Positions 1 through 64,000 of a DNA stretch of 64,000 bases are shown here, one piece after another. This DNA is from Albidovulum inexpectatum. GTDB lineage: Bacteria > Pseudomonadota > Alphaproteobacteria > Rhodobacterales > Rhodobacteraceae. Each line of letters starts with the position of its first letter. The first letter of the stretch is position 1. The position numbers and the translations under genes are program-made. The stretch covers positions 124,001 to 188,000 of the forward strand of contig NZ_PRDS01000005.1 of assembly GCF_002927635.1 (NCBI RefSeq), in the 5' to 3' direction. The notes beneath the pieces were generated by a model. The model saw only the letters and a program-made list of their open reading frames with translations, did no database searches and was not told the origin of the DNA.

Positions 1-1476
1 GGCGGCGACCGCGCGTTTCCAGCGTTCGTAGCGAGCCGTGCGCTCGCTGGCTTCCATCGCCGGTTCGAACCGGCGCTGCAAGGCCCAGGCCTTGGCAAAG
101 CCCTCGGCGTCGGGATAGATCCCGGCGCGCGATCCGGCCAGCCACGCCGCCCCCATCGCCGTGGTTTCCAGCACCTCGGGCCGATCGACCGGCGCACCAA
201 TGATGTCGGACAGGAACTGCATCGCCCAGTCCGAGGCCGTCATGCCGCCATCGACGCGCAGGACGCCCCCCTGATCTTCCATGCCGGGCCAGTCGGCCCG
301 CATTGCCTCCATCAGATCACGGGTCTGATAACCCACGCTTTCCAGCGCCGAGCGGGCAAGCTCTGCCGGGCCGGAATTGCGCGTCAGGCCAAAGATCGCA
401 CCGCGGCATTCGGCATTCCAGTAGGGCGCGCCAAGGCCCACGAAGGCCGGCACCAGAATGACCTGCTGCGTCGGATCTGCCTGTTCGGCCAAGGGCTGGG
501 TCTCGGCGGCATTGCGGATGATCTTCAGCCCGTCGCGCAGCCACTGGACGACCGCGCCCGCGATGAAGATCGACCCTTCCAGCGCGTAGGTTGGCTTGCC
601 GTCGAACTGATAGGCGATCGTGGTCAGCAGGCGGTTTTGCGACAGGACCGGTGTTTCGCCCGTGTTCAGCAGCGCAAAACAGCCGGTTCCATAGGTCGAT
701 TTCATCATGCCCGGTCGGAAACAGGCCTGCCCGATGGTTGCGGCCTGCTGGTCGCCCGCCACGCCCATGATCGGGATCTCGCGGCCGAACAGATCGGCCC
801 GGGTGGTGCCGAAATCGGCCGCGCAGTCACGCACCTCGGGCAGCATCGACATCGGGATACCCAGCAGGGCGCAGATGTCTTCGTCCCAGCGACCCGCGCG
901 AATGTTGTAGATCAGCGTTCGCGCGGCATTCGTGGCATCGGTGGCGTGGACGCGCCCCCCCGTCAGCTTCCATATCAGATAGGTGTCAACCGTGCCGAAC
1001 AGCAGATCGCCCGCCTCGGCGCGGGCCCTTGCACCTTCGACGTTCTCGAGGATCCACGCGATCTTGGTGCCCGAGAAATAGGGATCCAGCAGCAGGCCGG
1101 TGCGCTGCGTGACCATGGGTTCGTGCCCTTCGGCGCGCAGGCGTTCGCAAAGCGGCGCCGTGCGCCGGTCCTGCCAGACGATCGCCCGATGGACCGGTTC
1201 GCCGGTCTTGCGGTCCCAGACCAGCGTCGTCTCGCGCTGGTTGGTGATGCCGATCGCGGCGATCTCGGCCGCGTCGATCCCGGCGCGTTCGATCGCCTCG
1301 CGCGAGGTCGCCGCGACCGAGGACCACAGATCGGACGGGTCGTGCTCGACCCAGCCCGATTGCGGGAAGTGCTGCGGGAATTCCTGCTGTGCGATGGCCT
1401 TGATCCGAAGATTGGCGTCAAACAGGATGGCGCGGCTGGATGTCGTGCCTTGGTCGATTGCCAGAATGTGGCTCAT
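1..1476 (-). CDS. glpK: Glycerol kinase GlpK (3' end beyond the window)
   Basis: Phosphorylates glycerol to sn-glycerol 3-phosphate with ATP in the cytoplasm, the first step of glycerol catabolism. The N-terminus reads [16 protein letters not shown], the FGGY-kinase phosphate-binding signature, and an ITNQRETT motif follows. 492 codons are visible with no stop; the family is about 500 residues, so only the last few residues lie off the left edge. Its ATG overlaps the glpD stop (ATGA), so the two are translationally coupled in a glpD-glpK operon. Identity is very secure. Confidence 0.97.
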
Positions 1477-3050
1477 GCGTTCCTCCCCCGTTGCATCCAC
1501 GCGTCAAGCTCGGCGATCTGCTCGGCATTCATCCTCAGCCCCAGCTTGGTGCGGCGCCAGACGACATCCTCGGCCGTCTGGGCGTATTCGCGCGCCATCA
1601 GCCAGCGGATCTCGGCCTCGAACAGGCCGGCACCGAAATGGCGGCCCAGATCCTCGGCCGAGCCGGCATCGCCCAGGACCTGCCGTGCCTCGGTGCCGTA
1701 GCAACGCGCCAGACGCCGGATCGTGTATCCGTCCAGGAACGGATAGGCCCGGGCCAGATCGTCGCGCAAGGCGGCCACGCCGTCCACCGGGAAATCGCCG
1801 CCGGGCAGGGGGGCGGTCGCCGTCCAGGGGCCGGCGGGGACGTCCAGAACGCTGGCGATCTTGTCCAGAGCTGCCTCGGCCAGCTTGCGATAGGTCGTGA
1901 TCTTGCCCCCAAAGACGTTGAGGATCGGTGGGCCGTCGCTGTCGAGGGTCAGCACATAGTCGCGGGTTGCCGCCGAGGCCGACTTCGCGCCGTCGTCGTA
2001 AAGCGGCCGAACGCCCGAATAGGTCCAGACGATGTCGTCCCTCGTGACCGGCCGTGCGAAATATTCCGAGGCAAAGGCGCAGAGATAATCCTGTTCTTCT
2101 TCGGTGCAGCGCGCCTGAAGGGGGTCGCCGTCGTGGTCGACATCCGTCGTGCCGATCAGTGTGAAATCTTCTTCATAGGGGATGGCAAAGATGATCCGCC
2201 CGTCGCGTCCCTGGAAGAAGTAGGCGCGATCGTGGTCGAACAGCTTGCGCGTGACGATATGCGATCCGCGCACCAGGCGAATATGCGCGCGCGGCGCCAG
2301 ATGGGCGGTATCCTTGACGATCCGTTCCACCCACGGGCCGCCGGCATTGACGACCATGCGGGCGCGGAACTGCCGGCGCTTGCCGTTGCGTTCGACCTCG
2401 ACGATCCAGTGATCGCCCGATCTGCGGGCCTCGACCACGCGGGTGCGCGTCATGATCCGCGCGCCGCGTGCCTCGGCATCGCGGGCGTTCAGGACGACCA
2501 GGCGCGCATCGTCCACCCAGCAATCGGAATATTCCCATGCGCGGCGGAATTCGGGCTTCAGCGGCTTGCCGGCGGGGTCGCTGGCCAGATCCAGCGTTCG
2601 CGTGCCCGGCAGGATCTTGCGGCCGCCCAGATGGTCGTACAGGAACAGGCCCAGCCGGATCAGCCAGGCCGGCCTTCTGCCGCGCATCCATGGCATGAAG
2701 GTCGACAGCAGCCGCGAGGTCGGCGTGTCGGATTCGAACCGCATGTCGGGGCTGTAGGGCAGGACAAAGCGCATCGGCCACGATATATGCGGCATCGCGC
2801 GCAGCAGGACCTCGCGCTCGATCAGCGCCTTTCGCACCAGCCCGAATTCGAAGTATTCCAGGTAGCGCAGCCCACCATGAAACAGTTTCGTCGAGGCCGA
2901 GGACGTGGCCTGTGCCAGATCCCCCATCTCGGCCAGGGCGACCGACAGGCCGCGGCCCGCCGCGTCGCGGGCAATGCCCACGCCGTTGATCCCCCCGCCA
3001 ATGACAAAGAGGTCAAGCATCGGCTGCTGCGGTTCGGGTTCGGATACCAT
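1473..3050 (-). CDS. glpD: Glycerol-3-phosphate dehydrogenase GlpD
   Basis: Membrane-associated FAD enzyme that oxidises glycerol 3-phosphate to dihydroxyacetone phosphate and passes electrons to quinone. The dinucleotide-binding motif GGGINGVG lies at about residues 18-25, and family blocks such as [15 protein letters not shown] follow. I chose the ATG at 3050 because GGAGCG lies just upstream; this gives 525 residues. The open frame continues further upstream but would run into the glpR promoter region. It is the promoter-proximal gene of glpD-glpK and is transcribed away from the repressor glpR. Confidence 0.95.
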
Positions 3051-3124
3051 CACACGCTCCGCTGGACTGAATTCGCATCGTTTATCGCGCCGAGATGCGC
3101 GAAATGTCAACTTTTCCGTTCGCG

Positions 3125-3134
3125 AATGTTCGTT
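3125..3134 (+). promoter_or_regulatory. Candidate GlpR half-operator in the glpD/glpR divergent promoter
   Basis: AATGTTCGTT matches the half-site WATGTTCGWT known for enterobacterial GlpR. It lies in the 131-bp gap between the divergent glpD and glpR starts. The adjacent right half is degenerate, so this is suggestive only. Confidence 0.4.
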
Positions 3135-3181
3135 TTGATGCTATTTCTTCGGTGCAGCGGGGCATCGTCACGGAGGGTCGC

Positions 3182-3952
3182 ATGGCGCTGAGCATCCGGC
3201 AAAGCGAAATCCTGGACATCGCGCGGGCCGAGGGGCGCGTCAGCGTCGAGGATCTTGCCGAGCGTTTTGGCGTGACGCTGCAGACCATTCGCCGTGATCT
3301 GACCGAGCTGGCCGATGCCGGACAGCTTGAGCGCGTGCATGGCGGGGCGGTTCTGCGTTCGGGCGTGGCCAATATCGGCTACGAGCAACGGCGGCTGATG
3401 AACGCGGCATCCAAGGCCGCGATCGGGCGGTGCTGTGCGGCCCTGGTGCCGGACGACAGTTCGCTGTTCATCAATATCGGCACCACGACCGAAGCCGTGG
3501 CGCGCGCGCTGTTGGGGCATCGCAACCTGACGGTCGTGACCAACAACATCAACGTGGCCAATATCCTGGCACAGAACGAAAGTTGCGAGGTCATCGTCGC
3601 GGGCGGCGTTCTGCGCCGATCGGACGGCGGCCTGGTCGGTGACCTGACGACCGAGGCGATCAGCCATTTCAAGGTCGATTATGCCATCGTGGGAACCTCG
3701 GCGCTGGACGCCGATGGCGATCTTCTGGATTTCGACCCGCAGGAGGTGCGCGTCAGCCGGGCCATCCTGCGTCAGGCGCGCCAGTCCTTCCTGGTGGCCG
3801 ATGCCTCGAAGCTGGAACGCCGCGCTCCGGTACGGATCGCCTCGTTGTCCGAGATCACGCGCGTCTTTACCGACCGGCCGCTCCCGTCCGGTCTGGCGCG
3901 GAAATGCGCCGAATGGGGGACAGAGGTCACGGTCTGCCCCCCGGCAGAGTAG
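3182..3952 (+). CDS. glpR: DeoR-family glycerol-3-phosphate regulon repressor GlpR
   Basis: DNA-binding repressor, expected to release DNA on binding glycerol 3-phosphate. An N-terminal DeoR helix-turn-helix covers about residues 5-58 (VSVEDLAERFGV, TLQTIRRDL, ERVHGGAVL) and is followed by a DeoR-C sugar-phosphate-sensing domain. GGAGGG precedes the chosen ATG, giving 256 residues, close to the E. coli protein (252). It is divergent from glpD-glpK, which it most likely controls. The longer open frame from 3095 adds residues with no family counterpart. Confidence 0.9.
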   Translation: MALSIRQSEILDIARAEGRVSVEDLAERFGVTLQTIRRDLTELADAGQLERVHGGAVLRSGVANIGYEQRRLMNAASKAAIGRCCAALVPDDSSLFINIGTTTEAVARALLGHRNLTVVTNNINVANILAQNESCEVIVAGGVLRRSDGGLVGDLTTEAISHFKVDYAIVGTSALDADGDLLDFDPQEVRVSRAILRQARQSFLVADASKLERRAPVRIASLSEITRVFTDRPLPSGLARKCAEWGTEVTVCPPAE

Positions 3953-3958
3953 GAACGG

Positions 3959-4996
3959 TCAGGTCCAGTCCAGAACGACCTTGCCGCTTTTCCCGGTGCG
4001 CATGATCTCGAAGGCCTCGCGGTAGTCGTCCGCGGCAAAGCGGTGGGTGATGACGCCGCGCACATCCAGGCCGTTTTCCAGCATGGCGATCATCTTGTAC
4101 CAGGTCTCGAAGATCTCGCGGCCATAGACGCCCTTGATCGTCAGCGCCTTGAAGACGATGCGCGACCAGTCCACCGGGCTCTTGCCCGGCGGGATGCCCA
4201 GCATCGCGATGCGGCCGCCCATGACCATGTTTTCCACCATCTGATCGAAGGCGGCCTGGCTGCCTGACATTTCCAGCCCGACATCGAAGCCTTCCTTCAT
4301 CTTCAGCATGTGCTCGACCTCGCGCAGGTCCTGACGCGCCACGTTGACGGGCTCGACATCGGCCACCCGCGCGGCCAGGTCCAGCCGGTCCTGGTTGACA
4401 TCCGTGATCACCACATGCCGCGCGCCGACATGGCGTGCCACGGCGGCGGCCATGATGCCGATCGGCCCGGCGCCGGTGATCAGCACGTCCTCGCCGACAA
4501 GGTCGAAGGACAGCGCGGTATGCACCGCATTGCCAAGCGGGTCGAGGATCGCGCCGATCTCGTCGTCGATCTCGTCGGGCAGGGGGACGACGTTGAAGGC
4601 GGGCAGGCGCAGATATTCGGCGAAGGCGCCGTTTTCGTTGACGCCGATGCCGCGCGTGGCGGGGTCAAGATGGAACTTTCCCGCCCGCGCCTGACGCGAC
4701 TGGCGCCCGATCAGGTGCCCCTCGCCCGAACAGCGCTGGCCGATCGAAAGACCTTCGACGTTGCGGCCGATCTCGACGATCTCGCCGGCGAATTCGTGAC
4801 CGGTGATCAGGCCGACAGGCACGGTGCGCCGGGCCCAGTCGTCCCAGTTCCAGATATGGATGTCGGTGCCGCAGATCCCGGTTTTCTTCACCCGGATCAG
4901 CACGTCGTCGGGCCCGATCTCGGGCACCGGGCGGGTTTCCATCCACAGCCCCGGTTCGGGCCGCGCCTTGACCAGGGCCTTCATCTCGTTGCGCAT
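3959..4996 (-). CDS. tdh: L-threonine 3-dehydrogenase Tdh
   Basis: Oxidises L-threonine to 2-amino-3-oxobutyrate with NAD+, the substrate of the neighbouring Kbl. It is a medium-chain zinc dehydrogenase: GICGTDIH and GHEFAGE hold the catalytic zinc ligands, and GAGPIG starts the Rossmann fold. The four structural-zinc cysteines present in E. coli Tdh are absent: the lobe reads [19 protein letters not shown]. The ATG at 4996 has GGGAG nine bases upstream and sits 1 nt after the kbl stop. An ATG at 4984 gives the family-typical 341 residues (MKALVKA) but has no Shine-Dalgarno sequence. Second gene of kbl-tdh. Confidence 0.94.
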
Positions 4997-4997
4997 G

Positions 4998-6188
4998 TTA
5001 CAGCACTCCCACCTTGCGACCGGCCTCGGCAAAGGCCTCGAGCGCCCGATCCAGATCGGCGCGCGACAGCCGCGCATTCATCTGCGTCCGGATCCGCGCC
5101 TGTCCATGCGGCACGACCGGATAGAAGAAGCCCTGAACGAAGATGCCACGGGCAACGAGCTCGGCCGCCATCTGCTGGGCCAGGCGGGCTTCGCCCAGCA
5201 TCACCGGCACGATCGGGTGCTCGCCGGGCAGAAGGCGGAATCCCGCCGATTCCAGCCCCGCGCGCCAGTAGCGGGCATTGTCGAACAGGGATGCGCGCAG
5301 ATCGTCCGCGCCCTCGACGATGTCGATCGCGGCAAGCCCCGCCGCCACCACTGCCGGCGGCAGCGCGTTCGAGAACAGATAGGGGCGCGAGCGCTGCCGC
5401 AGCATGTCGATCACCGGCTGCGGCCCCGCGACATAGCCGCCCAGCGCACCGCCCAGCGCCTTGCCCAGCGTGCCGGTCAGGATATCGACATCGACTCCGA
5501 AATGGGCCGGCGTCCCGCGCCCCTGCGGCCCCATGAAGCCCGTCGCATGGCAATCGTCCACCATGGTCAGCGCGCCGTATTCGCGTGCAAGCTCGGTGAT
5601 GCGGGGAAGGTTGGCAAGGTAGCCGTCCATGGAAAAGACACCATCGGTGGCGATCATGACGAAACGGGCCCCCTCGGCGCGCGCCTTCTGCAACTGGGTC
5701 TCCAGATCCGCCATGTCGGAATTGGCATAGCGATAGCGGCGCGCCTTGCACAGCCGGATGCCGTCGATGATCGAGGCATGGTTCAGCGCGTCCGAGACGA
5801 TGGCATCCTCGGGGCCAAGGAGCGGCTCGAACAGCCCGCCATTGGCGTCGAAGCAGGCCGCATAGAGGATCGCGTCATCCTTGCCCAGAAAGCGCGCGAT
5901 CCGGGTCTCCAGCGCGCGGTGCAGATCCTGCGTGCCGCAGATGAAGCGGACCGAGGCCATGCCGTAGCCGTGATCGCGCATCGCTTCGCAGGCCGCCTCG
6001 ATCAGGGCCGGGTGATCGGCCAGGCCCAGATAGTTGTTGGCGCACAGGTTCAGCATCTCGCGCCCGTCGATGCGCACATGCGCCCCCTGGGCCGAGGTGA
6101 TCAGCCTTTCGCGTTTCATCAGGCCCTGCGACTCGATGTCCTTCAGGGTGTTGACCAGGTGGGTCAGGAAGGCGGGTTTGTCCGACAT
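4998..6188 (-). CDS. kbl: 2-amino-3-ketobutyrate CoA ligase (glycine C-acetyltransferase) Kbl
   Basis: PLP enzyme that cleaves 2-amino-3-oxobutyrate with CoA to glycine and acetyl-CoA, completing threonine degradation with Tdh. The PLP-binding lysine sits in GTLGKALGG, and NHASIIDG is typical of alpha-oxoamine synthases. Length is 396 residues (E. coli 398). The start MSDKPAFL is preceded by a strong GGAGGATATT ribosome site. Directly upstream of tdh and downstream of the XRE/cupin regulator, all on the same strand. Confidence 0.96.
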
Positions 6189-6277
6189 GGCAGAATATCC
6201 TCCGTGATGGCGGAAGGGTATCGCGAGCGGGCGAAATGTCAATATTTCGGATGGCGTTCCGGCATGACGGAAAATCG

Positions 6278-6838
6278 TCAGGAATTCTGGACGATCAGGA
6301 TCGCGCGTGCGGGGCCGTCCTCGGCGGCGATACTGTGGGGCCGGTCGGCGAAATAACGCGCCGTGTCGCCCTGGTTCAGGACCTGGCACTCCTCGCCCGA
6401 GCGGACGCGCAGGCGGCCGGACAGAACCGTCAGATGTTCGCGGCAACCCGGCCCGTGCGGGTCACTGTCCAGAATGCCGCCTTCGTCCAGCGTGAGGTCA
6501 TAGACTTCGTGCTCGCCCGCGGCTTCGGCGGGCGACAGGATGCGGATGCGCACGCCACGGCCGCGGCCCGCGATGACCGGTGCGGCCTCGGCGCGGATGA
6601 CTTCGATCGCCGGTGTGCTGCGGCCTTCCAGAAGGCCCGCGAAATCGACCTTCAGCGCCTGGGTCAGGTTCCACAATGTTGCAACCGTCGGGCTTGATTC
6701 GCCGCGCTCGATCTGGCTGACCATCGACCGGGAAACGCCCGACAGGCGCGCGACGGCGTCGAGGCTCAGCCCCTTGGCCTTGCGCGCCTCGCGCAGGGCA
6801 TTGGCAAGACGGTCGTGAATGTCGTTGCGGTTGCTCAT
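6278..6838 (-). CDS. XRE-family regulator with C-terminal cupin domain
   Basis: Helix-turn-helix at about residues 9-63 ([27 protein letters not shown]) followed by a small beta-barrel cupin likely to bind an effector; 186 residues, the usual size for HTH-cupin regulators. The start [11 protein letters not shown] was chosen because upstream residues lack domain homology. It lies 89 bp upstream of kbl on the same strand, so it may be cotranscribed with and control kbl-tdh. The ligand (possibly threonine or glycine) cannot be read from the sequence. Confidence 0.85.
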
Positions 6839-6870
6839 GCCGGCCAAGTTGGGCAACGGGGCTGCAAAGG

Positions 6871-7788
6871 TCAACGGGGCAGCATCGATTCGCCTTGCGG
6901 ATCGGCGGCCTGATCGACCAGCCATTGCCGAAAGGCGACAAGCGGCGGATAATCTGCCAATGCGGGCGGCCAGACCAGGTAATAGCCGCCCGACCCGGTG
7001 ACAGGGTCCGGATGCAGGGCAACCAGCCGGCCTTCGTCCAGTTCGGGCTGGGCAAGGAAATCGGGCAGCAATGCCACGCCCAGCCCGTGGATCGCCGCCT
7101 GGATCAGGGGGCCGAACTGGTCGAACAGCATCCCGCCCGAATGCGGTGCCGCGATTCCGTGACGCGCCAGAAATGCGGCCCAGGCATTCGGTCGGGTCTC
7201 GAGCTGCAACAGCGGCAGCCGCGGCAGGTCATGGGGCCCATGCGCGCCATGTTCGGCCAGAAGCGCGGGCGCGGCGCAGGCGATCAGCCCTTCGTCGAAG
7301 AGATGCGCCGATTGCGTCCCGCCCCAGTCATCGGTGCCGAAATGGATTGCGGCATCGAACCCCTCGGTCTCGAAATCGAACGGCCGCAGCCGCGTTCCAA
7401 GGTTCAGCGTGATGCCCGGATGGGCGCGCAGGAAGCCGGGCAACCGGGGCGCCAGCCACCGCGTGCCGAAAGACGGCAGGATCGCCAGCGAAAGCGTGCC
7501 GCCGTCCATGTTGGCCCGGACCCGCATCGACCCGCGCGAGATCAGGTCCAGCGCCTTGACCACATCGCGCCCATAGGCCTTGGCCTGTTCCGTCGGCGCC
7601 AGCGCCCGGCGCTCGCGCCTGAACAGGGTCACGCCCAGCTGCGCCTCCAGCGATTGTATCAGCCGGCTGACCGTGCCCTGTGTCAGGCTCAGGTCGCGCG
7701 CCGCCGCCTGGGTCGATCCGGTGCGCAGGACGGCTTCGAACGCCGTCAGTTGGGCAATCGAGGGCAGAAACCGTCGCGGGGTCGCCAT
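6871..7788 (-). CDS. LysR-family transcriptional regulator
   Basis: 305 residues with the standard layout: winged helix at about residues 5-65 ([24 protein letters not shown]) and a LysR substrate-binding domain. Divergent from the glutaryl-CoA dehydrogenase gene with 97 bp between start codons. A perfect ATGCA-N5-TGCAT inverted repeat lies there. The arrangement suggests control of the lysine/glutaryl-CoA genes, with a pathway acid or CoA ester as possible inducer; that is an inference from position. Confidence 0.9.
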
Positions 7789-7790
7789 CT

Positions 7791-7805
7791 ATGCACTCCA
7801 TGCAT
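7791..7805. promoter_or_regulatory. Candidate LysR-type operator
   Basis: ATGCACTCCATGCAT is a perfect 5-bp inverted repeat with a 5-bp spacer and contains the T-N11-A core of LysR boxes. It starts 3 nt upstream of the LysR start codon and about 80 bp upstream of the gcdH start, fitting autoregulation plus activation. A second palindrome, GTGCGCGCGCAC, lies at 7828-7839. Confidence 0.45.
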
Positions 7806-7885
7806 CAAACGGCGCAAGAATATCGCTGTGCGCGCGCACGGCAATGGCGCAAGATGTATCCGACACCCGCAATCGGAGAGCCAGG

Positions 7886-9094
7886 ATGAAATTGTCGCCA
7901 AAGGATGCCCCTGAACTTGGCCCCTTCGACTGGGCCGATCCGCTGCGTCTGGATGACCAGCTGACCGAGGAAGAGCGCATGCTGCGCGATGCCGCGCATG
8001 CCTATGCGCAGGACCGCCTGATGCCCCGGGTCATCAAGGCCTGGCGCGAAGAGCATACCGACCCGGCAATCTTTGCCGAGATGGGCCAGATGGGTCTGCT
8101 GGGCGTCACGATCCCCGAGGAATATGGCGGAATCGGCGCCTCCTACGTGGCCTATGGCCTTGTCGCGCGCGAGATCGAGCGCGTGGATTCCGGCTATCGG
8201 TCCATGATGTCGGTTCAGTCCAGCCTGGTGATGTATCCGATCCATGCCTACGGTTCCGAAGAGCAGCGCAAGAAATACCTGCCCCGGCTGGCCAGCGGCG
8301 AATGGATCGGCTGCTTCGGCCTGACCGAGCCCGATGCCGGTTCGGATCCTGCCGGGATGAAGACGCGCGCCACCAGGACGGCGGGCGGCTATGTCCTGAA
8401 CGGGTCCAAGATGTGGATATCCAATTCCCCGATCGCCGATGTCTTTGTTGTCTGGGCCAAATCCGAGGCGCATGGCGGCAAGATCCGGGGTTTCGTGCTG
8501 GAAAAGGGGATGAAGGGCCTGTCGGCGCCGAAGATCGGTGGCAAGCTTTCCCTGCGCGCCAGCATCACCGGCGAGATCGTGATGGACAATGTCGAGGTTG
8601 GCGAAGATGCGCTCTTGCCCGGCGTCGAGGGGCTGAAGGGGCCGTTCGGCTGCCTGAACCGCGCGCGCTATGGCATTTCCTGGGGCGTGATGGGGGCGGC
8701 GGAATTCTGCATGCATGCCGCGCGTCAGTATGGGCTGGATCGCCGGCAGTTCGGCAAGCCTCTGGCCCAGACGCAGCTGTACCAGAAGAAGCTTGCCGAC
8801 ATGATGACGGAGATCGCGCTGGGCCTGCAGGCCAGCTTGCGCGTGGGGCGTCTGATGGACGAGGGCCGCGCCGCGCCCGAGATGATCAGCCTCATCAAAC
8901 GCAACAATTGCGGCAAGGCGCTGGAGATTGCGCGGATGGCGCGTGACATGCATGGCGGCAACGGCATCCAGGAGGACTATCACGTGATGCGCCATGCGAT
9001 GAATCTCGAGACGGTGAATACCTACGAGGGCACCCATGACGTTCACGCGCTGATTCTGGGCCGTGCGATCACGGGTCTTCAGGCATTCTTCTGA
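7886..9094 (+). CDS. gcdH: Glutaryl-CoA dehydrogenase
   Basis: FAD acyl-CoA dehydrogenase that oxidises and decarboxylates glutaryl-CoA to crotonyl-CoA. It matches the glutaryl-CoA subgroup closely: [57 protein letters not shown] and the catalytic-glutamate block [20 protein letters not shown]. Length 402 residues. The start MKLSPKDA follows GGAGAGCCAGG. First gene of a plus-strand run leading to lysine-degradation enzymes, which supports glutaryl-CoA rather than another acyl-CoA as substrate. Confidence 0.95.
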
Positions 9095-9116
9095 TCGCGG
9101 CGGAAAGGGGCGGGCG

Positions 9117-11306
9117 ATGGATCGTGCCGAAATCGTGCATGAAAATTTCCTGCGCCGTGTTGCGGCCGGCGATCTGCCGCCGGGGCGCTCTCCGGCCGGC
9201 CCTCTAGAGCCTGCGCGGGCGGTAAGCCTTTTCCGGGCGGGTTGCCTGTCGCGGGCGCTTGACCGTCAGGCGCGAGCGATGCAACGCGCGGGACACGGCT
9301 TCTATACGATCGGATCATCGGGGCACGAGGGCATGGCGGCGGTCGCGGCGGCGCTGCGGCCGACCGACATGGCCTTTCTGCATTACCGTGACGCGGCGTT
9401 CCAGATCGCGCGGGCAGATCAGGTGCCCGGCCAGACAATCGCCTGGGACATGCTGTTGTCCTTTGCCTCCTCGGCCGAGGATCCGATCTCGGGCGGGCGG
9501 CACAAGGTCCTGGGCTCAAAGGCCCTGATGATCCCGCCGCAGACCTCGACCATTGCCAGCCACCTGCCCAAGGCGGTAGGGGCGGCCTATGCGATCGGTG
9601 CGGCGCGGCGGCATCGGCCCGAACACCGCGTCATGCCGGATGACGCGATCGTCATGTGCAGCTTCGGCGATGCCTCGGCCAATCATTCGACGGCCCAGGG
9701 GGCCTTCAACGCAGCCCAATGGACGGCCTATCAGGCGATCCCGATGCCGCTGTTGTTCGTCTGCGAGGACAACGGGATCGGCATATCGACCAGGACCCCG
9801 CGGGGATGGATCGCAGCCAGCTTCGCCCACCGCCCGGGCCTGCGCTATTTTGCCTGCGACGGGCTGGATCTCTATGACACCTATCGCGTGGCCTGCGAGG
9901 CAGCCGAGTATGTGCGCAGCCGCCGACGGCCGGCCTTTCTGCACATGCGCACCGTGCGGCTGTACGGCCATGCCGGGGCGGATGTGCCCACCACCTATCT
10001 GTCGCGCGAGGAGGTCGAGGCCGAGGAGGCCAACGATCCGCTTCTGCATTCGGTGCGCCTGTTGCACGAGGCCGGGGTGCTGGAACCGGCCGAGGCGCTG
10101 GAGATCTATCGCGAGACCTGCGAGCGGGTGGCCCGGATCGCCGAAGAGGCCGTCACCCGCCCGCGCCTGAAGACGGCGCGGGAGGTGATGGCAAGTCTCA
10201 TCCCGCCGCCGCGCCCCTGCGCGCCGACGAATGGCCCGTCGCAAGAGGCGCGCGCGGCGGCCTTCGGCGCCGATCTTAAGGCGATGGAGGAGCCGCAGAT
10301 CATGTCGCGGCTGATCAACTGGGCGCTGACCGATCTGATGCTGGAGAATCGCGAGATCGTGCTGATGGGCGAGGATGTCGGCCGCAAGGGCGGGGTCTAT
10401 GGCGTCACCCAGCGGCTGATCCAGCGTTTCGGCGCGGATCGCGTGATCGACACGCTTCTGGACGAACAATCCATCCTGGGCCTCGCGATCGGCATGGCGC
10501 ATAACGGCTTCATCCCGATCCCCGAGATCCAGTTCCTGGCCTATCTGCACAATGCCGAGGACCAGATCCGGGGCGAGGCCGCGACGCTGCCATTCTTCTC
10601 GAACGGGCAATTCGCCAATCCCATGGTCGTGCGGATCGCGGGGCTGGGCTATCAGAAGGGCTTCGGCGGGCATTTCCACAACGACAATTCTGTGGCGGTG
10701 CTGCGCGACATTCCGGGGCTGATCCTGGCCTGTCCCTCGACGGGGGCCGATGCGGTGGGAATGCTGCGCGAATGCGTGCGCCTGGCGCGCGAGGAAAATC
10801 GCGTCGTCGTGTTCCTGGAGCCGATCGCGCTTTACCCGTTGCGCGACCTGCATGAGGAGAAGGACGGGCAGTGGATGTGCCGCTATCCGGCGCCGGGGCA
10901 TCGCATCGCGCTGGGCGAGGTCGGCGTGCATGGTTCGGGGGGCGACATCGCCATCGTGACCTTCGGCAATGGTCACTACCTGTCGCGTCAGGCGCAGCGG
11001 CGGCTGCGCGATGCGGGCGTGGAGGCGCGCGTGATCGACCTTCGCTGGCTCTCGCCCCTGCCCGAAGCGGCATTGCTGCGTGCCGTGGAGGGCGCGAAGC
11101 GGATCCTGATCGTGGACGAGACGCGCCGCTCGGGCGGGGTGGCCGAGGCGCTGATGGCACTCTTTGCCGAACATGGCCGCGCACCGGTTGCGCGGCTCGT
11201 GGCCGAGGACAGCTTCATCGCCACCGGCCCGGCCTATGCCGCCACGATGCCATCGGCGGATGGCATCGTGCAGGCGGCGCTGGCGATGGTGGAGGGCGCG
11301 CGATGA
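9117..11306 (+). CDS. Fused E1 alpha-beta thiamine-diphosphate 2-oxoacid dehydrogenase
   Basis: One 729-residue chain carries both halves of a pyruvate/branched-chain type E1. The alpha part covers about residues 40-370 with the ThDP motif FGDASANHSTAQGAFN. The beta part, about 395-729, has EDVGRKGGVYGVT and the FHNDNS block. Such an E1 decarboxylates a 2-oxoacid and reductively acylates lipoyl-E2. Between gcdH and the aminoadipate-semialdehyde dehydrogenase, the likely substrate is 2-oxoadipate, giving glutaryl-CoA; this is inference. No E2 or E3 gene is in the window. Its stop overlaps the next start (ATGA). Confidence 0.85.
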   Translation: MDRAEIVHENFLRRVAAGDLPPGRSPAGPLEPARAVSLFRAGCLSRALDRQARAMQRAGHGFYTIGSSGHEGMAAVAAALRPTDMAFLHYRDAAFQIARADQVPGQTIAWDMLLSFASSAEDPISGGRHKVLGSKALMIPPQTSTIASHLPKAVGAAYAIGAARRHRPEHRVMPDDAIVMCSFGDASANHSTAQGAFNAAQWTAYQAIPMPLLFVCEDNGIGISTRTPRGWIAASFAHRPGLRYFACDGLDLYDTYRVACEAAEYVRSRRRPAFLHMRTVRLYGHAGADVPTTYLSREEVEAEEANDPLLHSVRLLHEAGVLEPAEALEIYRETCERVARIAEEAVTRPRLKTAREVMASLIPPPRPCAPTNGPSQEARAAAFGADLKAMEEPQIMSRLINWALTDLMLENREIVLMGEDVGRKGGVYGVTQRLIQRFGADRVIDTLLDEQSILGLAIGMAHNGFIPIPEIQFLAYLHNAEDQIRGEAATLPFFSNGQFANPMVVRIAGLGYQKGFGGHFHNDNSVAVLRDIPGLILACPSTGADAVGMLRECVRLAREENRVVVFLEPIALYPLRDLHEEKDGQWMCRYPAPGHRIALGEVGVHGSGGDIAIVTFGNGHYLSRQAQRRLRDAGVEARVIDLRWLSPLPEAALLRAVEGAKRILIVDETRRSGGVAEALMALFAEHGRAPVARLVAEDSFIATGPAYAATMPSADGIVQAALAMVEGAR

Positions 11307-13840
11307 TCACCGCGGTTGTCGTCTGTCCGGGCCGCGGCACCTATGGTCAGGCCGAACTGGGCTGGCTGAGGCGCCACTTTCCGGACAAGGGCCTGCTGTC
11401 GCGGTTCGACGCGATCCGGCAGGCCGAGGGACAGGAGCGGCTGACCGCGCTTGACGGGGCGGCGAGCTTTTCCGTCGACCGTCATACGCGGGGCGACAAT
11501 GCATCGGCGCTGATCTACGCGGCAAGCCTTGGCGACTTCCTGTCGATCGACCGGGCGCGGATCCGCGTCGTGGCGGTCACCGGCAATTCCATGGGCTGGT
11601 ATACGGCGCTGGCCTGTGCCGGGGCGGTCACGGCCGAAAACGGCTTTCGGATTGCCAACACGATGGGCCGCCTGATGCAGCAGGCGATGATCGGCGGGCA
11701 GGCCGTGCATCCGCATATGGGGCAGGACTGGCGGCCCGATCCCGCGCGGAAGGCGGCGCTGCTGGATCTGGTGGCGCGGATCGATGCGCGCGAAGGTCAC
11801 ACGCTGGCGCTGTCAATCGATCTGGGCGGCATGCTGGTCGTGGCGGGGAACGAGGCCGGTCTGCGCGCCTTCGAGGCCGAGGTCACGCCCGAACAGGGCC
11901 GCTTTCCGATGCGGCTGGTCAATCACGCGGCCTTTCACACCGATCTTCGGGCGCCGGTGGCCGAACGCGGACGCGCGCTGTTGCCGCCATCGCTGTTCGG
12001 CCAGCCCGGCCTGCCCATGATTGACGGGCGCGGCGCAATCTGGTGGCCGCAGGCCACCGACAGGCAGGCGCTGTGGGACTATACTCTGGGCCATCAGGTG
12101 GTGCGGCCCTATGACTTCACCCAAGCGATCCGGGTCGCGGCGCGGGAATTCGCGCCCGACCTGTTCATCGTCACCGGGCCGGGCACGACGCTGGGCGGGG
12201 CGGTCGCGCAGTCGCTGATCCTGGCCAACTGGCGGGGTATGGGCTGCAAGGCGGATTTCATGGCGCGGCAATCGCGCGCGCCGGTGCTGGCCGCGATGGG
12301 AATGACCGACCAGCGCGCAATGGTACACAGGGAGACTGACATGACCCATTCCGACGTTCTGAAAGCGGCCGGGTTCAGCGAGGCCGAACTGACGGGCGGC
12401 GATCTGGCTGTCCATTCGCCAATCGACGGGGCCGAGGTGGCGCGCGTGCGCCAGACCGACCCGGCCGAGATGCCCGGCGTGATCGCGCGGGCGCAGGCCG
12501 CATTCCGCGCCTGGCGCGAGGTTCCCGCGCCGCGTCGGGGCGAGCTGGTTCGGCTTCTGGGCGAGGAGCTGCGCGCGGCCAAGGCCGAACTGGGCGCGGT
12601 GGTGACGCTGGAGGCGGGCAAGATCACCTCCGAGGGGCTGGGCGAAGTCCAGGAGATGATCGACATCTGCGACTTTGCCGTGGGCCTCTCGCGCCAGCTT
12701 TACGGCCTGACCATCGCCTCGGAACGTCCCGGTCACCGGATGATGGAGACCTGGCATCCGATGGGGCCGTGCGCGGTGATCACCGCCTTCAATTTCCCTG
12801 TCGCGGTCTGGTCGTGGAACGCGGCGCTGGCGCTGGTCTGCGGCGATCCGGTGATCTGGAAGCCGTCGGAAAAGACGCCGCTGACGGCGATGGCCACGAT
12901 GAAGATCATGGAGCGCGCGCTGAAACGCTTTGGCGACGCGCCCGAGGGGCTTGTCCAGCTGGTCATCGGCGGCCCGGCGATCGGCGAGGCGCTGGTGGAC
13001 AGCCGCGACGTGCCGATCGTCTCGGCCACCGGATCCTGCCGGATGGGGGCGATCGTCGGGCCGCGCGTGGCGCAGCGCTTCGGCCGTTCGATCCTCGAGC
13101 TTGGCGGAAACAACGCCATGATCGTGGCGCCCTCGGCGGATCTGGACATGGCGGTGCGGGCGATCGTGTTCTCGGCCGTCGGCACGGCGGGACAGCGCTG
13201 CACCTCGCTGCGCCGGCTGATCGCGCATCATTCGATCCGCGACGAGCTGGTTTCGCGCCTGAAGGCGGCCTATGCCAGCCTGCCCATCGGCGACCCGCGG
13301 CAGGCGCGCACGCTGGTCGGGCCGCTGATCGACCATGCCGCGCGCGACCGGATGCAGGCGGCGCTGGAGCAGGCGGGCAAGGAGGGTGGAAGGGTTCACG
13401 GCGGCCGAAGCGTTGCCGAGGGCGTGCCGCAGGGCGGGGCCTATGCCGAGCCGGCGATCGTCGAGATGCCGGAGCAGACGGCCATCGTGCGCACCGAGAC
13501 CTTCGCGCCGATCCTCTATGTGATGGGCTACGAGAGGCTGGAGGAGGCCATCGCGATGCAGAACGATGTGCCGCAGGGCCTGTCGTCCTGCATCTTCACG
13601 CTGAACCTGCGTGAGGCGGAGACCTTCCTGTCGGCCGTGGGCTCCGACTGCGGCATCGCCAATGTCAATATCGGCCCCTCGGGGGCCGAGATCGGCGGCG
13701 CCTTCGGCGGCGAGAAGGAGACCGGCGGCGGCCGCGAATCCGGCTCGGATGCGTGGAAGGCCTACATGCGGCGCCAGACCAACACGATCAACTATTCGGC
13801 CGAGCTGCCGCTGGCGCAGGGAGTCAAGTTCGACATCTGA
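11303..13840 (+). CDS. In-frame fusion: FabD-like acyltransferase domain + aminoadipate-semialdehyde dehydrogenase
   Basis: A single open frame of 845 residues. Residues 1-345 resemble malonyl-CoA:ACP transacylases: PGRGTYGQAELGW at the N-terminus, nucleophile motif GNSMGWY, and a histidine in NHAAFHTD. Residues 347-845 are a complete ALDH7-type dehydrogenase. No stop separates them; the junction reads MVHRETDMTHSDV. A good ribosome site and ATG at 12341 allow the dehydrogenase also to be made alone. Either this is a true fusion or the acyltransferase gene has lost its own stop. What the acyltransferase part transfers is unknown. Confidence 0.75.
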   Translation: MITAVVVCPGRGTYGQAELGWLRRHFPDKGLLSRFDAIRQAEGQERLTALDGAASFSVDRHTRGDNASALIYAASLGDFLSIDRARIRVVAVTGNSMGWYTALACAGAVTAENGFRIANTMGRLMQQAMIGGQAVHPHMGQDWRPDPARKAALLDLVARIDAREGHTLALSIDLGGMLVVAGNEAGLRAFEAEVTPEQGRFPMRLVNHAAFHTDLRAPVAERGRALLPPSLFGQPGLPMIDGRGAIWWPQATDRQALWDYTLGHQVVRPYDFTQAIRVAAREFAPDLFIVTGPGTTLGGAVAQSLILANWRGMGCKADFMARQSRAPVLAAMGMTDQRAMVHRETDMTHSDVLKAAGFSEAELTGGDLAVHSPIDGAEVARVRQTDPAEMPGVIARAQAAFRAWREVPAPRRGELVRLLGEELRAAKAELGAVVTLEAGKITSEGLGEVQEMIDICDFAVGLSRQLYGLTIASERPGHRMMETWHPMGPCAVITAFNFPVAVWSWNAALALVCGDPVIWKPSEKTPLTAMATMKIMERALKRFGDAPEGLVQLVIGGPAIGEALVDSRDVPIVSATGSCRMGAIVGPRVAQRFGRSILELGGNNAMIVAPSADLDMAVRAIVFSAVGTAGQRCTSLRRLIAHHSIRDELVSRLKAAYASLPIGDPRQARTLVGPLIDHAARDRMQAALEQAGKEGGRVHGGRSVAEGVPQGGAYAEPAIVEMPEQTAIVRTETFAPILYVMGYERLEEAIAMQNDVPQGLSSCIFTLNLREAETFLSAVGSDCGIANVNIGPSGAEIGGAFGGEKETGGGRESGSDAWKAYMRRQTNTINYSAELPLAQGVKFDI
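12341..13840 (+). CDS. amaB: L-aminoadipate-semialdehyde (piperideine-6-carboxylate) dehydrogenase, internal-start form
   Basis: ALDH7/antiquitin-type enzyme that oxidises 2-aminoadipate 6-semialdehyde (in equilibrium with piperideine-6-carboxylate) to 2-aminoadipate with NAD+. The catalytic cysteine is in GTAGQRCTSL and the glutamate in LELGGNNAMI. The C-terminal ETGGGRESGSDAWKAYMRR is diagnostic of ALDH7. From the ATG at 12341 the product is 499 residues, the family's normal length. AGGGAG lies 7 nt upstream, which argues for independent initiation inside the larger frame. Sits between the E1 and the lysine 6-dehydrogenase-like gene. Confidence 0.85.
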   Translation: MTHSDVLKAAGFSEAELTGGDLAVHSPIDGAEVARVRQTDPAEMPGVIARAQAAFRAWREVPAPRRGELVRLLGEELRAAKAELGAVVTLEAGKITSEGLGEVQEMIDICDFAVGLSRQLYGLTIASERPGHRMMETWHPMGPCAVITAFNFPVAVWSWNAALALVCGDPVIWKPSEKTPLTAMATMKIMERALKRFGDAPEGLVQLVIGGPAIGEALVDSRDVPIVSATGSCRMGAIVGPRVAQRFGRSILELGGNNAMIVAPSADLDMAVRAIVFSAVGTAGQRCTSLRRLIAHHSIRDELVSRLKAAYASLPIGDPRQARTLVGPLIDHAARDRMQAALEQAGKEGGRVHGGRSVAEGVPQGGAYAEPAIVEMPEQTAIVRTETFAPILYVMGYERLEEAIAMQNDVPQGLSSCIFTLNLREAETFLSAVGSDCGIANVNIGPSGAEIGGAFGGEKETGGGRESGSDAWKAYMRRQTNTINYSAELPLAQGVKFDI

Positions 13841-13847
13841 GCGCCCC

Positions 13848-13893
13848 GGCCCGGCCGGCTGCCGCCGCAATCGGCAGTTCGACCGGCCGGGCC
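13848..13893 (+). terminator. Large intercistronic hairpin after the aminoadipate-semialdehyde dehydrogenase
   Basis: GGCCCGGCCGG at 13848-13858 pairs perfectly with CCGGCCGGGCC at 13883-13893, and CTGCCG/CGGCAG pair inside it. It starts 7 nt after the stop and is followed by an AT-richer stretch (CATATTT). It could be a terminator, attenuator or mRNA-stabilising element between this gene and the next. Confidence 0.55.
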
Positions 13894-13996
13894 GGCATAT
13901 TTCTGCGAAACGCCTTTCACATCGACGTATTGATACGCGATTTCGGCGGGCCAAGCCGTGATTCTGCCGAAGCAATGAACAATGTGGGAGGCAGTG

Positions 13997-15073
13997 ATGT
14001 CATTCGACAGGATCGCGGTTCTCGGTCTTGGCAAGGTCGGTCATCTGGCCGCCGAGCTGCTGGCCGAAGCCGGTTTTCAGGTGACCGGAATCGATGCGCG
14101 CGCGCTGGAAGACGCGCCGTTTCCGACGCGGCAGGCCGAGCTGACGGAAAATCCGGAGCAGCTTCTGAAGGACCAGCAGGCGGTGCTGTCGTGTCTGCCC
14201 TATCACCTGAACAAGCGCATCAGCAGTGCGGCGCATGCGTTGGGCGCTCATTATTTCGACCTGACCGAAGATGTGCCGACGACGAAGCATATCCGTGAGC
14301 TTGCAGGGACCGCGAAGGGCATCATGGCGCCGCAATGCGGCCTGGCCCCCGGTTTCGTCGGCATCGTCGGCGCCCATCTGGCCGAGATGTTCGAGCGTGT
14401 CCGCTCGATCCGGCTGCGCGTGGGCGCGCTGCCGCAGAACCCGACGGGGCTGCTGGGTTATGCCTTCAACTGGTCGCCCGAAGGCGTCGTGAACGAATAT
14501 CTCAACGATTGCGAGGTGATCGAGGAGGGCGTGCACAAGACCGTCTCGGCCATGGAATGGATCGAGCAGATCTATATCGACGGCGTGCATCTGGAGGCCT
14601 TTACCACCTCGGGCGGTCTGGGGACGATGTGCGAAACCTATGCCGGTCGGGTCGAGAATCTCGATTACAAGACGATGCGCTATCCCGGCCATGTGCAGCT
14701 GATGAACTTCTTCTTTCACGAACTGCTGATGCGCGAAAACCGCGATCTGGCCGGGCGCATCCTGACCCATGCCAAGCCGCCGGTGGACGAGGATGTCGTC
14801 TATGTCCATGTCGCCGCCGAGGGCTGGTCCGCCGGTCAATTGCTGCGCAAGGAATTCGTCCGCTCTTACTATCCGTTGGAAATCCGGGGAAAACGACGCA
14901 CGGCGATCGCCTGGACCACCTCGGCCTCGGTCGTGGCGGTGATCGAGATGGTGCGCGAGGGTATTCTGCCCCAGCGGGGTTTCCTGAAACAGGAAGAGAT
15001 TCCGCTGGATCCATTCCTGGCGACGCGAACGGGGCAATACTACGTGACAGGCCACAGGGGCAGGAACGCGTGA
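13997..15073 (+). CDS. Saccharopine dehydrogenase-fold enzyme, probable L-lysine 6-dehydrogenase
   Basis: 358 residues with an N-terminal Rossmann fold (VLGLGKVGHLAAELLAEAG) and a saccharopine-dehydrogenase catalytic domain (CGLAPGFVG, TTSGGLGTMCETY). It is shorter than LYS9-type saccharopine dehydrogenases (about 450) and near lysine 6-dehydrogenases (about 385). No lysine-ketoglutarate reductase is adjacent. I infer oxidation of the lysine epsilon-amino group to give piperideine-6-carboxylate, the substrate of the preceding enzyme. Start MSFDRIAV has GGGAGG upstream. A saccharopine-cleaving role remains possible. Confidence 0.8.
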   Translation: MSFDRIAVLGLGKVGHLAAELLAEAGFQVTGIDARALEDAPFPTRQAELTENPEQLLKDQQAVLSCLPYHLNKRISSAAHALGAHYFDLTEDVPTTKHIRELAGTAKGIMAPQCGLAPGFVGIVGAHLAEMFERVRSIRLRVGALPQNPTGLLGYAFNWSPEGVVNEYLNDCEVIEEGVHKTVSAMEWIEQIYIDGVHLEAFTTSGGLGTMCETYAGRVENLDYKTMRYPGHVQLMNFFFHELLMRENRDLAGRILTHAKPPVDEDVVYVHVAAEGWSAGQLLRKEFVRSYYPLEIRGKRRTAIAWTTSASVVAVIEMVREGILPQRGFLKQEEIPLDPFLATRTGQYYVTGHRGRNA

Positions 15074-15091
15074 CCCCGGGCTGGCGTGGGG

Positions 15092-16093
15092 CTAGTAGAC
15101 CCGCGCCACCACGTAATCGGCCAGATCGGTCAGGATGTCCCGGATTTCGTGCGCGGGCAGGGCGGACAGGGCGCCCTTGGCACGGTCGGCCCAGGACAAT
15201 GCCGTGTCCCGCGTGGATTCGAGCGTACCGTGCCGCCGCATCAGTTCGAGAGCGTGTTCCAGGTCGCCTTCGCGCTGGTCGCCCCTTTCGATGACGCGGG
15301 ACCAGAAGGCGCGTTCTTCGGCATCGGCGCGGGTCACGGCACGGATGACGGGCAGGGTCAGCTTGCGTTCGCGGAAATCGTCGCCGACATTCTTGCCGAT
15401 CACCTCGCTCGCGCCGCCGTAATCCAGTAGGTCGTCCACGATCTGGAAGGCGATGCCCAGGGCGTCGCCATAGGTGAACAGGGCCTTGACCTGATCCTCG
15501 GGCGCACCGGCGATAACGCCGCCGACCTCGGTCGCGGCGGAAAACAGCGCGGCGGTCTTGCCGCGGATCACTTTCAGATAGATCGATTCGTCAGTGCGCA
15601 GGTCCTGTGCGGCGCTCAGCTGCAGAACCTCGCCCTCGGCAATCGTGGCCGAGGCATTGGCAAGAATGTCCAGAACCCGCAGGCTGCCGGTCTCGACCAT
15701 CAGCTGGAACGACCGCGCGAACAGATAGTCGCCCACCAGGACCGAGGACTTGTTGTCCCACAGCAGATTCGCGGTGGGCCGCCCACGCCGCTGGCGGCTT
15801 TCGTCCACCACATCGTCATGCAGCAGCGTCGCCGTGTGGATGAATTCGACCGTCGCGGCCAGGCGGATGTGGTGGTCGCCCGTGTAGCCAAGCATTCGCG
15901 CCGCCGCGAGCGTCAGCATCGGCCGCAGCCGCTTGCCTCCGGCCTCGACCAGGTGGGCGGTCACCTCGGGAATGCGCGGCGCATGTTCCGATGCCATGCG
16001 TTCGCGGATAAGTGCGTTCACGGCGGCCATTTCGGGCGCCAGCAGGGCGCCGAGGCGATCGAACGGTTTGGTCGCGGTCTGGTCCAGGCTCAT
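15092..16093 (-). CDS. ispB: Polyprenyl diphosphate synthase (octa/decaprenyl type)
   Basis: Condenses isopentenyl units on farnesyl or geranylgeranyl diphosphate to the long side chain of ubiquinone (decaprenyl in most alphaproteobacteria). Both aspartate-rich motifs are present: LLHDDVVDESRQRRG and QIVDDLLDY; GGKRLRPML is the N-terminal family signature. 333 residues from the start MSLDQTATK. The open frame extends further upstream, but that part overlaps the divergent DUF2007 gene. Convergent with the lysine 6-dehydrogenase-like gene, 18 bp apart. Exact chain length cannot be read from sequence. Confidence 0.93.
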   Translation of the reverse strand: MSLDQTATKPFDRLGALLAPEMAAVNALIRERMASEHAPRIPEVTAHLVEAGGKRLRPMLTLAAARMLGYTGDHHIRLAATVEFIHTATLLHDDVVDESRQRRGRPTANLLWDNKSSVLVGDYLFARSFQLMVETGSLRVLDILANASATIAEGEVLQLSAAQDLRTDESIYLKVIRGKTAALFSAATEVGGVIAGAPEDQVKALFTYGDALGIAFQIVDDLLDYGGASEVIGKNVGDDFRERKLTLPVIRAVTRADAEERAFWSRVIERGDQREGDLEHALELMRRHGTLESTRDTALSWADRAKGALSALPAHEIRDILTDLADYVVARVY

Positions 16094-16147
16094 TGCGGCG
16101 TTGTCCTTGCTCGACAAACCCGGGGGTTGGTCCTTATGTGTCGAAGC

Positions 16148-16363
16148 ATGAAAGAGCTCATCAGAACCAATGACCCGACGGTGATCGCATATGTGACGGC
16201 CCTGCTCGACGCGCAGGGTATAGCCAGCTTTCAGATGGACGTCCACATGAGCGTGCTGGAAGGGTCGATAGGCATTTTGCCGCGCCGGCTGATGGTCGCG
16301 GACCGGGATCTGTTCATGGCGCGGTCGATCCTGCGCGACGCGGGCGTCGAGATGGGCGAGTGA
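16148..16363 (+). CDS. DUF2007 family small protein
   Basis: 71 residues starting MKELIRTNDPTVIAYV and containing GSIGILPRRLMVADRD, the pattern of DUF2007 (putative signal-transducing) proteins of unknown function. Divergent from the polyprenyl synthase with 54 bp between starts. One nucleotide separates its stop from the downstream methyltransferase start, so the two are very likely cotranscribed. Confidence 0.8.
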   Translation: MKELIRTNDPTVIAYVTALLDAQGIASFQMDVHMSVLEGSIGILPRRLMVADRDLFMARSILRDAGVEMGE

Positions 16364-16364
16364 G

Positions 16365-17129
16365 ATGTTCGCCGAAGACGATCTGACCTGCGATCATTTC
16401 CTGAATGGCAGGCTGCAGATCCTTCAGCCGCGGCAGGGTTATCGAGCGGCGATGGACCCCGTGTTCCTGGCGGCTGCCGTTCCTGCCCGGCCGGGCCAAA
16501 CTGTGCTCGAGTTGGGCTGTGGGGTCGGCGTGGCCTCGCTATGCCTTGGCGCCCGGGTGCCCGACCTTGGTCTTGTCGGGCTGGAGTTGCAGCCCGACTA
16601 CGCCTCACTTGCCCGCCGCAACGCCGAAGCGGCGGGCATGACCCTGGAGGTCGTCGAGGGCGACCTGTCCTCGCCACCGCCCGAACTGCGTGCAAGAAGT
16701 TTCGATCACGTGATGGCCAACCCGCCATATTATCCGCCAGGCGGCGGCACGCCCGCCAGCGATCGCGGGCGCGAACGATCCCTGCGTGAGGAAACACCGC
16801 TGGCGCAATGGGTCCAGACCGCGATTCGCCGTTTGCGATCTGGCGGATGGATGACCTTCATTCAGTCGGCTGACCGGTTGCCGGATCTGATGGCGGGACT
16901 CGATCGTAGAATGGGCGACATCCGGGTGCTTCCGCTGGCCCCGCGCATCGGGCGCGAGGCAAGGCGGGTGATCGTTCAGGCGCGCAAGGGTGGGCGCGGT
17001 CCATTCCGGCTGCTGGCGCCGTTCATAGTGCACGATGGACCGGTTCATCTGCGTGACGCCGAAGACCTGACCGATGCGGCCCGCGCGGTCGTCCGCGACG
17101 GCGCGGCCTTGCCGCTTGCCGCGCAATAG
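16365..17129 (+). CDS. tRNA1(Val) adenine-37 N6-methyltransferase-like enzyme (TrmN6 family)
   Basis: 254-residue class I SAM methyltransferase. The SAM loop reads VLELGCGVGVASLCL (about residues 46-60), and the amino-methylating motif NPPY occurs in DHVMANPPYYPPG. The N-terminal DLTCDHFLNGRLQILQPRQG is typical of the YfiC/TrmN6 group, which methylates N6 of A37 in tRNA1(Val). The target is assigned by family only. Directly follows the DUF2007 gene. Confidence 0.85.
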   Translation: MFAEDDLTCDHFLNGRLQILQPRQGYRAAMDPVFLAAAVPARPGQTVLELGCGVGVASLCLGARVPDLGLVGLELQPDYASLARRNAEAAGMTLEVVEGDLSSPPPELRARSFDHVMANPPYYPPGGGTPASDRGRERSLREETPLAQWVQTAIRRLRSGGWMTFIQSADRLPDLMAGLDRRMGDIRVLPLAPRIGREARRVIVQARKGGRGPFRLLAPFIVHDGPVHLRDAEDLTDAARAVVRDGAALPLAAQ

Positions 17130-17239
17130 GCGGGGTCATGCCGGGGTACGAAAATCGTTCAAACTTGCAACCGATCCCGCGTGACACGACTCATGTTCTG
17201 TGGTCTCCTTGAACCGAGTTCACAGGAGAGGAGAGGCCT

Positions 17240-17407
17240 ATGTCGCTTGGATCGCACCTGCAGGAACTTCGCAAGAAGCACCAGCACCTTTCGGAAGCCG
17301 TCGAGAAGGCCCAGCGCCAGCCTGGCTATGACGAACTGGCAATTGCCGAAATGAAGAAGAAGAAACTTCGCCTGAAGGAAGAGATCACGCGGCTCAGTCA
17401 AGCCTGA
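17240..17407 (+). CDS. YdcH-like small coiled-coil protein (DUF465)
   Basis: 55 residues, MSLGSHLQELRKKHQHLSEA onward, highly charged and predicted helical with heptad-like spacing, matching the short DUF465/YdcH family of unknown function. A strong purine-rich ribosome site (AGGAGAGGAGAGG) precedes the ATG. The last 14 nt overlap the convergent EamA gene. Confidence 0.85.
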   Translation: MSLGSHLQELRKKHQHLSEAVEKAQRQPGYDELAIAEMKKKKLRLKEEITRLSQA

Positions 17408-18275
17408 CCGGGGCTTTGCGCTGGCTGCCGCGGGCGGCCAGCGCTGCGCCCAGGGTGATCAGCAGTGCCGCAAGGCCGATTCGCCACGTCGCTGGAGCAA
17501 GTCCCAAGCCGATCAGGACGAGAGTGGACAACAGCGGCGCAGCATAGGCCGAAACACCCAGAAGCTGAATGTCGCCGCGTTTCACGCCGATATCCCAGAT
17601 GTAGAACGCCAGTCCCACGGGCCCAAGGCCCAAGGCCAGCACTGAAAGCCAGCCCCATTCGGTATCTGGCCAACGGGGCGTTTCAAAGGCAAGATGCGCG
17701 AGCGCCGAAATGATCGCGGTGCCGATGCAGAAGACGGCTACAGAGGCGGTCGGAACCTGTCCAAGGCGTCGCGAGATGACTGAATAGCCCGACCAGGTGA
17801 GTGACGCCAGAAAGGCCAGGGCAAGCCCCCAGATTTGTTGCAGCTGCACCTGTGCCGGCTGCTTGATGACGATCAGCGCCGCCCCCGCAAAGGCGACCAG
17901 CGCGCCCAGAACATGCATGCCGGTAAGCCGCTCGCCCGGCAGAAGGCCCGAGAACAGCACAATGAACAACGGCCAGAGATAGGCGATCAGGCTGGCCTCG
18001 GCCGGGGGCGCAAGGCGCAGGGCCGAGAAATACAGCAGGTGATAGCCGCACAGGCCGGCCGTGCCGAACAGATAGACCCGCAAGGGCACATGGCGCAGTT
18101 GAGCCCATTGGCCGGTCAAGGCCAGCCATATGACCCCGACAGCCCCGCCGAGGGCGAAACTCGTCGCGTTCAGCAACAGCGGCGGCATGGGTTCGGTCCC
18201 GACCGTGAAAAGCGCCAGCAAGGCCCACAAGAGTACCGCCCCAAATCCGATGGCCGTCGCGCGAGATCTGCTCAT
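17394..18275 (-). CDS. EamA/DMT-family inner-membrane transporter
   Basis: 293 residues with about ten hydrophobic segments arranged as two EamA repeats (for example LLWALLALFTVGTEPMPP and PAEASLIAYLWPLFIVLFSGLLPGE split by loops). Members export metabolites such as amino acids; the substrate cannot be inferred. The start at 18275 has GGAAAG upstream; an ATG at 18290 lacks a ribosome site. It follows phaB on the same strand, 112 bp away, with a GTTGCAACCTGGTGCAAC near-palindrome at 18319-18336 between them. Confidence 0.87.
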   Translation of the reverse strand: MSRSRATAIGFGAVLLWALLALFTVGTEPMPPLLLNATSFALGGAVGVIWLALTGQWAQLRHVPLRVYLFGTAGLCGYHLLYFSALRLAPPAEASLIAYLWPLFIVLFSGLLPGERLTGMHVLGALVAFAGAALIVIKQPAQVQLQQIWGLALAFLASLTWSGYSVISRRLGQVPTASVAVFCIGTAIISALAHLAFETPRWPDTEWGWLSVLALGLGPVGLAFYIWDIGVKRGDIQLLGVSAYAAPLLSTLVLIGLGLAPATWRIGLAALLITLGAALAARGSQRKAPVRLD

Positions 18276-18387
18276 TCTTCGGCTTTCCATGGTTGTCTGC
18301 GGGATGAAATGGCCGAAAGTTGCAACCTGGTGCAACAGAAAAGGGCCGGCGCGTGGCCGACCCCCTGAAGTGCGATGCAAGCCCGTG

Positions 18388-19113
18388 TCAGACGAAGTAC
18401 TGCCCGCCATTGGCGGAGATCGTCGACCCGGTGATAAAGCCCGCATCGTCCGAGGCGAGGAAGACAACGCAGCGCGCGATTTCCTCGGGTTCGCCCAGGC
18501 GGCCAACCGGAATCTGCGGCAGAATGCGTTCCTTCAACACCTTTTCGTCGATCGCCTTCACCATTTCCGTCGCGATATAGCCGGGGCAAATGGCGTTCAC
18601 CGTGATCCCGGCGCGCGCGCCTTCTTGGGCCAGGGCCTTGGTGAAGCCCAGGTCCCCGGCCTTTGCCGCCGAATAATTTGCCTGGCCGGCCTGGCCCTTT
18701 TGGCCATTGATCGAACTGATGTTGATCACACGGCCGAATTTGCGCTCGCGCATGCCGGGCCAGACCGGATGGGTCATGTTGAACACGCCCGTCAGGTTGG
18801 TGTCGATCACCTCTTTCCACTGCTGTGGCGTCATCTTGTGGAACATCGCATCGCGCGTGATGCCGGCGTTGTTCACCAGAATGTCGATCGGGCCCAGATC
18901 GGTCTCGACCCGCCGGACGCCGTCGACACAGGCGTCGTAATCGGCCACTGACCACTTGTAGGTCGGGATGCCGGTTTCCTTGGTAAAGGCTTCGGCTGCG
19001 GCATCGTTGCCCGCATAGTTCGCCGCCACCTTGTAGCCTGCATTCTTGAGCGCGATGGAGATCGCAGCCCCAATCCCGCGCGTTCCCCCGGTTACCAAAG
19101 CGACTCTGGACAT
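18388..19113 (-). CDS. phaB: Acetoacetyl-CoA reductase PhaB
   Basis: Short-chain dehydrogenase that reduces acetoacetyl-CoA to (R)-3-hydroxybutyryl-CoA with NADPH for polyhydroxybutyrate synthesis. Cofactor loop GGTRGIG at about residues 9-15; catalytic Ser-Tyr-Lys in NISSINGQKG and NYSAAK; PhaB-type VNAICPGYIATEM and C-terminal SANGGQYFV. 241 residues, close to the family norm. Lies 94 bp downstream of phaA on the same strand, separated by a hairpin. The synthase phaC is not in the window. Confidence 0.95.
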   Translation of the reverse strand: MSRVALVTGGTRGIGAAISIALKNAGYKVAANYAGNDAAAEAFTKETGIPTYKWSVADYDACVDGVRRVETDLGPIDILVNNAGITRDAMFHKMTPQQWKEVIDTNLTGVFNMTHPVWPGMRERKFGRVINISSINGQKGQAGQANYSAAKAGDLGFTKALAQEGARAGITVNAICPGYIATEMVKAIDEKVLKERILPQIPVGRLGEPEEIARCVVFLASDDAGFITGSTISANGGQYFV

Positions 19114-19160
19114 CTTCCCCCCAAAAAATGGTTTCGTTTAAAATGGTATTACCTAGATTG

Positions 19161-19188
19161 GCAGCGCAACACAACATTATTGCGCTGC
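19161..19188 (-). other. Hairpin between phaA and phaB
   Basis: GCAGCGCAA at 19161-19169 pairs perfectly with TTGCGCTGC at 19180-19188 around a 10-nt loop. No T-run follows on the minus strand, so mRNA stabilisation or processing is likelier than termination. Confidence 0.45.
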
Positions 19189-19207
19189 GCCGCCGAATGG
19201 AATTGGA

Positions 19208-20383
19208 TCACGCGCGCTCCAGGCACATCGCAACGCCCATGCCGCCGCCGATGCACAGGGTGGCAAGACCCTTCTTCGCGCCGGATCTCTGCATCTCGAA
19301 CAGCAGGGTGTTCAGGATCCGAGCGCCAGACGCGCCGATCGGATGGCCGATCGCGATCGCGCCACCATTCACGTTCACCTTGGCCGGGTCCCAGCCCATG
19401 TCCTTGTTTACCGCGCAGGCCTGTGCCGCGAAGGCTTCATTGGCCTCGATCAGATCGAGATCTTCTACCTTCCAGCCCGCCTTCTCCAGCGCCTTGCGCG
19501 AGGCGTGGATCGGGCCTACGCCCATGATCGCGGGATCAAGCCCGGCCGTCGCGTAGGAGGCGATCCGGGCCAGAGGCTTGAGGCCACGGCGGGCGGCTTC
19601 CTCTTCGGACATGACAAGAACCGCAGCCGCGCCGTCATTGATGCCGCTGGCATTGCCCGCGGTGACGGTGCCATCCTTCTGGAAGGCCGGACGAAGCTTC
19701 TGCAAGGCCTCGAGTGTCGTGTTCGGACGGATATATTCGTCCGCGTCGACGACGATATCGCCCTTGCGGGTCTTGATCGTGATCGGAATGATTTCATCCT
19801 TGAACTTGCCGGCGGCCTGCGCGGCGGCGGCCTTCTGCTGGCTGCTCAGCGCGAATTCGTCCTGCATTTCGCGACTGATCTGCCATTTCTGGGCGACGTT
19901 TTCGGCCGTGTTGCCCATGTGATAGCCGTTGAATGCGTCCCACAGGCCGTCCTTGATCATCGAGTCGATGAACTGTACATCGCCCATCTTGTGGCCTGCG
20001 CGCAGATGCGCGACATGCGGCGCAAGGGACATGTTTTCCTGCCCGCCGGCACAGACGATGGCGGCATCGCCCAGCTGCACATGCTGGGCTGCCAGCGCGA
20101 CCGACCGAAGGCCTGATCCGCAAACCTGGTTGATCGACCAGGCCGCGCTTTCCATTGGCAGGCCCGCCTTGATATGGGCCTGACGTGCCGGGTTCTGACC
20201 CTGACCTGCGGTCAGGACCTGGCCCAGGATCGTTTCGCTGACCTCGGCCTTGTCGATGCCCGCGCGCGCGACGACGGCCTCGAGAACCGCGGCGCCCAGA
20301 TCATGGGCCGGAGTGTTGGCAAAAGAGCCATTGAAGCTGCCGACGGGGGTTCTGGCGGCAGAGACGATTACGACGTTGGTCAT
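19208..20383 (-). CDS. phaA: Acetyl-CoA C-acetyltransferase PhaA (beta-ketothiolase)
   Basis: Condenses two acetyl-CoA to acetoacetyl-CoA, the first step of polyhydroxybutyrate synthesis. The acyl-accepting cysteine is in [10 protein letters not shown], the second cysteine in [10 protein letters not shown] and the histidine in GHPIGASG. 391 residues from [15 protein letters not shown]; the longer frame upstream runs through a hairpin and lacks homology. First gene of phaA-phaB. It may also act on acetoacetyl-CoA formed from lysine via crotonyl-CoA, but that is inference. Confidence 0.95.
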
Positions 20384-20414
20384 GGCATGTTCCTGTCTTT
20401 CAAGCGACGTTAAA

Positions 20415-20445
20415 CGCTGGAAGACAGCCTGCGCGTCTTCCAGCG
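20415..20445 (-). terminator. 11-bp stem-loop between the EAL gene and phaA
   Basis: CGCTGGAAGAC (20415-20425) pairs perfectly with GTCTTCCAGCG (20435-20445), loop 9 nt, followed on the minus strand by TTTAA. It lies 32 nt upstream of phaA and could end the EAL transcript or form a phaA leader structure. Confidence 0.5.
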
Positions 20446-20536
20446 CGCTGCCATGCAGCATGACGATCGCTGCGCACAGGTCAAGGAAAACGGCGGCCCC
20501 TTGCGCGATTCCCTGCCGCTAGGGCAAGTCGGACGA

Positions 20537-21379
20537 TCAGGCGCGCTTGCGCTCTTCCCCGCGCTTCCAGGGAGGCGCGACAGAAGGAGCGCCACAATAG
20601 TAGCCCTGCAGGCAATCGACACCGGCTGCGGCCAGCCACGCGGCGTCGCGCGCATTTTCGACCGATTCGGCGACCGCAAGCATGTCGAAATGCCGCGCGA
20701 TGGACAAAAGCGCCTGAGTCAGGACCTGGTTGTCGGGATCGTCCGCAATGCCGCGAATGAACTGGCCGTCGATCTTGAGGATGTCAAAGTAGAATTCCCG
20801 CAGATAGCGGAACGACGTGTATCCCGCCCCGAAATCATCCAGCGCAAACGAAATCCCCTCGGCCTGCAGCTCGGACATGAAGACCACGACGGCGTCGGGC
20901 ATGACCATGGCCGAGCTTTCGGTGATCTCGAGAATCAGGCGTTCGCCGATCGTGGCTTCGGCGCGCAGCCCCTTGCGCAGTGTCTGCATCCAGCGCGGAT
21001 AGGCGATCGAACGTGCCGACATGTTGATGGCAAGACGTAGCGTCGGATCATGCCGCAACGCGCGCAGCCCAAGTTCGAGCGACAGGCAATCGATCACCCG
21101 GCCCAGTTCGGTCGTCTCGATCGCGTTCATGAAATCCTGTGCCGGGATGATTCGTCCGGTTTCGTCCAGAAGACGGATCAGCCCTTCATAGAAGGCGGGA
21201 CGGGTTGGATCATCGGCCAGCACGACGGGCTGGTATGCCAGCAGGACGTCCCGCCGATCCACGGCCTTGCGCACCATGTCAAGTGTCTGGCGATCGCGAA
21301 GGTCGATCGCTGCGCTCAGTGGGGTTTCCAACGCCGGATCTGCCGGCTTGATCGTCCATCCGGTCCCGCGATTTCGCAT
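20537..21379 (-). CDS. EAL-domain cyclic-di-GMP phosphodiesterase
   Basis: A stand-alone EAL domain of 280 residues expected to hydrolyse cyclic-di-GMP to pGpG in the cytoplasm. Catalytic residues appear intact: YEGLIR (EAL variant EGL), NMSAR, EITESS, DDFGAGYTSF, KIDGQF and ESVE. No sensor, GGDEF or membrane segment is visible. The start MRNRGTG was chosen because GGAGGACGGG precedes it. Divergent from tag and upstream of phaA; no functional link with either is apparent. Confidence 0.88.
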   Translation of the reverse strand: MRNRGTGWTIKPADPALETPLSAAIDLRDRQTLDMVRKAVDRRDVLLAYQPVVLADDPTRPAFYEGLIRLLDETGRIIPAQDFMNAIETTELGRVIDCLSLELGLRALRHDPTLRLAINMSARSIAYPRWMQTLRKGLRAEATIGERLILEITESSAMVMPDAVVVFMSELQAEGISFALDDFGAGYTSFRYLREFYFDILKIDGQFIRGIADDPDNQVLTQALLSIARHFDMLAVAESVENARDAAWLAAAGVDCLQGYYCGAPSVAPPWKRGEERKRA

Positions 21380-21473
21380 CCCGTCCTCCATCATCATGCC
21401 TGCAGGGTGGCGCGATGTCCCTAATAAGAGGTAAATGGCAGCCGGATTTCATGCTTGGGTCGTGGGGAAACGA

Positions 21474-22055
21474 ATGACAGAACGCTGCCCGTGGTGCGGG
21501 ACCGATCCGATCTATGTGGCCTATCACGACCACGAATGGGGTGTCCCGGAACGGGACCCGCGCGCCTTGTGGGAAAAGCTGATCCTCGACGGATTTCAGG
21601 CGGGTCTGTCCTGGATCACCATCCTGCGCAAGCGCGACAATTTTCGTACGGCATTCCGCGGCTTTGACCCCGAAGTGATCGCAGGCTGGGGCGAGCCCGA
21701 GATCGACCGACTGATTCGGGATGCGGGTATCGTGCGATCGCGGGCCAAGATCGAGGCCACGATCGGAAATGCGCGCGCCTATCTGCGCCTGTCCGAACGA
21801 CAGGGCTTTGACGACTTTCTGTGGCGATTCGTGGATGGTCGGCCGATCCAGAACCGCTTCGCGCGAATCGAGGACGTGCCCGCCCAGACCGTGCTTTCCC
21901 AACGCATTTCCAAAGAGCTTCGCGACGCGGGCTTCCGGTTTTGCGGGCCGGTCATCACCTATGCCTTCATGCAGGCGGTGGGGATGGTGAATGACCACCT
22001 GGTGACGTGCCCCGCGCATGACCGCGTGGCGTCCATGGCTCACTCGGGCGCCTGA
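21474..22055 (+). CDS. tag: DNA-3-methyladenine glycosylase I
   Basis: Base-excision repair enzyme that removes 3-methyladenine from alkylated DNA. Zinc-snap residues match E. coli Tag: cysteine in MTERCPWCG, histidine in YHDHEWGVP, and histidine plus cysteine in [12 protein letters not shown]. 193 residues (E. coli 187). The ATG at 21474 fits the family N-terminus and has GGGGAAA upstream. Its 3' end overlaps the convergent thioredoxin gene by 16 bp. Confidence 0.95.
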
Positions 22056-22621
22056 ACGGCGGAGTCCGCGTCGGCGGTCAATGCGGCGACGATGGCGCGG
22101 GCGCTGTCGCTGTCCCATTCCGCATCGCCCGTCATGCGGGCAATCTCGCGGCCTTGCGGGTCAAGGATCACCGTGACGGGCAGGCCAAGAACCCCCATTG
22201 CGCGTGCAAGCTCCATTCGGGTGTCCAGGTAGACCGGCAGGTGCTCGACCCCCAGTTCCGAGAACAGCCGCTCGATCGCGGGCAGCGGATTGCGGCCAAC
22301 CGCGATGGTCACGACCTCGAAGGTTTCGCCCCCCAGGTCCCGGTTCAGCGCATCCAGCGCGGGCAGTTCCTTGCGGCAGGGCGCGCACCAGGTGGCCCAG
22401 AAATTCACAAGCACATGCTTGCCGGACCAGTCGCCAAGGTGAAGTTCCCGGCCCTGCGCATCGGTAAAGGCCACCTGCGGCACCGGTTGGGGCGATTCTG
22501 CGAGGGTCAGCTTGCGCATCGAACCTTCGCGCAACTGGGCGATGGCAGCGGGATCTGCCCCTTGGGCGTTTGCACCAAGGACAAGGGCCGTGTACAGGAC
22601 GACAGAGATGAACCAGCGCAT
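22040..22621 (-). CDS. TlpA-like secreted thioredoxin-fold protein
   Basis: 193 residues: a signal peptide ([20 protein letters not shown]) and a TlpA/ResA-type thioredoxin fold with active site WATWCAPC. Probably a periplasmic thiol reductant, for example in cytochrome maturation or copper delivery; the partner cannot be told. GGAGG precedes the ATG. Divergent from argH with only 18 bp between the two start codons, so each promoter must extend into the other gene. Confidence 0.88.
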
Positions 22622-22639
22622 GAAGGCCTCCGGATAGCC

Positions 22640-24031
22640 ATGACCGAAAAGACCCAGAATGCCATGTGGGGCGGACGTTTCGCCTCCGGACCAGACGCCA
22701 TCATGGAGGCTATCAATGCCTCGATCGGCTTCGACCGTCGACTCTACGCCCAGGACATCCAGGGCTCGCGAGCCCATGCGGCGATGCTGGCCGCGCAGGG
22801 CATCATCTCTGATACGGATGCCGAGGCGATCAGGGAAGGGCTGCTCACGGTCTTGTCAGAGATCGAGGCGGGCAAGTTCGCCTTCTCGACCGCTCTGGAA
22901 GACATTCACATGAATGTCGAGGCCCGCCTGAAGGAGCTGATCGGCGAACCGGCCGGGCGGTTGCACACGGCGCGGTCGCGCAACGATCAGGTCGCGACGG
23001 ACTTCCGCCTGTGGGTGCGCGACCAGATCGATGCCGCGATCTCGGGTCTGGTCGCGCTGCAGCGCGCGCTTCTGGACCAGGCCGAGGCCGGGGCTGACTG
23101 GGTCATGCCGGGCTTTACCCACCTGCAGACGGCACAGCCGGTGACCTGGGGCCATCACATGATGGCCTATGTCGAGATGTTCGGCCGCGATGTCGGCCGG
23201 TTCCGTGACGCACGCGCGCGGATGAACGAATGTCCCCTGGGGGCGGCCGCGCTGGCGGGCACGTCGTTCCCGATCGATCGGCGCATGACGGCGGGCGAGC
23301 TGGGCTTCGACCGGCCGATGGCCAATTCCCTGGACGCGGTCAGCGATCGCGACTTTGCGCTGGAATTCCTGGCCGCCGCCTCGATCTGCGCGATGCATCT
23401 TTCGCGCCTGGCCGAGGAGCTGGTGATCTGGTCCTCGGCCCAGTTCCGCTTTGTCACGCTGTCGGACAGGTTCTCGACCGGGTCCAGCATCATGCCCCAG
23501 AAGAAGAACCCCGATGCGGCCGAGCTGATCCGCGCCAAGATCGGGCGTATCTTCGGCGCCAATGTCGCGCTGATGATGGTCATGAAGGGGCTGCCGCTGG
23601 CCTATTCCAAGGACATGCAGGAAGACAAGGAACAGGTCTTTGACGCCGCCGACAACCTGATGCTGGCACTGGCGGCGATGGAAGGCATGGTGCGCGACAT
23701 GACGGCCAACCGCGAGAACCTGGAACGGGCTGCCGCCGCGGGGTTCTCCACGGCGACGGATCTGGCCGACTGGCTGGTCCGGGCGCTGGGCCTGCCCTTC
23801 CGCGAGGCGCATCACGTCACCGGCCGTCTCGTGGCCATGGCCGAGGCGCGGGGCTGCGACCTGCCGGATCTGAGCCTCGAGGACATGCGCTCGGTCCATC
23901 CGGGCATCACGCAGGATGTCTATGACGTTCTGGGCGTCCACAATTCGGTTGCCTCGCGGCAAAGCTATGGGGGCACGGCCCCCGATCAGGTGCGCGCCCG
24001 CATCGCAGAATGGCGCGAGAGGTTGGAATGA
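22640..24031 (+). CDS. argH: Argininosuccinate lyase
   Basis: Splits argininosuccinate into arginine and fumarate, the last step of arginine synthesis. The superfamily signature [12 protein letters not shown] is intact, with [15 protein letters not shown] and [15 protein letters not shown] also typical. 463 residues from [14 protein letters not shown], which fits the family start. ATGA overlap with the next small gene; argH, the two lipoprotein genes and lysA form an apparent operon. Confidence 0.96.
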
Positions 24032-24183
24032 AGGCAACGGTTGCGGCGTTGGTGTTGCTGTTTCTGGCGTCCTGTTCCCAGCCGCGCGCCCATGCCCATG
24101 TCCGCGTCACGCCTGACGGCCCGCGCGTGGCGCCTTCGGTCTCGACCTCGATCCTTGGTATCGGCCTGACGGTGACCAGATGA
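24028..24183 (+). CDS. Small putative lipoprotein (51 residues)
   Basis: Starts [20 protein letters not shown]: a short hydrophobic signal with lipobox LASC, followed by 35 polar residues. Overlaps the argH stop and the next start by ATGA, so it is translated within the argH-lysA operon. No family recognised. The overlap at both ends and a proper lipobox support it as a real gene. Confidence 0.6.
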
Positions 24184-24332
24184 TCCGCGCGATCCTTGCC
24201 TTGACCCTGCCATTCGTGCTTGCGGCATGCGGCGCCGACGGCCCGCCCGTGCCGCCACCGGGCGCCGGGCCGGTGGCGACGGCTGGGCCTGTCCTCACGC
24301 GCCCGCTTTCCCCGGACGAGGCGTTGGTCTAA
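24180..24332 (+). CDS. LptM-like small lipoprotein (50 residues)
   Basis: [20 protein letters not shown] begins a signal with lipobox LAAC, then GADGPPVPPPG. Small lipoproteins beginning CGxxGPL/P beside lysA are the LptM (YifL) group, which assists LptD maturation in the outer membrane. Assignment rests on the lipobox-GPP pattern and on its place 36 bp before lysA. Too short for confident homology. Confidence 0.6.
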   Translation: MIRAILALTLPFVLAACGADGPPVPPPGAGPVATAGPVLTRPLSPDEALV

Positions 24333-24368
24333 ACCTGCCACAGCGCAACGGGTAGCAGGGGCAGGGGG

Positions 24369-25640
24369 ATGGACCATTTTCTGTATCGCGACGGCATGCT
24401 GCATGCCGAGGACGTGCCGCTGTCCGAGATCGCGGCCGCGGTCGGCACGCCCTTTTACGTCTATTCGACCGCGACCCTCACGCGCCACTACCGCCTGTTC
24501 GAGGAAGCGCTGTCGCCGCTGCCTCATGTGATCTGCTTTGCCATGAAGGCCTGCGGCAACCTGTCGGTCGTTCGCACGCTGGCCAATCTTGGCGCCGGGG
24601 CGGATGTGGTTTCGGTCGGCGAGTATCTGAAGGCCCGCGCGGCGGGCGTTCCGGGCGACAGGATCGTCTTTTCCGGCGTCGGCAAGACGCGCGAGGAAAT
24701 GCGCACGGCCCTGACCGGCGGCATTCGCCAGTTCAATGTCGAGAGCGAACCGGAACTGGCCGCGCTGGACGAGGTCGCCCGTTCACTTGGTCTGCGGGCA
24801 CCGGTTGCGATCCGCGTCAATCCCGATGTCGATGCACGCACGCATGAAAAGATCGCAACCGGCCGCAAGGAAAACAAGTTCGGCATCCCGATCTCGCGCG
24901 CCGTCGAGGTCTATGCCCAGGCCGCCGCGATGAAGGGCATCGAGGTCATGGGCATCGACGTCCATATCGGCTCGCAGCTCACGGAGCTCGAGCCGTTCGA
25001 GCAAGCCTATCTCAAGGTTGCCGAGCTGACCCGAGCCCTGCGTTCGCAGGGGCATGACATTCGGCGGCTGGATTTGGGCGGGGGGCTGGGAATTCCCTAT
25101 GAGCGGTCCAATTCGGCCCCGCCCCTGCCGACGGAATATGGCGAGGTCGTCAAGCGCACGGTCGGCGATCTGGGCTGCGAGATCGAGATCGAGCCGGGCC
25201 GTCTGATCGCCGGCAATGCGGGCCTGCTGGTGTCCAGCGTGATCTACGTGAAGTCGGGCGAAGAGCGGGACTTCCTGATTCTCGACGCCGCGATGAACGA
25301 CCTGATGCGGCCGACGCTGTATGGCGCGCGCCACGAGATCGTGCCCGTGCAGGAGGCCGTGCCCGGCATGGAACAACGTCTTTACGACGTCGTGGGGCCG
25401 GTCTGCGAGACAGGTGACACATTCGCGCGGCAGTATCCGCTGCCCGCCCTTGGACCGGGCGACATGGTCGCGTTCCGCTCGGCCGGGGCCTATGGTGCGG
25501 TGATGGCTTCGGAATACAATGCCCGGCCCCTGGTGCCCGAGGTGCTGGTGAATGGGGATCAATTCGCCGTCATCCGGCGCCGTCCAAGCTATGACGAGAT
25601 GATTAATCGCGATAGCATCGCCCCGTGGCTGCAATCCTGA
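24369..25640 (+). CDS. lysA: Diaminopimelate decarboxylase
   Basis: PLP enzyme making L-lysine from meso-diaminopimelate. The PLP lysine is in CFAMKACGN; HIGSQ, GGGLGIPY, EPGR and the CETGDTFA/SAGAYG blocks are all present. 423 residues, a normal length. Last gene of the argH-lipoproteins-lysA group. The same window also carries a lysine-degradation cluster, so synthesis and breakdown must be regulated separately. Confidence 0.96.
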   Translation: MDHFLYRDGMLHAEDVPLSEIAAAVGTPFYVYSTATLTRHYRLFEEALSPLPHVICFAMKACGNLSVVRTLANLGAGADVVSVGEYLKARAAGVPGDRIVFSGVGKTREEMRTALTGGIRQFNVESEPELAALDEVARSLGLRAPVAIRVNPDVDARTHEKIATGRKENKFGIPISRAVEVYAQAAAMKGIEVMGIDVHIGSQLTELEPFEQAYLKVAELTRALRSQGHDIRRLDLGGGLGIPYERSNSAPPLPTEYGEVVKRTVGDLGCEIEIEPGRLIAGNAGLLVSSVIYVKSGEERDFLILDAAMNDLMRPTLYGARHEIVPVQEAVPGMEQRLYDVVGPVCETGDTFARQYPLPALGPGDMVAFRSAGAYGAVMASEYNARPLVPEVLVNGDQFAVIRRRPSYDEMINRDSIAPWLQS

Positions 25641-25703
25641 GGCGCGACTTGTCCCTCCGACGCAGCCAGTGAGTCGCACGGGCACGAAAGGACCGGCTTT
25701 GCC

Positions 25704-28403
25704 GTGAAGGGCACGCAACATCCCCGGGACGAGCCGCTGCGCCGGCTTGAACGCCCCTTGCGGATCACGCGGGCGGCCATGACCGTCGAGAGCGCGGCTC
25801 ATGCGTTCTGGCCCGCGGGCTCGATCCTCTTGCTTGCGATATCCGTCCTGGCATTCGGTCTGACCGATCATCTGTCGCAAGGCGTCGGGCTGGCCGTTCT
25901 GGCGGCGTTTGGCATCGGGCTGGTCCTGGCCATCGGGCTTGGCCTGCGCCGCTTTCGCCTGCCGACACGGGACGAGGCAATGGCGCGGCTTGACGCCCAA
26001 TTTCCGGACAGGCCGATCTTGGCCCTGTCCGACCAGCTTGCCGTCGGCCGGTCCGACCCGTCCAGCGCGGCGGTCTGGCGCGCGCATCTGCGCCGCATGG
26101 CCGATCGTCTGAATGGGTTGAGACCCTCGCCCCCGCGCATCCGTCTTGCCGCGCAGGATCCGTTCGCGCTGCGCCTTGTGGCGCTGACGGCGGCCGCGAT
26201 GGCCCTGCTGTTTGGCGCGCCCGAACGCGTGGCCGATCTGCCCGCCGAATCCCTGCGCGCGGGCCGGGCCGAGGCCAGCGGCCCGTCATGGGAGGGCTGG
26301 GCCGAGCCCCCGACCTATACGCGATTGCCGGCGGTTTACCTGAACGAAGTCGAGGACACCGCGCTGACCCTGCCCGAGGGGACGCGGATTCTGTTTCGAA
26401 TTTACGGCGAGCCCGGCGATATCGGGATCGAGCAGACCATCGCCGGGGGCCCCCTGACCAGCGCCACGGACACGGATAGGCCGGTTGGGGATTCGGACGC
26501 ATCCGGGCCGGTCTCGGTGGAATTCGAGGCCGTGCGCAGTGGCGATCTGCGGGTCACGGGATCCGGCGGACGCGGCTGGCAGATCGAGGTGCTGCCTGAC
26601 CTGCCGCCCGAAATCTCGGTTTCAGGGCCGATCGGCAAGGAGGCCGATGGCCGGTTCGTGCAGCCATTCACGGCGCAGGATGACCACGAGATCGTGGCAG
26701 GCCGGGCCGTGATCGAGCTCGATCTCGACCGTGTCGATCGTCGCCATGGGCTTGCGGCCGGACCCGAAGCGCGCCCCGCACTGGTCTTCGATCTGCCGCT
26801 GCCGATCACGGGCGATCGTGCCCGGATCGAGGAGGCACTGGTCGAGGACGCATCGAAGCACCCCTTTGCCAATCTTCCCGTCCGGATGGTTCTTGAGGTG
26901 ACCGACGGCAGGGGGCAGACCGGCCAGAGCGCTCCGCAACTGGTGATTCTGCCGGGGCGGACCTTTTTTGACCCGGTCGCGGCGGCGCTGATCGAAATGC
27001 GGCGCGACCTGTTGTGGACGCGGGACAATGCGCGGCGCGTCTCGCAAATCCTGCGGGCAATCACGCACCGGCCTGAAGGACTTTTGCGCAACGAGCGCGC
27101 CTATCTGATGATCCGCGTGGCGATGCGGCGGCTGGACGGTGCACTGGCCCAGGGGCCTTTGTCGGATGCGATGCGCGACGAAATTGCCGAGGCGCTGTGG
27201 GAAATTGCGCTTTTGATCGAGGATGGCGGCCTGTCCGATGCTCTGGAGCGGATGCGACAGGCGCAGGACCGCCTGGCCGAGGCGATCCGCAGGGGTGCGT
27301 CGCCCGAAGAGATCGAACGGCTGATGCAGGAGCTGCGGGAAGCGACCGACGAATATATCCGGCGTCTGGCCAAGAACATGGAACGGCGTGGCCCCGACGA
27401 GCCGGGCCAGCAGCAGGCCGATAACGGCCAGCAGATCACCGGTGACCAGATCCAGCAGATGATGGACGAAATCCAGCGCCTGATGGAAGAAGGCCGCATG
27501 GCCGAGGCGCAGGAGCTTCTGGAACAGTTCCAGCGAATGATGGAAAACCTGCGCGTCACCGAGGGGCAGAGCGGCGAAGGCCAGCCCATGCCCGGCGGCG
27601 AGGCGATGGAAGGTCTGCGCGAGACATTGCGCGATCAGCAGCGCCTGTCGGATGAGGCGTTCGGCGAATTGCAGCGCCAGTTCGGTCAGCAACCTGGCCA
27701 GCCGATGCCCGGTCAGTCTCAACCCGGCAATCCCGGTCCGGGACAGCCTCAACCCGGTCAGAACGGCGGCCAGGATCAGCCCGGCCAGGGACAGCAGGGA
27801 CAGGGCGGGCAGGGGCAGGGGAGCGACCAGCCCGGTCAGCAGGGACAGGGGGCCGAGCCCCGACAGGGCGAGGGGCAGGCAGGTCGTCAGCCCGGTGAAA
27901 GCGGTCGGGATCTTGCAGCCCGCCAGCGTGCCCTGCGCGAGATGCTCGAAGGCCAGCTGCGACAGGGATTGCCCGGAAATGATGCCGAGGCGCGGGAACG
28001 CGCACGCCGCGCGCTCGAGGACGCTGGCCGCGCGATGGAGGGTGCCGAAGGCGCCCTTCGCGACGGCGATCTGCCGGGCGCCATCGAACGGCAGGCCGAG
28101 GCAATCGAAAATCTTCGAGAGGGTCTGCGCGGCCTGAACGAGGCGCTTGCGCAGAATCGCGAAGGTCAGCCCGGCAACGGCGATCAGCAGGGTGAGGCCG
28201 GGACACGCCAGGTCCAGCGCGATCCGCTGGGTCGGACGGTCGGCCAGGGCGGTCGGATCGGCACGGAACGGGACATGCTGCAAGGGCAGGATGTCTACCG
28301 CCGTGCTCAGGATCTTCTGGACGAGATCCGCCGCCGCTCGGGCGAGATGACGCGGCCGCAGATCGAGCTGGACTATCTCAGGCGCTTGCTCGACCGGTTC
28401 TAG
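25704..28403 (+). CDS. DUF4175 (TIGR02302) membrane protein with Gln/Gly/Pro-rich repeats
   Basis: 899 residues of unknown function, typical of alphaproteobacteria and often next to lysA. Two or three membrane segments lie near residues 33-75 and 160-172. A coiled-coil region about 500-640 is rich in Glu, Arg and Gln. A low-complexity stretch about 665-740 repeats PGQ/QPG/GQG units. GTG start with AAAGGA upstream. The 63-bp gap suggests cotranscription with lysA. An envelope or cell-wall role is plausible but unsupported. Confidence 0.82.
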   Translation: MKGTQHPRDEPLRRLERPLRITRAAMTVESAAHAFWPAGSILLLAISVLAFGLTDHLSQGVGLAVLAAFGIGLVLAIGLGLRRFRLPTRDEAMARLDAQFPDRPILALSDQLAVGRSDPSSAAVWRAHLRRMADRLNGLRPSPPRIRLAAQDPFALRLVALTAAAMALLFGAPERVADLPAESLRAGRAEASGPSWEGWAEPPTYTRLPAVYLNEVEDTALTLPEGTRILFRIYGEPGDIGIEQTIAGGPLTSATDTDRPVGDSDASGPVSVEFEAVRSGDLRVTGSGGRGWQIEVLPDLPPEISVSGPIGKEADGRFVQPFTAQDDHEIVAGRAVIELDLDRVDRRHGLAAGPEARPALVFDLPLPITGDRARIEEALVEDASKHPFANLPVRMVLEVTDGRGQTGQSAPQLVILPGRTFFDPVAAALIEMRRDLLWTRDNARRVSQILRAITHRPEGLLRNERAYLMIRVAMRRLDGALAQGPLSDAMRDEIAEALWEIALLIEDGGLSDALERMRQAQDRLAEAIRRGASPEEIERLMQELREATDEYIRRLAKNMERRGPDEPGQQQADNGQQITGDQIQQMMDEIQRLMEEGRMAEAQELLEQFQRMMENLRVTEGQSGEGQPMPGGEAMEGLRETLRDQQRLSDEAFGELQRQFGQQPGQPMPGQSQPGNPGPGQPQPGQNGGQDQPGQGQQGQGGQGQGSDQPGQQGQGAEPRQGEGQAGRQPGESGRDLAARQRALREMLEGQLRQGLPGNDAEARERARRALEDAGRAMEGAEGALRDGDLPGAIERQAEAIENLREGLRGLNEALAQNREGQPGNGDQQGEAGTRQVQRDPLGRTVGQGGRIGTERDMLQGQDVYRRAQDLLDEIRRRSGEMTRPQIELDYLRRLLDRF

Positions 28404-28433
28404 GCCGGTCGTGCGGATGCGCCGGTCGGGCCC

Positions 28434-29312
28434 TTAATCCCCTTGCAGCGCGGTGGTCAGATCCTGCATGCGCGCATCCAGCCACATGCGGGCACCATCG
28501 ACGCCCTGTGCATAGGTCGCAAGGCCGGACTTCAAGGCTGGAAAACGTTCCGCCAGTTGTGGAGCGAAGAGATAGACCGCGACCAGGCAGACGGCCAGCA
28601 GCAGGGCCAGACTGAACCCCAGCCGGAAGCCGCGCCGATCCCGCTGGGCGACGGCCTCGGGCGCGTCCATCGCGGCCGGTTCGTCACCGCGTTCGGAACT
28701 TGCCCGCAGGGTGGACTTGATTTCTTCGATATCGGGCAGGGCAACCTTGTTGCCCGTCCCTTTGCCGGACTCGGGTGTTTCGGCGGCTTGCTCGGATCCT
28801 GTCGCCGCGGGCTGGGCGCCATCGGTCGATGCGCTGCGCGCCGGTGCTGCCGCCGTCAGGCCGAGGTCGGTCTGGGTTTCGATGCCGCCGCGCTCGGCCT
28901 CCCGCGCTCGGCGTTCGCGCTCGGCTTCCTCCCGCAGGACGCTGAGCACCGATTCGTCGATCTTGCGCGGCGGCGGCGCGGGCATGGCATCTTCGTCGGC
29001 CGGCTCATCCTCGGCGTCATCGATGTCCGCATCATGCGCGCGGGGTGTCGTCGCCGAAGCCTGTGTTGACGCGGATTCAGGCGGCGTCGGCTCGTCCGGC
29101 GCCATGGCGCGCGCTTCGGGCCGGGGCGGCTCTGCCAATCCGGGTGCTTCTTCTGATGTCTTTTCGGCAGCGTGCCCGACCGATGGGCGCTTCGCGGGCA
29201 TCTGGAACCACGCATGGCCACAATTGGAACACTGGACATCCCTGCCGCTCTCGGGGATGACGCTGTCGTCGACTTCGTACTGCGCGCCGCAGCTTGGGCA
29301 GGTCAACCGCAT
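28434..29312 (-). CDS. Zinc-ribbon (MJ0042-type) membrane protein
   Basis: 292 residues. Residues 1-40 form a MJ0042-like zinc ribbon (CPSCGAQY ... CSNCGHAWF). A long acidic Ala/Pro/Glu-rich linker follows, then one transmembrane helix near residue 240 (LGFSLALLLAVCLVAVYLFAP) and a short extracytoplasmic tail. Such proteins are common in alphaproteobacteria and of unknown role. Divergent from ftsE with 141 bp between starts. Confidence 0.8.
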   Translation of the reverse strand: MRLTCPSCGAQYEVDDSVIPESGRDVQCSNCGHAWFQMPAKRPSVGHAAEKTSEEAPGLAEPPRPEARAMAPDEPTPPESASTQASATTPRAHDADIDDAEDEPADEDAMPAPPPRKIDESVLSVLREEAERERRAREAERGGIETQTDLGLTAAAPARSASTDGAQPAATGSEQAAETPESGKGTGNKVALPDIEEIKSTLRASSERGDEPAAMDAPEAVAQRDRRGFRLGFSLALLLAVCLVAVYLFAPQLAERFPALKSGLATYAQGVDGARMWLDARMQDLTTALQGD

Positions 29313-29453
29313 GAGATACCCGTCTGGTTTCAATCTTTTCGCGCCAAGGGCGATCGGGGATGACCCGTTTGCCCAAGTCTTGCCCAAGTAGTAGCAAGCA
29401 AATCGGCGCGCTCCAAGACGCGACGACATTTCGCCGGAAAACGGGCCCAGACA

Positions 29454-30161
29454 ATGATGAATTCGCCACGCAGTCCCGACGATCGCAGCGTGATCGCCTT
29501 TTCCGACGTTACCCACGGATATGGGGGGTCACCTTTGCTGCATGGCGTCTCGGTCCGCATCGCTCCGGGAAGCTTTCATTTCCTGACCGGCCCATCGGGC
29601 GCAGGCAAGACAACCCTGTTGAAGCTTTGTTATCGGGATCTGGTGCCGCAACAGGGCAGCGTATCGGTGTTTGGTCAGGAGACCGCGCAGATGGACCGCG
29701 ACGCCGTGGCCCTGCTGCGTCGGCGTGTCGGCGTGGTGCACCAGGATTGCCGCTTTCTGGACCACTTGACGATCGACGAAAACGTCGCATTGCCTGTGAC
29801 AGTGTCCGGGCGGCATATCGACCCGGCCGAGCTGGGCGAGCTGCTGGCGTGGGTCGGGCTGTCGCGTCGCGCCGGGGCGCTGCCGGCAGAATTGTCGGGG
29901 GGCGAACGTCAGCGTGCCGCGCTGGCACGCGCGGTCATCACGGCGCCCGAAATACTGATTGCCGATGAGCCGACGGGCAATCTGGACTGGGACATGTCGC
30001 TGCGGCTGCTGACCTTGCTGGTCGAGCTGAACCGGATGGGCAAGACCATCCTGATTGCAACGCATGACCTGAACCTGATCCGCGCCGCAAAGACGCAGGT
30101 TTCCGCGCGCGTCCTGCGTATTGCGAACCGACGGGTCGAACTGGCGGGGGCTGATCTGTGA
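29454..30161 (+). CDS. ftsE: Cell-division ABC ATPase FtsE
   Basis: Cytoplasmic ATPase of the FtsEX complex, which couples divisome activity to peptidoglycan hydrolases in the periplasm. Walker A GPSGAGKTT, signature LSGGERQR, Walker B LIADEPTGN and H-loop THD are complete. 235 residues. There is no clear ribosome site at ATG 29454 or 29457. Its stop overlaps the GTG start of ftsX. Confidence 0.93.
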   Translation: MMNSPRSPDDRSVIAFSDVTHGYGGSPLLHGVSVRIAPGSFHFLTGPSGAGKTTLLKLCYRDLVPQQGSVSVFGQETAQMDRDAVALLRRRVGVVHQDCRFLDHLTIDENVALPVTVSGRHIDPAELGELLAWVGLSRRAGALPAELSGGERQRAALARAVITAPEILIADEPTGNLDWDMSLRLLTLLVELNRMGKTILIATHDLNLIRAAKTQVSARVLRIANRRVELAGADL

Positions 30162-31066
30162 CACGGGTTTTCGATCATGTCATCGCGGTGATTGCCGGGC
30201 GCGGACCGGCCAATCGCATCGTTCCGCCCAGCGGCGCCACGGTCTGGCCGACGGTTCTGGCCGCCGGCGCAATGGCGTTCCTTGCGGTTTTCGCCCTGTC
30301 CGTGGCATTGGCGACCGATCGCCTGGCCGATCGCTGGGCCGACAGCCTTGCCCACAGCGCCACGGTGCGCGTGACGGTCGCGCCCGACCAGGCGGATCAG
30401 GCCGTGGACTCGGTGCTGCGGATTCTCGCGCAGACCCCCGGCATTGCCGAGGCGCGCGCGCTGGATCAGCAAGAGATCTCGCAACTTCTGGCGCCCTGGC
30501 TTGGGGCCGAGCTGCCGCTGGAGGACCTGCCCTTGCCGCGGCTGATCGAGATCCGCGAAACGGATGCTGGCTTTGACGCCGAATCCCTGCGCCTGCGCCT
30601 GTCGGCCGAGGTTCCGGGCGCCGAACTTGACGATCATGCCCGCTGGCGCCGCCCATTGGTCCTTGCCGCGGGGCGCATCCGTGCGTTGGGCATGGTGTCG
30701 CTTGGGCTGATCGTGGCGGCGATGGCGGCCATGGTGACCCTTGCCGCGCGCGCGGCACTTGCGGCCAACCGGCAGGTCATCGAGGTGCTGCGCCTGGTGG
30801 GGGCGCGTGATGCCTATATTGCGCGCGCCTTCGTGCGACGCTTCACCCACCGGGCAGGCACGGGCGCGCTTGTGGGTACTCTGGTCGGCATGTCTGCCAT
30901 CGCGCTTCTGCCCGGCCCCGCGCAAGAAGGTGCGGGTTTCCTGTCCGGGCTGGGTTTTCGTGGCGCGGAATGGCTGCTGCCGCTGGTGATTCCGGTCGTT
31001 GCCGCTATCGTGGCCTTTGCAGCAACCCGCGCCGCGGCTCGGGGCGCCCTGAGGGAAGTGCAATGA
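30158..31066 (+). CDS. ftsX: Cell-division membrane protein FtsX
   Basis: 302 residues with four transmembrane segments: one near residues 28-52, then a periplasmic loop of about 120 residues, then three C-terminal helices. This is the FtsX layout; LRLVGARDAYIARAF matches the conserved cytoplasmic motif. GTG start overlapping the ftsE stop (GTGA). The downstream plsC start overlaps its stop, giving a tight ftsE-ftsX-plsC operon. Confidence 0.92.
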   Translation: MTRVFDHVIAVIAGRGPANRIVPPSGATVWPTVLAAGAMAFLAVFALSVALATDRLADRWADSLAHSATVRVTVAPDQADQAVDSVLRILAQTPGIAEARALDQQEISQLLAPWLGAELPLEDLPLPRLIEIRETDAGFDAESLRLRLSAEVPGAELDDHARWRRPLVLAAGRIRALGMVSLGLIVAAMAAMVTLAARAALAANRQVIEVLRLVGARDAYIARAFVRRFTHRAGTGALVGTLVGMSAIALLPGPAQEGAGFLSGLGFRGAEWLLPLVIPVVAAIVAFAATRAAARGALREVQ

Positions 31067-31817
31067 GATTGATCCTGCAATATATCCTGTCGATGATTTT
31101 CATCGTCCAGATGTACCTGATGATGGCGATCTACGCGCTGTACTGGACGCCGCGCGTGATGTTTCGGCGCGAGGCGGCCTATGACGCCGTTCACGCCTAT
31201 TGCAACTGGGTGCGCTGGTCGGCCGCCGCCATCGTGGGGCTGCGTTCCGAGATCCGGGGCGAAGTGCCCACGGATGAGGTTCTGATCGCGGCCAAGCATC
31301 AGAGCTTCTTTGACATCATCCTGATCGTCTCGGCCGTCCCGCGCCCGAAATTCATCATGAAGAAAGAACTTCTATGGGCGCCCATCGTCGGGTGGTACGC
31401 CAGAAAGATCGGCTGTGTCCCCGTTGATCGCGGCAAGCGCGGCCAGGCAATCCGGCGCATGCTGGCCGAGGTCAAGGCGGGCCGCGAGCTGCCCGGGCAG
31501 CTGATCATCTATCCGCAGGGTACCCGCGTCGCCGCCGGCGCGCGCAGGCCCTACAAGGTAGGTGTGGGCATTCTCTATTCCCAGCTTGGGCAGGATTGCG
31601 TGCCAGCCGCGACCAATGTCGGCGTGTTCTGGCCACGTCACGGGATCCTTCGCAAGCCCGGTCTTGCCGTTGTGGAATTTCTGCCGCGCATTCCCGCCGG
31701 CCTGCCCGTCGAGGAATTCATGGCCCGGATCGAGCCGATGATCGAAGAGGCCTCGGACCGGCTGATGGAGGAAGCGGGTTTTGTTCTGCCCGACCGTCCG
31801 CGCCAGCCCGCCGACGC

Positions 31818-31821
<4 letters not shown>
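31063..31821 (+). CDS. plsC: 1-acyl-sn-glycerol-3-phosphate acyltransferase PlsC
   Basis: Inner-membrane enzyme that acylates lysophosphatidic acid to phosphatidic acid. The catalytic HX4D is in KHQSFFD and the substrate motif in YPQGTR; an N-terminal hydrophobic anchor covers about residues 5-25. 252 residues. Overlaps ftsX by ATGA and ends convergently with znuA, sharing 4 bp. Confidence 0.9.
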
Positions 31822-32819
<998 letters not shown>

Positions 32820-32857
32820 CGGACCCTCCGGCAGGTTGTCAAGCATTCGAGCGTCAT

Positions 32858-32878
32858 GTATGTTATATCGTAACAAGT
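32858..32878. promoter_or_regulatory. Zur-box-like palindrome between znuA and zur
   Basis: ATGTTATATCGTAACAAG contains GTTAT-N3-GTAAC, close to the GTTATA-type Zur operators of alphaproteobacteria. It sits in the 82-bp divergent gap, where one site could repress both znuA and zur-znuCB when zinc is sufficient. Confidence 0.65.
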
Positions 32879-32901
32879 CAAGGGATAAGGTCCTGCCAGC
32901 A

Positions 32902-33399
32902 ATGCCTGCCGATCAGCCCAACCCAGCCGTGGCCTTTGCCAAGCATGACCATTCCGATTGCGCGCATCGGATTCTCGACCGTGCCGAGAAGCTGAGCGAG
33001 GCGCGCGGCGTTCGTCTGACACCCGTGCGCCGCAGGACGCTGGAAATCCTGCTGGAATCACACCGCGCGATGGGAGCCTATGAGGTATTGGAGCGTCTGG
33101 CGCAAGACGGGTTCGGCCATCAGCCGCCGGTGGCCTATCGCGCGCTGGATTTTCTGGTCGAACACGGTCTGGCCCACCGGATCCGGCGGTTGAACGCCTT
33201 TGCGGCCTGCATGGCGCCGGGCCAGACCCACAATCCCGTATTCTTCATCTGCCGCGCCTGCCAATCCGTTGCCGAATCTTCCACGCCCGAACTGCGCGAT
33301 CGCATCGACGCGGCCGCGGATGCGATCGGCTTCGAGGTCGAGCGCGCAAATGTCGAGGCCCTTGGCCTGTGTCCCGCCTGTGCCGACAGAGAGGAATGA
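32902..33399 (+). CDS. zur: Zinc uptake regulator Zur (Fur family)
   Basis: 165-residue Fur-family repressor with a winged helix (LTPVRRRTLEILLESHRAMGAYE) and a dimerisation domain holding two CxxC pairs (CRAC, CPAC) for structural zinc. The His-containing N-terminus (KHDHSDCAH) and its place between znuA and znuC make zinc the likely co-repressor, not iron. Its stop overlaps the znuC start, giving the operon zur-znuC-znuB. Confidence 0.92.
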   Translation: MPADQPNPAVAFAKHDHSDCAHRILDRAEKLSEARGVRLTPVRRRTLEILLESHRAMGAYEVLERLAQDGFGHQPPVAYRALDFLVEHGLAHRIRRLNAFAACMAPGQTHNPVFFICRACQSVAESSTPELRDRIDAAADAIGFEVERANVEALGLCPACADREE

Positions 33400-34157
33400 T
33401 GCTGATCGAAACCCATGGCCTGTCGGTTCGCCGGGGCAACGCAACCGTCCTGCGCGATGTCGATCTTGCCATTGCGCAGGGCGAGATCGTGACCATCGTC
33501 GGCCCGAACGGATCGGGCAAGTCCACGCTGGTCCGCGCCCTGATCGGGCTTGAGCCATTGTCCGCAGGCACGCTCTGGCGCAAGCCGGGCCTGAGAATCG
33601 GCTATGTGCCGCAACGGCTGCATGTCGATGCGACGCTGCCGATGACCGTGCGTCGATTTCTGTCGCTGCCCCAGCGTGTCAGCGACGAAGCCGCCCGCGT
33701 CGCCCTGACCAGGACGGGCGTTCCGGACGTCGCCCAGCGCCAGCTTTCGGGCCTGTCGGGCGGACAATTGCAAAGGGTCCTGTTGGCACGCGCGCTTCTT
33801 TCGCAGCCCGACATCTTCATCCTGGACGAGCCTACCCAGGGGCTGGACCAGCCCGGAACCGCCGCCTTCTATCGCCTGATCGAGGAATTGCGCGCCGAGA
33901 CCGGCGCGGCCGTGCTGATGGTCAGCCATGACCTGCATGTGGTGATGAGCGCTTCGGACCGGGTGATCTGCCTGAACGGTCATGTCTGTTGTCAGGGCGC
34001 GCCGCATGTCGTGTCGGCTGCGCCGGAATACAGGGCCCTGTTCGGGCTGGGGACCGGCGGAACGCTGGCGCTGTACCGGCATCTGCATGACCACGACCAC
34101 GATGGCGAGGCCCATGCCCACAATCACGATCATGCGCGGGAGCATGAGGATGCCTGA
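33399..34157 (+). CDS. znuC: Zinc ABC transporter ATPase ZnuC
   Basis: Cytoplasmic ATPase powering zinc import with ZnuB. Walker A GPNGSGKST, signature LSGGQLQR, Walker B IFILDEPTQGLD and SHD H-loop are complete. The last 30 residues are unusually His/Asp-rich (YRHLHDHDHDGEAHAHNHDH). ATG 33399 is preferred for ribosome-site spacing; ATG 33396 is an alternative. Overlaps zur and znuB. Confidence 0.93.
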   Translation: MLIETHGLSVRRGNATVLRDVDLAIAQGEIVTIVGPNGSGKSTLVRALIGLEPLSAGTLWRKPGLRIGYVPQRLHVDATLPMTVRRFLSLPQRVSDEAARVALTRTGVPDVAQRQLSGLSGGQLQRVLLARALLSQPDIFILDEPTQGLDQPGTAAFYRLIEELRAETGAAVLMVSHDLHVVMSASDRVICLNGHVCCQGAPHVVSAAPEYRALFGLGTGGTLALYRHLHDHDHDGEAHAHNHDHAREHEDA

Positions 34158-34935
34158 CGATTTCATCTTGCGCGCGGCACTGGCCGGCGTCGGGCTCATG
34201 CTGGCCGCGGGGCCGCTGGGGGCCTTCGTCATCTGGCGGCGCATGGCCTATACGGGGGACGCCACCGCACATGCGGCCATTCTGGGCGTTGCGCTGGCGC
34301 TTGCGACCGAAATGCCGATTGCCCTTGGCACCGCGATCGTCGCGCTGGCCATGGCGCTTGCCGTGTCCGCGCTGACCGGGCGCGGCCGGGCGGCCGATAC
34401 CGTGCTTGGCGTGCTTGCCCATTCGGCCCTTGCGCTGGGCCTGGTGGCGGTGTCGTTCCTGCCCTCGGTGCGTTCGGATCTTTCCGTCTGGCTGTTCGGT
34501 GACGTCCTGACCGTCAATGCCCGCGACGTGGCGACGATCTGGGCCGGTTCTGGCGCGGTTCTGGGGCTGCTGGCCTGGCGTTGGGGGGCGCTGCTGACAG
34601 CCACGTTGAGCGATGAGCTGTCGCAGGCCGCGGGCTTTTCCCCGCGGCGGCAGCAGCTTGTCCTGACGGTTGCGGTCGCGTTGACGGTTGCGGTCGCGTT
34701 GAAGATCGTGGGCGCGTTGATGACCGGCGCGATGCTGGTCATCCCGGCTGCCGCGGCGCGTTCGTTGGCGCGCAGTCCCGAGGCAATGGCCCTGTGGGCG
34801 GTCTTGATTGGCAGCCTGTCGGTGGTCGGCGGGCTGATCGCGTCACTGCGACTGGACACGCCCGCCGGACCGTCGATCGTGGTCGTGGCCGCGACGATCT
34901 TTGCCCTGACCTTGCCGCTGGCGCGGTACCGCTAG
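34150..34935 (+). CDS. znuB: Zinc ABC transporter permease ZnuB
   Basis: Inner-membrane permease of the ABC-3 family, 261 residues with about eight hydrophobic segments and the conserved GPLGAFVIWRRMAYTGDA start region. MPDDFILRAAL aligns with usual ZnuB N-termini, hence the start at 34150; ATG 34144 is an in-frame alternative. Overlaps the znuC end, and ends convergently with ugd, sharing 4 bp. Confidence 0.93.
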   Translation: MPDDFILRAALAGVGLMLAAGPLGAFVIWRRMAYTGDATAHAAILGVALALATEMPIALGTAIVALAMALAVSALTGRGRAADTVLGVLAHSALALGLVAVSFLPSVRSDLSVWLFGDVLTVNARDVATIWAGSGAVLGLLAWRWGALLTATLSDELSQAAGFSPRRQQLVLTVAVALTVAVALKIVGALMTGAMLVIPAAAARSLARSPEAMALWAVLIGSLSVVGGLIASLRLDTPAGPSIVVVAATIFALTLPLARYR

Positions 34936-36242
34936 GCGCCGCGACCCACGCCGGTATAGGCCTCGAAGCCCGCCTCGCGCACGGCCTGGGGCGCATAGAC
35001 ATTGCGCAGATCGGCCATGCGCGCCTTGCGCATGACCCCGGCAAGACGGGGCAGGTCCAGTGCGCGGAACTCGTTCCACTCGGTCAGGATGACGACGGCA
35101 TCGGCGTCCCGGGCGGCCTGATAGGCATCCTCCATCCAGGTCACGCCGGGCAGCAGGGCCTCGCCTTCGCGCCGCCCCTGCGGATCGACGACGCGCACGC
35201 GAGCGCCGTTGCCCACCAGCGCGGGAACGATCGTCAGCGACGGGGCTTCACGCATGTCATCGGTATTGGGCTTGAAGGTCACGCCAAGGACCGCGATCGT
35301 CTTGCCGTTCACCGAGCCGTCGCACAGATCCATGATCTTGTCGACCATGCGGCGCTTGACCTCGTCATTGACCTTGATCACCGTTTCGACGATCTGCAGC
35401 GGGCTGGCATGATCCTGCCCGATCCGCGCCAGGGCCCGCGTGTCCTTGGGGAAGCAGGAACCGCCGAAGCCCGGACCGGCATGCAGGAACTTGGGGCCGA
35501 TGCGGCCGTCCAGGCCGATCCCCTTGGCGACCTGTTTCACATCCGCGCCGACCCTTTCGCAAAGCTGGGCGATTTCGTTGATGAAGGTGATCTTTGTCGC
35601 CAGGAAAGCGTTTGCCGCATACTTGATCAGCTCGGCTGTCTCGAGGTCGGTATAAAGGATGGGAAAGTCACGCAGGAACAGCGGGCGATAGATTTCGCCC
35701 ATGATCTTGCGCGCGCGATCCGAGGTCACGCCGACCACGACCCGGTCGGGACGCATGAAATCGTCGATCGCGGCGCCTTCGCGCAGGAATTCGGGATTCG
35801 ATGCCACATCGAAATCGGCATTGGGGTTGGCACGCGCGATCACCTCGCGGACGACCGCATTCGTGCCGACGGGCACGGTGGATTTGGTCACCACGACGGC
35901 ATAGCCCGTCAGGGCATGGGCAATATCCTCGGCCGCCTGCATCACATAGGTCAGGTCCGCATGCCCGTCGCCGCGCCGCGAGGGCGTGCCCACCGCGATG
36001 AACACGGCGTCAGCCCCGTCCACGGCGGATTGCAGATCGCGGGTGAAGCTGAGACGCCCGGCGGCGACATTGCGCGCCATCAGCACGTCCAACCCGGGCT
36101 CGTAGATCGGCACTTCTCCGCGCGCAAGCTTGTCGATCTTGGCGGGGTCCTTGTCGACGCAGACAACCTCGTGTCCAAAGTCCGACAGGCAGACGCCGGT
36201 AACGAGCCCGACATAGCCGGTGCCGATCATCGCGATTTTCAT
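34932..36242 (-). CDS. ugd: UDP-glucose 6-dehydrogenase
   Basis: Makes UDP-glucuronate from UDP-glucose with 2 NAD+, a precursor of acidic envelope polysaccharides. Rossmann motif GTGYVGLVTG at residues 7-16; active-site cysteine in GFGGSCFPKDT; 436 residues. The open frame extends far upstream, but MKIAMIGTGYVG is the clear family start. Divergent from the CAP-domain gene. Near yjbF-yjbH, consistent with polysaccharide production. Confidence 0.94.
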   Translation of the reverse strand: MKIAMIGTGYVGLVTGVCLSDFGHEVVCVDKDPAKIDKLARGEVPIYEPGLDVLMARNVAAGRLSFTRDLQSAVDGADAVFIAVGTPSRRGDGHADLTYVMQAAEDIAHALTGYAVVVTKSTVPVGTNAVVREVIARANPNADFDVASNPEFLREGAAIDDFMRPDRVVVGVTSDRARKIMGEIYRPLFLRDFPILYTDLETAELIKYAANAFLATKITFINEIAQLCERVGADVKQVAKGIGLDGRIGPKFLHAGPGFGGSCFPKDTRALARIGQDHASPLQIVETVIKVNDEVKRRMVDKIMDLCDGSVNGKTIAVLGVTFKPNTDDMREAPSLTIVPALVGNGARVRVVDPQGRREGEALLPGVTWMEDAYQAARDADAVVILTEWNEFRALDLPRLAGVMRKARMADLRNVYAPQAVREAGFEAYTGVGRGA

Positions 36243-36380
36243 GGTCCACTCCTGCTCAGGGCCGCCACGGAATGGACCGAACTCGGGCCGGGTGTCAATG
36301 TCAGACCGTTTGCCGGCCGGTTTGCGCCATCGTGTTGCCCAAGTTGGGGGGCAAATGTCGCAAGAAGGCACGACTTGGGG

Positions 36381-37040
36381 ATGAGATCGATGATCCAGCA
36401 TATCGAAGCCGCGCGCGGCGCCCGACTGATGCTTGCAGTCGCGGCACTGATCGTGGCCATGTCGGGCATGGCGGCGGCATGTTCGCGTGCGATGCCGCAG
36501 GGGGCCGATCAGGTCGTCGCCGCCAACGGGCGCATCGATGCCGGATTGATTGACGCGGCGATCCGGGCCGAGGTCAACTATCACCGTTGCCGTGCGGGGC
36601 TGCCCGCACTGGCCGGCGAAAAGGGCCTGGCCAGGGTGGCGCGGAAACATGCCGAATGGATGGCGCGCGCGCGAAAGCTGTCGCACCGTTCGACGGTGCC
36701 GGGCCAATCCACCGCCGTGTCGCGGCTGAAGGCGTCCCGCGTGAAGTTTCGCGCGGGGTCGGAAAACATCGGCTATCTGGCGCGATATCGGATCGACGGG
36801 ACACGTTTCCGGATCGTCAATTCCGGTGCCTGCCATTTCGAGATCAGCCGTGGCAAACCCGTTCCACCACACAGCTATGCCAGCCTTGCGCGTACCATCG
36901 TCCGGCTTTGGATGGATTCGCCCGCACATCGGCGAAACATCCTGGACCGCAAGGTCAGCCGGGTCGGATCTGGGGCCGCTCTGGACCCCAGGGCGGAACA
37001 TTGTGGGCGCTTCTACGTTTCACAAAGCTTCGCTGGGTAA
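36381..37040 (+). CDS. CAP/SCP-domain secreted protein, probable lipoprotein
   Basis: 219 residues: hydrophobic signal (LMLAVAALIVAMSGMAAACS) ending in a possible lipobox, then a CAP domain with EVNYHRCRAGLPAL, RKHAEWMARARKLSH, GSENIGY and RLWMDSPAHRRNIL. Bacterial CAP proteins are extracytoplasmic and of unclear activity. ATG 36381 is used; ATG 36390, with GGGG about nine bases upstream, is equally possible. Confidence 0.83.
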   Translation: MRSMIQHIEAARGARLMLAVAALIVAMSGMAAACSRAMPQGADQVVAANGRIDAGLIDAAIRAEVNYHRCRAGLPALAGEKGLARVARKHAEWMARARKLSHRSTVPGQSTAVSRLKASRVKFRAGSENIGYLARYRIDGTRFRIVNSGACHFEISRGKPVPPHSYASLARTIVRLWMDSPAHRRNILDRKVSRVGSGAALDPRAEHCGRFYVSQSFAG

Positions 37041-37179
37041 GAAGGAGTGGCGTTTTGGGCACAGATCTGCGACTGTTCAAGCGAGCCGATCTTGCCTCTT
37101 CATTTCTCGCGCGAAGTGTGTTGATATCCCAATCGGCCGCCGTCCTTAGGGCGGCGATGTCTCAAAATGGAGAGTGGAC

Positions 37180-37386
37180 ATGAAAAAGATTGTTACCCTT
37201 GCTTCGGTCCTGACGCTGACCGCTGGTGCCGCGTTTGCCGGCGGCATGGCCGAGCCGATGGTTGAAGCCGAGCCGATCGTCATCGAAGATGCGCCTTCGT
37301 CGAACATGGGCCTGCTGATCCCGGCTCTGCTGGTTCTGGCCATTGCGGCGGCCGCTTCGGATTCGTCGTCGGGCACCAACGACTGA
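37180..37386 (+). CDS. Small secreted or membrane protein, YjbE-like in size and context
   Basis: 68 residues: signal peptide (MKKIVTLASVLTLTAGAAFA), acidic stretch (MAEPMVEAEPIVIED), hydrophobic helix (MGLLIPALLVLAIAAAA), then SDSSSG tail. GGAGAG precedes the ATG and a strong terminator follows 25 bp after the stop, so it is a monocistronic, probably well-expressed gene. Next to yjbF-yjbH it may play the part of YjbE of the yjbEFGH polysaccharide locus; sequence similarity is only in size and composition. Confidence 0.75.
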   Translation: MKKIVTLASVLTLTAGAAFAGGMAEPMVEAEPIVIEDAPSSNMGLLIPALLVLAIAAAASDSSSGTND

Positions 37387-37410
37387 TCTGATCGGTGACA
37401 TGGAATTTCA

Positions 37411-37440
37411 TAGCCGGGCCCGTGGCCCGGCTATTTTTTT
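37411..37440 (+). terminator. Rho-independent terminator after the small YjbE-like gene
   Basis: AGCCGGGCC and GGCCCGGCT form a perfect 9-bp stem around CGT, followed by ATTTTTTT. The TA-rich 5' flank also offers A residues on the other strand, so it may serve the convergent yjbF transcript as well. Confidence 0.92.
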
Positions 37441-37470
37441 CGGTGAGTTCCGGCGATCATGCCAATGTCC

Positions 37471-38175
37471 TCAGGGTCTGAGGACCTGAATCGTGACATA
37501 GCCAAGGGCCGGCCCGATCCACTGCCGAGAGGCCAGCATCGCGCCGTTGCCCGTTACCCAATAACTGTTGGTGATCGTCAGGCCCCCGCCCGCCGTCTGG
37601 CAGGTTTCTTGAACGCGGGTGACATTCACCCGCTGCCCGCCCGCTTCCAGTGTCTCGCTGCCGGCAGGCAAGATTCGGCACGACATGGGTAAGGGGCGTT
37701 CGATCCCCTCGCCGTCAAGAAAGCGGTATTTTCGGTTGCTCTTGCCAGACTGACGAGACCGCACAATTCGCGCGGTTTCGCCGATATCCGAGGACATCAG
37801 ATCATTCCCAAGACCGCGGCTTGAAACCACGATGCCATCGTTGAAGGCAAGCGTCCTTTCGTCCGGCGTGGCATAAGTCCTCACGCGCCCGTTTCGGCCG
37901 TATTCGCCCAGAACCGTGGTCAGTCCGACTGTCTCGAACTGCGCCAGCACAAGCGGGCCGTCGAACGACTGAAGCGCCGATGCGGCAAGGCGCGCGGGGT
38001 CGACCGGCTTGGGTCTTGTTCCATTCGGCATCAGTCGTTGGGCAATCTGCCTGAAGGCATCGCGCGTCAGGCGACTGCCTTCGGTTTGGGCCGCGTCGTT
38101 CCCGCAGGCAGCAAGCATAAGGCAGGCAGACAGGAACAAGCCGGCGCGCAAGCGCTGGGAGCGTTGGACTTTCAC
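37471..38175 (-). CDS. YjbF/GfcB-family lipoprotein
   Basis: 234 residues: signal with lipobox (LMLAACGND), then a domain of the YjbF/GfcB polysaccharide-export family (PLVLAQFETVGLTTVLGEYG, TITNSYWVTGNG). GTG start at 38175, with GGGGGAGA eight bases upstream, overlapping the yjbH stop. Probably outer-membrane associated and part of an exopolysaccharide locus with YjbH; no yjbG is present. Confidence 0.8.
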   Translation of the reverse strand: MKVQRSQRLRAGLFLSACLMLAACGNDAAQTEGSRLTRDAFRQIAQRLMPNGTRPKPVDPARLAASALQSFDGPLVLAQFETVGLTTVLGEYGRNGRVRTYATPDERTLAFNDGIVVSSRGLGNDLMSSDIGETARIVRSRQSGKSNRKYRFLDGEGIERPLPMSCRILPAGSETLEAGGQRVNVTRVQETCQTAGGGLTITNSYWVTGNGAMLASRQWIGPALGYVTIQVLRP

Positions 38176-40310
38176 CGCCAGAATCTCCCCCATTGGATCT
38201 GCATGTCGCGCTGATGCGTGTCGCGGATGGTTTCGTAAAGACGCCCATCGACGGCCAGCCTTGCGCCTCCGTCGCGATTGAGCGGCTTGATCACGCTGGA
38301 CACCTTGTTGCGCGACGGCTGACCGGTCACCCAAGACAGCGGAACCGTCAGCCGGATACCCTTGTCAAAGGACCCTTCGCCGAATTCCTCCTCGGATACG
38401 TCGGTGAACGTGGCATAAGCCCCGACCTTCCATCCATTGGCGAATTCCCGGTCCAGCGTGAAGGTCGCGCCCCAGTCGCCGGCCAGATACCTGCCCGCAT
38501 CGATCTGACCGTGAAAGCCGTTGCCGAAGTCGTAATAGGCCGAGACATGACCCGTGGTGACCTCGTAGTCGCGGAAGGTGAACAGGGTATCGAAGTCCCT
38601 CTGGCGAACCCGGTTGATTTCGACGCCCAGGGCGAATGGACTGTCGACGGGTTTCCACAGAAGCTCGCCCGAAATGCCGCCGAACATCCGCTCCAGAAGC
38701 CCGACGGTCACGCGCCCGTAAAGATCCGGTGCGGGGCGGCTATACCAGGCCAGCGTCAGATCATGCAGCGCGGGGTCGCCCTGTTTCTGGTATTCGACGG
38801 CGTCCGAACGGACATGCGGCAGGATCGAATCCGACACCCGGGTGCTTTGATCCAGATTGCCGACAACCTTCTTGCGCAGTCGGCCCGAGGCGATCAGGCC
38901 GGGCGCGAATTCATAGCGACCCTTGAGCTGAAGGCCGAAATCGGCACGCAACGGATCGTCAGGGTCGAAGAACGATGCCTCGCCATATGGCGTGACCGCC
39001 CAGGTCAGCCGGGGATAGGCCGCCGGATTCGCCACAAGACCCGCCCCGTCGGATCGGGCGGGATCCGCAAACTCGGCGCGGTTGAGGATCTTGTAGGCGG
39101 CGTCATGCTCCAGGGCCTCGACATCCGATCTTTGCAACGTGACCGACGAGGTCGGGATCCCTTCGGCCACCGAGGTGATAACCATGGTCTCGACCGATGG
39201 GGGCAGGGCGCGGGTCAGGATACGGGCAGCGTGCCCGATCGCCTGCGGCTGCGCCAGATAGCGGCGATTGCGGATGCGAATTTCGGCGCGTGTGGCCGAC
39301 AGGGACATCGCCTCAAGCTGCTGGCCGTCCTTCTCCAGCGCCTTGGCGATCGCGGACTGAACGCCGGGTTGAACCTCGGGGTCACTGGTCCAGTCCGTGC
39401 GCCATGCTTCGGGGTCCAAGTTGCGCTGGGGCCGGGGGCGGACGGGAAGCGGTGCCTTTTCGATCCCGCTGGGCGCGGGGGGGCGCCGGGGGTCAATCGC
39501 CATGGTCAGTTGCAGGCCCAGTTCCGAGCCATACAGATAATATCCCGACAGGTTCGCTGATTTCCCAAGGCGATAGTCGAAACCCAGGTTGAGCGAAGAA
39601 TCCCGCGTGAATGTGCCGTAGGACGTTTCCTGATCGTAGGCGTCGGACGAATATTCGGCCTTCACCGTCAGCTTGTCGGTCGCGGCCCAGGACAGGCCGA
39701 AGAAGGGTGCCGCGGGCCCCCGGAACCATTGGTCCGTATTCGCCTTGCCGCCCTTGCCGAAGTCCAGCGGCGGGCGCGAACCGAACGGTGTTCCGATATC
39801 GCCGTGGCTGCCCAGACGGCCCCAGCCCAGACCTGCGGATACTTTCAGGCGGGGCGTGATCGTCTTGGTGGCGACGACGTATTCCCCCGAATAGACGCCG
39901 GTGCCGATGAAATCGCGCAGGCCGATCGCGATTGCGGGCCGCATGCCTTTTTCATCCAGCACACGATAATGGATGTCGAACGATCGGTCATAAAGTAAGT
40001 CGCCATTGTAGATCTTCGGCACGCGCGAGTACCGGAAGGCCCCGGTGATGCGATCGGTCAGCTGGAACGTGCTTGTGATGCGCATGCCGCCGGCAAACCG
40101 GAAAACGGAAGCTGTCAGCAGCCCTTCGCGGTTGCTTTCGGCCGTCGGCATGTCGATCAGGCCGGGCAATCCGAATGTTCCCGGGCTGGGCTTGAGAACG
40201 GGATCTGCATAGGCAATTACCGCCCCCATGGCCACGGCGCTGCAAAGGCCCGCGCCGACGCGGCCAAGCCATTTGCGTTCGCGCCGTGCTGTGCGTGGTG
40301 CTGTGATCAC
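38172..40310 (-). CDS. YjbH/GfcD-type outer-membrane beta-barrel protein
   Basis: About 712 residues. A basic n-region and hydrophobic signal (RVGAGLCSAVAMGAVIAYAD) precede GTFGLPGLIDMPTA, the YjbH N-terminal block, and then many alternating beta segments ending in an aromatic residue motif (QIQWGRFWR), typical of a barrel. The GTG at 40310 gives a proper signal peptide; the ATG at 40373 would make its n-region too long. First gene of yjbH-yjbF, implicated in exopolysaccharide export. Confidence 0.85.
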   Translation of the reverse strand: MITAPRTARRERKWLGRVGAGLCSAVAMGAVIAYADPVLKPSPGTFGLPGLIDMPTAESNREGLLTASVFRFAGGMRITSTFQLTDRITGAFRYSRVPKIYNGDLLYDRSFDIHYRVLDEKGMRPAIAIGLRDFIGTGVYSGEYVVATKTITPRLKVSAGLGWGRLGSHGDIGTPFGSRPPLDFGKGGKANTDQWFRGPAAPFFGLSWAATDKLTVKAEYSSDAYDQETSYGTFTRDSSLNLGFDYRLGKSANLSGYYLYGSELGLQLTMAIDPRRPPAPSGIEKAPLPVRPRPQRNLDPEAWRTDWTSDPEVQPGVQSAIAKALEKDGQQLEAMSLSATRAEIRIRNRRYLAQPQAIGHAARILTRALPPSVETMVITSVAEGIPTSSVTLQRSDVEALEHDAAYKILNRAEFADPARSDGAGLVANPAAYPRLTWAVTPYGEASFFDPDDPLRADFGLQLKGRYEFAPGLIASGRLRKKVVGNLDQSTRVSDSILPHVRSDAVEYQKQGDPALHDLTLAWYSRPAPDLYGRVTVGLLERMFGGISGELLWKPVDSPFALGVEINRVRQRDFDTLFTFRDYEVTTGHVSAYYDFGNGFHGQIDAGRYLAGDWGATFTLDREFANGWKVGAYATFTDVSEEEFGEGSFDKGIRLTVPLSWVTGQPSRNKVSSVIKPLNRDGGARLAVDGRLYETIRDTHQRDMQIQWGRFWR

Positions 40311-40435
40311 TGTCCTGCCGCCTGCTTGTCCGATTTCGGTGCAGACTATAGCGGTTCGGGGGCGCCGCGCCATAGGCGGCGACCCGTTTCGCGATGCTGC
40401 TGGCAGTCTGTTGCCGGTTGGACGCGCCCCTTGGC

Positions 40436-41584
40436 CTAAAGGCAGGCTTCGAACAATGCTCGCGTGTTCTCGTACGTCATCGGGATCGGGTTTCCGCCGC
40501 AAGACGGGTCTTCGATTGCCATTTTCGTCAGCTCGTCCAGCCTGTCACGTTCAACGCCAAGCTCGGAGAGCGAGCGGGGAATCCCGAGTTCCTCGCGAAG
40601 CGACACGATGCGCGCGCGGAAACCGTCGAACCCGCCCGCGATACCCAGATAGGCTGCGGCCATCGAGATTTTTTCCTCGATCGCCGGACGGTTGAAATCC
40701 AGGACCATCGGCATCACCACGGCATTCGTCGTGCCGTGATGGGTGTTGTAGACGGCCCCCACGGGATGGGACAACGCATGGATTGCGCCCAGCCCTTTCT
40801 GGAACGCCACGGCGCCCATGGCGGCGGCCGACATCATGTGGGCGCGCGCCGTCAGATCCGTGGGCGTTGCATAGGCGCGCGGCAGGTTCTCGAAAACCAG
40901 CCGCATGCCTTCCAGCGCGATTCCCTGGCTCATCGGGTGGTAGTGCGGGCTGCAATAGGCCTCGAGACAATGAGCCAGCGCATCCATCCCCGTGCCAGCC
41001 GTGATGAAGGCCGGCATGCCCACGGTCAATTCGGGATCGCAGATCGTCACCGTCGGCATCAGTTTGGGATGGAAGATGATCTTTTTTCGGTGCGTCTGCG
41101 AATTGGTCAGGACGCCCGCGCGCCCGACCTCGGATCCCGTGCCGGCCGTGGTTGGCACCGCGATGATGGGCGCGATCGTGTCCGGGTTGGCGCGCGTCCA
41201 CCAGTCGCCGATATCCTCCAGCTCCCAGACCGAGACGGGCTGATCCACCATCAACGCGATCAGCTTGCCCAGATCCAGGGCCGAGCCCCCGCCGAAACAG
41301 ACCACACCATCATGCCTGCCCGCGCGATAGACCTGCAACCCGGCTTCCAGGTTGCGTTCGTTCGGGTTCGGATCGACGTCGCAGAACATCGCGCGCCCAA
41401 GGCCGCCGGCATCCAGGATGTCCAGCGCACGGCGCGTGATGGGCAGTTCCGCCAGCGCCCTGTCGGTGACCAGAAGCGGGCGGCGCATGCCGGCCGCGCG
41501 ACAATGCTCGGCCAGTTCGGCAATGCGGCCCGGTCCGAACTTGATTGCGGTCGGATAGGACCAGTTCGCTGTCGGAGCGGTCAT
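40436..41584 (-). CDS. Iron-containing (type III) alcohol dehydrogenase
   Basis: 382 residues with NAD-binding GGGSALDLGK, PTTAGTGSEV and metal-binding histidines in DALAHCLEAY and HALSHPVGAVYNTHHG. Interconverts an alcohol and aldehyde. Its start overlaps the aldehyde dehydrogenase stop (ATGA). As last gene of the operon with a glutamine-synthetase-like ligase, its substrate is probably an alcohol group on a gamma-glutamylated intermediate (inference). Confidence 0.9.
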   Translation of the reverse strand: MTAPTANWSYPTAIKFGPGRIAELAEHCRAAGMRRPLLVTDRALAELPITRRALDILDAGGLGRAMFCDVDPNPNERNLEAGLQVYRAGRHDGVVCFGGGSALDLGKLIALMVDQPVSVWELEDIGDWWTRANPDTIAPIIAVPTTAGTGSEVGRAGVLTNSQTHRKKIIFHPKLMPTVTICDPELTVGMPAFITAGTGMDALAHCLEAYCSPHYHPMSQGIALEGMRLVFENLPRAYATPTDLTARAHMMSAAAMGAVAFQKGLGAIHALSHPVGAVYNTHHGTTNAVVMPMVLDFNRPAIEEKISMAAAYLGIAGGFDGFRARIVSLREELGIPRSLSELGVERDRLDELTKMAIEDPSCGGNPIPMTYENTRALFEACL

Positions 41585-42969
41585 TTCAGCACCTTTCGCA
41601 GATGGTAGGATTTCGGCCGGGTGACCGAGTGATAGCCAAGTACCGACAGCGCGGCGCCGCGCCCGGTATCCTTGCAGCCGGTCCAGCACAGGGCCGGGTC
41701 AAGATAGTCGCAGCGGTTCTGGAAGACCGTGCCGGTTTCAAGCCTGCGGCCGATCCGCGCCGCCCGGTCGGCGTCCTGCGTCCACAACGACGCAGTCAGG
41801 CCATAGTCGCAGTCGTTCATCAGGGCCACCGCTTCGTCGTCATTGTCCACCGGCATGATGCCGACAACCGGGCCAAAGCTTTCTTCGCGCATCACGCGCA
41901 TTTCGTGGTTCACATCGACCAGGATCTGGGGCGCAAGATAGGTTCCGCCATCGTCCTGCGGAAACAGCGCCGGATCGATGAGGGCCCGCGCCCCATCGGT
42001 GATCGCATCGGCGATCTGGCTTCGCACCGTATCGGCAAAGCGGCGATTGGCCATTGGTCCAAGAGTTGTCTCGGGGTCCAGCGGATTGCCCAGCTTCTGG
42101 CGTTTGACCCATTCGACCGCGCGTTCCACGAAGTCGTCGAAAAGGGGCCCAGCGACATAGATCCGCTCGATACCGCAACAGCATTGGCCGGAATTGAACA
42201 TCGCGCCGTCCATCAGCCCGTCAACCGCCGCATCGAGATCGGCATCCTCCATGACATAGCCCGGATCCTTGCCGCCCAGTTCCAGCCCCAGCGCCGTGAA
42301 CGTGCCGGCAGCGGCGCGTTCGATCGCGCGCCCGCCATTGACCGATCCGGTGAAGTTCACGAAATCGAAGGCGCGCGAGGCAATCAGGTGCTCGGTCGCC
42401 GCGTGATCGAGCACGACATTCTGGAAGACATCCTGTGGCACCCCCGCAGCGTGGAACGCCTCGGCGAGGCGCTCACCCGCCAGAAGCGTCTGGCTTGCAT
42501 GTTTCAGCATCACGGTATTGCCGGCGATCAGCGCGGGCACGATCGTGTTGATCGCGGTCAGGTAGGGGTAGTTCCATGGCGCGATGACAAGGACGACGCC
42601 CTGTGGCTCGCGTTCGATCCGGCGTTCGAAATGCTCCGAGGATTCGACGATCATCGGTGCCAGGGCCTCGGCGGCAATCGCGGCCATGTAGTCGGTGCGT
42701 TCGTTCACCCCGCCGAATTCGCCGCCATAGCGGACCGGGCGGCCCATCTGCCAGGCCAGTTCCTCGACGATGCGGTCCTTCATCTGGTTGAGCCTTTCGA
42801 CCCCCGCGCGCACCAGGGCAATGCGTTCATCGAGGGGACGATCGGCCCAGCCCGGCTGCGCCGCGCGGGCGCGCGATGCGCGCAGTTCCGCTTCGGCCTG
42901 GCTCAGGGCCTCGCGTTCGGCATAGACGCGCCCGTCGATGGGCGAGATGCATTGGATCATTCGTGTCAT
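41581..42969 (-). CDS. NAD(P)-dependent aldehyde dehydrogenase
   Basis: 462 residues. Catalytic cysteine in FNSGQCCCGIERIYV and glutamate in LELGGKDPGYV; cofactor block PWNYPYLTAIN and FTGSVNGG. Converts an aldehyde to its acid. Between the Fe-alcohol dehydrogenase and the glutamine-synthetase-like ligase, it would take the aldehyde formed by the former. A second ATG at 42960 is possible. The exact substrate is not readable from sequence. Confidence 0.9.
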   Translation of the reverse strand: MTRMIQCISPIDGRVYAEREALSQAEAELRASRARAAQPGWADRPLDERIALVRAGVERLNQMKDRIVEELAWQMGRPVRYGGEFGGVNERTDYMAAIAAEALAPMIVESSEHFERRIEREPQGVVLVIAPWNYPYLTAINTIVPALIAGNTVMLKHASQTLLAGERLAEAFHAAGVPQDVFQNVVLDHAATEHLIASRAFDFVNFTGSVNGGRAIERAAAGTFTALGLELGGKDPGYVMEDADLDAAVDGLMDGAMFNSGQCCCGIERIYVAGPLFDDFVERAVEWVKRQKLGNPLDPETTLGPMANRRFADTVRSQIADAITDGARALIDPALFPQDDGGTYLAPQILVDVNHEMRVMREESFGPVVGIMPVDNDDEAVALMNDCDYGLTASLWTQDADRAARIGRRLETGTVFQNRCDYLDPALCWTGCKDTGRGAALSVLGYHSVTRPKSYHLRKVLK

Positions 42970-43000
42970 GTCAGTCCTCTTTCGGCGCGGATCGCGCCCG

Positions 43001-44365
43001 TCAAAGTCGTTCGAACCCGCGGCGCAGTTCCCAGTCGGTCACGACGCGGTCGAATTCGCGGATCTCCCAATGCGCGGCATGCACGTAATGGTCCACGACA
43101 TCGTTGCCAAAGGCCGCGCGGAGCATGGCCGACCGGTCCATCAGCTCTGTGGCCTCGCGCAATGTCTTCGGGATCTCGCGTGCACCTTCGGCGTGATAGA
43201 CATCGCCGCGCGTTTCGGGTTCCAGTTCCATCTTCGCCTCGATCCCGGCCAGACCTGCAGCCAGAAGCCCCGCGCAGGCCAGATAGGGGTTCAGATCGGC
43301 GCCGCCGATGCGGCATTCGACGCGGATGGCCCTGGTATTCTCGCCGCAGATGCGGAACCCCGCTGTGCGGTTGTCAAAGGACCACACGGCGCGGGTGGGG
43401 GCAAACATGCCGATCACGAAACGCTTGTAGCTGTTGATGTTCGGCGCCAGCAGCGCGGTGATCTCGCGCGCATGGGCAAGCTGGCCGGCGACGTAGTGCC
43501 GCATCAGGTCCGACATGCCGTGTGGGTCGCCCTCGTCGCGGAAGGCAGGCTGGCCGGACTGCCACAACGACTGGTGGATGTGGCAGGATGAACCCGCCCG
43601 TTCGTGGCTGTATTTCGCCATGAAGGTCGCTGCCCGGCCGTGCTGGAACGCGATCTCCTTCACGCCGTTCTTGATGACGGCGTGCATGTCGCAGGTGTCC
43701 AGCGCGTCGGAATACTTCGCGTTGATCTCTTCCTGACCGATCTCGGCCTCGCCCTTGGAGTTCTCGATCGGGATGCCCGCGCCCCACAACCCGTTCCGAA
43801 TGGCGCGCATCACGCTTTCCTCCTTGGTGGTGCCAAAGATGGAATAGTCGATATTGTGACGCCCCAGCGGCCGCAGGTCGCGATACCCGCGATCGTTCAG
43901 CGCATCATAGCTGTCCTCGAACAGGAAGAATTCCAGCTCGGTCGCCATCATGGGTTCGAAGCCCAGCTGGCGGGCCCGGGCGATCTGGCGCTTCAGGATG
44001 GCGCGCGGACTGACGGCGACTTCCTCATGCGTGTGATGATCCAGCAGATCGCACAGGACCATCGCGGTGCCGGGCAGCCACGGGATACGGCGCAGCGTCG
44101 CCATGTCGGGCTTCATCACATAGTCGCCATAGCCCTTTTCCCAGCTGGCCGTGCGATAGCCGGGAACGGTGTACATCTCGACATCGACCGCCAGCAGGTA
44201 ATTGCAGCAATGCGTTTCCTGCCACGCCGAGTCGACGAAGTGATGCCCGACAAAGCGCTTGCCCATCAGCCGGCCCTGCATGTCGGGGAAGCAGGCGATG
44301 ACCGTGTCGATTTCGCCCTCGGCCACGGCTTTCTTCAACGCATCGAAGGTCAGGTTGGCGGGCAT
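43001..44365 (-). CDS. Glutamine-synthetase-like gamma-glutamyl ligase
   Basis: 454 residues of the GlnA superfamily (PuuA/GlnA3-4-like). Metal and ATP ligands are present in TELEFFLF, SKGEAEIGQEE, SSCHIHQSL and RVECRIGGADLNPYL. Linked to dehydrogenases, an amidohydrolase and a transporter, not to nitrogen regulators, it more likely glutamylates an amine or amino alcohol than ammonia. Strong ribosome site (AAGGAGAGG) before MPANLTF. A terminator-like hairpin separates it from dctP. Confidence 0.88.
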   Translation of the reverse strand: MPANLTFDALKKAVAEGEIDTVIACFPDMQGRLMGKRFVGHHFVDSAWQETHCCNYLLAVDVEMYTVPGYRTASWEKGYGDYVMKPDMATLRRIPWLPGTAMVLCDLLDHHTHEEVAVSPRAILKRQIARARQLGFEPMMATELEFFLFEDSYDALNDRGYRDLRPLGRHNIDYSIFGTTKEESVMRAIRNGLWGAGIPIENSKGEAEIGQEEINAKYSDALDTCDMHAVIKNGVKEIAFQHGRAATFMAKYSHERAGSSCHIHQSLWQSGQPAFRDEGDPHGMSDLMRHYVAGQLAHAREITALLAPNINSYKRFVIGMFAPTRAVWSFDNRTAGFRICGENTRAIRVECRIGGADLNPYLACAGLLAAGLAGIEAKMELEPETRGDVYHAEGAREIPKTLREATELMDRSAMLRAAFGNDVVDHYVHAAHWEIREFDRVVTDWELRRGFERL

Positions 44366-44451
44366 GTCAGCCTCTCCTTGGTGTGTCCTTGGGCCGGGTT
44401 GTGCCCGGGCCACCAGGCGGTGATCCTTGATCAGATCGCGGGGCGGGAAAA

Positions 44452-44473
44452 GGGGCGGCAAGCGCGCCGCCCC
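44452..44473 (-). terminator. Hairpin with T-tract between dctP and the ligase gene
   Basis: GGGGCGGC pairs perfectly with GCCGCCCC around a 6-nt loop, followed on the minus strand by TTTT. Probably a partial terminator that raises dctP mRNA relative to the downstream enzymes. Confidence 0.6.
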
Positions 44474-44481
44474 CGGTCGTC

Positions 44482-45519
44482 TCAGGTATAGCGATAGGGC
44501 CGGCCGGCCTTGTCCATCGTTTCATTGTAGGCCTTGAAGATGGAAACGATCCGGGCCTTGGTTTCGCTTTCGGCCGCGATCTCGTCCCAGAATTCGCGGG
44601 CGGCGGCCTCGACCTGGGCCCATTCCTCGTCGGGGATCGAGGTCAGTTTCATCTTCGTGCCCTCGACGCGCAGTCGCGCTTCGCCCGCCCAGTACCAGTG
44701 CAGGCGGTAATAGTGCGAACTGTCAAAGCAGACCCGCACCAGTTCCTGCAGGTGCTCGGGCAATTCGTTCCACCGGTCCATGTTCGCAAAGAAATGCCCG
44801 ATCCACGCGCCCGAGATGTTGTTGGTCAGGAAGTAGTTGGTCACATCCGCCCAGCCGACGGTGTAATCCTCGGTGATCCCGGACCAGGCCACGCCGTCCA
44901 GCTCTCCGGTCTGCAGGGCGACCTCGATATCCTCCCATGGCAGGGTCACGGGCACGACGCCGAATTTCGACAGGAACCGCCCCGCGGTCGGGAAGGTGAA
45001 GATCCGCTTGCCCTGAAGGTCGGCAAGGCTGTTGATCGGGTCCTTGGTCGCGAAGTTGCATGGATCCCATGCCCCGGCCGAGATATGCTTGACGCCCACC
45101 TTGGCGTATTCCTCGGCCCAGATCTCGTTCAGGCCCCAGTCATGGAACAGTGCCGGGACGTCCAGCGAATAGCGCGAGGCGAAGGGGAAGTATCCGCCGA
45201 AGACCGTCACCTCGGTCGGCGAGGCCATGGAATCGTCGTCCGACTGCACAGCGTCGATCGTGCCGCGCTGCATGGCCTGGAACAATTCGCCCGTCGGAAC
45301 CAGCTGATCGGCATAGTAGAGCTCGATCTCCATCTGGCCCTGGGCGATCTTGTTGAAACTGTCGACTGCGGGCTTGACCACGTGTTCGCCAAGCGCCGCG
45401 CCGGCATAGGTCTGCAGGCGCCACTTGATCGGCGCCTGCCCAAGGACCGCAGGCGCGGCCAGGGTCGAGGCGCCAGCAACCGCGCCTGCCGTCAGGAACT
45501 TCCGTCTTGTCGTCGTCAT
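44482..45519 (-). CDS. dctP: TRAP transporter periplasmic solute-binding protein DctP
   Basis: 345 residues, family 7 solute-binding protein. The N-terminus MTTTRRKFLTAGAVAG has a twin-arginine signal (RRKFL), so it is probably exported folded by Tat. Binds the imported solute, usually a carboxylate, through a conserved arginine; the ligand is unknown. Lies 49 bp downstream of dctM in the operon. Confidence 0.9.
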   Translation of the reverse strand: MTTTRRKFLTAGAVAGASTLAAPAVLGQAPIKWRLQTYAGAALGEHVVKPAVDSFNKIAQGQMEIELYYADQLVPTGELFQAMQRGTIDAVQSDDDSMASPTEVTVFGGYFPFASRYSLDVPALFHDWGLNEIWAEEYAKVGVKHISAGAWDPCNFATKDPINSLADLQGKRIFTFPTAGRFLSKFGVVPVTLPWEDIEVALQTGELDGVAWSGITEDYTVGWADVTNYFLTNNISGAWIGHFFANMDRWNELPEHLQELVRVCFDSSHYYRLHWYWAGEARLRVEGTKMKLTSIPDEEWAQVEAAAREFWDEIAAESETKARIVSIFKAYNETMDKAGRPYRYT

Positions 45520-45568
45520 CTTTCATACCTCCTGTGTTGGAAAGAAGCGGCGGTTGTCCCGCCTGTTG

Positions 45569-46897
45569 TCATCGGTTGTAGAGTGTCTCGGGCAGCCACA
45601 GGGCGATCTGCGGAAAGGCGATCACCAGCGCCAGAGCCACGATCATCACGCCAACGAAGGGAACGATCGAACGATAGATGTCGTGCAGCGTGATTTCGGG
45701 CGGGGCCATGGCCCGCATCAGGAACAGGTTGTATCCGAACGGCGGCGTCATGTAGGCCACCTGAGTCGTGATCGTGTACAGGACACCATACCAGATCAGG
45801 TCGAAGCCAAGCGCATCGACCAGCGGTACATAGAGCGGCGCCACGATCACCAGCATCGCGGTATCGTCCAGAAACGTGCCCATCAGCAGGAAGGTCAGCT
45901 GCATGATGATCAGGACAGTCCACCGGTTCAGGTGCAGATCCTCGAGGAACAGCCCCTTGAGCGCATCGACCGCACGCAGCCCGTCAAAGACCGCGCCGAA
46001 CGCCAGCGCGGCCAGAATGATCCACAGGAACATGCACGACACCGCCAATGTCTGGCGCGTCGCGGTTTCCACGACGGCCCATGTCAGCCGCCCCTTGACG
46101 GCGGCCGCCAGCGTCGCGGCCAGCGCCCCGATGACCGAGCTTTCGACCAGCCGCACATAGCCGGTCACGAAGGGCACCATCATGGCCAGGAAGATGCCAA
46201 AGGGCAGAAGTCCGGCCCGCAGAAGTCGGATCTTCTCGGCCCGCGAGACCTGCGCGCGTTCCTGCGGCGACAGGACCGGGCCAAGTTCGGGCGAGATGCG
46301 GCACCGGATCCAGATGTACAGGATGAACAGCCCCGCCATCATCAGACCGGGCAGGACGCCCGCCAGCCACAGCTTGCCTACCGGCTGGCGCGCGATCATT
46401 GCATAGAGCACCAGCACCACCGAAGGCGGGATCAGGATACCCAGTGACGATCCGGCCTGGATCACGCCGGTCACCATCAGCTTGTCGTAATTGCGCCGCA
46501 GCAGCTCGGGCAGGGCGATGGTGGCGCCGATCGCCATGCCCGCGACGGACAGACCGTTCATCGCCGAGATCAGCACCATCAGGAAGATCGTGCCGATCGC
46601 CAGCCCGCCCGGCACGGGGCCGAACCAGACATGGAACATCCGGTACAGGTCGTCTGCCAGCCGGCTTTCGGACAGGATGTAGCCCATGAAGATGAACATC
46701 GGCAGCGTCATCAGGGGGAACCAGCTCATCAGCTTGATCGACTGGGCAAAGGCCAGGTCGTATCCGCCCCGGTCCCCCCACAGCAGCATCGCCGCCACGA
46801 CGGCGACAAAGCCGATCATGCCGAACATCCGCTGGCCCGTGAACAGCAGAACCAGCATCGCGCCGAACATCGAAAGGGCGATCAGGTTCGGTGTCAT
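45569..46897 (-). CDS. dctM: TRAP transporter large permease DctM
   Basis: 442 residues, about eleven to twelve transmembrane segments, with family blocks NGLSVAGMAIGA, GSSLGILIPPSVVLVLYA and TPPFGYNLFLM. Carries out sodium-coupled import with DctQ and DctP. The start MTPNLIALSMFG overlaps the dctQ stop; the longer open frame upstream lies inside dctQ. Confidence 0.93.
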   Translation of the reverse strand: MTPNLIALSMFGAMLVLLFTGQRMFGMIGFVAVVAAMLLWGDRGGYDLAFAQSIKLMSWFPLMTLPMFIFMGYILSESRLADDLYRMFHVWFGPVPGGLAIGTIFLMVLISAMNGLSVAGMAIGATIALPELLRRNYDKLMVTGVIQAGSSLGILIPPSVVLVLYAMIARQPVGKLWLAGVLPGLMMAGLFILYIWIRCRISPELGPVLSPQERAQVSRAEKIRLLRAGLLPFGIFLAMMVPFVTGYVRLVESSVIGALAATLAAAVKGRLTWAVVETATRQTLAVSCMFLWIILAALAFGAVFDGLRAVDALKGLFLEDLHLNRWTVLIIMQLTFLLMGTFLDDTAMLVIVAPLYVPLVDALGFDLIWYGVLYTITTQVAYMTPPFGYNLFLMRAMAPPEITLHDIYRSIVPFVGVMIVALALVIAFPQIALWLPETLYNR

Positions 46898-47403
46898 GAC
46901 AGCTCCTTGCCGCGTGCGCGGGCGAGATCCTTGAAGAAGATCGAAATGCTTTGCAGGATCATCAGCGTGATGCCGATGCACATGACCAGCTTGATCGGCC
47001 ACATGTAGGGCTGCCAAAGACCGCGGCGCTTCTCGCCATATTCGATTGCATAGGCGGTGCTTTCGATGCCGCCATAAAGCAGCACCACGAGGTAGAAGAT
47101 CAGCGCAAGGATGGTGACCGCATCCACGATTGCCCGGGTGCGATCGCTCCAGCGGCTGTAGAACAGGTCCATCCGCACGGCGCTGTCGAGCTGCAGCGAA
47201 TAGGCCCCGCCCAGCATGAAGTAGCCAAGCAGCAGGAATTGTCCCATCTCGTCGGTCCAGATCGGCGGGGTGAAGGCCGCCCGGCTGATCGAAGCGTACA
47301 GCATCACGCCCATCAGGACGAACAGCAGATACATGGCAAAGCGGCCGACGCGATAATTGATCGCGTCGATCAGGCGAACATATGTCCTGATCCAGTTTGG
47401 CAT
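46894..47403 (-). CDS. dctQ: TRAP transporter small permease DctQ
   Basis: 169 residues with four transmembrane helices (MYLLFVLMGVMLYASI, FLLLGYFMLGGAYSL, VTILALIFYLVVLLYG, IKLVMCIGITLMILQ). The WTDEMGQFLLL segment is typical of DctQ. Start MPNWIRTY follows the amidohydrolase stop by 1 nt. Confidence 0.9.
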   Translation of the reverse strand: MPNWIRTYVRLIDAINYRVGRFAMYLLFVLMGVMLYASISRAAFTPPIWTDEMGQFLLLGYFMLGGAYSLQLDSAVRMDLFYSRWSDRTRAIVDAVTILALIFYLVVLLYGGIESTAYAIEYGEKRRGLWQPYMWPIKLVMCIGITLMILQSISIFFKDLARARGKELS

Positions 47404-47404
47404 T

Positions 47405-48196
47405 TCAGACCGTCTCCTTCCCGTTGCCAACGTCTTCAAGCCACTCCAGCGCGCGGCGCAGCGCCTCGGCCAGACCATCGGCGATGCGCGTCACCGCCGC
47501 GTCCTCGGCCAGAAGATCGTTGCGCACCTCGATCATGACATGACGCAGGCCATAGGGCGTCGCGTGCAGGCGCAGCGTATGGGCTACGCCGTCGGCAGCC
47601 GAATAGGGCGCGTTCAGCTCGCATCTGTGTCCCGTCGTGACCCGCGCACGGTCCAGGACCGTTTCGGCAAAGCTGGCGTCGCCATCGTGGATGAAGCCGA
47701 TCTCGACATTCCTGGGCTGGCCGAAATAGACCGGCGTGAAGCTGTGAACGGTGACGAAGGCCGGCTGCTCGCCGCGTGCCAGACGCTGGGCCAGCTCGGC
47801 CGCGACCCGGGCATGGAACGGAATATAGATCTCGCGCGTGCGGCGCAGGCGCTCGGCAGTCGTCAGGTCGCGATTGCCGGGTATAAGGTAGACTTCGCTC
47901 TTTTCCGGCATGGCCGACTGGGCATTCGGGGGACGGTTGAGATCCTGGATCAGCCGTGACACGCCCGCATGGATCAGGACCGAATCGAGCCGCTTCGACA
48001 GCGCCCGCGCCAAGGCAAGCGCGCCGGGATCCCAGGCGACATGCGACCGAGCGGTGTCGGCGTCGATGCCAAGATCGCCAAAGGCGTCCGGAAAGGCGTT
48101 CGAGGCATGTTCGCAGACCAGCATGAACCGGCCCATACCGGTGCCGTTTTCGACCGTGACCGCGTTGAACGTCTGCGCCATGGTGCCGAAACCCAT
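47405..48196 (-). CDS. N-formylglutamate amidohydrolase family protein
   Basis: 263 residues of the COG3931-type amidohydrolases: VCEHASNAFP, GVSRLIQDLNRPPN and FVTVHSFTPVY hold the likely metal and catalytic residues. Known members hydrolyse N-formylglutamate. With a gamma-glutamyl ligase in the same operon, hydrolysis of a glutamyl amide is a plausible alternative. The start at 48196 or 48181 (MAQTFN) cannot be decided. First gene of the operon, divergent from the RpiR regulator. Confidence 0.82.
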   Translation of the reverse strand: MGFGTMAQTFNAVTVENGTGMGRFMLVCEHASNAFPDAFGDLGIDADTARSHVAWDPGALALARALSKRLDSVLIHAGVSRLIQDLNRPPNAQSAMPEKSEVYLIPGNRDLTTAERLRRTREIYIPFHARVAAELAQRLARGEQPAFVTVHSFTPVYFGQPRNVEIGFIHDGDASFAETVLDRARVTTGHRCELNAPYSAADGVAHTLRLHATPYGLRHVMIEVRNDLLAEDAAVTRIADGLAEALRRALEWLEDVGNGKETV

Positions 48197-48309
48197 CCTG
48201 TTCGCAACTCAGGCTGGGCCAGCGCCCGCGATTCTGTCAACATGTTTTCAGCGTGCCAAAAGGTGATAAGATCCTTTCTGGCGGGGGGTGCTCAAAAGGG
48301 ATGCAGGTC

Positions 48310-49182
48310 ATGCCGAATCCGGTGCAGACGATCGAACAGAAGATCAAGGCGCAGTTCGAGACCCTGACACCGGCTGAACGGCGTCTGGCCAGCCATATCG
48401 CGCGCCACTATCCGGTGGCGATCCTTGGATCGGTCACGCAGCTTGCGCGCGATGCCGAGGTTTCCAGCCCCACCGTGGTGCGCCTTGCACAAAAGCTGGG
48501 CTATCGTGGTTACCCCGACCTTCAGGCCGCCGCGCGCGCCGAGGTCGAGGAGCGGCTGATCTCGCCCATAGCCAAGCATGATCGCTGGGCCGAAAGCGCG
48601 CCCGACGCGCATGTCCTGAACCGCTTTGCGGATGCGGTGCTGGGCAATCTTCAGGCCACGCTGGCCCAGGTCGATCGGGCAGAGTTCGACGCGATCGCCG
48701 CGCTTCTGGCCGATCCCCGGCGCAAGGTCTATGCGATGGGCGGTCGTATCACCCACGCGATTGCGGATTACTTCGTGACCCACATGCGTGTGATGCGGCG
48801 CGATGTTTCGTTGATCTCGGACATGGCGAATGCCTGGCCACCCGCGTTGATCGACATGGCGCCGGGCGATGTCCTGTTGGCGTTCGACATTCGCAGATAC
48901 GAAAACACCGTCCTTTCGGTGGTCGAGATGGCCGCCGACCAGGGCGCCGAGGTCGTGGTGATCACCGATCAATGGGTCTCGCCCGCCGCGCAGCACGCGC
49001 GCCACCGCCTGTCAGCGCATGTCGAGGTGCCCTCGGCATGGGATTCAACCGTGGCGATCCAGGTTCTTGTAGAAACGCTGATGGCAGCGGTGCAGGACCT
49101 GAGCTGGCAGGAAACGCAGGCCCGGATGAAGCGGCTGGAAGAACTTTACGCCCGCGCCCGGTTCTTCCGGCGCGGGCGATAA
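48310..49182 (+). CDS. RpiR/MurR-family transcriptional regulator
   Basis: 290 residues: N-terminal HTH_6 (LTPAERRLASHIARHY, AEVSSPTVVRLAQKLGYRGYPDLQ) and a C-terminal SIS domain that usually binds a phosphosugar or related ligand. ATG 48310 has AAGGG nine bases upstream; ATG 48301 touches it. Divergent from the TRAP/gamma-glutamyl operon with about 110 bp between, so that operon is the likely target. Confidence 0.87.
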   Translation: MPNPVQTIEQKIKAQFETLTPAERRLASHIARHYPVAILGSVTQLARDAEVSSPTVVRLAQKLGYRGYPDLQAAARAEVEERLISPIAKHDRWAESAPDAHVLNRFADAVLGNLQATLAQVDRAEFDAIAALLADPRRKVYAMGGRITHAIADYFVTHMRVMRRDVSLISDMANAWPPALIDMAPGDVLLAFDIRRYENTVLSVVEMAADQGAEVVVITDQWVSPAAQHARHRLSAHVEVPSAWDSTVAIQVLVETLMAAVQDLSWQETQARMKRLEELYARARFFRRGR

Positions 49183-49190
49183 GCCGGATC

Positions 49191-50204
49191 TCAGGCCGGT
49201 TCAGGTTGCGCAAGCGCTTCGGTCAGCGGGCCGGGGAAGTGGCAGGCCACGGCATGGGACTGGCCGGTCAGCAGCGGAACCTGGGCGGCACAAAGCTCGC
49301 CTGCGCGCGGACAGCGCGTGCGGAACACGCAGCCCGAAGGCGGCGACATGGGCGAGGGCAGATCGCCTTCCAGCGGGATCACGCGCTTTGCCCGTTCGGC
49401 CTTCGGATCCGGGATCGGCACCGCCGACAGCAGCGCCTGCGTATAGGGATGCTGGGGATCGGAGTAGAGATCGTGGCTCGACGCGACTTCCATTTCGCGC
49501 CCCAGATACAGCACCATCACCCGGTCCGAGATGTGCTTCACCACCGACAGGTCATGCGCGATGAAGATCATGGCCAGGCCAAGATCACGCTGCAATTCGT
49601 CCAGAAGATTGATGACCTGCGCCTGGATCGACACGTCCAGCGCCGAAACCGGCTCGTCGCAGATCAGCAGCTTCGGTTCGACGATCAGCGCGCGCGCGAT
49701 GCCGATGCGCTGACACTGGCCCCCCGAGAATTCGTGCGGATAGCGGTTGATCTGGTTCGGCAACAGGCCGACCCGGTCCATCATCTGCTTGACCCGTTCC
49801 CTGACCTCGGTCCGGGACAGGCCCGGACGATGTGTCCGCAGGGGTTCGGCAATGATCTGGCCGACGGTCATGCGGGGATTCAGGCTGGCCAGTGGGTCCT
49901 GGAAGACCATCTGGATGTCCGCGCGGTATTTCAGCATTTCCCGGCGCGAAAGCGACAGAAGGTCGGTCTTGCCCTGCCACAAGACGCGCCCCGTGGCCGG
50001 CACCATCCGGATGAGAGCGCGGGCAAGGGTCGACTTGCCGCAGCCCGATTCCCCCACGATGCCCAGCGTTTCGCCGGGTTGCAGATCGAAGGTAATGCCG
50101 TTCACCGCATGCAGCAGCCGCGGCTTGCTCCACGGCAGATCGCCCGCGCGACGGATCTCGAATGTCACGCGCAGATCTTCGACACGAAGCAGGGGGGCAG
50201 TCAT
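49191..50204 (-). CDS. oppF: Oligopeptide ABC transporter ATPase (OppF type)
   Basis: 337 residues with Walker A GESGCGKST, signature FSGGQCQR, Walker B LLICDEPVSALD and the C-terminal oligopeptide/dipeptide motif with cysteines (GCVFRTRCPRAGELC), possibly an iron-sulfur site. Pairs with OppD. Last gene of the oppA-B-C-D-F operon. Confidence 0.9.
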   Translation of the reverse strand: MTAPLLRVEDLRVTFEIRRAGDLPWSKPRLLHAVNGITFDLQPGETLGIVGESGCGKSTLARALIRMVPATGRVLWQGKTDLLSLSRREMLKYRADIQMVFQDPLASLNPRMTVGQIIAEPLRTHRPGLSRTEVRERVKQMMDRVGLLPNQINRYPHEFSGGQCQRIGIARALIVEPKLLICDEPVSALDVSIQAQVINLLDELQRDLGLAMIFIAHDLSVVKHISDRVMVLYLGREMEVASSHDLYSDPQHPYTQALLSAVPIPDPKAERAKRVIPLEGDLPSPMSPPSGCVFRTRCPRAGELCAAQVPLLTGQSHAVACHFPGPLTEALAQPEPA

Positions 50205-51169
50205 GCGATTTCCTCCAGGCTGCGGTTGCAGGCGCGCAGGCGCCCGGGCGCGAATTCCGTCAGGGGGGCAAGATGGTCCAGGCAGTCCTCACCCGCATGG
50301 GCGCAGCGCGGCGCAAACGGGCAGCCCCGGTCCTCGCGCGTCATGTTCGGCGGGCTGCCGGGGATGCTTTCCAGCTGGTCGCCTTCGCGGTCCACGCGCG
50401 GAATGGCGCGTAGCAGGCCGCGGGTATAGGGGTGCGATGGCGTCTCGAACAGCGGATCGGTAGGGCTTTGTTCCATCACCTTGCCGCCATAGAGCACCAT
50501 GACCTGCCTGCAGAACCCGGCGACGACGCCAAGGTCGTGCGTGATCAGGATCGTGGCCATCGCGAATTCGCGCTGCAGCTCGGCCAGAAGCGACATGATC
50601 TGCGCCTGAACCGTGACATCCAGTGCCGTGGTCGGTTCGTCCGCGATCAGCAGTTCCGGTCTGCAAAGCAGCGCCATGGCGATCATCACCCTCTGGCGCA
50701 TCCCGCCCGAAAATTCGTGCGGATAAAGATGCACCCGGTTCGCCGCGTCGGGGATTTTCACCGCATCCAGCATCCGGATCGCTTCGCGCACGGCCTGAGC
50801 CCTGGACATGCCCTTGTGATGGGTCAGAACCTCGGCCATCTGGTCGGATACGCGCATATACGGGTTCAGCGAGGTCATCGGGTCCTGGAACACCATCGCG
50901 ATGCGGTTTGCCCGGATCGGATTGATGACCTTCGGCGGAGCGTTCAGGATCTCCTGACCGTCGAACAGGACCGATCCGCGCGCGCGCCCATTGCGTGCAA
51001 GAAGGCCCATGATGGCGAACGAAAGCTGGCTCTTGCCCGAACCGCTTTCGCCCACGATGCCCAGCGTCTCGCCCCGTTCCAGCGTGAAGCTGACGCCATT
51101 GACGGCATTGACCGTGCCGTCGGGCGTCTCGAAGCTGACGCCCAGATCCCTTACTTCCAGCAATGCCAT
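50201..51169 (-). CDS. oppD: Oligopeptide ABC transporter ATPase (OppD type)
   Basis: 322 residues. Walker [10 protein letters not shown] (as in E. coli OppD), signature FSGGMRQR, Walker [13 protein letters not shown], and the C-terminal cysteine motif [15 protein letters not shown]. Start [13 protein letters not shown]; its stop overlaps the oppF start. The frame continues upstream into oppC without homology. Confidence 0.9.
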
Positions 51170-51170
51170 T

Positions 51171-52097
51171 TCAGCGATCCTTAGGGTCCAGTGCATCACG
51201 CAGGCCATCGCCCACAAAGAAGAAGGCAAACAGCGTGATGACGAAGAAGAACAGGGGGAAGCCCAGCTGCCAGAGCGTGCCATAGGCCATGGTCCGGGCC
51301 CCTTCCGAGATCAGCGCCCCCCACGAGGTCAGCGGCTCTTGCACGCCAAGGCCAAGGAAGCTGATGAAGCTTTCGGTCAGGATCATCAGCGGCACCAGCA
51401 GCGTGGCATAGACCGCGACCACGCCCAGCAGGTTGGGCACGATGTGACGGCGGATGATCGTGAAGGTGGGAACGCCGGTGGCCTGCGCGGCCTCGATGAA
51501 TTCCTTGTGCTTCAGGCTCAGCGTCTGGCCACGGACGATGCGCGCCATGTCCAGCCACGAGATCAGACCGATGCCGATGAACAGCATCGACATGGATCGC
51601 CCGAACATGACCAGCAGAAGGATCAGCACGAACATGTAGGGGATCGACATCAGGATATCCACGGTGCGCATCATGATGCTGTCGATCCGGCCGCCCAGAT
51701 AGCCCGCCGTCGCGCCATAAAGCGTGCCCACGATCACCGCGATGGCCGAACCCACGATCCCCACCATCAACGAGATCCGCGTGCCTTGAACCGTGCGCGC
51801 GAACAGGTCGCGGCCCAGGTCGTCGGTTCCGAAATAGTGGCCGTTCGCGATCGACGGGCCGCCCAGCTCGGCGACTTGCCCCATGACCGAGAAGTCCAGC
51901 TCTTCGTTCGACCAGACGGCGATCATGTCGCCGAAGATCGCGAACAGCGCCACCAGCACCAGCACGATCAGGCCGCCGACCGCCGCCTTGTTGTGGAAGA
52001 AGCGCGCGCGCGCGTCGGCCCACAACGAGCGGCCCTTGATTTCCTGCTCGGCCAGCCGGTCGGCCAGCCGCTGCATCTTGGTTGAGTCCACCACCAT
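51171..52097 (-). CDS. oppC: Oligopeptide ABC transporter permease (OppC type)
   Basis: 308 residues: cytoplasmic N-terminus, a first helix (AAVGGLIVLVLVALFAIFG), a periplasmic segment with GTDDLGRDLFAR, then five helices and the EAA loop (EFIEAAQATGVPTFTIIRRHI) that docks to the ATPases. One nucleotide separates it from oppD. Confidence 0.92.
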   Translation of the reverse strand: MVVDSTKMQRLADRLAEQEIKGRSLWADARARFFHNKAAVGGLIVLVLVALFAIFGDMIAVWSNEELDFSVMGQVAELGGPSIANGHYFGTDDLGRDLFARTVQGTRISLMVGIVGSAIAVIVGTLYGATAGYLGGRIDSIMMRTVDILMSIPYMFVLILLLVMFGRSMSMLFIGIGLISWLDMARIVRGQTLSLKHKEFIEAAQATGVPTFTIIRRHIVPNLLGVVAVYATLLVPLMILTESFISFLGLGVQEPLTSWGALISEGARTMAYGTLWQLGFPLFFFVITLFAFFFVGDGLRDALDPKDR

Positions 52098-52100
52098 GGG

Positions 52101-53024
52101 TCAGTACCGGATCTTGGGGTCAATCCACGCATAGAGGATGTCGACCACCAGGTTGAACAGGATCGTCAGCGCGCCGACCAGGATCGTGATGCCCAGCATC
52201 ACCGCGTAGTCCCGGTTCAGAGCGCTGTCCACGAAGGCCTTGCCGATGCCGCCGGTCGAGAAATACATGTCCACGACGACCGAGCCAGTGATCATCGTCA
52301 CGAAGGCCGGACCAAGATACGAGATCACCGGCAACAGCGCGGGCTTCAGCGCATGGCGCAGGATGATCTTGCGTTCCGGCAGCCCCTTGGCGCGGGCGGT
52401 GCGGATATGGTTGGAGTTCAGCACCTCAAGCATCGACGATCGCGTGATCCGCGCGATCGAGGCCATGAATGAAGTCGAGAGCGCGATCACCGGCATGACC
52501 AGGTATTGCCATTGGCCACCCTCCCATCCGCCGCCGGGCAGCCAGCGCAGCCACAGCGTGAAGATCAGAACAAGGATGGGCGCCATCACGAAGTTGGGCA
52601 GGACCTGCGCGCCGATCGAAACTCCGACGGCCAGGTAGTCCAGCCACGTGTTGTGCCGGATCGCGGCGACGACGCCCAGCGTCACCCCAACCGTCACGGC
52701 CAGCAGGAACGAGATCGAACCATAGGTCAGCGTGACGGGGAAGCCCTGAGCGATGATCTCGTTCACCGTCCGGTCCTTGTAGATGAAGGACGGGCCGAAA
52801 TCGAAATGCGCCACGATGCCCCAGACATAGTTGACCATCTGCTTCCACAGCGGCTGATCCAGGCCGTATTTCGCCTCGAGATTGGCCAGGACCTGCGGCG
52901 GCAGGCCGCGTTCGGTCGTGAACGGGCCACCCGGCGCGGCGCGCATCAGCAGGAAAGAGATGATGATCAGCAGCAGAAGCGTCGGGATCGCGACGGCCAG
53001 GCGCTTGAGAATGTAGGAAAACAT
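52101..53024 (-). CDS. oppB: Oligopeptide ABC transporter permease (OppB type)
   Basis: 307 residues with six transmembrane helices and the EAA-like loop NSNHIRTARAKGLPERKIILRH region. N-terminal MFSYILKRLAVAIPTLL is typical of OppB/DppB. Three nucleotides separate it from oppC. A GC hairpin lies between it and oppA. Confidence 0.92.
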   Translation of the reverse strand: MFSYILKRLAVAIPTLLLLIIISFLLMRAAPGGPFTTERGLPPQVLANLEAKYGLDQPLWKQMVNYVWGIVAHFDFGPSFIYKDRTVNEIIAQGFPVTLTYGSISFLLAVTVGVTLGVVAAIRHNTWLDYLAVGVSIGAQVLPNFVMAPILVLIFTLWLRWLPGGGWEGGQWQYLVMPVIALSTSFMASIARITRSSMLEVLNSNHIRTARAKGLPERKIILRHALKPALLPVISYLGPAFVTMITGSVVVDMYFSTGGIGKAFVDSALNRDYAVMLGITILVGALTILFNLVVDILYAWIDPKIRY

Positions 53025-53048
53025 CAGTGAACCCCACCGAAAAGGGAA

Positions 53049-53077
53049 GGGACGCGCCAGCCGCGCCGGCGCGCCCC
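53049..53077 (-). other. Hairpin between oppA and oppB
   Basis: GGG(A)CGCGCC pairs with GGCGCGCCC with a one-base bulge; a pyrimidine tract with TTTT follows on the minus strand. Such elements often raise binding-protein mRNA over permease mRNA. Confidence 0.45.
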
Positions 53078-53094
53078 ATCGGTTTCAGAAGACG

Positions 53095-54708
53095 TCAGTT
53101 GGCGACGCGGTACATGTCCTTGACGTACCAGTTCTGCATCAGGTTGTTCAGGCCCATGCCGCGCAGGTCGGGCTTGATCATCTCGACCTTGGTGTAGTGG
53201 TAGATCGGCGCAAAGGGCATGTCTTCGGCCAGGATCTCCTCGGCGCGCTTGTACAGCGGGGCCGGGTTGTCCGCGGTCTTGGACTCCTTCATCAGCCGGT
53301 CATATTCCTCGTTGAAATACTTGCCGTTGTTGTGGCCCGAATACGAGGTGAACAGGTCCAGATAGGTCGAGGCCTCGTTGTAGTCGCCGCACCACGCATA
53401 GCGCGCCACCTCGAAGTCCTGGTTCTGCAGCTTGTCGGTGTGGACCTTCCATTCCATGTTGTTCAGGGTCAGGTCGACGCCGATCTTCTTCCAGAACTGC
53501 TGGACCGCGATCGCGATCTTCTTGTGGCTTTCCGAGGTGTTGTAGTTCAGCGTCAGCTTCAGCGGGTTGTCCGGGCCAAAGCCTGCTTCCTTCATCAGCT
53601 CCATCGCCTTGGTGGTGCGTTCGTCCTGGGTCCAGGTCGCATAGTCGATCTCGGGCATCTCGAAGCCCTCGGTCGCGGGATGCGTCCAGTTGTAGGCCGG
53701 CGCCTGACCGCCCTGCAGGATGTTGTTCACGATGATGTCACGGTCGATCGCATAGCTCAGCGCCTTGCGCACGCGGACATCCTTCAGCGGCTCGGGGCCC
53801 TTTTCGGGGTCGAGGTTGAACAGGTAGATGTACGAGCACGATTGCGGCACCGAAACCGCCTGATCGGGATATTCTGCCTTCAGGCGCGGATACTGGCCGG
53901 CCGGGATCTGGACGCGGTCCAGCTCGCCCGCCAGATAGCGGGTCAGAGCGGCATTTTCGTCGTTGATCGTCAGCGCGGTGATCTTGTTGATGATCGTGTG
54001 TTCGTCATCCCAGTACAGCGGGTTGCGCTCCATCACGACCTTTTCGCCAAGGATGTGTTCCTTCAGCACATAGGCGCCGTTGCCGACGAGGTTGCCCGGT
54101 TCGGTCCACTTGTCGCCGAACTGCTCGATGACCTTCTGGTTGACGGGGAAGGTCGAGGCATGGGTCAGCATCTTGGGGAAATAGGGCAGGGGGGCTTCGA
54201 TCGTGACCTCGAGCGTGTGATCGTCGATCGCGCGAACGCCCAGCTCCTCGACCGGCTTCTTGCCGGCGATGATGTCGGCGGCGTTCTTGACCTGCATCAG
54301 CTCCATGTACCAGGCGTATTCCGAGGCGGTCTTGGGATCGGCCAGACGGCGCCAGGCATAGACGAAGTCGTGGGCCGTCACCGGATCGCCGTTCGACCAT
54401 TTCGCGTTGTCGCGCAGGTGGAAGGTGTAGACGGTCTTGTCCTCGGACACGTCATAGGAGGTCGCCACGCCCGGGACCAGGGCGCCGTTCTGATCTTCGT
54501 TGAACAGGCCTTCGAACAGCTGACGCAGCACGCCGGACCCTTCGACGTCGGTGTTGATCTGCGGGTCCATCGACTTGATCGCGTCGAGCAGCCAGTAGGT
54601 GTATTCCTGGTTCTCGGCCAGGACATCACCGGGCTGGACCTGGGCGGCAAGCGTGGGCAGTGCCAGCGCCGCGCTCAGCACGGTGGAAAGAAGCAGGCTG
54701 CGAGTCAT
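53095..54708 (-). CDS. oppA: Oligopeptide ABC transporter substrate-binding protein (OppA type)
   Basis: 537 residues, family 5 solute-binding protein with a signal peptide (MTRSLLLSTVLSAALALPTLA). It has the peptide-binding blocks YTFHLRDNAKWSNGDPVTAHDF and VRVRKALSYAIDRD. ATG 54708 is favoured because AGGAGG is 8 nt upstream; ATG 54714 would leave only 2 nt. First gene of the operon; binds peptides in the periplasm, preference unknown. Confidence 0.93.
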   Translation of the reverse strand: MTRSLLLSTVLSAALALPTLAAQVQPGDVLAENQEYTYWLLDAIKSMDPQINTDVEGSGVLRQLFEGLFNEDQNGALVPGVATSYDVSEDKTVYTFHLRDNAKWSNGDPVTAHDFVYAWRRLADPKTASEYAWYMELMQVKNAADIIAGKKPVEELGVRAIDDHTLEVTIEAPLPYFPKMLTHASTFPVNQKVIEQFGDKWTEPGNLVGNGAYVLKEHILGEKVVMERNPLYWDDEHTIINKITALTINDENAALTRYLAGELDRVQIPAGQYPRLKAEYPDQAVSVPQSCSYIYLFNLDPEKGPEPLKDVRVRKALSYAIDRDIIVNNILQGGQAPAYNWTHPATEGFEMPEIDYATWTQDERTTKAMELMKEAGFGPDNPLKLTLNYNTSESHKKIAIAVQQFWKKIGVDLTLNNMEWKVHTDKLQNQDFEVARYAWCGDYNEASTYLDLFTSYSGHNNGKYFNEEYDRLMKESKTADNPAPLYKRAEEILAEDMPFAPIYHYTKVEMIKPDLRGMGLNNLMQNWYVKDMYRVAN

Positions 54709-55201
54709 GGTCATGACCTCCTGTCAATTTTTGGTATTTGTCTTGGGTCGCGCCCTTCGCGGCGCGGAATGGCACGAGCCTAGTGATCGGACGCGGATTG
54801 GCAAGACAAATGCGTCGGAACAAATGCCATACGTCGCGTCATTCTGCCGGTTCGATTGGGCAGAATGACTGACCTGTTGTCATGAGTGCCAGAACGCCCG
54901 CCGGGCGACCGGTGCGGCGGCCATTCAGGCGACTCAAGTGGCGAAGATCGTTCAACAAACGGGGCGCATCCACTTTTTACCATGATGAACGCCCCCGATT
55001 CCTGCGCCGCAACAAAGATTCGCTCGGCGGGAACTGTATCCAGTTCGTTAATATTCCCTGTTGTCGCCCTATTGTTGCCCCGATTGCCGGGCTGGATCGC
55101 AACGGCAGGGGGATCCCCTGCGAGCTGATGGCAGAAGTGAAAGTGCATGAGGGTTGGATGACCGCCGCGCGCACGCGGATCCGACCATCGGGGGCAAGGC
55201 G
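54709..55201. other. 493-bp divergent intergenic region between oppA and the kinase gene
   Basis: Short open frames occur here on both strands but none has a ribosome site, family motif or codon pattern that supports a gene. The notable element is the perfect 11-bp inverted repeat at 54838-54869. Promoters for oppA (leftward) and for the kinase cluster (rightward) must lie here; no clear -35/-10 pair could be chosen. Confidence 0.6.
54838..54869. promoter_or_regulatory. Perfect 11-bp inverted repeat upstream of oppA
   Basis: GTCATTCTGCC and GGCAGAATGAC flank a 10-nt spacer. It lies about 130 bp upstream of oppA and 330 bp upstream of the kinase gene. No T-run follows, so a regulator binding site is likelier than a terminator. 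Confidence 0.5.
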
Positions 55202-57553
55202 ATGACACTGAACGAGCCTGCGAACGGGCCGGAATTCGAAGGTACGATGGACGAGTTGCAGCCGGGCACGACCCTGCTGCACGGCCAGTATCGCATCACG
55301 CGCTTTCTGAATAACGGCGGCTTTGGCATCACCTATCTGGCCAAGGATAGCCTGGACCGCGACGTAGTCATCAAGGAATGCTTTGCCGACGCCTTCTGCC
55401 GCCGCACGAACACGATCGTGACGGCACGATCGCGGGCCCATCAGAACGAGCTGAAATCGATCATCCGCCACTTCATCGAGGAAGCCCGACGGCTGGCGAA
55501 GCTGAAGCATCCCAATATCGTCGGGGTCCACCAGGTCTTCGAGGACAACGACACGGCCTATATGGCCATCGACTATATCGAAGGGAAGGACCTGCTGGAT
55601 CTTCTGGACGATCCGGCGACCCGACTGACGCCTGAACAGATCGTGGCGATCACGCGCAAGCTTCTGTCGGCGATCGGCTATGTGCACGATCACGGGCTGC
55701 TGCATCGCGACATCTCGCCCGACAATATCCTGATCACGAAGGATGGCGAACCGATCCTGATCGACTTTGGCGCGGCGCGCGAACATGCCGCCAGCGGCGG
55801 TCGCAAACATTCGGCGCTGCGCGTGGTCAAGGACGGCTATTCCCCGCAGGAATTCTATATTCCGGGCAGCGAGCAGGGGCCGTGGAGCGATCTCTACGCG
55901 CTGGCCGCGTCTCTGTATCACGCGATCAAGGGCGAGCCGCCGGTCAATGGTCAGGCGCGTCTCGCCGCGATCGCCGAGCAGCGCCCCGATCCCTATGAGC
56001 CCCTGGCCGGTCGCATTCCGGGCTATCCTCCGGGCTTCCTCGAGGCCATCGACAAGGCGATGAGCACCCGACCCGCCGACCGCCTGCAATCGGCGGCGGA
56101 ATGGCTGGCCATGCTGGACAATCCGCAAGCCGCATCGGCGGGGGCTGATCCTGAATCAGCCGTTTCATGGCTGATGCGCGAAGCCGGCGCGGACGAGGAC
56201 AAGGCCGAAGACCCCAAGCCCGTCGCAGCGGCCAGTGCCGAGCTTGCCGAGCGCAAGCGCGGAGGCGGCGCTCGTGCGGCCGTATCGGTCCTGGCATTGA
56301 TCGCGGCCCTTGGCGCGGGCGCATACTTCTATCTTGACGAGCAAAAGGATTCTGCCGCGCCAGTTGCTGCATTGCCGTCGTCGGATGTCGCCGCGACGAT
56401 GAGTGACTCCGCAACAGAGGTTGCCGAGCAAACGTCCAGCGCGGCTGATCAGACAGGCACGGCGATATCCGCGCCGGCAGCCGCCACGGATCCCGCGTCG
56501 GCGGCGGTGATCGAACCTGTCCAGACCACAGACGAATCCGTGGATGGCGAGCCGGTCCCTGCGCCTGCGACGGCCTACGACATGGCCGCGCCGGGATCGG
56601 AAAGCCCGAAGCCGGCGAGTGCGACCGAAAACGACGGTGCCGGGGCCGGAGCGGCCATGGCGGCCGCAGAGCCGGCTGCCGTTTCGCAGGCTTCGGTCGA
56701 GAATGTGCCAGCAGATCCTGCGGCAGATCCGGTTGCGGACGAAACGCCAGTCGTTGGCATAACCGAGTCCCAGGTCGATCGTGCCGCTGCAGAGGCGGCC
56801 GAAGCAGCGGCGCTGCCGGATGCGTCACAAGATGCGGCCGGTGGGTCGGAAGATTCCGCGCCGACCGAAATCGTGGCCCCGGTCGAGCAGGCTGCGGTTG
56901 ATGCGCAGCCCGTGATCGAGGAAGAAAAACCTGCCGCGACTGGCCCCGTCCTTCAGCAGCAGGTCGAATTCGCCCTGTGGGATGTCGAGGTTCCGTTCGA
57001 CTATGAGACGATTGCCCGTGGCAATTCCCGGTTTGCGAGCGTGACGCAGGTTCCCGAAAGTGTCGCCGCCGAGATCGGAGGCTGGCTGCGTCCGGGCGTC
57101 GAGATCCTGACCGTCAATGACAAGCCGCTGACAGAAGCGGCACCGTTCGAAATCCGGATCCTGACCGACATGGTGATCGATCCGGACGGCAAGACGCGCA
57201 TGACGGTCCGGTACAAGGACCCGGATACACTCCGGTTCGATCTGGCGCTGCTGGCAGTGCCCGTCATACGCCGGATAGGCTTGGCCGATGGTACAGTGCT
57301 GGTTGCGGCCATGCGGGACGGGGTCTGGCAGACCCGCGTGGCCGAGACGGGCGCGAATGCTGACGGTGTTCTGCAGCCGGGCGACATCATTCGTCGGGAG
57401 ACCCAGACCGGCGCCGTGTTCGAGACGGCCGAGGCGGCCGAGATCGCCATGGCGGCACTGGTGGAAATGGGGGCCGAAGCCGCGCGGCTGGAAGTCCTGC
57501 GCGATGGCGAAACGCTGGTGGCAGAGCTGCCGCTGGCGCGCGCTCCGGAATAG
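55202..57553 (+). CDS. Membrane-anchored serine/threonine protein kinase with C-terminal PDZ-like region
   Basis: 783 residues. Kinase domain about residues 28-305: glycine loop NNGGFGITYLAK, lysine 58 in VIKECF, HRDISPDN (Asp 170), DFG as IDFGAA (188-190) and an activation segment VVKDGYSPQE. One transmembrane helix lies at about 359-378. An Ala/Pro/Glu-rich extracytoplasmic linker of about 220 residues leads to a PDZ-like C-terminus (about 600-783; GGWLRPGVEILTVNDKPL, LQPGDII). All catalytic residues are present. Start MTLNEPANG chosen for GGGGCAAGG upstream. Heads the cluster with FHA and PP2C genes. Confidence 0.9.
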   Translation: MTLNEPANGPEFEGTMDELQPGTTLLHGQYRITRFLNNGGFGITYLAKDSLDRDVVIKECFADAFCRRTNTIVTARSRAHQNELKSIIRHFIEEARRLAKLKHPNIVGVHQVFEDNDTAYMAIDYIEGKDLLDLLDDPATRLTPEQIVAITRKLLSAIGYVHDHGLLHRDISPDNILITKDGEPILIDFGAAREHAASGGRKHSALRVVKDGYSPQEFYIPGSEQGPWSDLYALAASLYHAIKGEPPVNGQARLAAIAEQRPDPYEPLAGRIPGYPPGFLEAIDKAMSTRPADRLQSAAEWLAMLDNPQAASAGADPESAVSWLMREAGADEDKAEDPKPVAAASAELAERKRGGGARAAVSVLALIAALGAGAYFYLDEQKDSAAPVAALPSSDVAATMSDSATEVAEQTSSAADQTGTAISAPAAATDPASAAVIEPVQTTDESVDGEPVPAPATAYDMAAPGSESPKPASATENDGAGAGAAMAAAEPAAVSQASVENVPADPAADPVADETPVVGITESQVDRAAAEAAEAAALPDASQDAAGGSEDSAPTEIVAPVEQAAVDAQPVIEEEKPAATGPVLQQQVEFALWDVEVPFDYETIARGNSRFASVTQVPESVAAEIGGWLRPGVEILTVNDKPLTEAAPFEIRILTDMVIDPDGKTRMTVRYKDPDTLRFDLALLAVPVIRRIGLADGTVLVAAMRDGVWQTRVAETGANADGVLQPGDIIRRETQTGAVFETAEAAEIAMAALVEMGAEAARLEVLRDGETLVAELPLARAPE

Positions 57554-57563
57554 GTATCGGTGG

Positions 57564-57582
57564 CCGCGGAGGAAATCCGCGG
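57564..57582 (+). other. Short hairpin after the kinase gene
   Basis: CCGCGGA and TCCGCGG form a 7-bp stem around GGAAA, 11 nt after the stop. No T-tract follows. The rest of the 211-bp gap shows no gene. Confidence 0.4.
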
Positions 57583-57764
57583 TCCCGCGATTGGTCATGA
57601 GGCGTCACCCGGGCCGAACCTGCCCGCGTCTCAGGTAAGAGTGCCGGATTGCTCAGGCAGTTTCCGGAACGGGTTCTCACAGGTCAAGATAACGTTTTCA
57701 GGGCTGCACGCGACGTGCCGCACCGAGGGGGCTTCAGGCTCCAGCGAAGGAAAGGGAAGAGGAC

Positions 57765-58838
57765 ATGCACAGCGCCATCAGATTTCTGAAGACGACAGCG
57801 ATCGCGCTGGCCCTGTGTGCCGGGGCTGCCGGGGCGCAGGAGGCATGCAAGACCTACCGCGTCGCGCCGGGCGACACGCTTCTTAAGATTACCAAGCGCG
57901 CCTATGGCAACGACAATTGGCGCATGATCTACGAGGCCAACCAGGATGTCTTGCGCAATCCCGACATTATCGAGGTGGGCGACGTCCTGCGCATCCCCTG
58001 CACCGACGGCACCGTGCCCAGCCAGACGCCGGCGATCGCGGCCGAGGCTTCGCCTGCCGCGGTTGCAGCCGCAGCTGACGAGGAGCGCCCCATCGTCCTG
58101 ATCACGGGCAATGACTTCCCCCCCTTCACGGATGAAAGCCTGCCCGGACGTGGCGTCTTTACCATTCTTGTCGAGACGGCAGCCTATCGTGCCGATCCCG
58201 AAAAGAAGGTCGAGGTGAAATTCGTCAACGACTGGGAGGCGCATCTGGACCTGCTGCTGCCGGTCCTGGCATTCGACGGATCCTTCCCCTGGTCCCGACC
58301 CGATTGCGAACGGACCGACACCTTGTCGGCACATGACCGGAACCGCTGCGAGAATTACGACTTCTCCGACCCGTTCTATGAGGTCGTGGACGGCTTCTTT
58401 GCCCGCGTCGGCAGCGGCTATGACGAGGCGCTGGACTATGCCGACTTGAAGGGCGCGCGCATCTGCCGGCCCGAGGGCTATTCGACGGCCCATCTGGATG
58501 AAGCGGGCCTGAGCGCTCCGGCCGTCGTCATGGTGCGGCCGCCGCTTGTTGCGACCTGCTTCGAGCAGCTGATGGCGGGATCCGTCGATGTCGTGTCCGT
58601 GGACACGCTGGTGGGCGCGAACGCGATCGCGGACATGTCCCTGGATGGTCAGGTGGTCGAGAACGCCAATCTTGGCGCGGTCAAGGAACTGTATGTCCTG
58701 GTTCACAAGAAGAACCCGCGCGGGCGCGAGGTGCTCGACCTGCTGAATTCCGGCCTGCAGAAGATGGTCGAGTCCGGCGAATGGTACGACATCGTCTCAT
58801 CCTACCTGCGTGAGCGGATGCAGGCGGGGCGCGGCTGA
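57765..58838 (+). CDS. Secreted LysM + solute-binding-like protein, paralogue 1
   Basis: 357 residues: signal peptide (about 1-24, ending GAAGAQ), LysM domain (about 28-77; YRVAPGDTLLKITKRAYG, IIEVGDVLRIPC), an Ala-rich linker, and a periplasmic binding protein-like domain of the family 3 type (about 110-350; LKGARICRPEGY, GEWYDI). Paired cysteines suggest disulfides. LysM binds peptidoglycan, so it is probably a wall-tethered ligand binder. No permease is linked, so transport is doubtful. The most divergent of three tandem copies. Confidence 0.8.
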   Translation: MHSAIRFLKTTAIALALCAGAAGAQEACKTYRVAPGDTLLKITKRAYGNDNWRMIYEANQDVLRNPDIIEVGDVLRIPCTDGTVPSQTPAIAAEASPAAVAAAADEERPIVLITGNDFPPFTDESLPGRGVFTILVETAAYRADPEKKVEVKFVNDWEAHLDLLLPVLAFDGSFPWSRPDCERTDTLSAHDRNRCENYDFSDPFYEVVDGFFARVGSGYDEALDYADLKGARICRPEGYSTAHLDEAGLSAPAVVMVRPPLVATCFEQLMAGSVDVVSVDTLVGANAIADMSLDGQVVENANLGAVKELYVLVHKKNPRGREVLDLLNSGLQKMVESGEWYDIVSSYLRERMQAGRG

Positions 58839-58903
58839 CGACACGGTGCGGGACGGTTCCGGCGCAATCGGCTGACCGAAGAAAAATGAAAAGGAAGAAC
58901 GAT

Positions 58904-60001
58904 ATGATCCGGGGAATTCGCAGGTCGCTGTATGCCGTGACCGCTGCGGTGGCGATGATGGCTGGCGCGGGCGCATCGGCCCAGGAGGCATGTACGACCT
59001 ACACCGTGAAGGAAGGGGAAAGCCTCGCCTCGATCGCCCAGGCGGCCTATGGCAGCTATGACTACCAGATGATCTTCAACGCCAACCGGGACGTGCTGGG
59101 GGGCAATCCGAACGCGGTCGCGCCCGGCACGGTGCTGCGCCTTCCCTGCGAGGATGGCAGCCTGCCCGGGGCAGAGACGGCACAGGCGATCATCCAGCGC
59201 GAGGAGGCGCGCAGCGCCGGCCGCAGCATTGACGGGGAGTATCGTCCGCCAATCAAGTTTCTGGGGGGCGACGACTGGAAGCCGTTCATGGACAAGAGCC
59301 TGACCGGCGGCGGGATGCTGGTGCGGCTGTCCACCACGGCGGTCAAACGCGGCGGGAACGATCGCGACTACATCATGTCCTATGTGGATGATTGGGGTGC
59401 TCATCTGACCACGCTGCTTGAAATCGGCGGATTTGATATCGCGATCGGCTGGACTCCGCCGCCCGATTGCTCGAAGCGCGATCTGCTGGACGAAGCCGCC
59501 CTGTATCGTTGCGACAATCTTGTCTTTTCGCTGCCGATCTACGAGTCGGTCACATCCTACTGGTCCCGCAAGGACAGCGAATATGCCGGTGTCCGCACAT
59601 GGTCGGATTATGCCGGCGCACGGATCTGCCGCCCCGAGGGTTGGTCGACCTTCGATCTGACCGTCGAGGGCCTGGTCGAACCCGTCGTGTCCTGGGTCTA
59701 TCTGCCAACGCCGAAGGACTGCATCAGGGCCGCGGTGGATGGCAAGGTCGACATGGTTTCTCTCGATCTTGAAAGCGCGCTTGGCGCGATCGCCGAGATT
59801 CCCGGCTCGGAAGAGGTGTTGGAGCCGAACCCGAACCTGTCGAAGGTCGAGCCTCTGAACTGGGTTGCGCACAAGAAGAATCCGCGGGCCGAGGAAATCA
59901 TCGAGCTTCTGAATGCCGGGCTGAACGAGATGCGCGAAACCGGAGAATGGTACGCGATCATTCAGGACAGTCTGGCCGAATACAACAAGATCGGCGGGTA
60001 A
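58904..60001 (+). CDS. Secreted LysM + solute-binding-like protein, paralogue 2
   Basis: 365 residues from MIRGIRRSLYAV, with AAGGAAGAA upstream. Signal peptide to about residue 28 (GASAQE), LysM (YTVKEGESLASIAQAAYG, VAPGTVLRLPCEDG), then the binding-protein-like domain (YAGARICRPEGWSTF, MRETGEWYAIIQDS). Very similar to paralogue 3 in the LysM and in the C-terminal block. The 65-bp gap to paralogue 1 is consistent with one transcript. Confidence 0.8.
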   Translation: MIRGIRRSLYAVTAAVAMMAGAGASAQEACTTYTVKEGESLASIAQAAYGSYDYQMIFNANRDVLGGNPNAVAPGTVLRLPCEDGSLPGAETAQAIIQREEARSAGRSIDGEYRPPIKFLGGDDWKPFMDKSLTGGGMLVRLSTTAVKRGGNDRDYIMSYVDDWGAHLTTLLEIGGFDIAIGWTPPPDCSKRDLLDEAALYRCDNLVFSLPIYESVTSYWSRKDSEYAGVRTWSDYAGARICRPEGWSTFDLTVEGLVEPVVSWVYLPTPKDCIRAAVDGKVDMVSLDLESALGAIAEIPGSEEVLEPNPNLSKVEPLNWVAHKKNPRAEEIIELLNAGLNEMRETGEWYAIIQDSLAEYNKIGG

Positions 60002-60018
60002 GCCGAGACGCCCATGCA

Positions 60019-60040
60019 CCGGCGCCCGTCCGGGCGCCGG
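60019..60040 (+). other. Hairpin between LysM paralogues 2 and 3
   Basis: CCGGCGCCC and GGGCGCCGG form a perfect 9-bp stem with a GTCC loop. No T-run follows; possible mRNA processing or partial termination element. Confidence 0.5.
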
Positions 60041-60101
60041 GCACGTCAAGTCCCGTCCCCATGGGCCACCACCATCGGGGACGCACCGGAGGGAAGAAAC
60101 G

Positions 60102-61199
60102 ATGAAGACCACGATCCTGAAACTTGGACGGGCAACCGTCGTCGGTGCTGCCGTACTGCTTGCGCCCGGGCTCGCCGCGGCGCAGGAGGCTTGCTCGATC
60201 TACACCGTCAAGGACGGCGACAGCCTGGGTTCGATCGCGCAGGCCGCATTCGGGTCCTTCGACTACCAGATGATCTTCAACGCCAACCGGAACCTGATCG
60301 AAAACCCCAACAAGCTGGTTCCGGGCACGCAGCTGAAGATCCCGTGCGAGGACGGCAGTCTTCCGGGAGAACAGGCCGCCGAGGCGATCATTCAGGAGCA
60401 GGAGGCAAAGCAGGCCGCGACGCGCAAGCGCTCGAACCTGTATGAGCCGCCGATCAAGCTGGTTTCCGGGTCGGGATGGGAGCCCTATACGGGCGAAAAC
60501 CTGAAGGGCGGGGGCATGCTGGTGCGTCTGGCCACGACCGCGCTTCAGCGGGGCGGCAACGACCGGGAATTCACGCTCAGCTTCGTCAATGACTGGCAGG
60601 CGCATCTGGACACGCTGCTGCCGCTTGGCGCATTCGACATTTCGATCGCCTGGTACAAGCCCGAGGATTGTTCGAACCTCGAGGCAATGGACGAGAATAC
60701 CCGTTATCGCTGCACCCAGCTGGACTGGTCGCTGCCGATCTACGAATCGGTGTCGGCGTACTGGACGCGTACGGACAGCGACTATGCGAATGTGACGGCC
60801 TATTCGGATTATGCCGGGGCACGCGTCTGCCGGCCCGAAGGCTTCTCGCTGGCCGAGTTGTCCTCGGAAGGCCTGGTCGAGCCGGTCATCACGCTGGTTC
60901 AGCCGCCGCGACCCGAGGACTGTTTCCGCATGCTGGTCAATGGCGAGGTGGACATGACGCTTCTTGACCTGGAGGGCGGCGACGCAGCCCTGAAGGCGGT
61001 GCCGGAGGCGCAGGGTGTCGTGGAACCGAACCCGAACCTGTCCAAGCTGCAGACGATTCACTTCGTCTCGCACAAGACCAATCCCCGGGGCAGGGTCTAT
61101 CTGACCCTTCTGAACCGAGGCCTGAACGAGATGCGCGAAACCGGCGAATGGTACGCGATCATCCAGGACAGCCTGGCGGACTTCAACAACCTGAAATGA
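60102..61199 (+). CDS. Secreted LysM + solute-binding-like protein, paralogue 3
   Basis: 365 residues with signal peptide (ending LAAAQE), LysM (YTVKDGDSLGSIAQAAFG, KLVPGTQLKIPCEDG), linker, and family-3-like binding domain (YAGARVCRPEGF, MRETGEWYAIIQDS). Strong ribosome site GGAGGGAAGAAACG. Shares the motif DYQMIFNANR with paralogue 2, showing recent duplication. Same likely envelope location and unknown ligand. Confidence 0.8.
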   Translation: MKTTILKLGRATVVGAAVLLAPGLAAAQEACSIYTVKDGDSLGSIAQAAFGSFDYQMIFNANRNLIENPNKLVPGTQLKIPCEDGSLPGEQAAEAIIQEQEAKQAATRKRSNLYEPPIKLVSGSGWEPYTGENLKGGGMLVRLATTALQRGGNDREFTLSFVNDWQAHLDTLLPLGAFDISIAWYKPEDCSNLEAMDENTRYRCTQLDWSLPIYESVSAYWTRTDSDYANVTAYSDYAGARVCRPEGFSLAELSSEGLVEPVITLVQPPRPEDCFRMLVNGEVDMTLLDLEGGDAALKAVPEAQGVVEPNPNLSKLQTIHFVSHKTNPRGRVYLTLLNRGLNEMRETGEWYAIIQDSLADFNNLK

Positions 61200-61254
61200 G
61201 CGTGATCGGGGCCACGTGACATTCCCTGTCGCGGCCCCGGCGCGATCCGGCGGC

Positions 61255-61329
61255 GGGTCACAAATTGGCCGCAATTGCCGAAGACCTTCTTCGCGTCATC
61301 TTTTGGCCAGAATGCCGGGTCACAAATTG
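61255..61329. repeat. Two copies of GGGTCACAAATTG upstream of the FHA gene
   Basis: Identical 13-mers at 61255-61267 and 61317-61329, 62 bp apart, in the 181-bp gap before the FHA gene. They may be a regulator site or promoter duplication. A separate stem CGGGGCC/GGCCCCG at 61207-61239 follows the preceding gene. Confidence 0.55.
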
Positions 61330-61380
61330 AGACAAAGCTGGGCCGAGATCGGCCCGCCAGTGGATTGGAAAGGCAAGACA

Positions 61381-62256
61381 ATGGGCATTTTCGGAAAGCT
61401 GCTTGGCCGGTCGAACAGCTCGGGTCAATCCTATCGTGAGGACGATGAGGCCGAGCTGCAGGTTCCGCCTCTGTCGGAAGTCGTGCGCGAGCGGCGCGAT
61501 CCTGCGCCCCGACCGACCTCCCAGGGCGCGGCGCAGGCCGTGGATGAGGATGCGCTGGATCTGGAGCGCCTGTCCCGGTCCCTTGAGAGCGATGAACCCG
61601 AGGGGGGTGCGGCCTCTTCTGCGCCGGGCGCGGTGAATATCTGGGATCTCGAGGATGACGAAGACCAAGCTGCGGGACAGCCGTCCGCGGCGCCCGCGCC
61701 CCAGGCGCGGCCGCAGCCCGCGCCCGTTGCGGATAGCGGCATCGACCTGACCTCGCGCCTGCCTTCGGGCAATGCACGTCGTCGGCGCGCCAAGACGCGG
61801 CTTCTGGGGTTCGAGAAATCCGATGGTGAGATCGTCGATCTGTTCAACAATCCCGCTCAGTCGCGCGCGGCCAGCGTTCGGTATCCGATTGGCTGGCTGG
61901 TCGTGGTCAAGGGGCCTGGACGCGGCGAATCCTTTGCCTTGCGCAGTGGCCTGTCCCAGATCGGCCGTGGCGAGGACCAGACAATTCCACTGGATTTCGG
62001 AGACACGGCCATCTCGCGCAGCAATCATGCAAGCATCGTCTATGACCCCGAAACCCATGAAACGCTTCTGGGCCACGGCGGCAAGGCGAATATCGTTCGG
62101 CTGAACGGCAAGCCCCTTGTCAGCACCGAGAAGCTGAAGAACGGCGACATGATCCGTATCGGAGAGACGACGCTGCGCTTCGTTGCCCTGTGCGATGCCG
62201 AGTTCAACTGGGCTGGCGAGGACGGCGAGGAGGCCGACGATGTGGAAATCGCCTGA
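61381..62256 (+). CDS. FHA-domain phosphothreonine-binding protein
   Basis: 291 residues. The first about 165 are disordered, acidic and Pro/Ala-rich, with a basic patch RRRRAKTRLLGFE (about 133-145). The FHA domain spans about 170-275 with IGRGED, ISRSNHASIVYD and LNGKPL, which carry the phosphothreonine-binding Arg, Ser and His. Cytoplasmic reader for the kinase encoded upstream; Thr 139 is a possible kinase site (inference). GGAAAGG precedes the ATG. Overlaps the PP2C gene by 17 bp. Confidence 0.88.
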   Translation: MGIFGKLLGRSNSSGQSYREDDEAELQVPPLSEVVRERRDPAPRPTSQGAAQAVDEDALDLERLSRSLESDEPEGGAASSAPGAVNIWDLEDDEDQAAGQPSAAPAPQARPQPAPVADSGIDLTSRLPSGNARRRRAKTRLLGFEKSDGEIVDLFNNPAQSRAASVRYPIGWLVVVKGPGRGESFALRSGLSQIGRGEDQTIPLDFGDTAISRSNHASIVYDPETHETLLGHGGKANIVRLNGKPLVSTEKLKNGDMIRIGETTLRFVALCDAEFNWAGEDGEEADDVEIA

Positions 62257-63196
62257 GCCGCGTTTCGACGTCGCTTCGGCGATCTGCCAGGGCGGGCGCG
62301 ACTATCAGGAAGACGCGATCGTCACGGACTTTCCCGCGGGCACCGATGTCGGTGTCGCCGTGCTCGCCGATGGCATGGGCGGTCATGCGGCGGGGGATGT
62401 CGCGTCCAAGATCGTCGTGACCGAAGTCTTCAGCGAACTGAAGTTCGAAAGTGCCAATTTCCAGGAATTGGAAGCCAACATCCCCAACTATCTGACCATG
62501 GCCGCGGCCAATGCGAATGCCTCGGTTCGTGACTATGTCAGCGAACACCCCAAGGCGGTAGGGATGGGATCGACCCTTGTCGCCGTGGTGGTGGTGGAAA
62601 ACCGTCTGTACTGGATGTCGATCGGCGACTCCCCGCTTTACCTGTTCCGCAATGGCAAGCTGCGGCAGCTGAACGAGGACCATTCCCTTGCGCCGCGCAT
62701 CGACGCGATGGTGGCGGCGGGCCTGATGGACCCCGAGGTGGGGCGGAACCATCCCGATCGCAACTGCCTGACCTCGGCGATCATGGGAGACAGGGTCGAA
62801 CGGTCGCAATGCCCGCGCGAACCCTTTGTGCTGGAGGTCGGGGATATCGTGATCCTGTCCAGCGATGGTCTTCAATATCTCGAGGAGCAGCGGATCGAGA
62901 AGATTCTCAACAAGTATCGTCGCCGGAAAAGCGCAGAGATTGCCGAGCGCCTGCTGGATGCGATCATCGACCTGGCAGATCCCGACCAGGACAATGTATC
63001 TTTTGCCGTGATCAAGCTGAACCACAACAAGCCTGCCGAACGAAAGATGCGTCGCAGGCCAGAGGACGCCGCGGGCGATGATTCGGCTCATGCGACACGC
63101 GTGGTTCCCGTCGACAAGGCAGCTTTCACGCCGACCGAGGCAAAGTCGGGCGGTGACGGCCAACAGCCCTTCAGGCTGATCGCAGGAGGCAAGTGA
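62240..63196 (+). CDS. PP2C-family serine/threonine phosphatase
   Basis: 318 residues. Metal ligands and signature motifs: GGRDYQEDA, VLADGMGGHAAGD, GMGSTLVA, SIGDSPLY, LSSDGLQYL and DPDQDNVSF. It would remove phosphates placed by the cluster's kinase. The start MWKSPEPRFD lies inside the FHA gene's end with GAGGAGG upstream, implying coupled translation. The C-terminal about 60 residues are a basic, disordered tail. Confidence 0.92.
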   Translation: MWKSPEPRFDVASAICQGGRDYQEDAIVTDFPAGTDVGVAVLADGMGGHAAGDVASKIVVTEVFSELKFESANFQELEANIPNYLTMAAANANASVRDYVSEHPKAVGMGSTLVAVVVVENRLYWMSIGDSPLYLFRNGKLRQLNEDHSLAPRIDAMVAAGLMDPEVGRNHPDRNCLTSAIMGDRVERSQCPREPFVLEVGDIVILSSDGLQYLEEQRIEKILNKYRRRKSAEIAERLLDAIIDLADPDQDNVSFAVIKLNHNKPAERKMRRRPEDAAGDDSAHATRVVPVDKAAFTPTEAKSGGDGQQPFRLIAGGK

Positions 63197-63198
63197 CC

Positions 63199-64000
63199 AT
63201 GAAGACGACCGTTCGGCCCGAAATCGTCGACTCGCTGCGTGCTCTGACCGGCAATCTTGATCTGCCGATACATGTCCGCAAATCGGCCGAAGCGTTGCTT
63301 GCGCGTCTGACCCAGCCGGTTCGCGTGACGTTGTTCGGCAAGCGGGGCAGCGGCAAGTCGAGTATCGCGAATCTTCTGTTGGGCCGACAGATCCTGCCGT
63401 CGGAACGGGAACTGCCCACTCTGTTGGTCTCTGGTGCCAAGCGCGAAGAAGTGCGATGCACGCTTGCCGACGGTACGGTTCGAACACTGGCCCGCTTTGA
63501 TCCGGACGCGGTGGCGGCTCTTGCCCCGATCTATGTCGAGATCGACATGGATCTGCCCGCGCTGGCCAGGATCAGCATCCTGGAAATAGTCGCCCCGACC
63601 CCTGCGGATCTCGAGCGCGCCGTTCGCTGGGCCGACAAGCGGACCGACATCGCCATCTGGTGCAGCCAGGTCTTTGACGAGGAAGAGCGCGCTGTCTGGC
63701 AGGGGGCAAGCGACCGACTGAAGGACCATGCGATTCTGGCCGTGACCCGGGCTGATGAAATGGTGTTGTCCGGCACGCTGGAGGCGACGCTGGCAGATCT
63801 GAACGATCGTGCAATCGAGCACTTCAACCATGTCCTGCCGATTGCCACCCCAGACGCTCTGGCGGCGCGGCGGCCTGACGGCAGCGTCGATCGCGACCGT
63901 ATGGCGCGCAGCGGAGGGCGGGCGCTTGTTGCGACGGTCCTTCGCGAGATCGAGCTTGGTCTTCAGATCGCCACGGATCGTGCGGAACTTCTCATCGCGA
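63199..64000 (+). CDS. P-loop GTPase-like protein (3' end beyond the window)
   Basis: 267 codons visible, starting MKTTVRPEIVDSLRALTG 3 nt after the PP2C stop, with AGGAGG upstream. P-loop GKRGSGKSS at about residues 47-55 and a G4-like TRAD in AVTRADEM resemble dynamin-like/TRAFAC GTPases. The G3 position reads LEIVAPTP in place of DTPG, so the DxxG motif is missing. A helical part begins near the window end. Could be a membrane-remodelling or switch protein that has lost hydrolysis. Confidence 0.7.
   Translation, partial: MKTTVRPEIVDSLRALTGNLDLPIHVRKSAEALLARLTQPVRVTLFGKRGSGKSSIANLLLGRQILPSERELPTLLVSGAKREEVRCTLADGTVRTLARFDPDAVAALAPIYVEIDMDLPALARISILEIVAPTPADLERAVRWADKRTDIAIWCSQVFDEEERAVWQGASDRLKDHAILAVTRADEMVLSGTLEATLADLNDRAIEHFNHVLPIATPDALAARRPDGSVDRDRMARSGGRALVATVLREIELGLQIATDRAELLIA

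Follow-up and report, generated by a model that had tools for sequence, protein, structure and literature searches.

A proposed phospho-signalling operon of Albidovulum inexpectatum and related Rhodobacteraceae that may connect the periplasm with a group of dynamin-like proteins

PpkA, Fha and PppA form the threonine phosphorylation pathway of the type VI secretion system (T6SS), in which the kinase, the FHA protein and the PP2C phosphatase are encoded in one operon. Two further groups with which the locus described here can be compared are the bacterial dynamin-like proteins (e.g., Nostoc BDLP, 2j68, and the DLP pair, 5owv), several of which may be encoded together, and MglA-MglB and other GTPase-Roadblock pairs, where a Roadblock/LC7 protein is encoded beside a GTPase. 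In Actinobacteria, the GlnH-GlnX-PknG-GarA/OdhI circuit, as set out in the passages cited here, comprises an SBP-type periplasmic sensor, a Ser/Thr kinase, a phosphatase and an FHA protein whose N-terminal tail carries a Thr (PMC6069109, PMC9769921). According to passages in PMC7159879, in a subset of the GAP1-N2 GTPase-centric systems a GTPase is linked with a kinase, a PP2C and extracellular domains, PDZ being one example; these systems differ from the present locus in their GTPases, which are of other kinds, and in the GAP1, vWA and zinc ribbons that go with them, and the words "dynamin" and "roadblock" are absent from the main text of that paper, to which this statement is limited. Searches of an open-access library of papers revealed no earlier description of the gene set reported here.

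The window (i.e., the whole stretch of 64,000 nucleotides of A. inexpectatum DNA that was analyzed) encodes, between positions 55202 and 64000 and entirely on the + strand, a membrane Ser/Thr kinase, three secreted LysM/solute-binding protein (SBP) hybrids, an FHA protein, a PP2C phosphatase and a P-loop GTPase (G475). Open reading frames and Pfam domain matches thus confirm the gene set that a first-pass annotation had named; the operon does not stop at 64000 and continues outside the window with four further + strand genes, i.e., D705 (L002:12830-14947), D316 (L002:14944-15894), R120 (L002:15928-16359) and U262 (L002:16400-17188; window position = L002 position + 51999). The products are two dynamin-like GTPases (D705 and D316), a protein of predicted Roadblock/LC7 fold (R120) and one more unknown protein (U262). 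As many relatives have this set too, and two annotated plasmid records contain it, it represents more than a chance assembly. We consider it somewhat more probable than its alternatives taken together that this is a phospho-signalling operon coupling the periplasm to the dynamin-like protein set.

The core recurs across Rhodobacteraceae, mostly aquatic bacteria. Among 66 assessable named loci, G475 and D316 were present in all 66, FHA and PP2C in 65 each, R120 in 62 and U262 in 58; the kinase was present in 62 and was not seen in four. The simple gene caller used missed some genes (e.g., D316 in locus L037 and the kinase in L155). Rearranged gene sets are annotated in Ruegeria and Leisingera.

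The combination of kinase, FHA and PP2C genes is shared with PpkA-Fha-PppA, whereas the dynamins found here and the lack of a T6SS sheath gene in the genome set the two apart. The sheath gene VipB/TssC had no match in the A. inexpectatum genome, the assembly of which is rated 100% complete, and of 14 control genomes searched in the same way, one (E. coli) gave a match. The first-pass annotation had advised that genes beyond 64000 be inspected; four more operon genes were found there, and no Tss-like gene was recognized among open reading frames of at least 150 amino acids to approx. 17 kb past the window (translations were read, and Pfam was applied to the operon genes). The proposal of a kinase-FHA-PP2C circuit other than a type VI regulator is supported by these results, and a type VI secretion regulator of the PpkA-Fha-PppA type, despite the common trio, was rejected as having a negligible probability.

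The kinase gene (55202-57553, + strand) encodes a Hanks-type protein of 783 amino acids with a Pfam Pkinase match (8.4e-31) at approx. 55403-55975, one transmembrane segment identified by hydropathy (approx. 56267-56323) and a C-terminal, presumably periplasmic, PDZ-like tail (56951-57550, + strand), which tail comparison assigns to type A, with which the LysM hybrids are linked. The PDZ assignment is marginal in Pfam, as its 21.5 bits fall below the cut-off of 23.2; a profile of six kinase tails matches DegP-type PDZ (2.9e-4). Scored as a PASTA kinase (PknB/Stk1), the protein reached 148.6 bits against an NCBIfam cut-off of 450, and Pfam gave no match to PASTA repeats in it. Some loci encode short kinases (423-505 amino acids); inspection of the ends of two of these (L120 and L132) revealed no PDZ-like tail. 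Kinase tails were divided into 13 of type A and 18 others at an E-value of 1e-20, a threshold set after the gap in E-values had been seen; the tail-type pattern was likewise written after the tails had been seen and selects the same 11 loci as the list of LysM loci.

Hybrid 1 (57765-58838), which is secreted, carries a LysM domain at approx. 57855-57998 and an SBP_bac_3-like part at approx. 58338-58811, and is followed by hybrid 2 (58886-60001) and hybrid 3 (60102-61199), all on the + strand. LysM scored above the Pfam cut-off in all three window hybrids. Against the Pfam cut-off of 26.4 bits, SBP_bac_3 scored 23.8 bits in hybrid 1 (4.1e-5) and 12.8 bits in hybrid 2 (E = 0.099), and it had no Pfam match in hybrid 3, which is homologous to the other two (56% and 39% identity); SBP_bac_3 matches at E ≤ 0.1 were obtained for 8 of 12 hybrids. 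By their sequences, the hybrids thus resemble family-3 solute-binding proteins and are not classed as members, all three window hybrids being below the cut-off.

The first-pass annotation had tied the LysM hybrids to the PDZ-like tail of the kinase, and covariation backs this tie. In the 149-genome sample, LysM hybrids lay within 10 kb of 11 of the 13 kinases with a type-A tail as compared to 0 of the 57 other FHA loci, counts that are not independent and are inflated by shared ancestry. The pairing occurs in three genera of the sample, to which the named loci add Gemmobacter and Leisingera, and the linked hybrids sit at differing positions within the gene cluster. In one genome (G057), two type-A kinases lack linked hybrids, and at locus L100 a more distant hybrid, on the other strand and approx. 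2 kb beyond U262, accompanies a kinase that has the other tail type; L100 was omitted from the list of LysM loci, and when it is counted, a type-A tail is found in 11 of 12 LysM loci. This covariation, even with its counts inflated by shared ancestry, and the spread of the pairing over genera and cluster positions weigh against the view that the hybrids are mere neighbors (e.g., ligand- or wall-binding proteins in their own right) and that the kinase senses something else directly by its tail. We regard that view as unlikely, though it would fit the observation that 57 of 83 full-length hybrids in the sample do not lie within 10 kb of an FHA gene (LysM-only, partial and fragmented matches, e.g., those from G123 and one from G112, were excluded from the 83), the 9 of 37 hybrid-bearing genomes that lack such an FHA match, and the absence of hybrids from most core loci.

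The first-pass annotation had proposed a search for conserved linkage of the hybrids to kinase, FHA and PP2C genes in other genomes; such linkage exists and is conserved, although only a minority of loci show it. The hybrids are an optional part of the system; that they might be a core component was rejected, as the majority of core loci are without a linked hybrid and most hybrids are not near an FHA gene.

Kinases of LysM loci form a single branch (support 98). The D705 data, on the other hand, reject the LysM loci as one clade (p-AU = 0.0023; the group put to the test had already been seen on an earlier tree, six rows were excluded, i.e., L054, of which the upstream part is missing, L097, L101, L109, L119 and L131, and the remainder was thinned to 52). 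The pairing of type-A tail and hybrids occurs on two D705 lineages, an argument that depends on one long-branch row (L052).

The FHA gene (61381-62256, + strand) lies in a reading frame open from 61216, and its start was chosen by comparison with relatives. Its FHA domain (approx. 61960-62163; Pfam, 2.7e-6, above the cut-off) is the sole FHA match in the genome. Within the otherwise variable N-terminal tail, the motif TRLLGF (61795-61812, + strand) contains an invariant Thr, which is a candidate phosphosite. The general form of this motif, TR(L/V)(L/I)GF, is present in 79 of 79 compared FHA proteins, the first pattern having matched 27 of 79 before it was widened upon reading the sequences; in the remaining operon proteins it is absent, except for its presence in 1 of 74 PP2Cs. 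Residues G250, R251, S267, R268, H271 and N297 of the FHA domain are invariant among the 79 proteins. With a conserved N-terminal Thr and intact FHA residues, the protein has the sequence characteristics of a GarA/OdhI-type switch. The PP2C gene (62240-63196, + strand; Pfam PP2C_2, 2.4e-13, above the cut-off) overlaps the FHA gene by 17 bases.

The SBP-like sensor, the Ser/Thr kinase, the FHA protein with its N-terminal Thr and the phosphatase all recall GlnH-GlnX-PknG-GarA/OdhI as portrayed in the passages cited (PMC6069109, PMC9769921). Unlike in that circuit, kinase and periplasmic tail are here one membrane protein, the sensors have LysM domains, the sequence of the Thr motif differs, and the place of 2-oxoglutarate dehydrogenase as partner is taken by linked dynamin-related and Roadblock proteins. 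One could propose a similar circuit for nutrient or wall signals, with an FHA protein that acts chiefly on metabolism or on some other target, and with dynamins that are co-transcribed but have a separate job. This is a minority possibility, slightly ahead of the neighbor view of the hybrids: the same sensor, kinase and conserved Thr speak for it, but 60 of the 70 FHA copies in the 149-genome sample (all 70 rows of the FHA search) have a G475-family gene no more than 10 kb away (67 genes, a list from which fragments and weaker second matches located at D316 genes were excluded), and this linkage survives rearrangement in Leisingera, where G475 remains adjoining PP2C and FHA, with the D705-U262 block on the other strand.

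The G475 gene (+ strand) starts at 63193 or 63199, is cut by the window end at 64000 and ends at L002:12621. Its product is a P-loop GTPase, as previously proposed, but is one of three dynamin-related proteins, namely the one without DxPG. Dynamin_N scored above the Pfam cut-off of 27 bits in D705 (39.5) and D316 (41.7) and below it in G475 (22-23). P-loop, DxPG and G4 were each found in 81 of 81 D705 proteins; the corresponding numbers for D316 were 80/80, 79/80 and 57/80, and G475 proteins showed the P-loop in 74 of 76 and DxPG in none of 76. By sequence profile, both D705 and G475 match bacterial dynamin-like proteins (for D705, 2j68 at 2e-8 and 5owv at 1e-7). No transmembrane segments were found in D705, D316 or G475, and a WW-rich segment is conserved in 73 of 81 D705 proteins; a membrane role of the set is suggested by family resemblance and by this segment. 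As in other bacterial dynamin-like systems, several members are encoded together, but here there are three, one without DxPG, and they are linked to a kinase, FHA, PP2C and Roadblock. A second D705-D316 pair is present in the genome, with no adjoining kinase, FHA or PP2C.

Neither Pfam nor sequence searches of the PDB yielded usable matches for R120. The predicted model of a relative (pLDDT 86.7) has as its best PDB match the Roadblock/LC7 domain 3kye_B (3.6e-6, TM 0.77), with MglB among the matches, and R120 is accordingly predicted to have a Roadblock/LC7 fold. The GTPases encoded beside it are dynamin-like, in contrast to the small Ras-like MglA. Pfam gave nothing usable for U262 either (matches occurred in single members and were mostly weak), and the model of a relative (pLDDT 89.8) had no structural match at E ≤ 1e-3 and weak ones to Mon1-Ccz1 and LAMTOR.

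In PADLOC, PD-T4-6 models were matched by the kinase (best, 2.6e-48), and LeoA (8.1e-11) and LeoBC (1.2e-7) by D705. Together with the patchy occurrence of the gene set (59 of 149 genomes) and its plasmid copies, these matches could point to stress or anti-phage defence, in which a signal from the kinase would be followed by dynamin action at the membrane. However, they concern broad kinase and dynamin domains, and FHA, PP2C, G475, the hybrids and U262 matched no PADLOC model; we therefore judge a defence role improbable.

Returning to coupling of the periplasm to the dynamin set, from gene content, domains, linkage, covariation of tail and LysM hybrids, the conserved Thr, GTPase motifs and the predicted Roadblock fold, all of which were computed, we infer the following steps from sensor to membrane output. 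In the secreted hybrids, LysM would bind peptidoglycan and the SBP half a small ligand, and the hybrids would touch the membrane kinase at its PDZ-like tail. The kinase would phosphorylate the invariant Thr in the FHA N-terminal tail, an FHA domain would bind the phospho-Thr in cis or in trans as a GarA/OdhI-like switch, and PP2C would take the phosphate off. This switch may alter binding of the FHA protein to the dynamin set, with D705 and D316 as GTPases and G475 perhaps as an adaptor, and the Roadblock protein may also set the state of the dynamin set. The output would be local membrane tethering, fusion or fission, e.g., for envelope repair or vesiculation.

Overall, three dynamin-related proteins are encoded in one cluster with a membrane kinase, a phospho-reader and a phosphatase, to which some members add periplasmic sensor-like proteins; this arrangement suggests possible control of membrane remodelling by external signals. 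More tentatively, and with chances that we put somewhat below even, this could be a new kind of signalling, in which a Hanks-type kinase is switched by periplasmic ligand sensors and acts through PP2C and a GarA-like FHA relay to open or close a three-dynamin/Roadblock membrane-remodelling machine, and in which different dynamin lineages can be joined to the kinase-LysM sensor part. If true, this would represent a phosphorylation-controlled dynamin apparatus in bacteria. To our knowledge, the control of bacterial dynamins is little understood. Which signals bacterial Ser/Thr kinases sense is described as an outstanding question in a passage of PMC6069109. As a candidate sensor, kinase, reader, eraser and dynamin output are encoded side by side, both the question of kinase signals and that of dynamin control would become open to gene deletion in culturable aquatic bacteria.

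The genes that the first-pass annotation had described at 55202-64000, i.e., those for a Ser/Thr kinase, three LysM/SBP hybrids, an FHA protein, a PP2C phosphatase and a GTPase (G475), were all present on the + strand, as judged from ORFs and domain matches. The window covers positions 124001-188000 of contig C5, and the operon continues past its end. Beyond 64000, where that annotation had proposed to look further, four more + strand genes were found, encoding two dynamin-like GTPases (D705 and D316) and two proteins of 143 aa (R120) and 262 aa (U262); past U262, the strand of the called genes switches. Both D705 and D316 exceeded the Pfam Dynamin_N cut-off, and G475 and D705 showed profile matches to solved bacterial dynamin-like proteins. 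Among relatives of G475, D705 and D316, the P-loop was present in 74/76, 81/81 and 80/80 proteins and the DxPG motif in 0/76, 81/81 and 79/80, respectively, while G4 was present in 81/81 D705 and 57/80 D316 relatives. The predicted structure of R120 from a relative (pLDDT 86.7; 61-row alignment) matched 89 PDB chains at E <=0.001; all 50 of the matches listed are Roadblock/LC7 proteins or complexes with such domains. The model of U262 from a relative (pLDDT 89.8; 55 rows) matched no PDB chain at E 0.001 in a structure search; in its C-terminal part, helices and strands are predicted to follow an order like the one in R120, a resemblance that is no more than suggestive.

Among 149 sampled genomes of the order, the G475 and FHA queries each found matches in 59 genomes, 57 of which had both. 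A G475-family gene was located within 10 kb of 60 of the 70 FHA copies, and an FHA gene within 10 kb of 60 of the 67 listed G475-family copies; from this sample, the loci of 20 relatives were taken and their genes called. We also scanned named genomes, some records of which are shared with the 149-genome sample, and kept the best 80 of 537 D705 relatives, so that near relatives are over-represented in the named set. Of these 80 loci, 66 extend 7.4 kb or more ahead of D705; scoring them for presence in the locus rather than strict gene order, we found the kinase in 62, FHA and PP2C in 65 each, G475 and D316 in all 66, R120 in 62 and U262 in 58, some of the R120 and U262 misses falling at contig ends (e.g., L093, L102 and L117). 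At E 1e-30, D705 was detected in a single genome, its own, out of the 240 in the class sample, and in four of the 299 in the phylum sample, all within its own family.

Rearranged, near-complete sets are annotated on an 811-kb Ruegeria plasmid, with four dynamin-family genes, and on a 72-kb Leisingera plasmid. In two loci with the Ruegeria-type version (L052 and L162), the dynamin-family genes number four, two of them D705-like, and the hybrids follow PP2C rather than precede FHA. G475 is far longer (755-837 aa) in L126, L128, L129 and L130, perhaps representing a fused or differently regulated version; the kinase was not found in L126 and L128. The window's genome also carries a second D705-D316 pair (G000:C1:524925-527986; L136:9926-12987), with no kinase, FHA or PP2C among its called neighbours.

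The window's genome contains a single FHA match. Among 79 FHA proteins, including that of the window, the region N-terminal to the FHA domain shows little conservation except for a basic stretch and a motif occurring as TRLIGF (43), TRLLGF (28), TRVLGF (7) or TTFLGF (1), the Thr, Gly and Phe of which are invariant (79/79); besides the start Met, this region also contains one Asp at 91%. Within the domain, G250, R251, S267, R268, H271 and N297 (numbered on the ORF from 61216) are invariant. The Thr motif was absent from the other operon proteins, save for 1 of 74 PP2Cs. The arrangement resembles GarA/OdhI in position and logic but not in sequence; in that system, PknG adds a phosphate to Thr14 of OdhI, which Ppp removes (PMC9769921), and a role further upstream has been proposed for the SBP GlnH (PMC6069109).

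By hydropathy, the kinase contains a single TM segment; its C-terminus forms a PDZ-like tail. Directly upstream of it, a divergent oligopeptide-type ABC transporter set (49191-54714, - strand; ATPases, permeases and binding protein, named from reading of the translations) might be relevant should a wall peptide be the signal. For the LysM domain of hybrid 1, the nearest solved structure is the LysM of the potassium-binding protein Kbp, and its SBP half is similar to polar amino-acid binding proteins; a profile from 12 hybrids gave the same picture. An Arg before an FSDP-like segment is invariant across the 12 aligned hybrids and aligned between hybrid 1, ArtJ and AncQR; in amino-acid SBPs, this Arg binds the ligand.

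All three hybrids of this genome lie in the operon. In the 149-genome sample, the hybrid query matched 50 genomes at E 1e-10, many matches being LysM-only, and full-length hybrids numbered 83 copies in 37 genomes. Linkage of the hybrids to FHA, as the first-pass annotation envisaged, held within 10 kb for 26 of these copies (11 genomes) but not for the other 57. Linkage followed the kinase tail, of which there are two homologous types (hhalign probability 99.6): hybrids were within 10 kb of 11 of the 13 tails of the window's type (three genera; the 13 come from 12 genomes of four genera), both tails lacking them being from genome G057, as compared to 0 of 57 FHA copies without this tail (Fisher 3.6e-11, a value inflated by shared ancestry). 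Named loci with linked hybrids (Defluviimonas, Gemmobacter, Leisingera and a Bugula symbiont) each have the same tail type, with the exception of a more distant hybrid in L100 (16370-17875, - strand), approx. 2 kb past U262, where the kinase has the other tail. Hybrid pairs also occur away from any kinase of the operon's type (L145-L152 and L164), in L146-L149 adjoining one conserved gene (cluster c9), and on a Phaeobacter plasmid.

The 10 kinases from LysM loci grouped as a single branch (support 98) of the 74-row kinase-domain tree. The LysM-locus label required three changes on the D705 tree (88 rows), one via L054, the upstream part of which is missing; a 52-row set that excluded L054 still needed two, and a single clade was rejected (p-AU 0.0023). 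Because the outlying D705 row, L052, has a long branch, this gives good, though not final, evidence that kinase and hybrids stay together while the dynamin part varies.

Overall, the proposed kinase/LysM-sensor/FHA/PP2C/GTPase signalling circuit survives in changed form, with a mechanism that we infer. Given that VipB/TssC has no match in the genome, we conclude that this is not a type VI secretion circuit. The partners conserved alongside it are dynamin-related proteins and a protein of the Roadblock fold, and the LysM hybrids form an optional module that goes with a single type of kinase tail.
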